Assembly: GCA_947645355.1 (NCBI GenBank)
Contig: CANSCI010000007.1
Location: 1-52,825, forward strand
Reading direction: 5' to 3'
Source: an uncultured Dorea sp.
GTDB lineage: Bacteria > Bacillota > Clostridia > Lachnospirales > Lachnospiraceae
Length of the DNA stretch: 52,825 nucleotides
Shown in pieces: positions 1-52,825 of the stretch; the first letter of the stretch is position 1, and each line of letters starts with the position of its first letter. The notes beneath the pieces were generated by a model, which worked only from the letters and a program-made list of their open reading frames with translations, was not told the origin of the DNA and searched no databases. The position numbers and the translations under genes are program-made.

Positions 1-873
1 GAAGGTGAACCTGCCTATGTGCTGGGACTCTGGGGAAATGGGTCAGATCTGTCTGTTGCAGGGCGGATGGGTGCAAGCCAGTTGTCGAATCTTTTGTTTG
101 CCTATAAGGAGAAGATGGACAAGAATCGCTTCATTCAGAACCTGCTTCTTGACAATATGCTGCTGGTGGATGTATATAACCAGGCAAAAAAGATGAAGAT
201 TCCTACAGAGCTTAAGCGTATCGTATATGTCATTGAGATGAAGACAGAAGGGGAAAATCTGATTCTTGAGACATTGCGGGGACTGTATGCCACCGGTACA
301 AGGGATTTTGTTACGGCGGTGGATGAAAAGCATGTTATCCTTGTAAAGGCGTTGGAAAATACAGAAGGTTACCGGGAGGTGCACCAGACTGCCAGGGTCA
401 TTACGGACACGCTGAATATGGAAGCAATGGTAAGTGTGCGTGTTGCATACGGGACACTGGTGGATGAACTCAGGGATGTGTCCAGATCCTACAAGGAGGC
501 AAGTGTTGCACTGGAGGTGGGAAGGGTATTTTATGCGGAAAAAAATATCCTTGCCTATGACCGGCTGGGGATCGGAAGGCTGATCCATCAGCTTCCGGCG
601 TCACTGTGCGAAATGTTTCTAAAAGAAGTATTTGAAGGGGATGCGGTGGATTTGTTTGAGGAAGATGAGTTGACGACGGTCTATACATTTTTTGACAACA
701 ACCTGAATATTTCCGAGACATCCAGGCAGCTTTATGTGCATCGCAACACCCTGGTCTACCGTCTGGAGAAGATTCAGAAAAGAACCGGGCTTGACGTGCG
801 CGTATTTGACGATGCGCTGACCTTTAAGATTGCTATGATGGTGGCGGATCACATGCGGAACATGAGACTATAG
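1..873 (+). CDS. PucR/CdaR-type transcriptional regulator (5' end outside the window)
   Basis: The frame is open to the left edge, so only the C-terminal 290 residues are present and the true start lies upstream; the GTG at 19 is just an internal codon. The last 60 residues, with a run like [19 protein letters not shown] followed by [15 protein letters not shown], are the PucR-type C-terminal helix-turn-helix (HTH_30) found in CdaR and PucR regulators. The middle (about residues 60-210) fits the GGDEF-like domain that precedes it in CdaR-type proteins. These regulators usually control catabolism of sugar diacids, purines or related compounds. The gene ends 17 nt before the aconitase-family hydratase, so the two probably share a transcript or a function. 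The ligand cannot be told from the sequence. Confidence 0.85.
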
Positions 874-890
874 CAGAAGGAGATAAAGAG

Positions 891-3170
891 ATGGTGAAAT
901 TATACGACAAAGGAGTCTATCTGTTAAACGGAACAGAGATTGTAAAGAACGCAGAGGAAGTAAAGGCAAAAACGGGGCGGGATCTGTCTCAGAAAGAGGC
1001 GGCAGAATCTACCATGGCCTACCGTATCCTTGCTGACCACAATATTTCCGGGAATATGGACAGACTTCAGATCAAATTCGACAAATTGACTTCCCACGAT
1101 ATTACATTTGTGGGCATTATCCAGACAGCAAGGGCATCCGGGCTTGAGCGGTTCCCGATTCCTTATGTGCTCACTAACTGCCACAATTCTCTGTGCGCGG
1201 TGGGAGGTACCATTAATGAGGATGACCACATGTTTGGACTTAGCTGTGCAAAGAAATACGGCGGGGTCTATGTGCCGCCTCACCAGGCAGTTATCCACCA
1301 GTATGCCCGGGAGATGCTTGCAGGCGGGGGGAAGATGATCCTTGGGTCTGACAGCCACACCCGCTACGGCGCCCTTGGTACGATGGCTATGGGAGAGGGA
1401 GGACCTGAGCTTGTAAAGCAGCTGCTGAATAAAACTTATGATATTAAGATGCCTCAGGTAGTGGGTGTCTACCTGGACGGAGAGCCTGTGAAAGGCGTGG
1501 GTCCGCAGGATGTGGCTCTTGCCATTATCGGGGCTACGTTTGGCAGCGGGTATGTGAATAATAAAGTCATGGAGTTCGTAGGACCTGGGGTTGGAAAGCT
1601 GAGTGCAGACTTCCGGATCGGTATTGATGTTATGACTACAGAGACAACCTGTCTTTCTTCTATCTGGAGAACAGATGAGACGATCCGGGAGTTTTACGAG
1701 ATCCACGGAAGGCCGGAAGATTATAAGGAACTGAATCCGGGAGAGGCTGCCTACTATGATGGTATGGTATATGTAGACCTTGGAAAGATCAGGCCGATGA
1801 TCGCGATGCCGTTCCATCCGTCCAATGTATATACTATTGACGAGGTCAATGCAAACCTTAAGGATGTTCTTCACGATGTAGAGCAAAAAGCTCTTGTTAG
1901 TCTGGACAAAGCAGTAGATTACAGCCTCCAGGATAAGGTTGTGGACGGGAGATTATATGTAGAACAGGGAATTATTGCAGGCTGTGCAGGCGGAGGTTTT
2001 GAAAATATCTGTGCGGCAGCTGATATTATCAGAGGGCATTATATCGGGACAGATGCATTTACATTCAGTGTATATCCGGCAAGCACACCGATCTATATGG
2101 AGCTTGTGAAAAACGGAGCGGCAGCCGATCTTATGCAGGCTGGGGCTATCATGAAGACAGCATTTTGCGGGCCTTGCTTCGGCGCAGGGGATACGCCTGC
2201 CAATCAGGCATTTTCTATCCGTCATTCTACCAGGAATTTCCCGAACCGGGAGGGCTCAAAGCTGCAGAACGGACAGATTGCGTCTGTTGCACTTATGGAT
2301 GCCCGTTCCATTGCGGCGACGGCAGCCAACCAGGGCTTTCTTACCCCGGCAACAGCTATGGATGTGGAGTATACAGGACAGAAGTATCATTTTGATGAGA
2401 AAATATATGCAAATCGTGTATTTGACAGCAAAGGGGAGGCAGATCCGTCTGTAGAGATCAAGTTTGGGCCGAATATTAAGGATTGGCCGTCCATGCCGGC
2501 TCTTGCAGAGAACCTTGTACTGAAGGTGGTGTCGGAGATCCATGACCCGGTGACTACGACAGACGAGTTGATTCCTTCCGGTGAGACATCCTCTTATCGT
2601 TCCAACCCGCTGGGGCTTGCGGAATTTGCGCTTTCAAGGAAGGATCCTGCATATGTAGGACGCGCAAAAGAGGTGCAGAAGGCACAGAAGGCAATTGAGC
2701 AGGGACGATGCCCGCTGGAGGTCCTGGAAGAACTTCGGCCGGTGATGACGAAGATCAAGGAGAGATTTCCGGAGGCCGGCGAGGGCAGCCTGGGCGTTGG
2801 AAGCACCATTTTTGCTGTGAAACCAGGAGACGGTTCTGCACGGGAGCAGGCGGCGTCCTGTCAGAAGGTTCTGGGAGGTTGGGCGAATATCGCCAATGAA
2901 TATGCCACCAAAAGATACCGTTCCAACCTGATCAACTGGGGGATGCTTCCGTTTATCACTGAAGAAGATGATAAGAGCTTAAGCTTTAAAAACGGAGATT
3001 ATATTTTTGTACCGGACATCAGAAAGGCAATTGAGAATGAGGTATCTGACATTCAGGCATATGTAGTAAGGGATGAATTAAAGGAGATCCGGCTCAAACT
3101 CGGGGATATGACAGATGCAGAGCGCGAGATTATTTTGAAGGGATGTCTGATTAATTATTATCGGGGATAG
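891..3170 (+). CDS. Aconitase-superfamily hydratase (YbhJ-like)
   Basis: A 759-residue protein of the aconitase/homoaconitase fold, closest in style to the putative hydratase YbhJ. Visible landmarks are [11 protein letters not shown] near residue 152 (aconitase active-site loop), a Cys in AGCAGGG near 363, FCGPCFG near 424 (two cluster Cys), and RNFPNREGS near 449, the counterpart of the aconitase substrate loop. Together these give the three Cys expected for a [4Fe-4S] cluster with a free iron for substrate. It probably dehydrates and rehydrates a hydroxy-di- or tricarboxylate. True AcnA/B proteins differ enough that citrate should not be assumed. The start follows AGGAGATAAAGAG with suitable spacing. 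The adjoining PucR/CdaR-type regulator suggests induction by a substrate. A hairpin at 3188-3220 follows the stop. Confidence 0.85.
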
Positions 3171-3187
3171 AATGATGAATTTGAAGC

Positions 3188-3220
3188 TTGGGACGGAGAT
3201 TGATCAGATTTCCGTCCCAA
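3188..3220 (+). terminator. Hairpin after the hydratase gene, probable terminator
   Basis: TTGGGACGGA (3188-3197) pairs perfectly with TCCGTCCCAA (3211-3220) around a 13-nt loop. The following tract is AT-rich (ATTAAATT) but not a strong T-run, so termination efficiency is uncertain. It separates the hydratase from the sigma-factor gene. Confidence 0.6.
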
Positions 3221-3324
3221 ATTAAATTACAGTTTCATGCAACACTTGACTTGGTTTTTGACTCTAATATACAAAGTCATGACAATGAAGTGCCAGAAGC
3301 CATATGTGGCAGGGAGGGCAGGAT

Positions 3325-3801
3325 ATGAGATGTGATGTGGATACATTTGCACAGATGTATGAAGCCATATACAAGGACCTGTACCGTTTCGCTCTGTGTA
3401 TGATGAAGAATACTCAGGATGCAGAGGATGCCGTCAGCGAAGCGGTTTTGGCAGCTTATGAAAATATCCGCAAGCTTCGTGATGAGAAAGCATTTAAGAG
3501 CTGGATATTTACAATATTGGCAAATACATGCAGGAAAAAATTAAAGTTATTGAACACGAAATCCGGCGTTGAACAGGAGGGGGCTGTAAAGCAGCCGCAG
3601 CAGTGCCCGGACTATGCACTTGCACTGGACGTAAAGAAAGCGTTTTTTATTCTGTCCGAGGAGGAGCAGACGATCGTAGGGCTTTCTGTATTTGGCGGTT
3701 ATAACAGTAAGGAAATCGGCGGAATGCTTAAGCTTAATGCTAATACTGTGCGGTCGAAAAGAAGCCGCGCCCTTGAGAAGATGGAATGTATATTGAGATG
3801 A
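3325..3801 (+). CDS. ECF-type RNA polymerase sigma factor
   Basis: A 158-residue sigma-70 family protein with only regions 2 and 4. Region 2 (about residues 8-70) contains YRFALCMMKNTQDAEDAVSEA and a SWIFTILANTCRKKL tail. Region 4 (about 100-155) contains LSEEEQTIVGLSVFGGYNSKEIG followed by a recognition helix ending in RSKRSRALEKM. It would direct RNA polymerase to a small regulon. The ATG at 3325 is chosen because GGGAGG (3311-3317) sits 7-8 nt ahead of it; the upstream ATG at 3304 has no such site. A possible promoter (TTGACT, 16-nt spacer, TATACA, from 3245) precedes it. The next gene encodes a membrane protein and could hold the sigma factor inactive, but a zinc-finger anti-sigma domain is not visible. 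Confidence 0.9.
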   Translation: MRCDVDTFAQMYEAIYKDLYRFALCMMKNTQDAEDAVSEAVLAAYENIRKLRDEKAFKSWIFTILANTCRKKLKLLNTKSGVEQEGAVKQPQQCPDYALALDVKKAFFILSEEEQTIVGLSVFGGYNSKEIGGMLKLNANTVRSKRSRALEKMECILR

Positions 3802-3871
3802 TACATAGACAGGAATGAAAAATGAAATGTATATTGAATGATATACAGGCATGAATGAAAGGAGTATGACT

Positions 3872-5812
3872 ATGGATAAAAGAGAACAGCATATTCTGAA
3901 CATGATAGAGGAAAAGACCGGCAATATCTCCGTGCCGGAAGGACTGGCGCCGGAACAGATGGCAGAGAAGCTTGCAGGAAAAGAGCAGGGCAGCAGGAAA
4001 AAAAGAAAGCGCAGGAGGCTGTATCAGCTTGCAGGATTGGCGGCGGCAGGTATTGCAGTCGTATCCGGGATCTGCCTGTACGGCTACATGGACCAACAGG
4101 AGGATGTGGTGATGCCGGCGCGGGAAGGCACGGTCAGCCGTACGATTGCAAGCGCAGGCAGTTATGATGAGATCTATAAATATATCGAAGCATATAATGC
4201 TTCATTGAATCAGGAGAATGGGATTTTTGATCTTTTCTCATCTACGAAAGAGACCGCACAGGTGGAAGACAGTGCAGTGGCACAGAGGGCGTCAGACGGC
4301 GGCGCCGGAGAAGCCAAACAGTCAGGCACAGGCGGCTATTCTGCTACAAATACCCGGCAGCAGGGGGTGGATGAAGCGGATATTGTGAAGACAGACGGAA
4401 TCTATCTCTATGTTATGGCAGACAGCGGAGAGGAGCTGTCTATCGTGGATACAAGAGGATCCATGAAGGAAGTGGGAAAGATATCTTCGGGGAAAAATAA
4501 TTACATTGAGGAATTCTATATGCTTCCCGAAGAAAAGAAAGTGGTTCTGATCTGTTCTTATAAGTCAGATTCCTATGCCAGAGATATAGAACCATATGCT
4601 CCGGCGTCTGACAGATATGAAAACAGCGGGCGGACAGAGGCAGTTACTTATGATGTCGGTGATGCAGCTAACCCGACGGAAATCGGGAGGATCACGCAGA
4701 GCGGATACTATGACTCTTCGAGAGTTTCTGACGGACATCTGTATCTGTTCAGCCGATACAGTGCCTGGGGGGATATCCAGAGAAATGATCCGAAGACATA
4801 CATTCCGATGGTGGGAGATGAAGTCCTGCCAAAAGAGAATATTTTTCTTCCGCCGTTTCCGGAGGGATGTCAGTATGAGGTGGTGACGGCTGTTGACCTG
4901 GCAGAGCCGGACGAGGTCACAGACAGCAAGGCTATTTTTACTAAGGGCGGCAATCTGTATGTAAGCAATGAGAACATTTATTATTATGAGGAGGAGTGGA
5001 AGGAGTACAGCGATACGTGTACAACAACGATCCGGAAGCTTTCGTATTGTGACGGGGAGCTGAAGGCTGAGGGGCAGGGGTCTGTCAAGGGCTATATCAA
5101 TGATTCTTTTTCTATTGACGAATACGACGGAAGGCTCAGGGTCGTCACAACAGTAGGTGAGGACGGAAATGCGGTATATGTGCTGGATGAAGGACTGAAG
5201 ATCACGGGAAAGATCGAAGACCTTGCAGCGGGCGAGAGAGTGTATTCTGCCAGATTTTTTGGTGAAACAGGGTATTTTGTTACGTTTCGTGAGACGGATC
5301 CGCTGTTTTCTGTAGATTTTTCCGACCCGGAGCATCCGAAGGTACTGGGCAAACTTAAGATTCCTGGATTTTCAGAGTATCTGCATTTTTATGGGGAGAA
5401 TAAGCTGTTGGGGATCGGAATGGATGTTGATGAAGAGACCCAGGTGACAGGAGGAGTAAAACTCAGCATGTTTGACATCTCAGATAAGGGGGATGTGAAA
5501 GAAATAGATAAATATGTCATTGACAATCTGTATGGTACGGATGTTGCATATGATTATAAGGGTGTTTTGGCCGATGCCCGGAAGAATCTGATCGGATTTG
5601 CAGGATATGCAGACGGCGGGCAGAAATATTACCTGTTCAGCTACGATGACGAGAAAGGGTTCCGGTGCCATATTGAAGAGATGACAAACGGAAGAGGGAT
5701 CCGCGCCCCCAGAGGAGTGTATATTGAAGAGGTGCTGTATGTGGTGCAGGGAAATGTGATAGAGGCATATAGCCTGGAGTCGTACCAGAAGATAGACGAC
5801 TTGATCCTGTAA
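3872..5812 (+). CDS. Membrane-anchored beta-propeller protein, possible partner of the sigma factor
   Basis: A 646-residue protein. Residues 1-45 are cytoplasmic and charged (KKRKRRR), a single membrane span follows (AGLAAAGIAVVSGICLYGY), and the rest is predicted outside the cell. The large C-terminal part matches the style of the bacterial 'secreted protein containing C-terminal beta-propeller domain' family (PF09826), with GVDEADIVKTDGIYLYVMA at its entry, a hallmark of that family. The start at 3872 is preferred because AGGAG (3860-3864) lies 7 nt upstream; the ATGs at 3851 and 3866 are badly placed. With the ECF sigma gene 70 nt upstream it may be a membrane regulator whose N-terminal tail binds sigma, but this rests on context alone. 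No protease or ligand site is recognised. Confidence 0.8.
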   Translation: MDKREQHILNMIEEKTGNISVPEGLAPEQMAEKLAGKEQGSRKKRKRRRLYQLAGLAAAGIAVVSGICLYGYMDQQEDVVMPAREGTVSRTIASAGSYDEIYKYIEAYNASLNQENGIFDLFSSTKETAQVEDSAVAQRASDGGAGEAKQSGTGGYSATNTRQQGVDEADIVKTDGIYLYVMADSGEELSIVDTRGSMKEVGKISSGKNNYIEEFYMLPEEKKVVLICSYKSDSYARDIEPYAPASDRYENSGRTEAVTYDVGDAANPTEIGRITQSGYYDSSRVSDGHLYLFSRYSAWGDIQRNDPKTYIPMVGDEVLPKENIFLPPFPEGCQYEVVTAVDLAEPDEVTDSKAIFTKGGNLYVSNENIYYYEEEWKEYSDTCTTTIRKLSYCDGELKAEGQGSVKGYINDSFSIDEYDGRLRVVTTVGEDGNAVYVLDEGLKITGKIEDLAAGERVYSARFFGETGYFVTFRETDPLFSVDFSDPEHPKVLGKLKIPGFSEYLHFYGENKLLGIGMDVDEETQVTGGVKLSMFDISDKGDVKEIDKYVIDNLYGTDVAYDYKGVLADARKNLIGFAGYADGGQKYYLFSYDDEKGFRCHIEEMTNGRGIRAPRGVYIEEVLYVVQGNVIEAYSLESYQKIDDLIL

Positions 5813-5885
5813 GTGTGTCAAACTAATGTACTGTCTGCATTATATCCGCCAAACCTTCTTGGATATTCGCATATCTTCTTCGTTG

Positions 5886-5923
5886 GATTTTCTGGCAGCA
5901 GCCATGGCTGCCGCCAGAAAATC
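5886..5923. repeat. 38-nt near-perfect palindrome between convergent genes
   Basis: An 18-nt arm starting GATTTTCTGGC (5886-5903) is mirrored by an arm ending GCCAGAAAATC (5906-5923) around a central AT, with one mismatch. It lies in the 200-nt gap between the convergent beta-propeller and bioY genes. The 3' side of the stem ends in AAAATC on both strands, with no T-run after it, so it does not look like an intrinsic terminator. It may be a dispersed palindromic element. The rest of 5813-6012 shows no convincing gene. Confidence 0.6.
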
Positions 5924-6012
5924 TGCGCTGCAGATGAACGAAAATCCTGCGGGAGATGATTCCACGGGGGAGGCTGCAGCTTTTTGCGGAAGGTGTGTTC
6001 AACAGCCGCAGT

Positions 6013-6576
6013 TTAGCGGATATTGCTGAGGCGGCTTTGCAGGATAGGACCTGCGACGACGGCGAGGATTATTTTTATAGCGTCTCCGAAGAGGTAGGGA
6101 AGTACGCCGATGGACAGGGCGGCTGTAAAGGGTATTTTCATCTGGACAGCAAGCCATGCGGTTCCGAAGAGGTAGGTTACGGCCATTCCAAGTATCATGC
6201 CTGCGGCGGCCGGAAGCTTCCGGCGGGGAAATTTGTTGATAAGCATTCCCTCTATCAGTATTAGGAAAAGAAAACCGATCAGATACCCTCCTGTTGGGCC
6301 GGCAAGCTTGGCGATTCCGCCGGAGAATCCGGAAAAGACGGGAAGTCCTGCAAGCCCGATCAGCAGGTAGACGACATAACTTAAAAGAGCGTCCTTCCAG
6401 TTCAGGATAAATACACTGATAAAAAGAACAAGGTTCGTGAGTGTGATCGGTACGGGGCTTACAGGAATTGGGATGGACAGGGGTGCGAGAATGCACGTTA
6501 CAGCGGTTGTAAGAGCAACTGTAACCATGCGTTTTGTTGTGTTTTTTTCTTCAGTTTTTAGTGTCGTGTTTTGCAT
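6013..6576 (-). CDS. bioY: BioY, substrate-binding S component of a biotin ECF transporter
   Basis: A 187-residue hydrophobic protein with about six membrane spans. Family marks include ALTTAVTCILAPLSIPIP near the N-terminus, SPVPITLTNLVLF, YLLIGLAGLPVFSGFSGG and GPTGGYLIGFL, all typical of BioY. It binds biotin at the membrane and works with the energy-coupling module EcfAA'T encoded elsewhere. The start ATG (6576-6574) follows AAAAGGAGA. About 100 nt of leader separate it from a consensus promoter overlapped by a BirA operator, so repression by biotin-loaded BirA is expected. No biotin synthesis genes lie beside it, which fits salvage of external biotin. Confidence 0.95.
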   Translation of the reverse strand: MQNTTLKTEEKNTTKRMVTVALTTAVTCILAPLSIPIPVSPVPITLTNLVLFISVFILNWKDALLSYVVYLLIGLAGLPVFSGFSGGIAKLAGPTGGYLIGFLFLILIEGMLINKFPRRKLPAAAGMILGMAVTYLFGTAWLAVQMKIPFTAALSIGVLPYLFGDAIKIILAVVAGPILQSRLSNIR

Positions 6577-6679
6577 ATTTGAGATTCTCCTTTTGAAACT
6601 ATACCCTTCCGGGCGCTGCGTAGTTCACGGCTTCCGGGCAAAGTCTGTGTGCCCGGGAGTGTGTCAGATAATGGTCTTT

Positions 6680-6708
6680 ATTATATTCTGTAAAAAATAG
6701 TTTGTCAA
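6680..6708 (-). promoter_or_regulatory. bioY promoter
   Basis: Read on the minus strand, TTGACA (6708-6703) and TATAAT (6685-6680) are separated by exactly 17 nt, a full consensus sigma-A promoter. Transcription would begin near 6673, leaving a leader of about 97 nt that holds a 7-bp stem (CCGGGCA with TGCCCGG). Confidence 0.85.
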
Positions 6709-6732
6709 CCAAATATAATAAATAGTTAACAA
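6702..6732. promoter_or_regulatory. BirA operator upstream of bioY
   Basis: TTGTCAAC (6702-6709) and GTTAACAA (6725-6732) form an inverted repeat with a 15-nt spacer. This matches the BirA site TTGTTAAC-N14/15-GTTAACAA described for Firmicute biotin genes, with one mismatch. The left half-site covers the -35 box of the bioY promoter, so biotinyl-AMP-bound BirA dimers would block RNA polymerase. The implied BirA would be a bifunctional, DNA-binding biotin ligase. Confidence 0.85.
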
Positions 6733-6863
6733 TTTGGGGATGGTAATGCGCCTTTGACAAATGTATAGTATTTTGCAAATTTTATATAAAAATACAAAAA
6801 ATCTGAAAATTAAGCTCGCGCATATTTGTAATAAATTAATTTATAAAAAATAAGAAAATAGTG

Positions 6864-6892
6864 TTGACAAATAAACGAAGCGGTGCTATTAT
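6864..6892 (+). promoter_or_regulatory. Promoter of the candidate large RNA
   Basis: TTGACA (6864-6869), a 17-nt spacer and TATTAT (6887-6892) make a near-consensus promoter. The predicted start is near 6899. No ribosome-bound gene of normal length follows before the terminator at 7469-7510. Confidence 0.8.
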
Positions 6893-6898
6893 GATATC

Positions 6899-7511
6899 AA
6901 TCCAAAGGAAATCCGATAATAATAAATAAAGAAATCTGACGAGAAAGGATTTCTTTATAAAAGACCCAAGAAAAAGGGTACATTTAAAAAGTTATTATTA
7001 ATGGAGACGGAGTATTTCATATGTCGGTGAGATACTGAACTTGGATAATAAAAGGAAGGAGGCTTAATCCGTTGGACAGTGCAAAAGAAACAATAACTCA
7101 ATATGTCGGTGGTATGGCAGATAAAAGTTCCCGTAAGTTAAGCCTTTACCATAGAATATAAGCCGGTAATAAAGATGAAAAGAGAAGTCGGAGAAGATAA
7201 AACCGGAAGAGAAAGATTTACATCTGCGGACATATTGAAAAGAATACCACAAAAAATTCAAAGAGATTAGACGATGTGTAAAGAAACATTACCTGATCTG
7301 TCAGATTTATATGAAACATTGAGGGATATAAATAATGATATCAAAGATTGATAAATAAGATCCGAGACTTTGAGTTATAAATCGTTTATGAAAAGAAAAC
7401 GGTTCAGGGAACAGGTAGTCAAAAGAGAATCCTCCGATTATAGAATAAAAAATGATAAAATTCAATATAAAATAGCCATTATAATCAAGAGAGATTGTAA
7501 TGGCTATTTTA
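6899..7511 (+). ncRNA. Candidate large structured non-coding RNA (about 610 nt), possibly ROOL-like
   Basis: The interval runs from a strong promoter to a strong terminator without a convincing protein gene. Complementary segments are plentiful: 6928-6936 with 6948-6956 (9 bp), 6964-6967 with 6976-6979, 6917-6925 with 6992-7000 enclosing both, 7060-7067 with 7138-7145 (8 bp), 7098-7107 with 7229-7238 (10 bp), 7305-7312 with 7326-7333 (8 bp) and 7381-7387 with 7397-7403. The 7060/7138 and 7098/7229 pairings cross, which implies a pseudoknot or alternative folds. Loops are rich in A and G. Length and setting resemble ROOL RNA, a roughly 580-nt Firmicute RNA of unknown role, but I cannot confirm the family. 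Features of tmRNA, RNase P RNA and 6S RNA are absent. Three tiny reading frames (7072-7161, 7175-7270, 7274-7351) lie inside, the first with a fair ribosome site, so a degraded or micro-peptide locus remains possible. Confidence 0.6.
7469..7511 (+). terminator. Terminator of the candidate RNA
   Basis: AAAATAGCCATTA (7469-7481) pairs perfectly with TAATGGCTATTTT (7498-7510), and the stem extends inward through TAATC/GATTG. The A-tract and T-tract flanks make it a strong terminator for the plus strand. Confidence 0.85.
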
Positions 7512-7637
7512 AGTGCGCCCGGCGCCAATGCTGGTGCAGTCTAATCAGTGACAGTCCGTCTGCACGGTTAATTACGGCAGCGCCCCTGGGTTCAGTAATA
7601 TTTTTGTAATATTTGATTAACAAATTTCGTGTATATT
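7512..7637 (+). other. Intergenic stretch with a long imperfect stem-loop
   Basis: No gene is visible. GGCGC (7521-7525) pairs with GCGCC (7580-7584), flanked by CCC (7518-7520) and GGG (7588-7590) across a 3-nt bulge, and an inner GTGCAG (7534-7539) pairs with CTGCAC (7560-7565). The element is far richer in GC than the surrounding DNA. It lies between the terminator of the candidate RNA and the next promoter. Confidence 0.4.
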
Positions 7638-7666
7638 TTGACAATACGCAGGCCTTATGATAAACT
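7638..7666 (+). promoter_or_regulatory. Promoter of the acidic TPR/ATPase gene
   Basis: TTGACA (7638-7643), a 17-nt spacer and TAAACT (7661-7666). Transcription would begin near 7673, after the ATG at 7657, so that ATG cannot be the start; this supports the TTG at 7723. Confidence 0.75.
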
Positions 7667-7722
7667 TATACCAGAAAAAATATAACAAAATACTATATTC
7701 CATATATTTTGAGGTGAGAGAT

Positions 7723-10700
7723 TTGGATAAATATGAATATCGGGTAAAAACGGAACAAATGCTTGAGTACGCAGAGGGGAAGCAGTACAAAAAGGCAATG
7801 GAGATCGCGGATACGATCGACTGGCGAAGAGTAAAAAATGCATCTATGTTGAATACGGTCAGTGAGATTTATGAATTTAACGGGGAGTTTCAGAAGGGCC
7901 GTGACATTTTGTTCGTAGCTTACGACCGTGCGCCGGGGAGCAGAAAGATTATATACCGGCTGGGGCTTTTGGCTCTTAAGGTGAAGGATATAGAGGAGGC
8001 GTCGGATTGTTATGAAGAGTTTGTAAAGATAGCCCCGAAGGATCCGAACCAGCACATTTTAAAATATAAGATCCTGAAGGCACAGCGGTCTCCGCTTGCG
8101 GAACAGATTGCCGCCCTGGAGGATTTTAAAAAGGCTGAGTATGTTGAAAAGTGGGCGTATGAGCTGGCAAGTCTGTATCAGGAGGCAGGCATGACGTCAA
8201 AATGTCTGGAGGAATGTGATGATCTGATCTTGTGGTTCAGCGAAGGAAAATACGTCTATCAGGCAATGGAACTGAAGATGCGGTATAAGCCGCTTACGCC
8301 TCTTCAGCAGGAAAAATATGACAGCAGGCCCGGTGCGCCGGCAAGGCCTAAGGTGTCAAGGACGCAGAATCTGAAGACTCAGCAAAAGGCAAGTTCTGTC
8401 ATGCAGACGGAAGAACTTTCTGTAAAGAAAGAGAAAGAGGAAGAGGAAGCGCCTGTACTTGAAGATGCAAAACCGGAAGAAGCGATCATGCCGGAAGAGG
8501 CGGATCTACATACTGACGAAGAACCGGAGGCGTTAAGAAGACAGCCGGAGGTTAAGCGGTCGCCGATCACAAAGGTGGTGAAGGGTGCAACGTTGGAAGA
8601 AGCCCTGGCAAATGGGGTTGCGGTTGCAAGCGGCCTGAATCTTAACATAGAAGAAGAGTCTATGGTTGAGAGGGAAGAGGAACTCCTGACAGGCGTTCAG
8701 ATGAAGATTGAGGATATTCTGCAGGAATGGGAAGAAAAGCAGAAAGTGAATGCAGATGCCATTGAGGAACAAAAAAAGAAGGATGAGGAGAGGCTTAACC
8801 GAGAACGTGAGGAAGCACTGAGACGCAGAGAGGTGCAAAGGCTGGAAGCCGAACAGAAAGCGGCAAAAGCAGAGGCCGAGAGAAGGGCGAAAGAGGAAGA
8901 AGAAAGAGCAAGAGAGGAAGAGAAAAAGGCAAAAGAGGAAGAGGAGGCCAGGAAGGCAGCGCAGATAGAGGTGCTGAAAAAAGCCGCGAAGCCGCAGGCC
9001 GCGAAACCGGATGAAAAGGAGCAGAAGAGGATATTAGAAAGCAAGACACAGAGATTGCCGGATGATATCCTTGAGTTGGTTGAGCAGCTGGAAAGCAGAG
9101 TCGGCGGAGCAGATATAGAGGAAGACATGGATGATGATGACGACCTTGAAGCAGAGGTTTTTGGCGGCGCCGAAAATGATTTTGCAGGCGGGGACTTTGA
9201 CGTGTCGGACGATTTTGAGGCAGAGGAAGATTACGCGGAAGCTGTTTATGATGAGCAGGATTTTGCAGATGATGATTTTGCAGAAGACTTTGCAGAGGAA
9301 GATTATGCGGAAGGGTTCGAGCCGGCAGAGTATGATGAAGACGATTTTGCAGATGATGAAGAACCGGTAGAGGATTCTGTTCCGGAGGGATTGGAAGCAG
9401 AAGAGGACTTTGTGGAGGAGGATCTGGAAGAAGAAGATTTTGCAGAGGAAGATCTGGAAGAAGATTTCGTGGAGGAGGATCCGGAAGCAGAAGGTTTTGC
9501 GGAGGAGGATCTGGAAGAAGAGGACTTTGCGGAAGAAGATCTGGAAGAAGACTTTGCGGAGGAGGATCTGGAAGAAGAGGACTTTGCGGAGGAAGATCTG
9601 GGAGAAGAGGACTTTGCGGAAGAAGATTTTGAGGAGGCTGAGTTCGAGGAAGAAGATTATGAAGAGGAAGGATATATAGAAGACTTTGGAGAGGATGAGT
9701 TTGATTCGGAAGGCTTAGAGGATGAGTTTGACGAGGACGAGTTCGACGAGGATGAGTTTGATGAGGACGAGTTCGAGGAAGAAGAGTTTGAAGAGGAGGA
9801 TTATCCGGACGAGGACGAATTTGAAGAAGAAGAGGAAGAAGACTTTGACGTGGAGAAGTTCCTTGCAGAAAATATCCCTGGGAAGTCTGACGCAGACCAG
9901 TCTCTCGAGATTGAAGAGCCTTCAGAGGCTGAGATCCAGAAGAGGATCAAGAAGTCTAAGGGCGGCGTTCCGTTTGATACAGGTTTTGTTGTTACCGGGC
10001 GTTATGACTTAAGCGCGACCAGCGAGATCGGCCTGAAAGCCGGACTTACGGAGGAGCAGAAGAAACTGTTCTCATATTTTGTTCCGGTGCGCGGTATGAG
10101 TGAGCAGATCGTGGAGGTACTTGACAATGACCGGCGGGCACAGAGGGAAGGAACATCCAAGACAGGCAACCTGCTTGTAATTGGAAGAAAAGGTTCAGGG
10201 AAGACAGTGTTGGCTGTGGATATAGTAAAAGCGATCCAAAAGCAGAGGAACTTAAAGCAGGGCAAGGTTGCGATCGTGACCGGTGATTCCCTGAATAAAA
10301 AGGAACTTGCCAATATTATCCAGAAGCTGCGCGGCGGGGCAATTATTATCGAAAAGGCAGGGAAGCTGAATTCAAGGACGATCAAAGAGTTGAGTTACCT
10401 GATGGAGAAGAAGACAGGAGAGATGCTTTTCGTACTGGAGGATCAGAGGAAGCCGCTTGAGAGGATTCTTACGGCAAATCCGGACTTTAAGAGAAAATTT
10501 ACTTCCAGGATGGAGCTTCCGGTATTTATTAACGATGAGCTTGTGACCTTCGGACAGACCTACGCAAAAGAAAATGGCTATAAACTGGATGAACTTGGTA
10601 TTCTTGCGCTGTACAGCAGAATTGATGTTATGCAGCGGGAGGATCATGCGGTGACAGTTGCCGAGGTAAAGGAAATTATGGATGAAGCGATTGCCCATTC

Positions 10701-10800
10701 CCAGAAGGCAAATGTGAAGCATCTGGCAAGGCGGATGTTTGGTAAAAGTACGGACGAATCCAACAGGGTGATCCTGAAGGAAGAGGATTTCAAAATCTAA
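7723..10800 (+). CDS. Acidic TPR and P-loop ATPase-domain protein
   Basis: A 1025-residue protein starting at TTG 7723, with GAGGTGA five nt upstream and a promoter at 7638-7666. Residues 1-220 are helical and TPR-like (for example EEASDCYEEFVKIAPKDPN). About 330-450 is a Lys/Glu-rich probable coiled coil. About 463-715 is almost entirely Asp/Glu/Phe in tandem repeats such as FAEEDLEEED and FDEDE. The C-terminal 290 residues hold a P-loop domain: Walker A GRKGSGKT near 821, then GGAIIIEKAGKLN where a Walker B acid pair would be expected, and conserved helices to the end. Proteins of this build are seen in Lachnospiraceae as TPR or AAA-family proteins of unknown role. The altered Walker B suggests weak or no hydrolysis. 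It is monocistronic, with a strong terminator after the stop. Confidence 0.75.
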   Translation: MDKYEYRVKTEQMLEYAEGKQYKKAMEIADTIDWRRVKNASMLNTVSEIYEFNGEFQKGRDILFVAYDRAPGSRKIIYRLGLLALKVKDIEEASDCYEEFVKIAPKDPNQHILKYKILKAQRSPLAEQIAALEDFKKAEYVEKWAYELASLYQEAGMTSKCLEECDDLILWFSEGKYVYQAMELKMRYKPLTPLQQEKYDSRPGAPARPKVSRTQNLKTQQKASSVMQTEELSVKKEKEEEEAPVLEDAKPEEAIMPEEADLHTDEEPEALRRQPEVKRSPITKVVKGATLEEALANGVAVASGLNLNIEEESMVEREEELLTGVQMKIEDILQEWEEKQKVNADAIEEQKKKDEERLNREREEALRRREVQRLEAEQKAAKAEAERRAKEEEERAREEEKKAKEEEEARKAAQIEVLKKAAKPQAAKPDEKEQKRILESKTQRLPDDILELVEQLESRVGGADIEEDMDDDDDLEAEVFGGAENDFAGGDFDVSDDFEAEEDYAEAVYDEQDFADDDFAEDFAEEDYAEGFEPAEYDEDDFADDEEPVEDSVPEGLEAEEDFVEEDLEEEDFAEEDLEEDFVEEDPEAEGFAEEDLEEEDFAEEDLEEDFAEEDLEEEDFAEEDLGEEDFAEEDFEEAEFEEEDYEEEGYIEDFGEDEFDSEGLEDEFDEDEFDEDEFDEDEFEEEEFEEEDYPDEDEFEEEEEEDFDVEKFLAENIPGKSDADQSLEIEEPSEAEIQKRIKKSKGGVPFDTGFVVTGRYDLSATSEIGLKAGLTEEQKKLFSYFVPVRGMSEQIVEVLDNDRRAQREGTSKTGNLLVIGRKGSGKTVLAVDIVKAIQKQRNLKQGKVAIVTGDSLNKKELANIIQKLRGGAIIIEKAGKLNSRTIKELSYLMEKKTGEMLFVLEDQRKPLERILTANPDFKRKFTSRMELPVFINDELVTFGQTYAKENGYKLDELGILALYSRIDVMQREDHAVTVAEVKEIMDEAIAHSQKANVKHLARRMFGKSTDESNRVILKEEDFKI

Positions 10801-10810
10801 CAAAAACAGA

Positions 10811-10850
10811 GAGTTTTGACAGATAAGATTTGTCAAAACTCTTTCTTTTT
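10811..10850 (+). terminator. Terminator after the acidic ATPase gene
   Basis: GAGTTTTGACA (10811-10821) pairs perfectly with TGTCAAAACTC (10831-10841) and is followed by TTTCTTTTT. It ends the upstream gene 60 nt before glgB. Confidence 0.9.
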
Positions 10851-10908
10851 CTGCCAATATAAAGTATAATTAATTCATTATTATATTGGAGTGTAAGAAG
10901 GTGGAGAT

Positions 10909-12795
10909 ATGGTAAAAAAGAAAAAGAAATCATATGAAATTGGGGAACTTGACCAGTATCTTTTTGGGCAGGGGAATCACTATGAGATCTATAAGAAACT
11001 GGGTTCCCACAGAGTAAAGAATGGAAAGCGGGAGGGAGTTTATTTTGCTGTATGGGCGCCTCATGCAGCGGCAGTGTCTGTAGTAGGTGACTTTAACGGA
11101 TGGGATATGGAGGCAAATCCCATGGAGCGGGAGGAGCCGCTGGGGATCTATACTTGTTTTATTCCTGGTGTAGAAGAGCATGCAATGTACAAGTATTGTA
11201 TTGAGACTTACAAGCATGAGTACATTTTTAAGGCAGATCCGTTTGCGAACTATGCAGAGGTCCGGCCGGGGACAGCCTCCAGGGTAGCGGATATCCGCAA
11301 TCTTAAATGGACAGATGAAAAATGGATGGAAAGCAGGAAGGCGTGGGATCATAAGAAAGAGCCGATGTCAGTCTATGAGGTTCATATCGGATCCTGGAAG
11401 CGCCATATCGGGCGGGAGGACGAAGGCTTTTATACTTACCGCGAGTTTGGGAAAGAGATCGTAAAGTATGTAAAGGACATGGGGTATACACATATTGAGA
11501 TCATCGGAATTGCAGAGCATCCGTTTGACGGCTCCTGGGGTTATCAGGTTACGGGGTATTTTGCGCCTACGTCCAGATATGGGACGCCGGAGGATTTTGC
11601 GTGGATGGTCAATTATCTCCATCAGAATAAAATCGGCATTATCCTTGACTGGGTACCGGCACATTTCCCGAGGGATGCCCATGGGCTGGCTGATTTTGAC
11701 GGGACGCCGACCTTTGAGTATGCAGATCCCAGACAGGGGGAGCATCCGGATTGGGGAACCAAGGTTTTTGATTTTGGGAAGAATGAGGTTCGCAACTTCC
11801 TCATCTCAAATGCTTTATTCTGGATCGAGTATTTCCATGTAGACGGCCTGCGCGTGGATGCCGTTGCGTCTATTCTGTACCTTGATTACGGCAAGCAGGC
11901 CGGACAGTGGGTGCCGAATAAATATGGCGGACATGAGAACCTGGAGGCAATTGATTTCTTCAAGCACCTGAATTCTGTGATTCTGGGAAGGAATCCCGGG
12001 GCACTGATGATTGCCGAGGAGTCGACGGCATGGCCGAAGGTTACCGGTGATGTGGAAGAGGACGGACTTGGGTTCAGCCTGAAATGGAATATGGGCTGGA
12101 TGCATGATTTTACGGAGTATATGAAGCTTGACCCGTATTTCCGCAAGGACAACCATAATCTTATGACCTTTGCCATGAGTTATGCATACAGTGAGAACTA
12201 TATTCTTGTGCTGTCCCATGATGAGGTGGTGCACCTGAAATGTTCCATGTTAAATAAGATGCCCGGGCTGGGGTTTGACAAATTTGCGAACCTGAAAGTC
12301 GGATATGCATTTATGATGGGGCATGTGGGCAAGAAGCTTTTGTTTATGGGGCAGGAATTTGCACAGCTTCGTGAATGGAGCGAGGAACGGGAGATTGACT
12401 GGTATCTGCTGGCCGAGAAGGAGCATCAGGCAATACAGAACTGGATGCGGGATCTGCTTCACCTTTACAGGAAGAAAAAAGCTTTATATGAGATGGATGC
12501 CTCCTGGGAAGGCTTTGAGTGGGTCAACGCAGATGATGCATACAGAAGTATTTTCAGTTTTATCAGACATTCAAAGGACGGTAAGAAGAATCTGCTTTTT
12601 GTGTGCAACTTTACTCCGATGGAGCGCTCAGATTACCGCGTCGGTGTTCCGAGGAGGAAGCAGTATAAATTGATTCTGAACAGTGATGAGGAGAAGTACG
12701 GCGGAACAGGAGAGGAGAGACCGCTTGTATATAAGGCTGCGGCGCAGGAGTGCGATGGGAGGCCGTATTCCTTTGCTTATTTTTTGAAGCCGTAG
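10909..12795 (+). CDS. glgB: 1,4-alpha-glucan branching enzyme
   Basis: A 628-residue GH13 enzyme that cuts alpha-1,4 glucan chains and rejoins them as alpha-1,6 branches in glycogen synthesis. Residues 30-115 are the N-terminal CBM48-type domain (VYFAVWAPHAAAVSVVGDFNGW). The catalytic barrel carries the GH13 signatures DWVPAHF near 247, GLRVDAVAS near 313 with the nucleophile Asp, IAEES near 369 with the acid/base Glu, and LSHDEV near 436 with the transition-state Asp. Length matches the shorter Bacillus-type GlgB. The start ATG follows GGTGGAG. Other glycogen genes are not adjacent. An inverted repeat (CCAATATAA with TTATATTGG, 10855-10891) lies in its upstream region. Confidence 0.95.
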   Translation: MVKKKKKSYEIGELDQYLFGQGNHYEIYKKLGSHRVKNGKREGVYFAVWAPHAAAVSVVGDFNGWDMEANPMEREEPLGIYTCFIPGVEEHAMYKYCIETYKHEYIFKADPFANYAEVRPGTASRVADIRNLKWTDEKWMESRKAWDHKKEPMSVYEVHIGSWKRHIGREDEGFYTYREFGKEIVKYVKDMGYTHIEIIGIAEHPFDGSWGYQVTGYFAPTSRYGTPEDFAWMVNYLHQNKIGIILDWVPAHFPRDAHGLADFDGTPTFEYADPRQGEHPDWGTKVFDFGKNEVRNFLISNALFWIEYFHVDGLRVDAVASILYLDYGKQAGQWVPNKYGGHENLEAIDFFKHLNSVILGRNPGALMIAEESTAWPKVTGDVEEDGLGFSLKWNMGWMHDFTEYMKLDPYFRKDNHNLMTFAMSYAYSENYILVLSHDEVVHLKCSMLNKMPGLGFDKFANLKVGYAFMMGHVGKKLLFMGQEFAQLREWSEEREIDWYLLAEKEHQAIQNWMRDLLHLYRKKKALYEMDASWEGFEWVNADDAYRSIFSFIRHSKDGKKNLLFVCNFTPMERSDYRVGVPRRKQYKLILNSDEEKYGGTGEERPLVYKAAAQECDGRPYSFAYFLKP

Positions 12796-13103
12796 GGGGT
12801 GGATGTGTTTGTGTTTTTGGCGGGTCCTAAAACCTAAGTGTCGGGGTTGTAATGGGATGGCCATTTACATCCCGGACTCTAACTATTTCGGCATGGATTT
12901 TCCAGGGCTTTTCACTTACCTCTGCAGCACTGCCCGGTACCCTCCATACGGCCGTGCATGCGCCCCAAAGCTGCTGCTGAGCGCCGGGATGCGGGCTGCC
13001 GTTCGGTTTTCTGTTCTTGGCGTGCTCCGCTGTTTATTGCTTCTGGGGTGTCGTGTTTTTTTATTGGCATGCTGTCTTGTATTTATTCCCGGGTTATTGT
13101 GTG
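12796..13103. other. 308-nt gap between convergent glgB and the DUF1002 gene
   Basis: I see no convincing gene, RNA or classic terminator here. A weak inverted repeat (TGTAATGG with CCATTTACA, near 12848-12870) and a run of seven T near 13048 are the only features. The plus-strand frames crossing it run antisense to the DUF1002 gene. Confidence 0.5.
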
Positions 13104-14315
13104 CTATTCCTGGGTGTTGCCGGAAGGTTCCTCGCTGCCGGGATCTTCGCCGGCGGCGCCGGAGGTGTCAGGCTGTGCATCCTCGCCGGAGGAGTCATTG
13201 CCTGCGCTATCGCCGGTCTTGCCGCCGGTATCATCACCGGAGGTGTCTTGCGGTGTATCGGCGTTGTCGGAGGAGCCTTTGTCTTCCTCCGGGGAAGATG
13301 ACTGTTCGGTGTCTTCTTTATCGTCACTGCCGCCGAAGAGATTTTTGAAGAAGTTGACGATCTTATCCCACCATCCTTCGGTATCGGTGTTTTCTACTTT
13401 TTCTTTGATGTCGTCCAAGGTACTGTCGGTGACGATGTTGCTGCCCAGGATGTCCTCATTGGTGTTGTTCAGGATGCCGCCGTCGTCACTGCCGCCGCCG
13501 AAGATTCCCTTGATGGAGTTCCAGAGCTTTGTGAAGAAGCCCTCGGTTTTGCCTTCCAGGTTCTCGAGAGTATCCTTTAAGGATTTGACGTCATAATCGT
13601 ACTGTGCGATCTTCTGCATCAGGGCTACGATTTTGTCGATCTGTTCGTCGGTAAGGGAAACATTCAGGTTGTCGGCTGCTTTATTTACAGCGTCAGTGAT
13701 CTCGCCTTCCTCGGACAGGTCATTTTCGATTACGTCCTGTTTGACGTCGTTCATTAAGTCGGTGGCTTCCTTCTGACCGATAGAGTCTGCCAGTTCGCCG
13801 GTAGTTACAAGTTCTTCGGTAGCGGCGGCCTTCTGGCCTTCGTCCAGTTCCTCGCCGCTGGCAGTCTCGTATGCCATCATAATGCCGGTCAGTGCGCCGG
13901 TGCCGGAGACCTCAATAGGTGAGGCGGCAACAACGTTGCAGTTCTCCACGCCGGAGGTCATCAATGTGCTGGCGATCATAGAACTGGTTACGAATGTAAG
14001 ATTGGCGGTCTTTACCTGAATGCCGCCGCTCTCTGTAGGCTCTACATAGGAGCAGCTGTAGGTTCTTGTTCCGATCTGTGCCTCTGTGGCAATGCCTTCC
14101 ATATATTTCCTCTCATCGGCATTGGTTACCTCAATGGTCTCTACCTTATCTGCGCTTGTTCCAAAGTATTCATACATGGAGTTCTTCTGCTCGTCAGAAA
14201 GGTTGGCGCCCAGCGTAACGACCTTGGAACTGTCTGCTTTTGCCACCATCGGCAGGTTTGCAAAAGCTGCGGAAAGTATCATAATAAACGGTATAATTTT
14301 TTTAAACTTTTTCAT
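13104..14315 (-). CDS. Secreted DUF1002-family protein
   Basis: A 403-residue protein with an N-terminal signal peptide (MKKFKKIIPFIMILSAAFA, likely cleavage near MVAKA-DS). Residues 30-290 match the DUF1002 style: VVTLGANLSDEQKNSMYEYF at the start, then a region with ASPIEVSGTGALTGIMMAYE, and a helical C-terminal half. A low-complexity Ser/Asp/Gly/Pro tail of about 80 residues may cross the cell wall or be a flexible linker. Function is unknown; related proteins are common in Bacillus and Clostridia. The ribosome site AAAGGAGGA is 21 nt from the ATG, with a seven-codon frame (MVKTPAL) whose TGA overlaps the ATG. A promoter is visible at 14375-14402. Confidence 0.85.
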   Translation of the reverse strand: MKKFKKIIPFIMILSAAFANLPMVAKADSSKVVTLGANLSDEQKNSMYEYFGTSADKVETIEVTNADERKYMEGIATEAQIGTRTYSCSYVEPTESGGIQVKTANLTFVTSSMIASTLMTSGVENCNVVAASPIEVSGTGALTGIMMAYETASGEELDEGQKAAATEELVTTGELADSIGQKEATDLMNDVKQDVIENDLSEEGEITDAVNKAADNLNVSLTDEQIDKIVALMQKIAQYDYDVKSLKDTLENLEGKTEGFFTKLWNSIKGIFGGGSDDGGILNNTNEDILGSNIVTDSTLDDIKEKVENTDTEGWWDKIVNFFKNLFGGSDDKEDTEQSSSPEEDKGSSDNADTPQDTSGDDTGGKTGDSAGNDSSGEDAQPDTSGAAGEDPGSEEPSGNTQE

Positions 14316-14374
14316 AGTGCAGGTGTTTTCACCATTCCTCCTTTATCTCTGTATTTTGAAGTTTGTTCTATCCT

Positions 14375-14402
14375 AATATAACATATACATATTTATTTGC
14401 AA
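14375..14402 (-). promoter_or_regulatory. Probable promoter of the DUF1002 gene
   Basis: On the minus strand TTGCAA (14402-14397), a 16-nt spacer and TATATT (14380-14375) precede the gene by about 60 nt. The surrounding DNA is very AT-rich, which lowers certainty. Confidence 0.5.
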
Positions 14403-14414
14403 ATAAATTATGCC

Positions 14415-14738
14415 TTAACAATTTCTGAAGATTTCATTTAGGCGTGATTCGAGGACGGCCTCGTCCAGCAGGCCGCTGAAAAAAGCAAGCAGGACGCCGT
14501 TGTGAAACAGTGCGAATGCAGGGACAATGTCCGCCTCAAATTCATCAGCCAGTTCCGGGGATTCCTCGATCTCTACTTCGCAGAACCGGTATCGTCCCTC
14601 ATAACGCTTTGAAATGTCTTCTGCAATAGGTCTCATCATGGCGCATTTACTGCACCAGAGTGCATGAAACATGACAAGGACAGGGAGCGGGCTTGCGGTC
14701 ACCTCGCGCTCAAAATTATTTGTCGTTACATGTAGCAT
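14415..14738 (-). CDS. Thioredoxin-family protein
   Basis: A 107-residue thioredoxin fold with the active site WCSKC near residues 28-32, in place of the usual WCGPC, and the cis-proline loop IVPAF near 70. It probably carries out thiol-disulfide exchange in the cytoplasm; no signal peptide is present. The altered residues between the Cys pair should change redox potential relative to thioredoxin 1. The start follows TGGAGGAG. It is the last gene of an apparent trmB - small ORF - thioredoxin transcript on the minus strand, and its partner reductase is not in the window. Confidence 0.9.
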   Translation of the reverse strand: MLHVTTNNFEREVTASPLPVLVMFHALWCSKCAMMRPIAEDISKRYEGRYRFCEVEIEESPELADEFEADIVPAFALFHNGVLLAFFSGLLDEAVLESRLNEIFRNC

Positions 14739-14753
14739 GGGTTGTCTCCTCCA

Positions 14754-14906
14754 TCACTTTGTCCGGCAGTCTGCATCCAGGTTCAGGATGCTGTAAACTT
14801 CTTGCATGGATTTGATGAGGCATGACAGAAAGCAGCCCATGCCTTTTTTATGATAGGTCATCGCACAGATCCTCTGTTTTAAGTTCCGGTTCCTTTTTCT
14901 TCCCAT
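14754..14906 (-). CDS. Small Cys-containing protein (50 aa), unknown function
   Basis: A 50-residue frame starting ATG at 14906 with GGAGG seven nt upstream, ending 15 nt before the thioredoxin ATG; the space between holds that gene's ribosome site. The sequence is basic at the N-terminus (MGRKRNRNLKQR), contains four Cys including the CFLSC pair, and ends in DADCRTK. Spacing, ribosome site and position within the trmB-thioredoxin run support a real gene. I do not recognise the family. The CxxxC and the neighbouring thioredoxin suggest a redox or metal link, which is only inference. Confidence 0.55.
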   Translation of the reverse strand: MGRKRNRNLKQRICAMTYHKKGMGCFLSCLIKSMQEVYSILNLDADCRTK

Positions 14907-14939
14907 TTGCATCCTCCGGGACAAAAATTCTCAGTATTA

Positions 14940-15632
14940 TTATATGCATACAGCATGGACAGATTGTCTTTTGGCAATTAATTTGCAGATGGGATGATTC
15001 ATGGAAGAGAATTTTTCCTCATATTCTGTCATTATGTTTCCCGTGTTCATGGAAGTGTCGTTGTGAAGGTCGTAAGTACAGGCAGCCATGTACCAGGTAT
15101 GGGATTGTTCGAGCTGTCCCACAGAGAAGTCAAAGAGCGTGCGGTTGTCCGTTTTGAATTCTACCTGACCGCCGGCCGACAGGATCTGATCGTACCTGTG
15201 GAAATATTCTGCGGAAGTCAGCCGTCTTCTCGCGTGCCTTGCCTTTGGCCATGGGTCGGAAAAATTGAGATAGATCCGCGACACCTCTCCCGGTGCAAAG
15301 ACGCCCGGCAGGTCGGCTGCATCCATGCAGATAAAGCGAAGATTGTCCGGGAGGTTCCGGCAGGGCTCTGAGACGGTATCCGCTTCTGTTTTTTCGACGG
15401 CGCGCAGAAGGACGCTGGAGTAGCGTTCAATACCGATATAATTGATCTTCGGGTTCTGCCGTGCAAGGGTAAGGATAAACCGCCCTTTTCCCATTCCTAC
15501 TTCTATGTAAATAGGGTTATTGTTTTTGAAGACGGTTTCCTGCCACTTTCCCCTGCAGGAGATTTCGTCTTTTATGACGAGAGGAGACTGGGCGAGAACG
15601 CCCTCGGCGCGTGGTATATTTCTTAGTCTCAT
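14940..15632 (-). CDS. trmB: tRNA (guanine-46-N7)-methyltransferase
   Basis: A 230-residue SAM-dependent methyltransferase that makes m7G46 in the tRNA variable loop. IEVGMGKGRFI (SAM motif I) lies near residue 44 and YLNFSDPWPKARHARRRL, the TrmB signature with the DPWPK motif, near 120. EFKTDN follows. The ATG at 15632 is chosen over the upstream one at 15704 because it follows AAAGGAAAGGA and because the likely promoter (TTTAAC, 17 nt, TATAAT at 15733-15705) would start transcription near 15698. The gene runs divergently from V-ATPase operon 1 and is followed by a small ORF and a thioredoxin. Confidence 0.93.
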   Translation of the reverse strand: MRLRNIPRAEGVLAQSPLVIKDEISCRGKWQETVFKNNNPIYIEVGMGKGRFILTLARQNPKINYIGIERYSSVLLRAVEKTEADTVSEPCRNLPDNLRFICMDAADLPGVFAPGEVSRIYLNFSDPWPKARHARRRLTSAEYFHRYDQILSAGGQVEFKTDNRTLFDFSVGQLEQSHTWYMAACTYDLHNDTSMNTGNIMTEYEEKFSSMNHPICKLIAKRQSVHAVCI

Positions 15633-15704
15633 ATGGTAATCCTTTCCTTTAAAATATAGGGTTTCAGCCCTTTTCAGTTTAACTTTTGAAGGGAGAAAAG
15701 TCAA

Positions 15705-15733
15705 ATTATAAAAAATATGTTAAAAATGTTAAA
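15705..15733 (-). promoter_or_regulatory. Probable trmB promoter
   Basis: On the minus strand TTTAAC (15733-15728), a 17-nt spacer and TATAAT (15710-15705). It lies in the AT-rich gap shared with divergent V-ATPase operon 1. Confidence 0.6.
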
Positions 15734-15872
15734 AAAATATATTCAAACACGTGATTTTTCAACAAATTTACCATAGCTTTTTTTGGAAATCGGTGTATTA
15801 TGATACGTAGATAAAAAAGAGATAAAAATGAGCTGTAAATAACTAAAATTTTAGTAGAAGTGGAGGAAATTT

Positions 15873-16184
15873 ATGGACTCTGTAATCAAACAATTATCGG
15901 AGATCGAAGCTACGGCAGAGGCGATCGTAGACCATGCCGAAAAAGAAAAGCGGGAGATCGAGAAAAGGATCCAGGAGGAGAGGAACCAGTTCGATCATGA
16001 GCTGGAAGAAAAGACCCAGGAAAAACTAGCAGCGATCCGCGCAGAGGCCCAGGAAAAAATGGATCAGATCTTAAGTGAGCAGAGGCAGAAAAACCGTTCA
16101 ATGCTTGATAACCTGAGGAAGGAATATGAAGAAAATCATGCATCCTATGCCCGGGAGATCGTGGATCATATAACAGAGGTGTAA
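15873..16184 (+). CDS. V-type ATPase operon 1: peripheral-stalk subunit G/H-like
   Basis: A 103-residue charged, helical protein with heptad character throughout (AEKEKREIEKRIQEERNQF, then EEKTQEKLAAIRAEAQEK). This is typical of the G/H (NtpF-like) stalk helix that pairs with subunit E to hold the catalytic head still against subunit I. It is the first gene of operon 1, starts at ATG after GTGGAGGA, and ends 4 nt before subunit C. Its sequence is weakly diagnostic, so the assignment rests mainly on position and coiled-coil nature. Confidence 0.8.
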   Translation: MDSVIKQLSEIEATAEAIVDHAEKEKREIEKRIQEERNQFDHELEEKTQEKLAAIRAEAQEKMDQILSEQRQKNRSMLDNLRKEYEENHASYAREIVDHITEV

Positions 16185-16188
16185 AAAC

Positions 16189-17238
16189 ATGGGTAATGTT
16201 ATGTCTTATAGTGGGATTGTCACGAAGGTCCGTGCTATGCAGGCAAAGCTTCTTACAGATCAGGATTTTGAAAATATTGCCGGCCTTGGCAGTGTGCCGC
16301 AGGCTATTGAATATCTGAAGGAGAAGCCGGCGTATGCGGGGTATATGAATAAGCTGGATGCATCTCTTTACCACAGGGGGAATGTGGAGAAGGTACTGTA
16401 TCAGTCCTTGTTTGACGACTGGGCAAAGATGTACCGGTTTGCGGGGATGGAGCAGAAGAAGTTTTTGAAGGTGTACTGGAAGAGATATGAGGTGGATCTG
16501 ATCAACTACTGCCTCAGGATCGTATTCAACCATTATGACAAGCCCTTTGATCTGGATTATAAAAAAGATTTTTTTGACCGGTATTCACAGATTTCCATTG
16601 ACAGGCTGATTACATCAAGAAATGCCGATGAACTGGTGGAGAACCTGAAAGGTACCGAATATTATGAGCCGCTGAGAAAGATCAAAGAGTCCGGCGAGGC
16701 AACTCTTTTTGATTATGACCTTGCATTGGATCTTTATTATTTTTCGGTGATGTGGAGGAAGCAGAGGCGGAATCTGAAGAAGAAGGAGTTGGAGCTCTTT
16801 ACCCGTGACTGCGGCACGAAGATTGATCTTCTGAACCTGCAGTGGATATACAGGGCAAAAAAATATTACCATATGGTGGCGCCGGATATCTATTCGCTGA
16901 CCATTCCGATCCATTACCGGCTGAGTGTGGAGGAATTCAAGGCTCTTGTAGAGGCACCCACGGTGGAGCAGTTTGAGAATCAGGTGAAAACCACATATTA
17001 TGCAAGGAGATACCATTATACCGGTGAAAAGAGAACGCTGGACCAGTTGTATAAGGAATGCCTGAGGCTATTGTACCTGTCAGACAGACGCAGGAACCCC
17101 TATTCTATAGCAACCGTCAGCACATACTTATTTTTAAAAGAGGAAGAGCTATACAGGCTGACAACGGTCCTTGAATGTATCCGGTACGGATTAACGCAGC
17201 GTGAGACGCTTGTATACTTAGGAGGGGCGCAGCAATGA
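16189..17238 (+). CDS. ntpC: V-type ATPase operon 1: subunit C (central stalk cap, d-type)
   Basis: A 349-residue member of the AC39/subunit C family, mostly helical, with the family-like start YSGIVTKVRAMQAKLL and repeated LxxYxxS elements. Subunit C caps the rotor ring and couples it to the D-F shaft. In this operon it is the second gene, whereas in operon 2 and in the standard order it follows E. Its last bases overlap the ATG of subunit I by 4 nt (ATGA), implying translational coupling. Confidence 0.9.
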   Translation: MGNVMSYSGIVTKVRAMQAKLLTDQDFENIAGLGSVPQAIEYLKEKPAYAGYMNKLDASLYHRGNVEKVLYQSLFDDWAKMYRFAGMEQKKFLKVYWKRYEVDLINYCLRIVFNHYDKPFDLDYKKDFFDRYSQISIDRLITSRNADELVENLKGTEYYEPLRKIKESGEATLFDYDLALDLYYFSVMWRKQRRNLKKKELELFTRDCGTKIDLLNLQWIYRAKKYYHMVAPDIYSLTIPIHYRLSVEEFKALVEAPTVEQFENQVKTTYYARRYHYTGEKRTLDQLYKECLRLLYLSDRRRNPYSIATVSTYLFLKEEELYRLTTVLECIRYGLTQRETLVYLGGAQQ

Positions 17239-19175
17239 TTGTTAAAATGAAATTTTTAAGCATCAGCGGACCACGGGTAGATATTGACCGTGTCTGCGAC
17301 AAGTATTTGTCAAAATATGAGATGCAGCTTGAAAATGCGGTGGCAGAGTTAAAGACTACAGATAACCTGCAGCCCTTTGTGGAGGTAAACCCGTACAGGG
17401 AGCCTCTGGCGAAAGCAGAGCAGTTCACTGCCCTGCTTGGGGATACAAAGGCGCATGCGGACGTGGTAATGACTCAGGATGAGATGATGAACCTGATCCG
17501 GGACGTCAACCATGATTATCTGGATCTCCAGGAGAAGAAGGAACTTCTTAAAAAGAAAATGGATGACCAGAAGGAGAAGCTGAATGTGCTTGAGCCGTTC
17601 TGCCCGCTTGGGATCGATCTTCATAAGGTGGCGCATTACCGGTATATGAAGGCCCGCTTCGGCCGTATTGCGGTGGAATATTACCGGAGGCTTGAGAAAT
17701 ATCTGTTCGAGGATCTCAACGCAGTATTTATAGAAGGAACGAGAAACGAAAATTATGTATATGGAGGATATTTTGTCTCCAACCCGGAGGTCAGCAAGGT
17801 AGACTCCGTGTTTAATTCCCTCCATTTCGAGAGGATTGCCCTTCCGGCGGAATACATCGGCACGCCGGCAGAGTCCTGTGAGGATCTTTGCAAAGAGATC
17901 GAGAAGACACAGGAGGAAATAGAAGCCATTGACAAGGAAGTAGAAGGGCTTATGGTGCGCAATGCATCCAGGCTTCTGGGGGCGAGGAAGCGTCTGGAGG
18001 AATTGTCCAATATCTTTGATGTAAGAAAGATGGCGGCACGGATTGAAGAGGGAGACAGCAAGGAGGATTATTATATTCTCTGCGGCTGGATGGGCGAAGA
18101 GGACGTACAAAAGTTTTTGGATGAGACGAAAGATGATGACCGGATCTTTGTTGTTGTAGAAGAGGACCGGGAGAAATTTTTCGGAGAGCCGCCCACAAAG
18201 CTTAAGAACCCGAAATTTTTTAAACCATTTGAGATGTTTATCCGGATGTACGGGCTTCCGTCTACAAATGAACTGGATCCGACTGTTTTTGTGGCGGTCA
18301 CGTATACTTTTATCTTCGGGGCTATGTTCGGGGATGTGGGTCAGGGCTTCTGCCTGTTTGCCATCGGCGGCATCCTGTACCTGACTAAGAAAATGAACCT
18401 TGCAGGGATTATATCTATTGCGGGAATCTTTTCTATGTTTTTCGGGTTTATGTTCGGAAGTGTTTTTGGTTTTGAGGATGTGCTGCCGGCGCTGTGGCTG
18501 CGGCCTGCGGAGGCAATGACCAACCTGCCGTTTATCGGGCAGCTGAATACAGTCTTTATTGTAGCTGTGGCATTCGGCATGGGGCTGAACCTTCTGGTGA
18601 TGCTGTTCCAGATCGCAAATGCCGTCAAAATGCGGGATCTGGAGAATCTGTGGTTTTCCCATAACGGGGTAGCCGGCCTTGTATTTTACGGGTTCCTTGT
18701 ACTGACGGTAGTGCTTTATATGACCGGGCATAAGGTGCCGGGGAATGCGCTGATGACCATATTCCTCGGGATTCCGATCCTGATGTTTGTGTTTAAAGAA
18801 CCTCTTGGCAACCTGGTGCAGCACAACCACAAAAAGATCGAGGGAGGCAAGGGAATGTTCCTGGTGCAGGGCTTCTTTGAATTGTTTGAGACGATGCTGA
18901 GTTATTTTTCCAACACGCTGTCCTATGTACGTATCGGGGCATTTGCAGTGAGCCATGCGGCAATGATGGAAGTAGTGCTGATGCTCTCGGGGGCAGAGGG
19001 CGGAACGCCGAACTGGCTCGGAGTGATTGCGGGAAATATCTTTGTCTGTCTGCTGGAGGGCCTGGTTGTAGGAATCCAGGTATTGAGGCTTGAATACTAT
19101 GAGCTGTTCAGCCGGTTCTATAAAGGAAGCGGAAGAGAATTCCATCCATTTAATCATCATACAAAAGAACATTAA
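17235..19175 (+). CDS. ntpI: V-type ATPase operon 1: subunit I (a-type stator)
   Basis: A 646-residue protein with a soluble coiled-coil N-terminal half (about 1-340, with LLKKKMDDQKEKL and EKTQEEIEAIDKEVEGL) and about eight membrane spans after FVAVTYTFIFGAMFGDVGQG (near 355). The C-terminal segment includes the conserved TLSYVRIGAFAVSHAAMM with the Arg that faces the rotor Glu. It forms the ion half-channels and anchors the stalks. The ATG overlaps the stop of subunit C and follows GGAGGGG. The C-terminus ends FYKGSGREFHPF, as in other I subunits. Confidence 0.95.
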   Translation: MIVKMKFLSISGPRVDIDRVCDKYLSKYEMQLENAVAELKTTDNLQPFVEVNPYREPLAKAEQFTALLGDTKAHADVVMTQDEMMNLIRDVNHDYLDLQEKKELLKKKMDDQKEKLNVLEPFCPLGIDLHKVAHYRYMKARFGRIAVEYYRRLEKYLFEDLNAVFIEGTRNENYVYGGYFVSNPEVSKVDSVFNSLHFERIALPAEYIGTPAESCEDLCKEIEKTQEEIEAIDKEVEGLMVRNASRLLGARKRLEELSNIFDVRKMAARIEEGDSKEDYYILCGWMGEEDVQKFLDETKDDDRIFVVVEEDREKFFGEPPTKLKNPKFFKPFEMFIRMYGLPSTNELDPTVFVAVTYTFIFGAMFGDVGQGFCLFAIGGILYLTKKMNLAGIISIAGIFSMFFGFMFGSVFGFEDVLPALWLRPAEAMTNLPFIGQLNTVFIVAVAFGMGLNLLVMLFQIANAVKMRDLENLWFSHNGVAGLVFYGFLVLTVVLYMTGHKVPGNALMTIFLGIPILMFVFKEPLGNLVQHNHKKIEGGKGMFLVQGFFELFETMLSYFSNTLSYVRIGAFAVSHAAMMEVVLMLSGAEGGTPNWLGVIAGNIFVCLLEGLVVGIQVLRLEYYELFSRFYKGSGREFHPFNHHTKEH

Positions 19176-19203
19176 TAATCCAAATATGAGGAGGATATGA
19201 ATC

Positions 19204-19638
19204 ATGACATTAACAGTGAAATTATTACTTATTGCAACGCTGGTACTCAGCATTATTGTTCCGTTCGGATATTATCTGCTCGGCGAGAAATCAAAGGGGC
19301 GCTACAAAAGGGCAATCGGGGCAAACACATTTTTCTTCTTCGGAGCAATGGTGATCGCAGGGATCATGATGTTCGGCGGTGATACGGTGCATGCCGCAGA
19401 GGCTGCCGGCGGGGCTGCATCTAATGCTGTCGGGTTCGGATATCTTGCTGCCGCACTTTCAACCGGTTTATCTTGTGTGGGCGGCGGTATTGCCGTAGCA
19501 AGCGCTGCAAGTGCTGCACTTGGTGCGATCAGCGAGGACTCCAGTGCACTTGGAAAGTCACTGATTTTCGTAGGTCTTGCGGAAGGTGTGTGTCTGTACG
19601 GACTGATCATCTCCTTCATGATCCTGGGTAAATTGTAA
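19204..19638 (+). CDS. ntpK: V-type ATPase operon 1: rotor proteolipid subunit K, one canonical hairpin
   Basis: A 144-residue protein with four hydrophobic segments. The first two (about 4-26 and 40-58) lack the Gly/Ala pattern of a rotor hairpin. After a short polar stretch (DTVHAAEAAGG) comes one canonical hairpin: GLSCVGGGIAVASAASAALGAI, then FVGLAEGVCLYGLIISF with Glu127 as the likely ion carboxylate. The Gln residues that bind Na+ in Enterococcus NtpK have no counterpart. The ring would therefore carry one Glu per subunit but a different ligand shell from operon 2, making protons a reasonable guess. The N-terminal segment could also be an insertion signal removed after targeting. The gene starts after GAGGAGG. 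Confidence 0.9.
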   Translation: MTLTVKLLLIATLVLSIIVPFGYYLLGEKSKGRYKRAIGANTFFFFGAMVIAGIMMFGGDTVHAAEAAGGAASNAVGFGYLAAALSTGLSCVGGGIAVASAASAALGAISEDSSALGKSLIFVGLAEGVCLYGLIISFMILGKL

Positions 19639-19639
19639 T

Positions 19640-19948
19640 ATGAAGATGTATCTGATCAGTGATAATGTCGATACATTGACAGGGATGAGGCTGGCAGGAA
19701 TAGACGGGGTTGTAGTCCATGAAAGGGAAGAGCTCCGCAGGGCGATTGAGGCTGCCATGGATGATAAGACAGTGGGGATTATTCTCCTCACAGAGAAATT
19801 CGGGCGTGAGTTTCCGGATCTGATCGATGAGATCAAGCTGGAACGTACCATGCCGCTTCTGATCGAGATCCCTGACAGGCACGGAACCGGACGTAAGAAA
19901 GACTTTATCACATCTTATGTAAACGAGGCAATCGGGTTGAAATTGTAG
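19640..19948 (+). CDS. ntpG: V-type ATPase operon 1: subunit F (NtpG-like)
   Basis: A 102-residue member of the V-ATPase F family: MKMYLISDNVDTLTGMRLAG at the start, then IILLTEKFGREFPDLID and PLLIEIPD. Subunit F binds D to form the central rotor shaft. It starts 1 nt after the proteolipid stop, so translation is probably coupled. Placing F directly after K and before E departs from the usual E-C-F order. Confidence 0.92.
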   Translation: MKMYLISDNVDTLTGMRLAGIDGVVVHEREELRRAIEAAMDDKTVGIILLTEKFGREFPDLIDEIKLERTMPLLIEIPDRHGTGRKKDFITSYVNEAIGLKL

Positions 19949-20006
19949 CTGCTGTTTTGCCGTATACTTATGAACTGTAAGAAAATATAGGAAGAAGGTG
20001 TCAGCC

Positions 20007-20594
20007 TTGACGTTAGAGGAAAGGATATTACATCTGCGTGTTGCGGTGATGGAGGAAGCCAGGGCAGAAGGAAATGCAATCATGAAACAGCATGAGGATG
20101 CACTGAAAAACGTATTCGAGCAGCACAAGGCAGAGGGAAAGCGACAGTCGGAGACGCGTATTAAGGCAGAGGGCGTCAACGCGCGCCAGCAGCTTAATAT
20201 GGCCATGTCCAAGGCACAGCTTGAGCTGAAGCGTGAGATTGGAAAGACCCACAAGGAGTTGAAGAAAAAGCTGTTCCATGAGGTGGAGCAGACGCTTCAG
20301 GATTTTATGAAGACAGAGGAATACAGGGGGCTTCTTGTAAAATATATTGAAAAAGCAGCTCAGTTTGCAGGCGGGGAGGAGATGACCATCTATATCAATC
20401 CGACAGATGCAGACAAGAAGGAGTACCTGGAGGAGCATACGGGTATGCAGCTTACTGTGAGCAAGGAGGACTTTATCGGCGGTGTGCGCGCAGTGATCCA
20501 CAAGCGCAACATTCTGGTTGACCATGCATATAAAGGGGCTCTGGAGAGTGAATACCAGAAATTCTTATTCAAGGGAGGTGCGGGAATTGGATAG
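20007..20594 (+). CDS. ntpE: V-type ATPase operon 1: subunit E (peripheral stalk)
   Basis: About 195 residues, with a helical N-terminal half (TLEERILHLRVAVMEEARAEG) and a C-terminal globular region (EEMTIYINPTDADKKEYL, VSKEDFIGGVRAVIHKRNI) typical of subunit E. It pairs with the G/H-like helix to form the outer stalk. I chose the TTG at 20007 because GAAGGTG lies six nt ahead and the resulting N-terminus matches the family; a GTG at 19998 is an alternative. The last 8 nt overlap the TTG start of subunit A. Confidence 0.88.
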   Translation: MTLEERILHLRVAVMEEARAEGNAIMKQHEDALKNVFEQHKAEGKRQSETRIKAEGVNARQQLNMAMSKAQLELKREIGKTHKELKKKLFHEVEQTLQDFMKTEEYRGLLVKYIEKAAQFAGGEEMTIYINPTDADKKEYLEEHTGMQLTVSKEDFIGGVRAVIHKRNILVDHAYKGALESEYQKFLFKGGAGIG

Positions 20595-22359
20595 TGTAAA
20601 AACCGGAAAGATCTACGGTATCAATGGACCCGTTATTTACCTGAAAGGGAAGAATGGATTCAAGATGTCAGAGATGGTCTATGTAGGGGAGGAAAAGCTG
20701 GTAGGCGAAGTCATTTCCCTGGATAAAGATATGACCACCATTCAGGTGTATGAGGAGACCTCCGGGCTAAAGCCGGGGGAGGAGGTTGCAGCATCCGGGG
20801 ATGCGGTGTCGGTAATGCTGGCACCGGGAATCCTTGATAATATTTTTGACGGAATCGAGCGCCCTCTTGAGCGTATTGCAGACAAAGGAGGAGCTTTTAT
20901 TACCCGCGGAGTCAGTGTGGATTCCCTGGACCGCACCAGACTTTGGGATACCCATATTACCGTGAAGCCCGGGGATGTAATTCACGGGGGGACAATTATC
21001 GCAGAGGTGCCGGAGACGCGTGCCATTGTACACAAATGTATGGCTCCGCCGGATGTAGACGGGGTCGTGACAACTGCGGCGGCGGACGGACAGTATACGA
21101 TCGATGATGTCCTGGTTACGGTAGAACTTACAGACGGCGGGAAGAGAGAGCTTACTATGACCCAGAAGTGGCCGATCCGTGTGCCGAGGCCGGTGCACAA
21201 AAGGTATCCTGCAAGTATTCCGCTTGTAACAGGACAGAGGATCCTTGATACGATGTTCCCGATCGCAAAAGGGGGGACGGCTTCCATCCCGGGAGGGTTT
21301 GGAACAGGCAAGACAATGACCCAGCATCAGATTGCCAAGTGGTCGGATGCAGATATTATTATCTATATCGGGTGCGGAGAGCGCGGAAATGAGATGACCC
21401 AGGTTCTGGAGGAATTCTCGGAGCTTGTAGATCCCAAGTCAGGCAATCCTTTGATGGACCGCACGACTCTGATCGCGAATACCTCCAATATGCCGGTAGC
21501 TGCCCGTGAGGCTTCCATCTACACAGGGCTTACACTGGCGGAGTATTATCGTGATATGGGATATGATGTGGCCATTATGGCAGACTCTACGTCCAGATGG
21601 GCGGAGGCGCTGCGTGAGTTGTCCGGGCGTCTTGAGGAGATGCCGGCTGAGGAAGGCTTCCCGGCGTACCTGGCATCCAGGCTGTCGGCGTTCTATGAGC
21701 GTGCGGGCATGATGCAGACACTGAACGGATCTACCGGATCAGTTTCGATCATCGGCGCGGTATCCCCGCAGGGCGGTGATTTCTCAGAGCCGGTAACTCA
21801 GAATACGAAACGTTTTGTCAGATGTTTCTGGGGGCTTGATAAGTCGCTGGCATATTCCAGGCATTTTCCGGCTATTCACTGGCTGACCAGCTACAGTGAG
21901 TATCTGAATGATCTGAGCGGCTGGTATTCCGATCATGTATCTCCGAAGTTCGTGGACTACAGGAACAGGCTGATGGCGCTTCTCAATCAGGAGAGCAGCC
22001 TGATGGAGATCGTAAAGCTGATCGGCGGAGATGTGCTGCCGGATGACCAGAAGCTGGTGCTTGAGATCGCGAAGGTGATCCGTCTCGGCTTCCTGCAGCA
22101 GAATGCGTTCCACAAGGACGACACTTGCGTGTCCATGGAGAAGCAGTTTAAGATGATGGATGTGATCCTGTATCTGTATAAGACCAGCAGGAAGCTGGTA
22201 GCTATGGGCATGCCCATGTCTGTGCTCAAGGCAGAGGGGATCTTTGAGAAAGTGATCGCCATCAAATATGACGTGCCCAATGACAATCTTCAGATGTTGG
22301 ATCTGTATAAACATGATATTGATGAGTTTTATAATAAAGTGATTGAGAAAAATGCTTAA
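20587..22359 (+). CDS. ntpA: V-type ATPase operon 1: catalytic subunit A
   Basis: A 590-residue catalytic subunit. The P-loop GGFGTGKT lies near residue 237, followed by [12 protein letters not shown], and the family motif [12 protein letters not shown] is present. The bulge domain unique to A subunits lies between the N-terminal barrel and the P-loop. The residues after the P-loop Lys-Thr are M-T rather than the V-I of operon 2. The start is TTG at 20587 because AAGGGAGG sits eight nt ahead and the reading frame overlaps the end of subunit E; earlier in-frame codons lie within E. It hydrolyses or makes ATP together with subunit B. Confidence 0.96.
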
Positions 22360-22373
22360 GGAGGGAACCGGTT

Positions 22374-23756
22374 ATGGCAATTGAATATCTTGGACTAAGT
22401 AGTATTAACGGACCTCTTGTTGTACTGGAAGGGGTACAGGATGCATTTTTTGATGAGATCGTTGAGTTTGTGGTAGACGGACATATCCGGAAGATGGGGC
22501 GTATCGTAGAGCTCAACAAGGATAAGGCAATGATCCAGGTGTTTGAGGGGACGGAAAATATGTCCCTTGTGAATACGCACACGAAGCTCACCGGACATCC
22601 CATGGAGGTGGCGGTATCCCCGGATATGCTGGGGCGTACGTTCAATGGGATCGGAGAGCCGATTGACGGACTTGGACCGATTACATCCCTGGATCACAGG
22701 GATATTAACGGTCTTCCGCTGAATCCGGTAAAAAGAGAGTATCCGAGAAACTATATCCGCACGGGAATTTCCGCCATTGACGGACTTACTACGCTGATCC
22801 GCGGGCAGAAGCTTCCGATTTTCTCCGGAAACGGGCTTCCCCATGACCAGCTTGCGGCTCAGATTGTAAAGCAGGCGTCACTCGGGGATGATGCGGAGGG
22901 CGAATTTGCAGTTGTATTCGGCGCCATGGGCGTAAAGCATGATGTGGCAGAGTTCTTTCGCAAGACATTTGAAGAGAGCGGTGTGTCGGATCATGTGTGC
23001 ATGTTCCTGAATCTGGCAAATGATCCGGTGGTGGAGCGTCTGATCACACCGAAGGTTGCCCTCACGGTGGCAGAGTATCTGGCGTTTGAGTGTAATATGC
23101 ACATTCTGGTCATCCTGACGGATATGACATCCTTTGCAGAGGCTATGCGTGAGGTGTCCTCTTCCAGAGGGGAGATTCCTTCCAGAAAGGGATATCCCGG
23201 GTATCTGTACAGTGAGCTTGCGACCATCTATGAGCGTGCAGGGATCGTGGAGGATTCCACAGGCTCTGTGACACAGCTTCCGATCCTTACCATGCCGAAT
23301 GATGATATTACCCATCCGATCCCGGATCTTACCGGTTATATTACCGAGGGTCAGGTGGTATTGGAGAGGAGCCTTCACGGGCAGGCGATCTATCCGCCCA
23401 TCAGTATCCTGCCGTCACTGTCCCGTCTGATGAAGGACGGTATCGGTGCCGGATATACAAGAGAGGATCATCAAGATCTGGCCAACCAGCTGTTCTCAGC
23501 CTACGCCAAAGTGGGCGAGGCCAGAAATCTTGCCTCCGTCATCGGAGAGGATGAATTGTCCCCCATTGACAAGAAGTACCTGAAATTCGGAGAGGAATTC
23601 GAGAAGCACTATGTAGGCCAGGGCCCCGCCGAGAACCGTACGATCCTGGACACACTGGATCTCGGCTGGAAACTGCTCGGCCTCCTGCCCAAAGAAGAAC
23701 TAGACCGCATAGATACAAAATTGATCGATAAATACTATCCACGTGAAGCAGACTAA
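22374..23756 (+). CDS. ntpB: V-type ATPase operon 1: non-catalytic nucleotide subunit B
   Basis: A 460-residue B subunit with [35 protein letters not shown] and [11 protein letters not shown], the typical B-family series. There is no Walker A Lys, as expected. It alternates with A in the hexameric head. It ends at 23756, and a 310-nt stretch holding a structured tandem repeat follows before subunit D, unlike the tight spacing elsewhere in the operon. Confidence 0.96.
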
Positions 23757-24040
23757 CCGTGGTGATATGGAATGTGAGTGCTTGCACTCGACAGGCCATA
23801 TCACCATGGTTAGGAGTGACGTGACTGAGCAGCTTTGCTGCGAAGTCCCGGCACAAGTCTGCGGAACGCGCGGGAAGAACCATCGCGGCGAGGGATGTGA
23901 GTGCTTGCACTCAGCAGCCCATACTTCCATGGTTAGGAGTGACGTGACTGAGCAGCTTTGCTGCGAAGTCCCGGCACAAGTCTGCGGAACGCGCGGGAAG
24001 AAAGACCGCGGGGAATGATGCGAGTGCCTGCACTCGGCCA
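23757..24040 (+). repeat. 123-nt tandem repeat with conserved hairpins inside V-ATPase operon 1
   Basis: Two full units and a short third unit repeat with an exact 123-nt period. GAGTGCTTGCACTC, a 6-bp hairpin, occurs at 23776 and 23899, and GAGTGCCTGCACTC at 24022. A block of 76 nt (23804-23879 and 23927-24002) is identical in both units. It contains GACT-GA-GCAGC, a TTT loop, and GCTGC-GA-AGTC (23823-23847): two helices joined by tandem G-A mismatches. The pair closing the first hairpin is T-A in unit 2 and C-G in unit 3, a compensatory change. Around unit 1 an outer stem GGTGATATGG/CCATATCACC encloses the hairpin. This is RNA-level structure, probably a dispersed intergenic element, and lies just before the ribosome site of subunit D. 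Confidence 0.85.
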
Positions 24041-24066
24041 GGCGGCTAAAGAAAGGAGGGAACTGT

Positions 24067-24681
24067 ATGGATCCGAGAGAATTTCCCACAAAAGGTAATC
24101 TGATGCTTGCGAAGAATTCGCTGGCGCTGGCGCATCAGGGCTATGACCTGATGGACAAAAAACGGAATATTCTTTTAAAAGAGCTTATGACTTTGATTGA
24201 TGAGGCCAAGGATATACAAGAGCAGATCGATACAACCTTTACCAGGGCATATGCGTGTCTTCAGCGTGCCAATATTGAACATGGGATCAGCAAAGTCCAG
24301 GAGCTTGCGTTTACGGTTCCCATAGAAGAATCTGTCCGTATTCAGACGAGGAGTATTATGGGGACGGAGATCCCCCACGTAAAATATGATGATAAACAAA
24401 ATGACCTTACGTATTCCTTCGGGACGACGCATGAGTCCATTGATATCGTGCGGGAGGCATTCCGGGAAGTAAAAGAGCTGACGCTGAAGCTGTCGGAGGT
24501 GGAGAATGCCGCCTACCGGCTGGCGGCTAATATTAAAAAAACGCAGAAGCGGGCCAATGCCCTTAAGAATATAACGATTCCTATGTACAGCAATCTGGTG
24601 TACACGATCAATAATGCGCTGGAAGAGAAAGAACGTGAGGAATTCACAAGGCTGAAGGTTATTAAGAAGATGCAGTCCTGA
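24067..24681 (+). CDS. ntpD: V-type ATPase operon 1: subunit D (central shaft)
   Basis: A 204-residue D-family subunit: long helical hairpin with PTKGNLMLAKNSLALAHQGYD at the N-terminus and TQKRANALKNITIPMY near the C-terminus, the conserved RRVNALE-like region. D is the axle that transmits torque to A3B3. The ATG follows AAAGGAGGG. It is the last gene of operon 1 and is separated from B by the tandem repeat, so its expression may be set separately from A and B. Confidence 0.95.
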   Translation: MDPREFPTKGNLMLAKNSLALAHQGYDLMDKKRNILLKELMTLIDEAKDIQEQIDTTFTRAYACLQRANIEHGISKVQELAFTVPIEESVRIQTRSIMGTEIPHVKYDDKQNDLTYSFGTTHESIDIVREAFREVKELTLKLSEVENAAYRLAANIKKTQKRANALKNITIPMYSNLVYTINNALEEKEREEFTRLKVIKKMQS

Positions 24682-24774
24682 CGGTACTTGCCTCTGGCGT
24701 CTCCTGCCTTTTGTTTAGAGCTTTCGTCTCCGGCTCCTCTTTGTTCTCCGGCGCCAAATGTTCCCGGCGGTTCT

Positions 24775-25302
24775 CTAAGCCGGCGGAAAGAAAGGCGGAA
24801 GATCCGGCGGGAAGCATGTGAAGGAGAAGAAGCAGAGGGTCATTATGATCCACAGAGAACACACAATATTCTGGGGCGGAGGGGAAAGCTGCGCGTCTTG
24901 GAGCCGGGAAGCGAGATAAAAGGAGAAGACGACACTAAAGAGGAAGATCAAAAGGTCGGCCGCTAAAAAATGTGTGCCGAATACCCCGGTGTATGTGTAA
25001 AAGAGCACAATGATAGAGAGCAGTCCGCCCATTACAGCCAGAAAACGGTGGTAAAAAAAGGAAAGCGCCTGCGTCCGTGATCTCAGAAGCAGGATCACAG
25101 ATACGAAAAGGAATGGGAAGAATAAAAGCTTCAGATGCTCCCAGGTGGATTCATTGACCGGACAGAAAAGGGCAATAACGGCGGCGCAGCCGGACCATTC
25201 ATATAGAAAATGGTTCAGGCTTCCCAGCAGCAGGACAGCTATTATGTAAGGCCTGTCCTTTTTTGTTATATACGGTGAAAGTTTTGTCAATACTATAGCC
25301 AA
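24775..25302 (-). CDS. DUF6512-like multispan membrane protein
   Basis: A 175-residue hydrophobic protein with about five membrane spans. The stretch SLNHFLYEWSGCAAVIALFCP followed by VNESTWEHLKLLFFP is characteristic of the DUF6512 group in Clostridia, and the C-terminal CFPPDLPPFFPP also fits. The function is unknown. The start is TTG at 25302, with GGAGGG seven nt ahead. It is convergent with V-ATPase subunit D; the 93 nt between them contain no clear terminator. Confidence 0.75.
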   Translation of the reverse strand: MAIVLTKLSPYITKKDRPYIIAVLLLGSLNHFLYEWSGCAAVIALFCPVNESTWEHLKLLFFPFLFVSVILLLRSRTQALSFFYHRFLAVMGGLLSIIVLFYTYTGVFGTHFLAADLLIFLFSVVFSFYLASRLQDAQLSPPPQNIVCSLWIIMTLCFFSFTCFPPDLPPFFPPA

Positions 25303-25450
25303 TGAAAATCCCTCCGTTTATTATGCACCGGGCAAAGCCTGTCCACTCTGGAAGTGCAGGGCGGGACGGGGTGCGGTGTGTCCATATAGATAAATATATG
25401 ATCGGGCAGAGGAAAATATGAAAGAAATGTGAAAATAAGTAAAAAAATGC

Positions 25451-25479
25451 TTGCATTTTTAAAAAGTATATTATATAAT
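25451..25479 (+). promoter_or_regulatory. Promoter of tRNA-Lys
   Basis: TTGCAT (25451-25456), a 17-nt spacer and TATAAT (25474-25479). Transcription would start near 25486, 36 nt before the mature tRNA. Confidence 0.8.
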
Positions 25480-25521
25480 GATTCTTGCGTTACAGAGGAA
25501 GTAATGTAAATGAATAAAGAT

Positions 25522-25594
25522 GCGCGATTAGCTCAGCTGGCAGAGCACCTGACTCTTAATCAGGGTGTCCAGGGTTCGAACCCCTGATCGCGCA
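25522..25594 (+). tRNA. tRNA-Lys (anticodon CTT)
   Basis: A 73-nt cloverleaf. Acceptor GCGCGAT pairs with ATCGCGC, with A as discriminator base. The D-arm is GCTC/GAGC, the anticodon arm CCTGA/TCAGG frames CTCTTAA giving anticodon CTT for AAG codons, and the T-arm is CAGGG-TTCGAAC-CCCTG. The 3' CCA is not encoded. It stands alone, with its own promoter and a terminator-like stem. Confidence 0.97.
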
Positions 25595-25619
25595 GTGAAG
25601 TGTCGGGTTTGCTTGAATT

Positions 25620-25642
25620 AAGCGGGTTCGGCGCTTTTTTTT
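25620..25642 (+). terminator. Probable terminator of tRNA-Lys
   Basis: AAGCG (25620-25624) pairs with CGCTT (25632-25636), followed by eight T. The stem is short, but its position directly after the tRNA supports the call. Confidence 0.55.
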
Positions 25643-25703
25643 ATCTTAAGAAAATTAAAACTTCCTCTTCCCATTTTCCTGATTTTGTTGTATGATAGTA
25701 ATC

Positions 25704-25719
25704 GCACTAGATATTGTGT
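25704..25719. promoter_or_regulatory. NrdR box upstream of nrdD
   Basis: GCACTAGATATTGTGT matches 14 of 16 positions of the NrdR consensus acaCwAtATaTwGtgt. It lies just after a -10-like TATGAT (25691-25696), about 50 nt before the nrdD ATG, where repressor binding would block initiation. A weaker second half (25732-25747) has 10 matches. Confidence 0.7.
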
Positions 25720-25767
25720 GCAGAAAAATAGAAAATCTATATTTGGTAGAAATGAAGAGGTAAAAAT

Positions 25768-27957
25768 ATGGCAATTGAGGTAAAAAACAAGGTTATCAAG
25801 CGAAATGGAGAGGAAGTAGATTTCCATTTGGAGAAGATCATAAATGCGATCAAGGCGGCAAATCATGAGATCGACCGGATCTATCAGATGAATGAATATC
25901 AGATTATCGCCATTGCGGAGAAGATTGCGAAGAAGGTTCAGGAGTCTACCCACGCGGTCAATGTGGAAGATATCCAGGACATGGTGGAGACAGGCATTAT
26001 GGAGATGCGCGGCTATGAGGTGGCTCAGAAATACGTGCGCTACCGCTATAAGAGGGAGATGAGCCGCAAGTCTAACACAACGGATAACGGGATCCTGGCG
26101 CTGATCGAGCATTTGAACGAGGAAGTGAATCAGGAGAACTCCAACAAGAATCCGGTAATCAATTCCACACAGAGGGATTACATGGCCGGGGAGGTGAGCA
26201 AGGATCTGTCTAAGCGTATCCTCCTTCCGGAGGAGGTTGTGCAGGCACATGAGGAAGGGATCATCCATTTCCATGATTCCGATTATTTTGCGCAGAAGGA
26301 GCACAACTGCGATCTGATTAATCTGGAGGATATGCTCCAGAACGGAACTGTCATCAGCGAAACGCTGATCGAGAAACCTCACAGCTTTTTTACGGCGTGT
26401 AATGTGACGACGCAGATCGTTGCCCAGGTGGCAAGCAACCAGTACGGGGGACAGTCATTTTCACTGGCACATCTGGCGCCGTTTGTGGATATCAGCCGTC
26501 AGAAGCTTAGAAAGGCAGTTATAGAGGAGCGTCAGGAGTGCAAGGAGAGCATGGATGAAGAGATTATCACGCGGGTGACAGAGCGCAGGCTCCGTGAAGA
26601 GATTAAGAGCGGCATCCAGACCATCCAGTACCAGTTGATCACATTGATGACCTGTAACGGGCAGGCTCCGTTTGTAACTATGTTCATGTATCTGGATGAG
26701 GTGCCGGAGGGGCAGATCCGGGACGACCTTGCTATTATTATAGAGGAAGTTCTGATTCAGAGGATGCAGGGCGTGAAGAATGAAAAAGGCGTGTGGATCA
26801 CACCGGCATTCCCGAAGCTGATCTATGTGCTGGATGAAGACAACATTACTGAAAAATCGGAATACTGGTATCTGACACACCTGGCGGCAAAATGTACGGC
26901 CAAACGTATGGTGCCGGATTATATTTCTGCAAAGATCATGAAGGAACTAAAAAAAGGGGAAGTATACACCTGTATGGGCTGCAGGTCATTCCTGACAGTG
27001 GAAGATTCCCAGAGGAATGCAGACGGAAGCCATAAATTCTACGGAAGATTCAACCAGGGTGTGGTGACCATCAACCTTGTAGATGTGGCCTGTTCTTCAG
27101 AGGGGGACATGGACAAATTCTGGAATATTCTGGACGAACGGCTGGAGTTGTGCCACCGCGCCCTCAGATGCAGACATGAGCGGCTTTTAGGGACAGTGTC
27201 TGACGTGGCGCCGATTCTATGGCAGTATGGTGCGCTGGCGCGTCTTTCGAAGGGAGAGAAGATCGATAAGCTGTTGTACGGCGGATATTCTACGATCTCT
27301 CTCGGTTATGCGGGACTCTATGAGATGTGCGTGCGGATGCTTGGCAGGTCACACACAGATCCGCAGGCCAGCGGGTTTGCGCTGAAGGTTATGCAGCGGC
27401 TGAACGATAAATGTGCAGAGTGGAAGGCAGCGGAGAACATCAGCTATTCTGTGTACGGGACGCCGATGGAGTCTACGACCTACAAGTTTGCCAAATGTCT
27501 GCAGAAGCGGTTTGGGATTATAGAAGGAGTTACGGACAAGAATTATATTACGAACAGTTATCATGTACATGTGTCAGAGAAGATCAACGCATTTGACAAA
27601 TTAAAATTCGAGGCAGAGTTCCAGAAACTGTCTCCGGGTGGTGCAATCAGCTATATCGAGGTTCCGAATATGCAGGATAATATCCCGGCAGTCCTTTCTG
27701 TTATGCAGTTTATCTACGATAATATTATGTATGCAGAACTTAACACAAAAAGTGATTACTGTGAATGCTGCGGCTACAGCGGGGAGATCCTGATCAAAGA
27801 GGATGAGTCAGGGAAACTGATCTGGGAATGCCCGGGCTGTGGGAACAGAGACCAGGAAAAGATGTCTGTTGCGAGAAGGACCTGCGGCTATATCGGGACG
27901 CAGTTCTGGAACCAGGGGCGGACACAGGAGATTAAGGACAGGGTGCTTCACCTGTAA
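25768..27957 (+). CDS. nrdD: Anaerobic (class III) ribonucleoside-triphosphate reductase
   Basis: A 729-residue oxygen-sensitive reductase that makes dNTPs from NTPs with a glycyl radical. Residues 5-95 form an ATP-cone (VIKRNGEEVDFHLEKII) for allosteric control. The barrel contains HFHDSDYF and the conserved CNVTTQI and QGVVTINL stretches. Near the C-terminus are four Cys of a zinc site (CECCGYSG, then CPGCG, about 665-695) and the radical loop RRTCGYIGTQFWN with Gly near residue 707. The start follows GAAGAGG. A NrdR box overlaps the promoter region, and the activase nrdG follows 16 nt downstream. Confidence 0.97.
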   Translation: MAIEVKNKVIKRNGEEVDFHLEKIINAIKAANHEIDRIYQMNEYQIIAIAEKIAKKVQESTHAVNVEDIQDMVETGIMEMRGYEVAQKYVRYRYKREMSRKSNTTDNGILALIEHLNEEVNQENSNKNPVINSTQRDYMAGEVSKDLSKRILLPEEVVQAHEEGIIHFHDSDYFAQKEHNCDLINLEDMLQNGTVISETLIEKPHSFFTACNVTTQIVAQVASNQYGGQSFSLAHLAPFVDISRQKLRKAVIEERQECKESMDEEIITRVTERRLREEIKSGIQTIQYQLITLMTCNGQAPFVTMFMYLDEVPEGQIRDDLAIIIEEVLIQRMQGVKNEKGVWITPAFPKLIYVLDEDNITEKSEYWYLTHLAAKCTAKRMVPDYISAKIMKELKKGEVYTCMGCRSFLTVEDSQRNADGSHKFYGRFNQGVVTINLVDVACSSEGDMDKFWNILDERLELCHRALRCRHERLLGTVSDVAPILWQYGALARLSKGEKIDKLLYGGYSTISLGYAGLYEMCVRMLGRSHTDPQASGFALKVMQRLNDKCAEWKAAENISYSVYGTPMESTTYKFAKCLQKRFGIIEGVTDKNYITNSYHVHVSEKINAFDKLKFEAEFQKLSPGGAISYIEVPNMQDNIPAVLSVMQFIYDNIMYAELNTKSDYCECCGYSGEILIKEDESGKLIWECPGCGNRDQEKMSVARRTCGYIGTQFWNQGRTQEIKDRVLHL

Positions 27958-27973
27958 GAGAGAATGTGTGTAT

Positions 27974-28471
27974 ATGAATTATGGAATGATAAAGGAATAT
28001 GATATCGCGGACGGCCCCGGAGTTCGGGTAAGTCTTTTTGTGTCGGGGTGCAGGCATCACTGTAAAGGCTGCTTTAATTCTGAGACGTGGGATTTTTCTT
28101 ATGGTGAACCTTACACACAGGAGGTGGAGGAGAGGATTCTGGAGCTTCTTAAACCATCCTATATCCAGGGATTTACTCTTCTCGGCGGGGAGCCTTTTGA
28201 GCCGGAGAACCAGGCGGTACTTGTCGGGCTTTTGAGGAGGATCCGGGAGTGTTGTCCGCAGAAGGACGTCTGGTGCTATACAGGTTATCTGTATGATGTG
28301 GATTTGCCGGAGGGCGGCAAGGTGCATACAGCAGTTACAGAAGAGATGCTTTCCTATATTGATGTCCTGGTGGACGGTGAATTTATTGAGGAAGAAAAGG
28401 ATATCACGCTTCCGTTCCGGGGCAGCAGAAACCAGCGTATATTAGAACTTGGCAGACCAAACAAAATATGA
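27974..28471 (+). CDS. nrdG: Anaerobic ribonucleotide reductase activating protein
   Basis: A 165-residue radical SAM enzyme that installs the glycyl radical on NrdD. The cluster motif is CRHHCKGC at residues 26-33 (CX3CX2C), followed by FTLLGGEPFEPEN, a GGEP-type SAM-binding motif. I chose ATG 27974, giving the family N-terminus MNYGMIKEYDIADGPGVR; the reading frame continues upstream into nrdD without meaning. The ribosome site is weak, so coupling to nrdD translation is likely. The stop overlaps the leader of the next gene, which has its own AGGAGG. Confidence 0.96.
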   Translation: MNYGMIKEYDIADGPGVRVSLFVSGCRHHCKGCFNSETWDFSYGEPYTQEVEERILELLKPSYIQGFTLLGGEPFEPENQAVLVGLLRRIRECCPQKDVWCYTGYLYDVDLPEGGKVHTAVTEEMLSYIDVLVDGEFIEEEKDITLPFRGSRNQRILELGRPNKI

Positions 28472-28482
28472 GGAGGATGAAT

Positions 28483-29322
28483 ATGAATCCGGTAAGTGAA
28501 AAGTTGTCAAAATGTTATGAGTCCATGAAGGACAAGGTTCCGTTTAAACCACAGATTGCATTGGTGCTGGGTTCCGGCCTTGGAGACTATGCAGATGAGA
28601 TCCAGGTTGAATCTGTCCTGGAGTACAAAGATATTGAAGGGTTCCCGGTGTCTACGGTCCAGGGGCATAAAGGCCGTTTTTTATTTGGGCATGTGGAGAA
28701 TGTACCGGTGGTGATCATGCAGGGAAGGGTCCACTATTATGAGGGGTATGCAATGACGGACGTGGTGCTCCCCATCCGGCTTATGAAGCTGATGGGCGCA
28801 GAGGCTCTGTTTCTGACGAATGCTGCCGGCGGCGTAAATTATGATTTCCGTGCCGGTGATTTTATGCTGATCAGGGATCAGATTGCGAGTTTTGTTCCGT
28901 CTCCGCTGCTTGGGCCCAATCTGGAAGAGTTGGGTCCGCGGTTCTGTGATATGTCGGAGGTCTATGATGAGGATCTCAGAGTTATTATCAGGAAAGCAGC
29001 TGAGGATCTCGGCATACCCCTTAAGGAAGGGGTGTATGTGCAGCTTACCGGGCCCAGCTATGAGACGCCTGCAGAGGTAAATATGTGCCGGGTCCTGGGA
29101 GGAGATGCAGTGGGGATGAGTACTGCCTGTGAAGGGATCGCAGCCAACCATATGGGAATGAAGATCTGTGGTATTTCCTGCATCAGCAACATGGCATGCG
29201 GTATGACGGAAAATCCGCTGAGTCACAAAGAAGTACAGGAAACTGCCGACCGTGTTGCCCCGTTGTTTAAAAAGCTGATCACGACGTCAGTGCTCCGAAT
29301 TGCAAAGCATCTGGAAGCATAA
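28483..29322 (+). CDS. punA: Purine-nucleoside phosphorylase (inosine/guanosine type)
   Basis: A 279-residue trimeric-type phosphorylase that splits purine nucleosides with phosphate to free base and ribose- or deoxyribose-1-phosphate. Marks are IALVLGSGLGDYAD near residue 27, VQGHKGRF, RVHYYEGY, LTNAAGGVN, GPSYETPAE and the Asn-containing ISCISNMACGM. The start at 28483 lies six nt after AGGAGG; the upstream ATG at 28468 overlaps that site. Its position after nrdDG links nucleotide salvage with dNTP supply. Confidence 0.94.
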   Translation: MNPVSEKLSKCYESMKDKVPFKPQIALVLGSGLGDYADEIQVESVLEYKDIEGFPVSTVQGHKGRFLFGHVENVPVVIMQGRVHYYEGYAMTDVVLPIRLMKLMGAEALFLTNAAGGVNYDFRAGDFMLIRDQIASFVPSPLLGPNLEELGPRFCDMSEVYDEDLRVIIRKAAEDLGIPLKEGVYVQLTGPSYETPAEVNMCRVLGGDAVGMSTACEGIAANHMGMKICGISCISNMACGMTENPLSHKEVQETADRVAPLFKKLITTSVLRIAKHLEA

Positions 29323-29341
29323 ACGGGATGCCAAAGTCCTG

Positions 29342-29370
29342 TTGACGTACATTGGCCGTTTTGTTAAAAT
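29342..29370 (+). promoter_or_regulatory. Promoter of the HTH protein gene
   Basis: TTGACG (29342-29347), a 17-nt spacer and TAAAAT (29365-29370), giving a leader of about 100 nt before the ATG at 29478. Confidence 0.75.
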
Positions 29371-29477
29371 ATAAAAGGAAAAATATTGGTTTATCAAGAA
29401 ACATATAAGTTTACAAATGGACTGTCAGATAAAACCTGCGAGGGGCATATTTTAATTGAACGAGGAGGACAGGCATC

Positions 29478-30455
29478 ATGGATTTGACATTTGGCGAACA
29501 GGTCAAAATTATATTAAGCAGAAAAGGGATGACAATTAAAGAGCTTGCAGAGATTATTGAGGAACGCACGGGTAAGAAAATGTCACGGCAGAACCTGACA
29601 CAGAGGTTAGGGCGTGATAATTTTCAGGAGCAGGATATGCGTATGATCGCAGGGATTCTGGGATGCCCTTTTCACCTGAGTATTTTGAGTGAGGATATTT
29701 CCGATGAGCTTGCGGCCGGCCAGGAAGAGAACCGGGCATATATGGGGGGAACTACGGAACAGGTTCAGGGGGAGGATGATTATAGACATCCAGTGTCTGA
29801 GGATACGCCTGTTTTTGAGCGTGAGATTACGGTCGGTGAGGTTGTGGATATTCAGAGAGAACTTGTGGATACCGGGCTGGCAGGCGATTCTTCCATGGAG
29901 GAGATCTTAAAGGAAGTGGATGCCTTAGAGCGTGAGGATAAGAAAAGGCAGAAGAAGGAGCACCGTGCCGTCTTCGGGGATGCCGAGAAAAAGTTGTATG
30001 GGTGGAAGGCTTATTTGCAGCGCAAGCTCAAAAATGCAGAAGGATTTGTCAAGGAGGCGGCTTCTCAGGCATCCGGAGGAGATAAGGAAGATGCCCCTGC
30101 GGTAAAGAAAGAGCCGGCGGAGGAGACTGTAAGCCCCGCGCCGTCAGCAAGTCGTAAGCCGGAGGAAAAAGAGCATCGGTATGACGACGAGGCAATGGCA
30201 ATTATGCGGGAGGCAGCAAGGTGGGCGGAGGAAGAGCCTGAAGATACGTCTGTCGGGGATGTGAACCCGTACACGGGGCATGAGTATCTGTCCAACAGCG
30301 TACGCATGCATCCGGAGCGCATTGGCTATGTGCAGGTATATGACCGTGGAGAGCACAAGTGGTCGGACATGACTCAGTGGGCATTTCTGGGATATCAGGA
30401 CCGCAAGAAGGCGCTTCTGGGAAATGATTATGAGCCGCCGATTTATCTGGATTAG
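29478..30455 (+). CDS. HTH-domain protein with conserved C-terminal region, unknown function
   Basis: A 325-residue protein. Residues 1-70 are a probable Cro/CI-like helix-turn-helix (EQVKIILSRKGMTIKELAE, then SRQNLTQRL). The middle (about 75-250) is charged and probably disordered, with a Pro/Glu/Lys-rich part. The last 65 residues are ordered and aromatic-rich (NPYTGHEYLSNSVRMHPE, GYVQVYDRGEHKWSDMTQW) and look like a conserved module of the Lachnospiraceae, function unknown. The gene follows GAGGAGG and ends 17 nt before dgt, so the two are probably cotranscribed. Confidence 0.65.
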   Translation: MDLTFGEQVKIILSRKGMTIKELAEIIEERTGKKMSRQNLTQRLGRDNFQEQDMRMIAGILGCPFHLSILSEDISDELAAGQEENRAYMGGTTEQVQGEDDYRHPVSEDTPVFEREITVGEVVDIQRELVDTGLAGDSSMEEILKEVDALEREDKKRQKKEHRAVFGDAEKKLYGWKAYLQRKLKNAEGFVKEAASQASGGDKEDAPAVKKEPAEETVSPAPSASRKPEEKEHRYDDEAMAIMREAARWAEEEPEDTSVGDVNPYTGHEYLSNSVRMHPERIGYVQVYDRGEHKWSDMTQWAFLGYQDRKKALLGNDYEPPIYLD

Positions 30456-30472
30456 GGAAAGAGCAGGGAGAT

Positions 30473-31900
30473 ATGGATTGGGAGCAGTTACTGTCGACAA
30501 AACGCAGCAGAGGATTTTCAAATAAAAACAAATATTCCCGGAGTACGGATCTTAGAAGTGAATTCGAGAAGGATTACCACCGGATCATAGGAAGTGCTTC
30601 CTTCCGGAGACTTCAGGATAAAACCCAGGTTTTTCCGCTGGATAAAAGTGATTTTATCCGGACGAGGCTGACACATTCGCTGGAGGTGTCTTCGTTTGCA
30701 AAATCACTGGGTCAGAATATCGGAGAAAATATTCTGGCATATAAAAGGGATCCCAGTTTTACTCCAAAGATGAAGGAGGATATATGCAGTATCCTGCAGT
30801 GTGCAGGGCTGATCCATGATATCGGCAACCCGCCGTTCGGGCATTTTGGAGAGACGGCGATCCGGGAATGGTTTGTCAGGAACCTTCCGGTCCTTCAATT
30901 TCATGGGAAGCCGGTGGCAGAGGTACTCTCGGAGCAGATGCGGGAGGATTTTTATCATTTTGAGGGGAATGCACAGGCGTTGCGTCTGGTGAGCAAGCTG
31001 CATTTCCTGGTGGATGAAAACGGAATGAACCTTACCTATGCACTTTTGAATACAATTGTAAAATATCCGGTTGCATCAAATCAGATCAATCGGCAATCCG
31101 GCAATATTAAGGATAAGAAGATGGGCTTTTATTTTGCCGACGAGGAGATCTTCCGGGAGATCGAGAGGGAGACGGGCACAAACGGCAGGCGGCATCCGCT
31201 GACATTTATCCTGGAGGCGGCGGACGACATTGCCTACAAGACGGCGGATATTGAGGATGCATATGTGAAAGGATTTATCAGCTATTCAATGCTTCTGGAG
31301 GAACTGAAGGAGCTGCAGGGATTGTACGGGAAGGAAGATGCCCAGTCTTTTCAGCCGCTGAAGGTACTGGAAGATCTGTATTTGAGGGGGAAGGACAAAC
31401 ATGTAGAGGATCCGGGGGAGTATGCTGTAAAAAACTGGATCATCCGTGTGCAGGGCTTTCTTATTAATTGTGCGACTTATGGGTTTACTTCTAATTATGC
31501 GGCTATTATGGCGGGGGAATATCCGTTTGACCTGTTTCACCGTACGTTTGCGGAGAAGCTGATGGATCTTCTCGGTGATCTGGCATTTCGGAAGGTATTT
31601 ACTTCGGATGCGATCTACCGGATGGAGGTAGCCGAGGCGGCTATGATTGATTTTTTAATGGATAAGTTTGTCTCGGCAGTTTTGAAATACGATGATAAAG
31701 GAGAAAAGCTGGGTTCGATCGATGCCAGAATGGTATCTTTTATTTCCAGCAATTATAAAAATGCATATCATGTTCATGCGAAGGGGAAACCGGATGACTG
31801 CAGGCTGTATCTGCGGCTTCTGCTTGTTACCGACTATATCTGCGGCATGACAGACAGTTATGCGAAGCGCCTGTATCAGGAATTGAATGCAATTGTGTAA
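30473..31900 (+). CDS. dgt: dGTP triphosphohydrolase-family HD phosphohydrolase
   Basis: A 475-residue HD-domain enzyme that cleaves dGTP (or another dNTP) to nucleoside and triphosphate. ASFRRLQDKTQVFPL is the Dgt entry motif; RTRLTHSLEV (first His) and GLIHDIGNPPFGHFGE (HD pair) supply the metal ligands, and EAADDIAYKTADIEDA carries the later Asp. The length suits the bacterial Dgt family. The start follows AGGGAGAT. It lies downstream of nrdDG and punA, forming a loose nucleotide-pool neighbourhood, though in a separate transcript. Confidence 0.9.
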   Translation: MDWEQLLSTKRSRGFSNKNKYSRSTDLRSEFEKDYHRIIGSASFRRLQDKTQVFPLDKSDFIRTRLTHSLEVSSFAKSLGQNIGENILAYKRDPSFTPKMKEDICSILQCAGLIHDIGNPPFGHFGETAIREWFVRNLPVLQFHGKPVAEVLSEQMREDFYHFEGNAQALRLVSKLHFLVDENGMNLTYALLNTIVKYPVASNQINRQSGNIKDKKMGFYFADEEIFREIERETGTNGRRHPLTFILEAADDIAYKTADIEDAYVKGFISYSMLLEELKELQGLYGKEDAQSFQPLKVLEDLYLRGKDKHVEDPGEYAVKNWIIRVQGFLINCATYGFTSNYAAIMAGEYPFDLFHRTFAEKLMDLLGDLAFRKVFTSDAIYRMEVAEAAMIDFLMDKFVSAVLKYDDKGEKLGSIDARMVSFISSNYKNAYHVHAKGKPDDCRLYLRLLLVTDYICGMTDSYAKRLYQELNAIV

Positions 31901-31965
31901 TGCAGGTATTTTTTTTACGGAAGATGAATAGATTGTGATAAGTGTACCAGATTGGATGTGGTGGT

Positions 31966-33111
31966 TTGAAACGATTTATTCGTTATCTGTATGAATATGA
32001 ACAGGGGAGAAGAACACGGAATGTAGGATTTGTTAAGGTAGAGCAGGATGAGCAGGAATGTGTGGTGCACGTGCACGGCAAAGGTCTGCGCATGGGCGGA
32101 CAGAGGAAGCTCGGGCTCTATCTTTTCTATGAAAGTGAGGATGGATGCACAGGAATCTGGCAGGGCGAGATCGACAACATCAATCCGGCGGTGAATTATC
32201 GGCTGCATTATACGAGAGAAGATGTAGGGGAGCCGGAGAATTTTGACCGGATCAACGGGGTGATTATGAGTAATGGAGATGGGCGCAAGTATGCGTCGGT
32301 CTGGAGTGATATGCCTGTGGACGTGGATCGTATGCAGGTGTGGACGCAAGGGATGGCTCCGGCAGAGAAAGCCCGGCAGATGCCGGGGGATGCAGACGGG
32401 GATAGGCCGCAGGCCGGGATGACTCCGGCAGAAGAGGATCAACAGATACCGCAGGCCGGGATGACTCCGGAAGAAGAAGATCGGCAGAGGCCGCAGGCCG
32501 GGATGACTCCGGCAGAAGAAAATCAGCAGATGCCGCAGGCCGGGACAGTTCCGACAGAGGAAGTCCGGCAGATGCCGGAGGATGCAGACGAGGAGAGGCG
32601 TCAGGCCGGGACAGCTCCGGCAGAGGAAGATCGACAGATGCCGCAGACCGGGACAGCTCCCGCAGAGGAGGAACAGCTTCGGCAGGAAATAGCAGAGGAA
32701 AGGCCGCAGGTACGCCTGGAAGCGAAGGTAAAGGAGGAGGCGGGGAATGATTCACCGCAGCCTGTTCGCATTCAGGAGGCCGGCAGGCCGGTAAGGCAGT
32801 GGAAGGTTACAAAGATTCAGCGCAAGGAGCTTGCGAAGCTTCCCAGATGTGAGTGGAGACTGGCCAATAATAATTTTCTTCTGCATGGATATTATAATTA
32901 CAGGCATCTTGTGTTTATAGAGAATGAACGGATCATGTATCTGGGGGTTCCGGGGATCTATCACGAGAAGGAAGCAGAGGCGGCAGGAGCATGGGGGTTC
33001 CCGGATTTTGTGCCTCAGAAAGAACTGGAAGTCATGCTGTCCTCGGACGAATGTGAGGAGGAAGAGCAGTTTGGCTACTGGTGCCGGCAGGTCAGGCATC
33101 CGTTTTGCTGA
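31966..33111 (+). CDS. DUF6128-like protein with a repetitive linker
   Basis: About 381 residues. The N-terminal domain (about 1-110, starting KRFIRYLYEYEQGRRTRNVGF) and the C-terminal domain (about 280-380, WRLANNNFLLHGYYNYRHL, then YLGVPGIYHEKE) are conserved in Lachnospiraceae proteins of the DUF6128 type. They are joined by a linker made of near repeats such as QAGMTPAEEDQQ, about 13-16 residues each, repeated six or seven times between about 125 and 245. The TTG at 31966 gives the family N-terminus; the earlier GTG at 31942 has no ribosome site. The function is unknown. It sits between dgt and tadA. Confidence 0.7.
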   Translation: MKRFIRYLYEYEQGRRTRNVGFVKVEQDEQECVVHVHGKGLRMGGQRKLGLYLFYESEDGCTGIWQGEIDNINPAVNYRLHYTREDVGEPENFDRINGVIMSNGDGRKYASVWSDMPVDVDRMQVWTQGMAPAEKARQMPGDADGDRPQAGMTPAEEDQQIPQAGMTPEEEDRQRPQAGMTPAEENQQMPQAGTVPTEEVRQMPEDADEERRQAGTAPAEEDRQMPQTGTAPAEEEQLRQEIAEERPQVRLEAKVKEEAGNDSPQPVRIQEAGRPVRQWKVTKIQRKELAKLPRCEWRLANNNFLLHGYYNYRHLVFIENERIMYLGVPGIYHEKEAEAAGAWGFPDFVPQKELEVMLSSDECEEEEQFGYWCRQVRHPFC

Positions 33112-33170
33112 TTCTTTGCCCGGGGATCAGCAAAGCCGCTGTACCGGGGCATACAGAGATGGGGGAAGTT

Positions 33171-33650
33171 ATGTTAGATACGGATGAAAAATATATGAAA
33201 GAGGCAATCCGGCAGGCCAGAAAGGCTTATGCGCTTGGCGAAACACCGATCGGATGTGTCATTGTGCATGAAGGAAAGATTATCGGAAGGGGATACAACC
33301 GCAGGACGATAGATAAGAATACGTTGGCGCACGCGGAACTTGCAGCAATAAAAAAAGCCGGCAGGAAGCTGGGGGACTGGCGTCTGGAGGGGTGTACCAT
33401 GTATGTGACATTGGAGCCCTGCCAGATGTGTTCCGGCGCGATCGTGCAGTCAAGGATGGACCGCGTGGTCGTAGGGTGTATGAATCCAAAAGCAGGCTGT
33501 GCAGGTTCTGTGCTGAATCTTCTTCAGATGCCGGAATTCAACCATCAGGCTGAACTTACGACCGGTGTTCTGGAGGAGGAATGCAGCCAGATGATGAAAT
33601 CTTTTTTTAAGGAACTGCGGGAACGAAAGAAAGCAGAAGATAAGAAATAA
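33171..33650 (+). CDS. tadA: tRNA-specific adenosine deaminase
   Basis: A 159-residue zinc deaminase that converts A34 of tRNA-Arg(ACG) to inosine. LAHAELAAI gives the zinc His (near 54) and catalytic Glu (near 56), and LEPCQMCSGAI gives the two Cys (near 84 and 87), the same spacing as E. coli TadA. The start is ATG 33171 after GGGGGAA; ATG 33159 in the same frame is possible. The stop codon is inside the T-run that ends the SRP RNA gene on the opposite strand, so the two genes converge with touching ends. Confidence 0.95.
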   Translation: MLDTDEKYMKEAIRQARKAYALGETPIGCVIVHEGKIIGRGYNRRTIDKNTLAHAELAAIKKAGRKLGDWRLEGCTMYVTLEPCQMCSGAIVQSRMDRVVVGCMNPKAGCAGSVLNLLQMPEFNHQAELTTGVLEEECSQMMKSFFKELRERKKAEDKK

Positions 33651-33916
33651 AAAATGTGCATTGCGCTTCGAGCATCTGCTCACAGACGTTACCTTGACAG
33701 TTAACTCAGACCAGGCAGCCTCACGGCACCCGGAAGGTTCTGCTTAGTGCTGCTTCGTTCCCGACCTGACACGGTTCACAGATTTCCGTCGCGTAAGACC
33801 CAGTCATCAACGCCACTTTTCAAGGGCGGCTCTGCAAGCCTATGCCCTCTGCGCAATATCACCCCTGCTATAGCGGACTGCAGGTTCAAGGTACCGCTAA
33901 CACCCCGGCTGCACAA
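33651..33916 (-). ncRNA. ffs: Signal recognition particle RNA (large, with Alu domain)
   Basis: Read on the minus strand, the S-domain core GTCAGGTCGGGAACGAAGCA followed by GCACTAAG is unmistakable (compare the E. coli 4.5S core GUCAGGUCCGGAAGGAAGCA). The 5' part, TAGCGGTACCTTGAACCTGC then AGTCCGCTATAGCAGGGG, matches the Alu domain of Bacillus-type scRNA, and GAGTTAACTGTCAAGGTAAC lies in the 3' Alu portion. The ends pair through GTGCA/TGCAC and a run of T follows. It is about 265 nt. In B. subtilis scr lies between tadA and dnaX in the same direction; here it is beside tadA but inverted. Confidence 0.96.
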
Positions 33917-33922
33917 TTCTAT

Positions 33923-33951
33923 ATTTTAACGTGCTTTCGCGAAAATGTCAA
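33923..33951 (-). promoter_or_regulatory. Promoter of SRP RNA
   Basis: On the minus strand TTGACA (33951-33946), a 17-nt spacer and TAAAAT (33928-33923). The start would be near 33916. The -35 box lies only 12 nt from the ATG of the divergent radical SAM gene and reaches up to its ribosome site, so the two are tightly packed. Confidence 0.85.
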
Positions 33952-33962
33952 TGGAGGAAACT

Positions 33963-35696
33963 ATGAAGATTTTGCTGGCTGCTGTTAATTCCAAATACAT
34001 CCATTCCAATTATGCTGTTTATTGTCTGAAAGCATATGCCGAGAAATATGCAGGGACAGACGTGCCTGAGATTGAGATCGCAGAGTATACGGTGAACCAG
34101 CAGACAGATGACATTATGAGGGACATCTATGAGCGGGAACCGGATATCCTTTGTTTTTCCTGCTATATATGGAATCTCGGGGTGACGGAGCAGCTGGCAG
34201 ATGGGATCTGTAAGGTGAGAGAGGACATGCCGGTGTGGTTGGGCGGCCCGGAGGTATCTTATGATCCGGAAGAGGTTCTGACAAAGCTTCCCTTTGTAAA
34301 GGGGATCATGAAAGGTGAGGGGGAGGGTACATTTTTAGAACTCTGCCGTGCTTATGGGGATCACCGCACGTCAGACGAGGATCTTGCCGGGGTGGCCGGG
34401 ATCACCTTCCGTGGTGAGGACGGCAGGTTTGTATCTAACCCCTGGAGAGAAGCGGTGGATCTGAGCAATGTGCCGTTCGTGTACCGGGATATGGGTGTGT
34501 TTGCGCATAAGATCTTGTATTATGAGACAAGCAGGGGTTGTCCGTTTTCCTGCAGCTATTGTCTTTCCTCTGTGGATAAGAGGCTCAGGTTCAGGAATCT
34601 TGGACTTGTGGAGCGCGAACTGCAGTTTTTCCTGGATCAGAAAGTACCGCAGGTGAAATTCGTAGATCGGACATTCAACTGCAGTCATGGACATGCATAT
34701 GCAATATGGAAATATATTTTGGAGCATGACAACGGAGTGACGAATTTTCATTTTGAAGTATCGGCGGATCTGTTTCATGAGGAAGAACTTCAACTGATCC
34801 GGAGGATGCGCCCTGGGCTGATACAATTGGAGATTGGCGTGCAGTCTACTAATCCGGATACGCTCCGGGAGATACGAAGGTCTATGGATCTTGACAGGGT
34901 CAGGGATGTAGTGTCAACAATCGGGCAGATGGGAAATGTACATCTACATCTGGATCTGATCGCAGGACTTCCCTTCGAGGACATGGGAAGCTTTATACGG
35001 TCCTTTGACGATGTTTACACAATGAAGCCCCATCAGCTTCAGCTTGGATTTTTGAAGGTGCTGAAAGGGTCTTACATGGAAAAGAGGAAAGAAAGCTATT
35101 GCCTGATCTGTAAAAGTACGCCTCCCTATGAGGTGCTGTCCACAAGATGGCTTTCTTATGAAAATATCCTGTGCTTAAAGGGTGTGGAGGAGATGCTGGA
35201 GGTCTACTACAACAGCGGGCAGTTTGGCCATACAATGGAGGAACTTCAGAACGAATATGATTCGGCCTTCGCCCTGTATGAGGAATTGTGGAAGTTTTAC
35301 AGAATACACAATCTTCACGGCATTCTGCATAAGAGAAGTGCCAGGTATGACATTTTGTTTGACTTTGTGCGGGAGAGATGGCCCGGAAAGGAAGAATATT
35401 ACAGGGAACTCCTTATCTATGATTATTATCTCCGCGAAAATGCCAAGACCCGCCCGGCATTTGCAGGAGAGGACCGTGCAGACAAGAGGCTTGTACGCAG
35501 ATTTTATGAGAAGGAGGAGATGCAGCAAAGATATTTGCCGGGTTATGGGCGGTATGATAAGAACCAGATGAGGAAGATGACCCATCTGGAGATATTTAAA
35601 AGACTTGGGCAGATCGTTCTTTTTGATTATATGGAAAGGAATCCGCTGAACCATGAGGCAGGGACGCAGATTGTCCTGCCGGAGGATTTTGCATAG
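33963..35696 (+). CDS. B12-binding-domain radical SAM protein (DUF4080 type)
   Basis: A 577-residue protein. Residues 1-140 resemble a cobalamin-binding Rossmann domain (ILLAAVNSKYIHSNYAVYCL, then CFSCYIWNLG and VWLGGPEVSYDPEEVL). The radical SAM core carries CPFSCSYC at residues 193-200 and continues through FVDRTFNCS and LIQLEIGVQS. The last 180 residues correspond to the DUF4080 region. Such enzymes perform methylations or rearrangements, but the substrate is unknown. The DxHxGG cobalamin-ligand motif is not evident. ATG 33963 follows GGAGG; the earlier ATG at 33945 overlaps the SRP promoter. It appears to be followed by a small membrane protein and VanW. Confidence 0.88.
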   Translation: MKILLAAVNSKYIHSNYAVYCLKAYAEKYAGTDVPEIEIAEYTVNQQTDDIMRDIYEREPDILCFSCYIWNLGVTEQLADGICKVREDMPVWLGGPEVSYDPEEVLTKLPFVKGIMKGEGEGTFLELCRAYGDHRTSDEDLAGVAGITFRGEDGRFVSNPWREAVDLSNVPFVYRDMGVFAHKILYYETSRGCPFSCSYCLSSVDKRLRFRNLGLVERELQFFLDQKVPQVKFVDRTFNCSHGHAYAIWKYILEHDNGVTNFHFEVSADLFHEEELQLIRRMRPGLIQLEIGVQSTNPDTLREIRRSMDLDRVRDVVSTIGQMGNVHLHLDLIAGLPFEDMGSFIRSFDDVYTMKPHQLQLGFLKVLKGSYMEKRKESYCLICKSTPPYEVLSTRWLSYENILCLKGVEEMLEVYYNSGQFGHTMEELQNEYDSAFALYEELWKFYRIHNLHGILHKRSARYDILFDFVRERWPGKEEYYRELLIYDYYLRENAKTRPAFAGEDRADKRLVRRFYEKEEMQQRYLPGYGRYDKNQMRKMTHLEIFKRLGQIVLFDYMERNPLNHEAGTQIVLPEDFA

Positions 35697-35775
35697 GATT
35701 TTATGGGGAAGTTTGTTGCAAAAGGCGGATAAAGAGTATAAAATAGAGAATATTGTAAAAAAGAAGGTATGAGAT

Positions 35776-35880
35776 ATGAATTTTAATGATAAGAGAGTGC
35801 GGAGGATCATAGCGGTTGTCATAATGGTCATTATAGCAGCAATGGTTGCAACCACAATTATACCTGCTATGATGGGATAA
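35776..35880 (+). CDS. Small single-span membrane protein (34 aa)
   Basis: Start ATG 35776 after AAGAAGGT, stop TAA at 35878-35880. The protein has a charged head (MNFNDKRVRR), one hydrophobic span (IIAVVIMVIIAAMVATTII) and a short tail (PAMMG). It is too short for routine gene callers, but the ribosome site, composition and clean position 28 nt before the VanW gene support it. Similar tiny proteins beginning MNF/MNI-DKRVKR seem to recur in Lachnospiraceae (recollection, not checked). Function is unknown; a regulator or partner of a membrane complex is possible. Confidence 0.65.
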   Translation: MNFNDKRVRRIIAVVIMVIIAAMVATTIIPAMMG

Positions 35881-35907
35881 ACGTTATAAAGGAGAGCAGC
35901 GGGGGAA

Positions 35908-37419
35908 ATGGCAGAAAGAAGAAATATGAACAGGTCGAAAAAGACGAAAAAGGCTGCCAGGAGGCGAAGAAGACGCAGGAGAATTCTTTTTGGCCTTATT
36001 TTGTTGTGTCTGCTTATGATATGGGGGATCTCCCAGGCAGTCTTTTACCGGTATGTATCCAGATATCCGGCGGATAAGATCTGCAGGAATATATATATCG
36101 GGCCTGTAGATGTGTCAGGCATGACAGAAAAAGAGGCAATGGAGGCTCTGAATACTCATCTTGGTGAGGACGGGAAAATCAAGGCTGTACTGGGGGTTGC
36201 CGGCCAGAGCGCGGAGACTTCCCTTGAGGAGTTGGGTATGGGCTTTGATGATGTCAAGAAGATTGTCAGAAAGGCAGTAGATTATGGAAAAAAGGGGAGT
36301 CTTTTCAGCAGATACCGCAAGATTAAGAAGCTTTCGGAGCAGAAGGTCATCCTTGACAAGAAGATGATATTGGATAAGGAGAAGGCTGAGGCAGTTCTGA
36401 AGGAGAAGGCTGTCCCGCTTGCCGGCCATGCGGTGGATGCGACGCTCACAAGAGTCAACGGTGGTTTTGAGATTCAGGAGGAGCAGGAAGGCCATACTGT
36501 TGATGTGAAGAAATCTATTGCTGCAATCCAGGAGTATCTCAACAAAGAGTGGAACCACGAGGATTTTAGGATTGACATGGTGCTGAAGAAGGAGGAGCCA
36601 TCTGTGAAGGCGGCGGATCTGGAGACTATCACGGATGAGCTGGGCACATTTTCCACAGATGCCGGATCCGGAGAGCGCCGGAAGAACCTGGAGACGGGTT
36701 CCGGACTGTTGAACGGTACGGTGGTGATGCCGGGACAGGAAGTATCGGCCCACGACCTGACAGCGCCCTACGATGAGGAGCACGGGTATGTCCGGGCGGG
36801 GGCATATGAAAACGGGCAGGTGGTAGAAAGCTATGGAGGCGGTATCTGCCAGGTGACGACGACACTCTACAATGCGCTGCTGTTTGCGGAAGTGGAAATT
36901 GTAAAACGATACCCACATTCCATGCTTGTATCCTACGTGGATCCGTCCAGGGATGCTGCTATCGCAGGGGATACGAAGGATCTCAGGTTCAAGAATAATT
37001 ACGATACGCCTATTTATATTGCAGGTGAGATCGGGGAGGACAACAGACTCAGGTTTACGATTTATGGAAAGGAAACCCGGCCCGAAGGGCATGAGGTTGA
37101 ATATGAAAGTGAGACGACGGCGACTACGGAGTATGAGACGATCTATAAAACAGACCCAGAGGCGGCCATCGGTTCTATGAATGTCACCGGAAGCCCGCAT
37201 GTCGGAAAATCAGCACGGCTATGGAAGACTGTATATGAGAATGGCGAGCAAGTGAGCAGAGATGTTATTAATGAAAGCCATTACAACAAATCTGACCAGG
37301 TCATCAAAGTGGGGACAAAATCGGACGATCCGGAGGCGTCTAAGCTTGTAAAGGATGCGGTAGCTACTCAGGATGAGGGGAAGATCAGGGCAGCAATTGT
37401 AGAGGCAAAGAGTTTGTGA
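35908..37419 (+). CDS. VanW-family protein with peptidoglycan-binding-like domain
   Basis: A 503-residue protein with a very basic N-terminus (KKAARRRRRRRR), a membrane span (about 26-46, ILFGLILLCLLMIWGISQAVF), and an extracellular part. Residues 70-220 fit the putative peptidoglycan-binding domain (PG_binding_4) seen ahead of VanW. The VanW domain begins NLETGSGLLNGTVVMPGQEV and contains VESYGGGICQVTTTLYNALL and PHSMLVSYVDPSRDAAIA. The C-terminal tail may be G5-like. VanW-type proteins are linked by domain content to the cell wall; exact function is unknown and nothing here implies vancomycin resistance. Confidence 0.88.
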   Translation: MAERRNMNRSKKTKKAARRRRRRRRILFGLILLCLLMIWGISQAVFYRYVSRYPADKICRNIYIGPVDVSGMTEKEAMEALNTHLGEDGKIKAVLGVAGQSAETSLEELGMGFDDVKKIVRKAVDYGKKGSLFSRYRKIKKLSEQKVILDKKMILDKEKAEAVLKEKAVPLAGHAVDATLTRVNGGFEIQEEQEGHTVDVKKSIAAIQEYLNKEWNHEDFRIDMVLKKEEPSVKAADLETITDELGTFSTDAGSGERRKNLETGSGLLNGTVVMPGQEVSAHDLTAPYDEEHGYVRAGAYENGQVVESYGGGICQVTTTLYNALLFAEVEIVKRYPHSMLVSYVDPSRDAAIAGDTKDLRFKNNYDTPIYIAGEIGEDNRLRFTIYGKETRPEGHEVEYESETTATTEYETIYKTDPEAAIGSMNVTGSPHVGKSARLWKTVYENGEQVSRDVINESHYNKSDQVIKVGTKSDDPEASKLVKDAVATQDEGKIRAAIVEAKSL

Positions 37420-37426
37420 GGTTCTT

Positions 37427-38326
37427 ATGAGATTAGAGACAGGAAATGGATATATCATAAGTGAACAGGCTGAGGTATCAGGCTCTTCGAAATACATTGG
37501 AGAATATGCTGCTGCTGCGGTGATGAATGCCCTGCTGGCAGCGGGAGCGGAGTGTGAACCCTTGGAAGGGCGGATCGGGATCAGTGCCCGCATCACCGTT
37601 CCGGCCTGCGGCTGCGCTCTTGGCATCTATGAGGTTGAGAAGGTAATCCGAACAGTCTGTGAGAAAAAGGGGCTTAGGCTTCTTGAGACAGAAGGGGTAA
37701 AAAGCCTGCTTCCCGGACTACCAAGGGTGACTGTCACCGGTATAGCGAAAGCTGCGGGACAAAAGATCCGCGAAGGCGGGAGCCGGACAGAGGCCGGACA
37801 GGATATTGTACTTACCGGGTGGGCCGGCATGGAAGGTATGCTGCGGATTACAGAAGAAAGAAAGACGGAGCTGGCGGGCAGGTTTGCCCCCGGCTTTTTA
37901 AAACAGATCTGTTCCTACAAACCAAAGATATTTGCAGGGGAAGCCGCGGGGATCATAAGAGAGCACGAAGCCAATATTGTGAGACAGATTACAGAAGGCG
38001 GGATCCTTGCAGCTCTGTGGAATCTGTCGAAAGATCTGCAGACAGGGGTCTGTCTTGATATGAAGAGTATTTCCGTGCTGCAGGAGACAGTGGAGGTGTG
38101 CGAGCATTTTCGGCTGAATCCGTATCAGCTCACTTCTGCCGGGAGCTTTCTTGTCGTGACAGATCAGGGGGAGGCTCTGTCGGACAAGCTTCTGAAGCGC
38201 GGGGTCAGGGCGGCTGTGATCGGCCGGGTCACGGATAATCATGACAAGATCATATACAACGGGGAAGAGATCCGATATATTGACCGCCCGGCGCCGGATG
38301 AGATCTATCGGATTTTTGATATGTAA
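37427..38326 (+). CDS. AIR synthase-related (PurM/HypE-like) protein
   Basis: A 299-residue protein with the two-domain AIR synthase-like build: an N-terminal part (about 1-120) and a C-terminal part containing EAGQDIVLTGWAGMEG, GILAALWNLSKDLQTG, FRLNPYQLTSAGSFLV and RGVRAAVIGRV, which follow the PurM/HypE C-terminal pattern. PurM-superfamily members bind ATP and activate amides or carbamoyl groups. The N-terminal Asp-rich metal site of PurM is not obvious. No hydrogenase genes are near, so HypE activity is not supported. It starts 7 nt after VanW and is followed by trmL after 15 nt. Confidence 0.78.
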   Translation: MRLETGNGYIISEQAEVSGSSKYIGEYAAAAVMNALLAAGAECEPLEGRIGISARITVPACGCALGIYEVEKVIRTVCEKKGLRLLETEGVKSLLPGLPRVTVTGIAKAAGQKIREGGSRTEAGQDIVLTGWAGMEGMLRITEERKTELAGRFAPGFLKQICSYKPKIFAGEAAGIIREHEANIVRQITEGGILAALWNLSKDLQTGVCLDMKSISVLQETVEVCEHFRLNPYQLTSAGSFLVVTDQGEALSDKLLKRGVRAAVIGRVTDNHDKIIYNGEEIRYIDRPAPDEIYRIFDM

Positions 38327-38341
38327 GAAAGGGAGACTGTT

Positions 38342-38833
38342 ATGATAAATATTGTATTGCATGAGCCGGAGATTCCGGCAAATACAGGAAACATCGGGCG
38401 CACCTGCGTCGCGGCGGGCGCAAGGCTGCACTTGATCGAGCCGCTGGGGTTCCGGCTGGACGAAAAGAGCCTGAAGAGGGCCGGGATGGATTACTGGAAG
38501 GATCTGGATGTAACCACATATATTGATTATGCTGATTTCCTTGAGAGGAACCCGGAAGCCAGAATCTATATGGCAACTACGAAGGCGGCTAAAATATACA
38601 CAGAAGTCCGGTATGAGCCGGACTGTTATATTATGTTCGGAAAAGAGAGCGCGGGAATACCGGAGGAGATTTTGGTGAACCATAAGGGTGAATGTATACG
38701 TATTCCCATGGCTGGGGGTATCCGTTCTCTGAATCTTGGGAATTCCGCTGCTGTCATCCTGTATGAAGCCCTCAGGCAGAATGAATTTAAGAATATGGAG
38801 CTTGAGGGGCATCTGCACAGGCTGGAGTGGTAA
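38342..38833 (+). CDS. trmL: tRNA (cytidine/uridine-34-2'-O)-methyltransferase
   Basis: A 163-residue SPOUT-family enzyme that methylates the ribose at wobble position 34 of leucine tRNAs. INIVLHEPEIPANTGNIGRTC is the TrmL/TrmH N-terminal motif; FGKESAGIPEEIL and IPMAGGIRSLNLGNSAAVILYE form the knotted SAM site. The short length, without extra RNA-binding domains, is typical of TrmL. The start follows AAGGGAG. It ends the VanW - HypE-like - trmL run; V-ATPase operon 2 has its own promoter beyond. Confidence 0.94.
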   Translation: MINIVLHEPEIPANTGNIGRTCVAAGARLHLIEPLGFRLDEKSLKRAGMDYWKDLDVTTYIDYADFLERNPEARIYMATTKAAKIYTEVRYEPDCYIMFGKESAGIPEEILVNHKGECIRIPMAGGIRSLNLGNSAAVILYEALRQNEFKNMELEGHLHRLEW

Positions 38834-38896
38834 AATATATCTGGTATAACAGATGAATGCAGAGAGAAGCAGTGGAAATGTGTTAATAAAAGCATG

Positions 38897-38925
38897 TGGA
38901 CATTTGTCGGCAAACATATTATAAT
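38897..38925 (+). promoter_or_regulatory. Promoter of V-ATPase operon 2
   Basis: TGGACA (38897-38902), a 17-nt spacer and TATAAT (38920-38925). Transcription would begin near 38932, about 40 nt before the first gene. Confidence 0.75.
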
Positions 38926-38972
38926 TCATGTTACAGGAAAGTTTTAGCAACTGTGAGAGAGGTGGTGAAGGA

Positions 38973-39281
38973 ATGGTAGAAGAGACCATCAAAACCATTA
39001 AGGAGACGGAAAATGAAGCGGAAGAGATGATAAAGAAAGCGGATGCTGCATGTACCACGATCCTTGAAGAGGCTGAGGCATCTGCGAAAGAAATGAAGGC
39101 GAACGCAGAAGCACAGGCAAAAGAAAAGGCGCAGGCTGCCTTGAATGCAGCGAAGGAGGCCGGTGAAAACTCCATACAGGAAGCGCTCGGCCGGGTGGAA
39201 GGTGAGATTGCCGACCTGAAAAAGGCTGCAGAAGAAAAAGAAGCTGAAGCAATAGCCGCGGTTATTGCAGGTCTGGCCTAA
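38973..39281 (+). CDS. ntpF: V-type ATPase operon 2: peripheral-stalk subunit G/H (NtpF-like)
   Basis: A 102-residue Ala/Glu/Lys-rich coiled coil (EEMIKKADAACTTILEEAE, then KEMKANAEAQAKEKAQAAL), typical of the G/H stalk helix that pairs with subunit E. ATG 38973 follows GAGAGGTGG; the upstream in-frame ATG at 38928 lies at the promoter. As the first gene of operon 2 it occupies the ntpF position of the Enterococcus hirae operon. Sequence alone is weakly diagnostic. Confidence 0.83.
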   Translation: MVEETIKTIKETENEAEEMIKKADAACTTILEEAEASAKEMKANAEAQAKEKAQAALNAAKEAGENSIQEALGRVEGEIADLKKAAEEKEAEAIAAVIAGLA

Positions 39282-39330
39282 AACCGGCCGGACAGAAAAA
39301 GAAAAATAAAAGAAAAGGAGGGATGAGGCT

Positions 39331-41834
<2,504 letters not shown>

Positions 41835-41865
41835 GAAGGATTAAGAAGGAAGGAGTGCGAAGGCT

Positions 41866-42459
41866 ATGACCGGATTAGAAAAAATGAAAAGCCAGATCCT
41901 GGATGAAGCAAAGGCGGCAGCAGAGAGCAAAGTTGCAGAAGCCAAAGCAAAAGCTTCAGAGATGATAAGTCAGGCCGAAGCAGAGGCAGAAAAAATAAAA
42001 GAAGGCATTGCCCAGAAGTCGGAGGCACAGGTGTCTAATTACAGAGACCGGGTAGTATCCTCGACAGATCTGCAGCGGAGGACAAAGATCCTTGCCGCAA
42101 AGCAGGAAGTGATCGCGGATGTGCTGAATAAGGCATACGAATCACTGGCGAACATGAAGGCGGATGAGTATTTCGCAATGCTTCTTAAGATGCTTGATAA
42201 GTATGCACTGCCGGAGGATGGAAAGATCTTCTTTTCATCTGCGGATCTTGGAAGGATGTCTGCCGGTTTTGAGGCCGAGGTTGTGAAAGCCGCAAAAGAA
42301 AAGGGCGGCAGCCTTGTCATCTCAAAGGAAGGCAGAAAGATAGAAAATGGATTTGTTCTTGCCTACGGAGGTATAGAAGAAAATTGTACATTACAGGCAA
42401 TGTTTGATGAGAAGAGAGATGAATTGTCTGATAAAGTACATCGTATATTATTTGCGTAA
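41866..42459 (+). CDS. ntpE: V-type ATPase operon 2: subunit E
   Basis: A 197-residue peripheral-stalk subunit. The N-terminal half is an Ala/Glu-rich helix (EAKAAAESKVAEAKAKASE), the middle contains DLQRRTKILAAKQEVIADVLNK in E-family style, and the C-terminal part is globular (ENGFVLAYGGIEENCTLQA). It pairs with the NtpF-like helix. The ATG follows AAGGAGTG. Its position after K and before C matches the standard order, unlike operon 1. Confidence 0.92.
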   Translation: MTGLEKMKSQILDEAKAAAESKVAEAKAKASEMISQAEAEAEKIKEGIAQKSEAQVSNYRDRVVSSTDLQRRTKILAAKQEVIADVLNKAYESLANMKADEYFAMLLKMLDKYALPEDGKIFFSSADLGRMSAGFEAEVVKAAKEKGGSLVISKEGRKIENGFVLAYGGIEENCTLQAMFDEKRDELSDKVHRILFA

Positions 42460-42479
42460 CGCGTGATAGGAGGAGTAGC

Positions 42480-43448
42480 ATGAGTGAACAGTATACCTAC
42501 GCGGTTGCGCGCATACGTGCTCTGGAAGTTTCTTTATTTTCCAACAGTACCATCGATCAGTTGATTGCATGCCAGGGTTATGACCAGTGCCTGCAGTTTC
42601 TGGAAGAAAAAGGGTGGGGAGATGCAGAAACTGCCGGAAATGCAGAGGCGATGCTGACCAGGGAGGAAGAGAAGATCTGGGAGGTGGTGAAGGAGCTGTC
42701 CATAGGGATGGAGCATTTTGCCGTACTTTCCTATCCGAAGCTCTTCCACAACCTGAAGGCTGCGATCAAGGAAGTGTGCACGGAGGAGAAAAACAGGCAT
42801 ATCTTCTATGAAGATGTGTCGATTCCGGGAAGTGCTATGCTGGAGATCATCAAAGATAAGGATTTCGGGAAGCTTCCGGCAAATATGCAGCATGCGGCAG
42901 AGGAGGCATATGAATCTCTTCTGCACACCAGGGACGGCCAGCTGTGCGATGTGATCATTGATAAGGCAGCGCTTGACGCGATCTACGCGGCCGGGAAATC
43001 TGCAGATGCCAGGATCATAAGGGATTATGCAGAATCTACCGTTGCGGTTGCGGACATCAAGATTGCCGTGCGATCACAGAAGACCGCGAAGTCTATTGAG
43101 TTTATGAAGCGGGCAATGGCGGAATGTGACAGTGTGAATGTAGACCTGCTTTCTAAAGCAGCGCTTGCCGGCATGGATGCCTTAAGAGAGTATCTGCTGG
43201 GCACAGCTTATGCGGAGGGCGCCGAGGCCCTTTCGGAGTCTCCGTCTGCATTTGAGCGCTGGTGCGACAACCGTATTATTCAGACCATCAGCCCACAGAA
43301 ATATAATGCTTTTACGATCGGCCCCGTGATTGCCTACGTAATTGCAAGACAGAATGAAATTAAGACGGTACGAATCGTTCTTTCCGGTAAACTTAATGAT
43401 CTGCCGGATGATTCTATTCGGGAAAGGGTAAGGGAGATGTATGTATAA
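42480..43448 (+). CDS. ntpC: V-type ATPase operon 2: subunit C
   Basis: A 322-residue AC39/subunit C protein, helical, with YAVARIRALEVSLFS at the start and repeated elements such as YAESTVAVADIKIAVRSQK. It joins the shaft to the rotor ring. The ATG follows AGGAGGAG. The last 8 nt overlap the ATG of subunit F. It is less similar to the operon 1 copy than A or B are to theirs, which is common for this subunit. Confidence 0.9.
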   Translation: MSEQYTYAVARIRALEVSLFSNSTIDQLIACQGYDQCLQFLEEKGWGDAETAGNAEAMLTREEEKIWEVVKELSIGMEHFAVLSYPKLFHNLKAAIKEVCTEEKNRHIFYEDVSIPGSAMLEIIKDKDFGKLPANMQHAAEEAYESLLHTRDGQLCDVIIDKAALDAIYAAGKSADARIIRDYAESTVAVADIKIAVRSQKTAKSIEFMKRAMAECDSVNVDLLSKAALAGMDALREYLLGTAYAEGAEALSESPSAFERWCDNRIIQTISPQKYNAFTIGPVIAYVIARQNEIKTVRIVLSGKLNDLPDDSIRERVREMYV

Positions 43449-43755
43449 GATTGCAGTATTGGGCGATTACGATAGTGTCTATGGTTTCGCCACGCTGGGA
43501 CTCGACACATTTCCGGTGAGTACCCATGAAGAAGCCGCAGAGACGCTTAACAGGCTTGCCGCAGGCAAATATGGGATTATCTATATTACGGAAGTCTGGG
43601 CAGAGCAGTTAAAACAGGAAATATCAAAATATCAGGAACAGATCACACCGGCTATTATAAGGATCCCGGGCATCTCGGGCAATACGGGCGCCGGAGTCGC
43701 GGGTGTTAAGAAGTCCGTGGAGATCGCAGTAGGTTCCGATATATTATTCAGCTAA
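43441..43755 (+). CDS. ntpG: V-type ATPase operon 2: subunit F (NtpG-like)
   Basis: A 104-residue F-family subunit: YKIAVLGDYDSVYGFATLGL, then GIIYITEVWAEQL and TPAIIRIPGISGN. It binds D in the rotor shaft. The ATG follows AAGGGAG inside the end of subunit C. The next gene, A, starts 24 nt later. Confidence 0.92.
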   Translation: MYKIAVLGDYDSVYGFATLGLDTFPVSTHEEAAETLNRLAAGKYGIIYITEVWAEQLKQEISKYQEQITPAIIRIPGISGNTGAGVAGVKKSVEIAVGSDILFS

Positions 43756-43779
43756 GGAAAGGTAAGGTGATTCGTCCAA

Positions 43780-45546
43780 ATGAGTACAGGTACGATTAAA
43801 AAAGTAGCGGGACCGTTGGTTATCGCATCGGGCATGCGGGATGCCAACATGTCTGACGTTGTACGTGTTAGTGAAAAACGTCTGATTGGAGAGATCATCG
43901 AGATGCACGGTGATGAGGCGTCTATCCAGGTATATGAGGAGACATCAGGCCTTGGACCGGGCGAGCCGGTAGAGTCTACAGGCGCGCCGATGTCCGTTGA
44001 ACTGGGGCCTGGTCTGATCACAAGTATCTATGACGGTATCCAGCGTCCGCTTGATGATATTATGAAGGTTTCAGGAAATAACCTGCAGCGTGGTGTTGAG
44101 GTTGCTTCCCTGAAAAGAGATAAAAAATGGGAATTTGTTCCGACAGTAAAGGCAGGAGACCAGGTAGAGGCTGGAGATGTACTCGGTACTGTACAGGAGA
44201 CAGCTGTCGTGGAGCAGAAGATCATGGTTCCTTATGGTGTAGAGGGAACAGTAAAAGAGATCAGATCCGGTGAGTTTACCGTAGAAGAAGTTGTAGCAGT
44301 TGTGGAGACGAAGGACGGTGACAGAGAGCTGACCATGATGCAGAAATGGCCGGTTCGTAAGGGTCGTCCTTATGTAAAGAAGCTGCCTCTTGATGCACCG
44401 CTTGTAACAGGCCAGAGGGTTGTCGATATGTTCTTCCCGATTGCAAAGGGCGGTGTTGCAGCCGTTCCGGGACCGTTCGGAAGCGGCAAGACCGTCATCC
44501 AGCATCAGCTTGCAAAATGGGCAGAGGCAGATATCGTGGTATATATCGGCTGCGGAGAGCGTGGAAATGAGATGACTGACGTTCTGAATGAGTTCCCGGA
44601 ACTGAAAGACCCGAAGACGGGCCGTTCCCTGATGGAGAGGACCGTTCTGATCGCGAACACATCGGATATGCCGTTTGCAGCCCGAGAGGCTTCTATTTAT
44701 ACAGGTATTACGATTGCAGAGTATTTCCGTGATATGGGATATTCCGTTGCGCTTATGGCAGATTCTACCTCCCGTTGGGCGGAGGCGCTGCGTGAGATGT
44801 CAGGACGTCTTGAGGAGATGCCTGGTGAGGAAGGATATCCGGCATACCTGGGCTCTCGTCTTGCAGAGTTCTATGAGAGGGCGGGGCGCGTAATTTCCCT
44901 CGGTAAGGACGGAAGAGAAGGGGCGCTGTCCGTAATCGGGGCAGTATCTCCTCCGGGCGGTGATACTTCTGAGCCGGTATCCCAGGCAACCCTTCGTATT
45001 GTAAAAGTGTTCTGGGGGCTTGATTCTGCGCTTGCGTATAAGAGACATTTCCCGGCTATCAACTGGCTGACAAGTTATTCCCTGTATCTTGACAATATGC
45101 AGGATTGGTTTAACGGCACAGTTGCAGAAGACTGGATGTCTGACCGTCAGAGGATGATGAGCCTTCTGACAGAGGAAGCGGCGCTGGAAGAGATCGTTCA
45201 GATGGTAGGTATGGATGCACTTTCACCAGGCGACCGCCTGAAGATGGAGGCAGCAAGATCGATCCGTGAGGACTTCCTCCATCAGAACTCTTTCCATGAA
45301 GTAGATACCTACACACCGCTCCGGAAACAGTATCTGATGATGAAACTGGTGCTGGCATTCTATGACCTGGCTACAGACGCGCTGAATAAGGGCGCATCGA
45401 TGAAAGAGCTGTTGGTTATGGATGTTAGAGAGAGAATCGGCCGTTACAAATATACAACGGTTGATAATATCGAGACAGAGTATGAGAAGATTATGAATGA
45501 ATTGCATGCAGAGATCGCAGGGACATTCGGGAAGGAGGACTTCTAA
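43780..45546 (+). CDS. ntpA: V-type ATPase operon 2: catalytic subunit A
   Basis: A 588-residue catalytic subunit. [17 protein letters not shown] supplies the P-loop (near residue 232), [12 protein letters not shown] follows, and [20 protein letters not shown] is the A-family signature. The P-loop context is the canonical one, in contrast to the GGFGTGKTM form in operon 1. The upstream AAGGTAAGGTGA region gives an acceptable ribosome site. Subunit B begins 2 nt after the stop. Confidence 0.97.
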
Positions 45547-45548
45547 TT

Positions 45549-46922
45549 ATGCCAAAGGAATATAGAACCATACAGGAAGTTGCCGGACCGCTGATGATGG
45601 TAAAAGGTGTAGAAGGCGTTGCATACGACGAACTCGGTGAGATCGAACTCGCAAGCGGTGAGAAGCGCCGCTGCAAAGTTCTGGAAGTAGACGGGGATGA
45701 CGTTGTTGTCCAGTTGTATGAAAATGCTGCCGGCATCAACTTAAGCAACAGTAAGGTGCGTTTTCTCGGACGGAGCATGGAACTCGGAGTGTCCGGGGAT
45801 ATGCTGGGACGTGTATTTGACGGACTGGGACGCCCCATCGATGACGGCCCGGAGATCCTGCCGGAGGAGCGAAGAGACATTAACGGCCTGCCTATGAACC
45901 CGGCGGCCCGTGTATACCCTGAGGAGTTTATCCAGACAGGTGTATCTGCCATTGACGGTCTGAATACACTGGTACGTGGACAGAAGCTGCCGATCTTTTC
46001 CTGTTCCGGTCTGCCGCATTCACAGCTGGCAGCGCAGATCGCAAGGCAGGCTAAGGTTCGCGGGACGGATGAGAACTTCGCCGTTGTATTTGCCGCAATG
46101 GGCATTACCTTCGAGGAGTCCAACTACTTTATCGAGTCCTTCAAGGAGACCGGCGCCATCGACAGAACCGTACTGTTTATCAATCTTGCAAATGACCCGG
46201 CTGTTGAACGTATTTCCACGCCTCGTATGGCGCTTACGGCAGCAGAGTACCTGGCGTTTGAGAAGGATATGCATGTACTTGTTATTTTGACAGATATTAC
46301 AAACTATGCGGATGCTCTCCGAGAGATCTCAGCTGCAAAGAAAGAGGTTCCGGGACGCCGCGGATATCCTGGATATATGTATACAGACCTTGCTACCATG
46401 TATGAGAGAGCCGGGCGTCAGAGGGGGAAGAACGGAAGTATTACCATGATCCCGATCCTGACCATGCCGGAGGATGACAAGACCCATCCGATCCCGGACC
46501 TTACAGGATATATCACAGAGGGGCAGGTTATCTTAAGTCGTGAGCTGTACCGTAAAGGCCTTCAGCCGCCGATCGACGTACTGCCTTCCCTGTCACGTCT
46601 GAAAGATAAAGGTATCGGCGAGGGCAAGACAAGGGCAGACCACTCCAACACCATGAACCAGTTGTTCGCAGCTTATTCCCGTGGAAAGGATGCGAAAGAG
46701 TTGATGACCATCCTTGGGGAGGCAGCCCTCACAGAGATCGACCTTCTGTATGCAAAATTTGCGGAAGAGTTCGAGAAAGAGTATGTATCTCAGGGATACA
46801 ACAATGACCGTTCCATTGAGGAGACACTGGAGATCGGCTGGAGGCTTCTCTCCATCCTGCCAAGAGCCGAGCTGAAACGTATCGACGACAAATTCTTAGA
46901 CCAGTATTATGGTAAAGTATAA
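45549..46922 (+). CDS. ntpB: V-type ATPase operon 2: subunit B
   Basis: A 457-residue B subunit with [60 protein letters not shown] and [12 protein letters not shown]. It shapes the non-catalytic face of each nucleotide site. The ATG follows AAGGAGG within the end of A. Subunit D follows 11 nt after the stop, so no counterpart of the operon 1 repeat exists here. Confidence 0.97.
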
Positions 46923-46933
46923 GGAGGAGAATA

Positions 46934-47593
46934 ATGGCATCTAAGCAGATCACTCCTACCCGTATGGAACTCACAAAGACGAAGAAAAAGCTTGTTACCG
47001 CCAGAAGGGGTCACAAACTCCTGAAAGACAAACGTGACGAGCTGATGCGTCAGTTCCTGGAGCTGGTGAAGGAGAACATGGCACTGCGCCAGAAAGTAGA
47101 AGCCGGAATCCTCTCTGCAAATAAGAATTTTGTTATAGCGAAAGCCGGTATGGACGAAGCTACGTTAAATACAGCATTGATGGCGCCGAAGCAGGAGGTT
47201 AATCTTGAGGTAGGGCATAAGAATGTTATGAGCGTTGATATTCCTGTTTTTGAGACAAAGACAAGGACAGCGGACGCCAATGATATTTACTCCTACGGCT
47301 TTGCATTTACATCCAGTGACCTGGATGACGCCGTAAAATCTCTGGCGGATATTCTGCCGGATATGCTGAAACTTGCGGAGACGGAAAAAGCATGCCAGCT
47401 TATGGCGGCCGAGATCGAGAAGACAAGGCGCCGTGTAAATGCGCTGGAGCATGTGACGATTCCGGAGGCTCAGGCAACGATCAAGTACATTACCATGAAG
47501 CTGGATGAGAACGAGAGAAGCTCTCAGATCCGGTTGATGAAGGTAAAAGATATGATGCTTGAGGAAGCGCACAAATATAGCGAAAGAGCGTAA
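46934..47593 (+). CDS. ntpD: V-type ATPase operon 2: subunit D
   Basis: A 219-residue D-family shaft subunit: PTRMELTKTKKKLVTARRGH at the N-terminus, the KLLKDKRDELMRQF helix, and the C-terminal RRRVNALEHVTIPEAQATIK motif. It ends operon 2 and is followed by a strong hairpin. The ATG follows AAGGAGGAG. No genes corresponding to ntpH or ntpJ (the K+ transporter gene in E. hirae) follow. Confidence 0.96.
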   Translation: MASKQITPTRMELTKTKKKLVTARRGHKLLKDKRDELMRQFLELVKENMALRQKVEAGILSANKNFVIAKAGMDEATLNTALMAPKQEVNLEVGHKNVMSVDIPVFETKTRTADANDIYSYGFAFTSSDLDDAVKSLADILPDMLKLAETEKACQLMAAEIEKTRRRVNALEHVTIPEAQATIKYITMKLDENERSSQIRLMKVKDMMLEEAHKYSERA

Positions 47594-47606
47594 GTGTAAA
47601 ATGATA

Positions 47607-47650
47607 AAACCCCGGGACGCAGATAAGAGATTGTCTGTGTCCCGGGGTTT
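47607..47650 (+). terminator. Terminator of V-ATPase operon 2
   Basis: AAACCCCGGGAC (47607-47618) pairs with GTCCCGGGGTTT (47639-47650), and the stem extends inward through CAGA/TCTG after one mismatch. The T-run after it is short, but the stem is long and GC-rich. It may also serve the convergent CPBP gene. Confidence 0.8.
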
Positions 47651-47702
47651 CTGTAATTGTGTAAAGATAATCATCTGCGCGGATGATTTTACTTCGCTGT
47701 CC

Positions 47703-48407
47703 TCATATAATATCTGCAAATGCTTTTACTAATTCCCTAAGAGTTGTATTTACATCAAAGAAATGAGGCGCGGTATGTATAATCGTGGGGAAATATATAT
47801 TTTCAGATAATGAATATAAAAACAAAAAAATATATTGGCCGGACACTCCGGAAAGAACCGCATTTAAAACAGCAAGGGCATTTAATGTATTATAGGTTGC
47901 CGGATTTAATAAATGCATGATTCCCCACAACATGCCGCAAAAAATAGTACCCTTATGTTTTCCCAGCAATATTACCAGTCTTGGCCATAAATAACCCCTA
48001 TAGACAAATTCTTCTGTAAAGAATAGAGTGAACAGATCAAGTAATATATTAATAAAAAAATCAACGATAGAAATTTTATGAGTGCTCAATTGGGGCACAT
48101 TTTTTATCAAAGCAGCAAAGAGAAAAAGCAAAAAAACTATGACAGTAACTTTAATATTTCCCTTTTTTAATCCCAGCGTATGCATTTTTCTTTTGTTTTG
48201 TAAGACTACAATGATAAAAAACAGTATGGAGTAAACGACTCCGAAGATGGTGACGAAGATCCATTCATCTTTTTTCATTGCGAAATATGTAATACAAAGT
48301 AAACCTATATTATATATTAAATACGTTATAACGGCTGATTTACATTCCTTTTCCGTTAAATCACGAAAGAAGAACGGTTTAAATATTGAAAAATTTTTCT
48401 TGAGCAT
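47703..48407 (-). CDS. CPBP-family intramembrane metalloprotease-like protein
   Basis: A 234-residue protein with about seven membrane spans. The three CPBP (Abi/CAAX-like) motifs are visible: EEFVYRGYLWPRL (EExxxR), MLWGIMHLL (a motif His) and IIHTAPHF (second His). Such proteins cleave or process membrane or prenylated substrates, or confer immunity to self-made peptides. No bacteriocin genes are nearby. The DNA is clearly more AT-rich than its neighbours, which hints at separate ancestry. The start follows AGGAGATT. Confidence 0.85.
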   Translation of the reverse strand: MLKKNFSIFKPFFFRDLTEKECKSAVITYLIYNIGLLCITYFAMKKDEWIFVTIFGVVYSILFFIIVVLQNKRKMHTLGLKKGNIKVTVIVFLLFLFAALIKNVPQLSTHKISIVDFFINILLDLFTLFFTEEFVYRGYLWPRLVILLGKHKGTIFCGMLWGIMHLLNPATYNTLNALAVLNAVLSGVSGQYIFLFLYSLSENIYFPTIIHTAPHFFDVNTTLRELVKAFADII

Positions 48408-48645
48408 TTGTATAATCTCCTACTGCCATTTATAAGTGGGGATATCTCATATTCATATTTTGAGATATTATTACTATATTCTATTTTGGCTTCTTTTACA
48501 AGACGGTGAAAATTAGAGGATTTTGCAAATACCAAAAAATTTCGGTAAAAAAGAATTCAGAAAACTTGTGGAAGTGATTTGATTATGATATGATGAAAAT
48601 GATAAATGCAGAAAATAACAGAAAGCAATGGAGGATGACAGAAAA

Positions 48646-50556
48646 ATGAGTAAAAAGGAAAAGAACAACCCCTTCCGCTTATTTAGCTTATTCAGGAAAA
48701 GCGCTCCAGTGACAGCAGAAGAGGATGAACAGAAACAGTCATCCGAAGCGGAGCAGGTTTCCCAGGAGGAAGCGGCAGCTGAAGTAATCCAGAACGCAAT
48801 TGAGGTATCAGGAGGAAGCCTGATCTATTCTCTCTGGCATGAATGGAAAGAAGCAGTGGATCGTCAGGAGGAAAGTGAAGAGGTACAGGAAGAGACAAAG
48901 GAAACATCAGACGGACAGGAAGAGAAAGAAGCGTCCGAAGGAGAAGAGGAAAGGAAAGAAATTGAGGAAACCGCCGAAGAGCCGACAAAAATGATCGGGA
49001 ACCAGAAGAGGCAGTATCCAGAGTCTCTGGAAGTTTTTCTGGAGATATCTGAAGAGGGAATGCCGTTAACGGATCAGGAGCTTGAGGCAGAGAGGAAGAG
49101 GATTCTTGACAGTCTTCAGGCAAGGGTGAAAAAACATCCGTTATTTTCCAAAAAGGAAAAGAAGGAGGATGACGCAGAGGAAGAGGAGGAGAGCCTGAGT
49201 ATTGACGCAGAGGCTATTATTTATGTGACCAGGAACCGCATGGCGGCGTGGGCATTTATCCTTCCGCCTTATGGAGAGGGGAAAGCACTTTCAAGGAATC
49301 AGCTTGACCAGTCACTTGAGGAGGCATCAGTTTGTGAAGGCATTGATCAGGAGGCTCTGGGGAACATTATAGAAGAACAGCCGTATTTCAGGCTGGTGTT
49401 GATTGCCCTGGGTACACCGATGGTTTCGGGAGATGACGGATATGTGATAGAGCATTTTGCACAGGAGAGAGAGAAGAGTTTTGCCGTGGATGACCGCGGT
49501 AAGATGGACTATCGTGCCCAAAATTCTATCCAGGGGGTGCGGGAAGGAGAAGTGCTGTGTCAGATCGTTGCCCCGACACCGGGATCGGACGGTGTAAATA
49601 TACAGGGAGATGTGATACCGGCAAAAGCGGGAAAGGAAGCAAAACTCCTGGCAGGCCGCAATACAAAGATCAGCGAGGACAAGACGCAGCTTGTCGCAAC
49701 GATAGACGGACAGCTCAAATATCAGGCGGGAAGGTTCAATGTAGAGCCGCGGCTTGATGTTTCGGGAGACGTGAATTACGATGTGGGAAATATTGATTTC
49801 TACGGAGATGTCAGAATTACCGGAGACGTAAGGGAAGGCTTTATCGTTCGGTCCTCAGGGACGGTGACTGTTGACGGTCTTGTAGAGGCAGCTACCATAG
49901 AGGCAGAGGGAGATGTCATTATACGAAATGGAATTGCCGGCGACGAGAGAGCTGTAATCAAAGCCGGCGGCAGTGTGAAGGCAGCGTATATGGAGAGCTG
50001 CACTATCTATGCGGGAAAAGAAGTCCATGCAAATAATATTATTGGCTCTAACATCTATTGTGACGAAAAGATCGTGGTAAAGAACGGAAGAGGGACGATT
50101 ATCGGCGGAAGGCATGTCGCGGGCCAGAAGATCGAGGCCACCACCATAGGCTGCCGGGCAGAACGGCCCACAGAACTGGTTGTGGGAGAAACGCCTAATA
50201 TTCAGAAGAGGAAGGAAGATCTTCAGAAGGCAATTGAAAAAGCAGGGAAAGATCTGGAGGAAATGGACCGCACCATTAAGTATCTGGCCGGATCATCAGG
50301 AGATAATGCGGAAAGACGCCAGAAAATGGAGGAGATCCTGATGCACAGGACAGTTCTTCTTGACCAGCATGAAAAATCTCAGAAAGAATTAGAGGAGCTT
50401 ACCCAGAGAGGGGAGGGCGGTGTCAAAGGAAGGATCATTGCGGATACAGTATATCCGCCTACACAGATCCGCATTCGGGATTATACGTATATCGTCCAGG
50501 ATGAAGTCGGCAATGCCAATATTCATGTTGAGGAAAATGAAATTGTGCTCCACTAA
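48646..50556 (+). CDS. FapA-family (DUF342) protein
   Basis: A 636-residue protein. Residues 1-150 are highly acidic (many Glu-rich runs) and probably disordered. The middle holds the FapA N-terminal-like domain (IIYVTRNRMAAWAFILPPYG and later GDVIPAKAGKEAKLLAGRN). The long C-terminal part has hexapeptide-like repeats of a right-handed beta-helix (SGDVNYDVGNIDFYGDVRIT, then GTVTVDGLVEAATIEAEGDV), and a coiled coil near 530-600. DUF342 proteins are linked to surface polymer or signalling roles, but the function is not established here. ATG 48646 follows GGAGGATG; a possible promoter is TTGTGG-N17-TATGAT. Confidence 0.85.
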   Translation: MSKKEKNNPFRLFSLFRKSAPVTAEEDEQKQSSEAEQVSQEEAAAEVIQNAIEVSGGSLIYSLWHEWKEAVDRQEESEEVQEETKETSDGQEEKEASEGEEERKEIEETAEEPTKMIGNQKRQYPESLEVFLEISEEGMPLTDQELEAERKRILDSLQARVKKHPLFSKKEKKEDDAEEEEESLSIDAEAIIYVTRNRMAAWAFILPPYGEGKALSRNQLDQSLEEASVCEGIDQEALGNIIEEQPYFRLVLIALGTPMVSGDDGYVIEHFAQEREKSFAVDDRGKMDYRAQNSIQGVREGEVLCQIVAPTPGSDGVNIQGDVIPAKAGKEAKLLAGRNTKISEDKTQLVATIDGQLKYQAGRFNVEPRLDVSGDVNYDVGNIDFYGDVRITGDVREGFIVRSSGTVTVDGLVEAATIEAEGDVIIRNGIAGDERAVIKAGGSVKAAYMESCTIYAGKEVHANNIIGSNIYCDEKIVVKNGRGTIIGGRHVAGQKIEATTIGCRAERPTELVVGETPNIQKRKEDLQKAIEKAGKDLEEMDRTIKYLAGSSGDNAERRQKMEEILMHRTVLLDQHEKSQKELEELTQRGEGGVKGRIIADTVYPPTQIRIRDYTYIVQDEVGNANIHVEENEIVLH

Positions 50557-50629
50557 CACAGAAGAGAGAACCTTTTACATTTTTTGTCATATATTAAAGG
50601 TAGATACTTATCTCAAGGAGCGCATACCC

Positions 50630-50986
50630 ATGAGCAATAAATACCCGTTTTATATGACATATCAGATGCCGGTACTTTTTGATGACGAAAGGATGGACCG
50701 CCGCGATTACGACTACATGAAAAGTATTTATCCGGATACAGCCAGGAGAATACTGCCGTATGTGGAGGAAGAGTGTGACCGCCTGGAATATGATGCAAGT
50801 ATGATCTATGATGAGTATCCAGATCAGCTGCAGCTGCGCATGATGTGCAGGAGAGTCTACGACAGGGCAAAGGATGCGGAGGATCACCCGGGTCAGTGGC
50901 TGGAGGACTTTATTCAGGTGATGGTCTGCCAGGAACTCTGTCAGAGGAGGAGAGAGTACCGCGGAAGAAGGAAGAGATTTTACTGA
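50630..50986 (+). CDS. Conserved hypothetical protein of Clostridia (118 aa)
   Basis: A 118-residue, highly charged, mostly helical protein: TARRILPYVEEECDRLEYDA, then MIYDEYPDQLQLRMMCRRVY and a basic C-terminus (RRREYRGRRKRFY). I recall such proteins in many Lachnospiraceae but do not know a function. ATG 50630 follows CAAGGAG; the longer upstream frame overlaps FapA out of frame and is not used. A strong terminator ends the transcript. Confidence 0.75.
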   Translation: MSNKYPFYMTYQMPVLFDDERMDRRDYDYMKSIYPDTARRILPYVEEECDRLEYDASMIYDEYPDQLQLRMMCRRVYDRAKDAEDHPGQWLEDFIQVMVCQELCQRRREYRGRRKRFY

Positions 50987-50996
50987 TTTCAGAAAA

Positions 50997-51051
50997 AGAG
51001 GACTGCGCAGGGAAATATTGCTGCAACAGTCCTCTGATTTATATTTTTTTT
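50997..51051 (+). terminator. Terminator after the 118-aa gene
   Basis: AGAGGACTG (50997-51005) pairs perfectly with CAGTCCTCT (51027-51035), and a T-rich tract with eight T follows (51043-51051 region). Confidence 0.85.
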
Positions 51052-51191
51052 AAAAATTCACGATTTTTTTTAGTATAGATTCTATGATTGAAGGAAATTA
51101 TATCGCACAAAAGTAGACGGATTGCGAAAGATATGTTAGAATAGCGTTGCCATTTGTAATTGGCCTTATTTTTGACAGAGGAAACTGCGAT

Positions 51192-51713
51192 ATGAATAAT
51201 GTAATATTTATCGGAATGCCTGCTGTAGGGAAAAGTACGGTAGGAGTTGTGACAGCAAAGCGCATGGGGTACAGGTTTATTGATACGGACCTGCTGATCC
51301 AGGAACAGGAGGGAATGCTGCTGAGAGAAATTATTGCCCGGCGGGGGATTGAAGCATTTCTGGCAATTGAGGATCGTACAAATGCCGGCGTAGAGGCGGA
51401 AAAAGCCGTTATCGCGCCCGGAGGAAGCGTCATTTACTGCGAGAATGCAATGAAGCATTATAAAGAAATCGGAAAAGTAGTATATTTGCAGGCATCTTTT
51501 GAGACAATAAATAACAGACTGAAGAACGCGAAGAACCGGGGCGTTGTCTTAAAGGAGGGACAGACGCTTAAGGAGCTTTACAAAGAAAGGGTGCCGTTTT
51601 TCGAGAAATATGCTGACATCACGGTATGTGAAGACGGATATGATCTAGGGGAGACCGTTGAGCATGTGTTGGAAGCAATAAAACAAAATATTGAGAAAAA
51701 TATTACGGATTAG
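51192..51713 (+). CDS. Shikimate kinase-like protein (substrate residues incomplete)
   Basis: A 173-residue P-loop kinase of the shikimate kinase family. Walker A is GMPAVGKST near residue 8, DTD lies near 32, and the lid and C-terminal Arg (KNRGVVL, KERVPFFEKYAD) are present. Two expected shikimate contacts differ: the FRxxE motif is FLAIE, so the Arg corresponding to Arg58 of M. tuberculosis AroK is missing, and GGG is GGS. It may use shikimate weakly or act on another small alcohol. The ATG at 51192 was chosen for its position and family N-terminus; the earlier GTG start lies in the promoter area. It stands outside any aro operon. Confidence 0.78.
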   Translation: MNNVIFIGMPAVGKSTVGVVTAKRMGYRFIDTDLLIQEQEGMLLREIIARRGIEAFLAIEDRTNAGVEAEKAVIAPGGSVIYCENAMKHYKEIGKVVYLQASFETINNRLKNAKNRGVVLKEGQTLKELYKERVPFFEKYADITVCEDGYDLGETVEHVLEAIKQNIEKNITD

Positions 51714-51734
51714 TTACATAATTGTAAAAAATAT

Positions 51735-51762
51735 TTTACAAATGAAAATTATGTGGTATAAT
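51735..51762 (+). promoter_or_regulatory. murA promoter
   Basis: TTTACA (51735-51740), a 16-nt spacer and TATAAT (51757-51762). It precedes the murA ATG by about 70 nt. Confidence 0.75.
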
Positions 51763-51829
51763 AGCGAAGGGTATAGTTTAAAAAGATATTTTGTTGAATG
51801 AAGATATAAATAAATTATGAGGTGTGGTA

Positions 51830-52825
51830 ATGGAACAGTATATTATTAAGGGAGGCCATCCGCTGGTTGGAGAAGTTGAAATCGGGGGAGCAAAGAATGC
51901 GGCGCTGGCAATCCTGGCAGCTGCTATTATGACGGATGAGTCGGTAAAGATTGATAATCTGCCGGACGTGAATGATATTAATGTTTTATTAAATGCCATT
52001 GAAGGTATTGGAGCAGAAGTAAACCGGATTGACCCCCATACAGTAAGGATTAAAGGAAGAAGGGTCACAGATTTCAGTATTGAATATGATTATATCAAAA
52101 AGATCAGAGCGTCCTACTACCTGCTGGGAGCTCTGCTGGGGAAATATAAGCACGCCGAGGTGGCACTGCCCGGCGGGTGCAATATCGGAAGCAGGCCGAT
52201 CGATCAGCATCTGAAGGGTTTCCGGGCTCTGGGTGCGGACGTTGACATTGAATATGGCAAGATTATTGCAGAGACAGAACGGCTCACAGGCAAGCACATT
52301 TATTTTGATGTGGTGAGCGTGGGCGCGACCATTAATGTTATGATGGCGGCGGCTATGGCAGAGGGTCTGACCATTATGGAAAATGTTGCCAAGGAGCCTC
52401 ATGTCGTGGATGTGGCAAACTTCTTAAACAGCATGGGGGCAAATATCAGGGGCGCAGGCACAGATGTGATTAAGATCCGCGGTGTACAGAGACTTCACGG
52501 CACAGAGTATTCTGTTATTCCGGATCAGATTGAGGCGGGGACGTTTATGTTTGCAGCAGCGGCAACCCGCGGGGATGTGACAGTACAGAATGTTATTCCG
52601 AAGCATCTGGAGGCTACCATTGCAAAGCTTTTGGAGATTGGCTGTGAAGTGGAGGAGCATGATGATGCTGTGCGTGTTGTGTCCAAGGGAAATCTGCGGA
52701 GCACTCATGTAAAGACATTGCCGTACCCGGGATTTCCTACAGATATGCAGCCGCAGATTGGAGTAACCCTGGCTCTGAGCAAAGGGACAAGTACGATTAC
52801 GGAGAGTATTTTTGAAAATCGTTTC
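51830..52825 (+). CDS. murA: UDP-N-acetylglucosamine 1-carboxyvinyltransferase (3' end outside the window)
   Basis: The first 332 codons of MurA, which adds enolpyruvate from PEP to UDP-GlcNAc, the first committed step of peptidoglycan synthesis. The start reads MEQYIIKGGHPLVGEVEIGG followed by AKNAAL, with the catalytic Lys region. ALPGGCNIGSRPIDQHLKGF carries the fosfomycin-sensitive catalytic Cys. SVGATINVMMAA and EQEAGTF-like IEAGTFMFAAAA follow. The frame is open at the right edge, so about a fifth of the protein is missing. The ATG follows GAGGTG. Whether it is the murA or murZ paralogue cannot be decided here. Confidence 0.96.
   Translation, partial: MEQYIIKGGHPLVGEVEIGGAKNAALAILAAAIMTDESVKIDNLPDVNDINVLLNAIEGIGAEVNRIDPHTVRIKGRRVTDFSIEYDYIKKIRASYYLLGALLGKYKHAEVALPGGCNIGSRPIDQHLKGFRALGADVDIEYGKIIAETERLTGKHIYFDVVSVGATINVMMAAAMAEGLTIMENVAKEPHVVDVANFLNSMGANIRGAGTDVIKIRGVQRLHGTEYSVIPDQIEAGTFMFAAAATRGDVTVQNVIPKHLEATIAKLLEIGCEVEEHDDAVRVVSKGNLRSTHVKTLPYPGFPTDMQPQIGVTLALSKGTSTITESIFENRF

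Follow-up and report, generated by a model that had tools for sequence, protein, structure and literature searches.

Positions 6899–7511 (+ strand) of the window, the whole 52,825-nt stretch of DNA that was analysed, are predicted to hold a free-standing, independently transcribed structured RNA gene. In the window it is about 613 nt long, as delimited by its fold, its homologues and its promoter. Comparison of sequences indicates that it belongs, with many relatives, to a previously uncatalogued family of large structured RNAs, one that is unlisted in Rfam 15. Nearly every member carries GGAGG about 9 nt ahead of the start codon of a short reading frame, and this frame enters two helices (H2 and H3) of a predicted triple pseudoknot. 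The frame seems to be upheld and the peptide hardly so, as if being read through outweighed what is being read. We propose that the RNA acts in trans and that its fold is gated by the binding and transit of ribosomes, a reading to which we would give a probability of somewhat less than one half (about 0.45).

Transcription would start at about position 6899, downstream of a sigma-A promoter (6864–6892, + strand). The promoter scan recognized TTGACA (6864–6869) and TATTAT (6887–6892) at a spacing of 17 nt, with 11 out of 12 consensus matches and an extended TG. This bears out the near-consensus promoter reported earlier in a sequence-only reading of the same DNA. Near-consensus boxes were present upstream of 125 out of 127 distinct members, compared with 12 out of 127 shuffled upstream sequences. 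The same reading had placed a strong terminator at the other end, and this holds for the stem: an intrinsic terminator hairpin of 19 bp (7468–7511, + strand; arms 7468–7486 and 7493–7511) folds with −23.8 kcal/mol and a z-score of −8.3. Its U-tail, however, is weak, which explains why the terminator pattern scanner did not list 7468–7511. The RNA as a whole yielded z-scores against shuffled sequences of −8.3 with the terminator (20 shuffles) and −3.95 without it (100 shuffles). Among 102 members, the distance from the start site to the T-run has a median of 729 nt and ranges from 309 to 1138 nt. Additionally, a perfect 12/12 sigma-70 consensus promoter lies on the minus strand at 6680–6708; it is directed towards bioY and diverges from the RNA promoter.

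At gathering thresholds, no Rfam 15 family was matched on the RNA, be it in the whole window or in 17 near and 14 diverse homologue loci. This result covers OLE, GOLLD, HEARO, the raiA motif, 6S, tmRNA and all other families in Rfam 15. Matches obtained at E up to 5 (ctRNA, RT-14, miRNA, CRISPR-DR) were weak and at chance level, and were rejected. The ROOL class, suggested by the sequence-only reading together with a search of the ROOL, GOLLD and OLE models, had to be abandoned once that search was run. The ROOL model (RF03087, threshold 99.1 bits) was unmatched in the RNA's own genome up to E 10. As a positive control, it did detect ROOL in 2 out of 200 genomes of the host's family, neither of them the present one, at 358 and 341 bits. 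Neither is the genomic context of the ROOL type: instead of a phage, a prophage or a tRNA island, we observed a fixed chromosomal locus beside an aconitase and an AAA/TPR gene, and the sole tRNA in the window lies at 25521. A search of journal articles found no description of the RNA; parts of it may figure among the 3161 Human Microbiome candidates of Fremin and Bhatt (PMC8040213).

A phage origin was also considered and rejected, as blastn against phage sequences gave only weak matches covering at most 11% of the query, and the single IMG/VR match lay at a contig edge. That contig (L252:1-1860, IMG/VR UViG_2585427817_000006) also carries, on its minus strand, a tyrosine-recombinase-like ORF (715–1860), the start of which is about 180 nt past the 3′ CCTCCGA of the RNA copy. 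The 3′ end of the RNA gene thus seems to have served there as the insertion site of a prophage.

Among 397 genomes of the host's GTDB family, blastn found close homologues in other genera, with E down to 1e-72; matches at E 0.001–0.1 were disregarded, being mostly to the AT-rich terminator. A covariance model of a 222-position core detected the RNA in 67 out of 397 genomes and 59 out of 334 genera, and a broader model, built from 53 members, in 57 out of 250 genomes of the family. The RNA is present in about 23% of the sampled genera of this family, which is Lachnospiraceae to judge from the names of the pattern-matched relatives. Outside the host family, no match was found: the class-level sample of 226 genomes yielded two matches, both within that family, and the order-level sample of 295 genomes yielded same-family matches only. 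When about 85,000 species genomes were scanned with a sequence pattern, 113 places came up. The titles listed there include those of Mediterraneibacter, Dorea, Faecalicatena, Schaedlerella, Muricomes, Merdimonas and Claveliimonas (Lachnospiraceae), as well as of uncultured Clostridia.

Members differ in size as well. Between 7312 and 7322, the window copy is missing about 120–150 nt that its closest relatives possess, and in the relatives this subdomain begins with GUUAUAGAAGRAAUAACUUAAUA. Short members (L111, L112 and L117 among them), in which only about 250–315 nt lead to CUCCGA, are without the whole middle domain and keep the core and the long-range helix P6.

In the window, the neighbours of the RNA are genes for an aconitase-family protein, an ECF-type sigma factor, a beta-propeller protein, BioY and an AAA/TPR-like ATPase. 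Even distant members are found at the same locus: aconitase precedes the RNA at 43 loci, and at 95 out of 145 loci the AAA/TPR gene follows it in the same orientation, from which it follows that the RNA is inherited with the chromosome. The position of the ATPase gene could also mean that the RNA is its cis-acting leader or attenuator. We consider this the least probable of the alternatives. The RNA ends at a terminator of its own and a separate promoter-like site (7638–7666) belongs to the ATPase gene, a different gene lies downstream at many loci, and the first large frame after the RNA is on the opposite strand at 15 out of 102 loci. Moreover, a cis-regulatory leader or uORF attenuator would hold a fixed position before one gene in the same transcript, which is not what we observed, and shared ancestry of the locus, with its upstream aconitase, explains the adjacency.

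Two observations on the neighbouring proteins may be added. The AAA/TPR ATPase (7657–10800) has a long Glu/Asp-rich middle with tandem EEDFAEEDLEE-like repeats. At 3304–5812, the ECF-type sigma factor is followed by the beta-propeller protein (PF09826), the two possibly being a sigma/anti-sigma-like pair; in many relatives, the PF09826 gene ends directly upstream of the RNA.

The helices listed in the sequence-only reading are present base for base, and the two long ones (7060–7067/7138–7145 and 7098–7107/7229–7238) are perfect and cross. Conservation, covariation, promoter and synteny also support its broader claim, that the RNA is large, structured and pseudoknotted. The core consists of three helices, all on the + strand. 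H1 pairs AGGCUUA (7060–7066) with UAAGCCU (7139–7145), H2 pairs UCAAUAUGUC (7098–7107) with GACAUAUUGA (7229–7238), and H3 pairs GUGGUAU (7109–7115) with AUACCAC (7244–7250). The three are mutually crossing, with their arms in the order H1, H2, H3, H1′, H2′, H3′. The 5′ arms of both H2 and H3 lie within the reading frame, and the 3′ arm of H1, which is an anti-Shine-Dalgarno sequence, lies within the 3′ part of the frame.

For H2, double-sided changes were observed at 9 out of 10 pairs in 53 sequences. They amount to 62 cells, compared with 19.5 in shuffles and at most 15 in slid versions of the helix. In 122 sequences, 99.9% of H2 pairs are canonical, compared with 94.8% when the arms are swapped between sequences. 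H1 switches between AGGCUU/AAGCCU and AGGUC/GACCU forms among members, and throughout the core alignment its anti-SD CCUU does not vary. H3 is little informative on covariation because it is nearly invariant.

Additional helices surround this core (all + strand). The 5′ hairpin P1 (6928–6956; AAAGAAAUC / GAUUUCUUU) has an apical loop, UGACGAGAAAG, that is kept in 43 members. It folds with a z-score of −5.5, and its pairs (loop UGACGAGAAA) are canonical at 0.872, compared with 0.497 after swapping of the arms (n = 43). The P4 stem (7163–7206) joins CCGGU (7163–7167) to ACCGG (7202–7206); it occurs in a CCGG form here and in a CCAG/CUGG form in other members. Its loop holds the 5′ arm of P6, UCGGAG (7188–7193), whose long-range partner CUCCGA (7432–7437) is part of UCCUCCGA, a possible alternative partner of the Shine-Dalgarno sequence. 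The canonical fraction in P6 was 0.983, compared with 0.951 (maximum 0.962) for swapped arms (n = 93), and a subfamily with a frame of 15 codons is without either arm. P5 (7274–7289) is a hairpin with a conserved loop, AUGU-GUAAAGAA-ACAU, found in 99 members, in which 0.818 of the pairs are canonical, compared with 0.728 for swapped arms. An apparent second ORF with its start at ATG 7274 was set aside, since it coincides with the P5 hairpin and its frame is not preserved in the relatives read by eye.

A stricter, phylogeny-aware screen gave a different picture. In a simplified R-scape-type test (G-test with APC and a tree-based null) on 59 full-length sequences, no individual pair was significant at E<0.05, because the deep split between the two subfamilies inflates the background. 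Helix-wise arm-swap and slide controls were used in its place. Thus, the covariation check suggested along with the original list of helices came out in favour of H2 (9 out of 10 pairs), P1, P6, P4 and H1 at the level of helices, but of no single pair in the stricter screen. As read from these alignments, the covariation evidence is helix-level and is strong mainly for H2 and P1.

The sequence-only reading had seen no convincing gene between promoter and terminator. This is correct as far as long ORFs are concerned, but it overlooked a conserved ORF of 29 codons with its own Shine-Dalgarno sequence. The ORF (7072–7161, + strand) starts with TTG, ends with TAA at 7159–7161 and encodes MDSAKETITQYVGGMADKSSRKLSLYHRI. 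GGAGG (7058–7062, + strand) precedes the start codon by 9 nt, and its 3′ part belongs to the 5′ arm of H1. In 124 out of 127 distinct members the start codon is ATG (72), TTG (43) or GTG (9), and it stays confined to these three across about 21 changes. The distance from the start codon to the H2 arm is 24, 27, 30 or 33 nt. On the tree, it has changed in length at least 13 times, and it is out of frame in two members only (L084 and L090). Between codon 2 and the end of H3, frame 0 contains 3 stops in total, compared with 108 and 120 in the other frames. It is open in 121 out of 124 members, whereas the other two are open in 36 and 35.

There are exceptions to this pattern. Seven members have lost the start or have a broken frame (L082, L084, L086, L087, L090, L092 and L094), and the predicted translation of the frame is not universal in the family. 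Both out-of-frame copies, L084 and L090, come from one genome that carries two distant copies of the RNA core (G083:C12:353096-353289 and G083:C7:23813-24020), which hints at a relaxed constraint after duplication.

The open frame bears on whether the RNA could be an architectural noncoding RNA like ROOL or OLE, that is, a scaffold, a cage or an RNP, with the SD-like purine run and the open frame being incidental. Its size, pseudoknots, A-rich joints and invariant P1 hairpin loop would agree with such a role, and the purine run does double as the 5′ arm of H1. However, the contrast of 3 stops with 108 and 120, the three-step length changes and the restricted start codons would not be expected by accident. 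We therefore regard this explanation as unlikely.

For the peptide itself, the picture is different. No clear purifying selection was detected outside the pairing arms, where pN/pS is about 0.9–1.1: in the linker, all close pairs together gave 1.1 and a set of 42 independent pairs gave 0.86, and the value after the pseudoknot was 0.84. The length of the ORF varies from 15 codons (MGTTDSHHQYESGIA) to about 36, the peptide C-terminus differs between subfamilies, and in the 15-codon subfamily the frame ends ahead of the anti-SD. No Pfam or NCBIfam family was matched by the peptide. The N-terminal stretch is biased in composition, being rich in Ser, Thr, Ile and Val, and this may leave room for some selection at the peptide level.

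The main rival reading is a peptide-centred dual-function RNA of the RNAIII/delta-haemolysin or SgrS/SgrT type, in which the peptide would be functional and the RNA would regulate by base pairing. In RNAIII/hld, SgrS/SgrT and VcdRP, the peptide sequence is functional and conserved. Conservation of the Shine-Dalgarno sequence, start codon and open frame would agree with this, as would the biased amino-acid usage, a recurrent QY..G motif, and the accessible UGACGAGAAA loop and 3′ UCCUCC, which could pair with Shine-Dalgarno sequences. Still, the motif (QYV.GM) needs no explanation at the peptide level, because the nucleotides that encode it, CAAUAUGU and GUGGUA, are the pairing arms of H2 and H3. 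The near-neutral pN/pS outside the motif, a length of 15 to 36 residues, the subfamily-dependent C-terminus and the lack of a Pfam or NCBIfam family argue against it further, and we consider such a peptide possible but doubtful. That the RNA is simply the mRNA of a small protein, its 3′ UTR being long and structured, is very improbable. This reading would account for an SD and an ORF transcribed from a strong promoter, but conservation and covariation span the whole RNA, and the peptide is the part that varies freely.

We favour, as the simplest, the reading in which ribosomes gate the fold. The RNA would act in trans, because both its promoter and its terminator are its own and no dependent gene is fixed beside it. 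While the RNA is closed, H1 would pair the Shine-Dalgarno sequence with the anti-SD about 75 nt downstream, and H2 and H3 would tie the first half of the frame to sequence beyond its 3′ end. The 3′ UCCUCCGA may be a second anti-SD; the nested minimum-energy fold pairs it with the SD. Going by the usual extent of ribosome footprints, the start of H2, 24–33 nt past the start codon, would be just outside the reach of an initiating ribosome. With part of the SD paired in H1 and H2 starting at this distance, a ribosome could bind only once H1 opens, and an elongating ribosome would have to unwind H2 and H3, plus H1 in most members. Ribosome loading would then change the state of the RNA, and its activity would follow the supply of ribosomes or the rate of translation, with little importance left to the peptide.

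More tentatively, the family might be a new class of RNA with the ribosome as its ligand. A sequence-indifferent frame would be kept open only for ribosome entry and the unwinding of the triple pseudoknot, and the fold of a trans-acting RNA would serve as a readout of translation capacity. The RNA is chromosomal and vertically inherited, and the genera that have it, such as Mediterraneibacter, Dorea and Faecalicatena, are common in the gut. An open frame that appears to be selected while the peptide hardly is, together with an SD masked by the same predicted fold, offers a built-in handle on the mechanism. Through it, the question of what an ornate RNA of this size senses could be approached directly by mutation.

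To our knowledge, few bacterial RNAs are as large and as conserved (ROOL, GOLLD, OLE, raiA), and almost all of these have been described as noncoding and of unknown function; we know of no maintained ORF in raiA-motif RNA (ModT). Like ROOL (RF03087; PMC12286853), the present RNA is about 600 nt long, has an ornate pseudoknotted fold, occurs in Bacillota and is free-standing. ROOL is found in phages and tRNA islands, whereas our RNA occupies a fixed chromosomal locus, maintains a reading frame and has no sequence or covariance-model match to ROOL. OLE (PMC12054373, PMC10898510) is likewise a conserved structured RNA of about 600 nt from anaerobic Bacillota, and its binding of ribosomal protein bS21 is likewise a link to translation. 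The two differ in that our RNA has no Rfam match and the OLE abstracts describe no maintained ORF. With raiA-motif RNA, which is trans-acting and abundant (PMC11706538), it shares being a conserved chromosomal structured RNA of Clostridia, but there is no Rfam match here and the architecture is different. RNAIII/hld, SgrS/SgrT and VcdRP (PMC8672173) also combine a structured RNA with a short ORF (29 aa in VcdRP); unlike in these dual-function RNAs, the peptide here is nearly neutral, the frame is kept, and it threads a conserved pseudoknot. Finally, the uORF-type motifs odc1 and uORFC (PMC8632094) resemble our RNA in that the RBS is sequestered in a structure containing a short ORF. These motifs are cis-regulatory leaders, whereas the RNA described here has no fixed dependent gene and ends in its own terminator.
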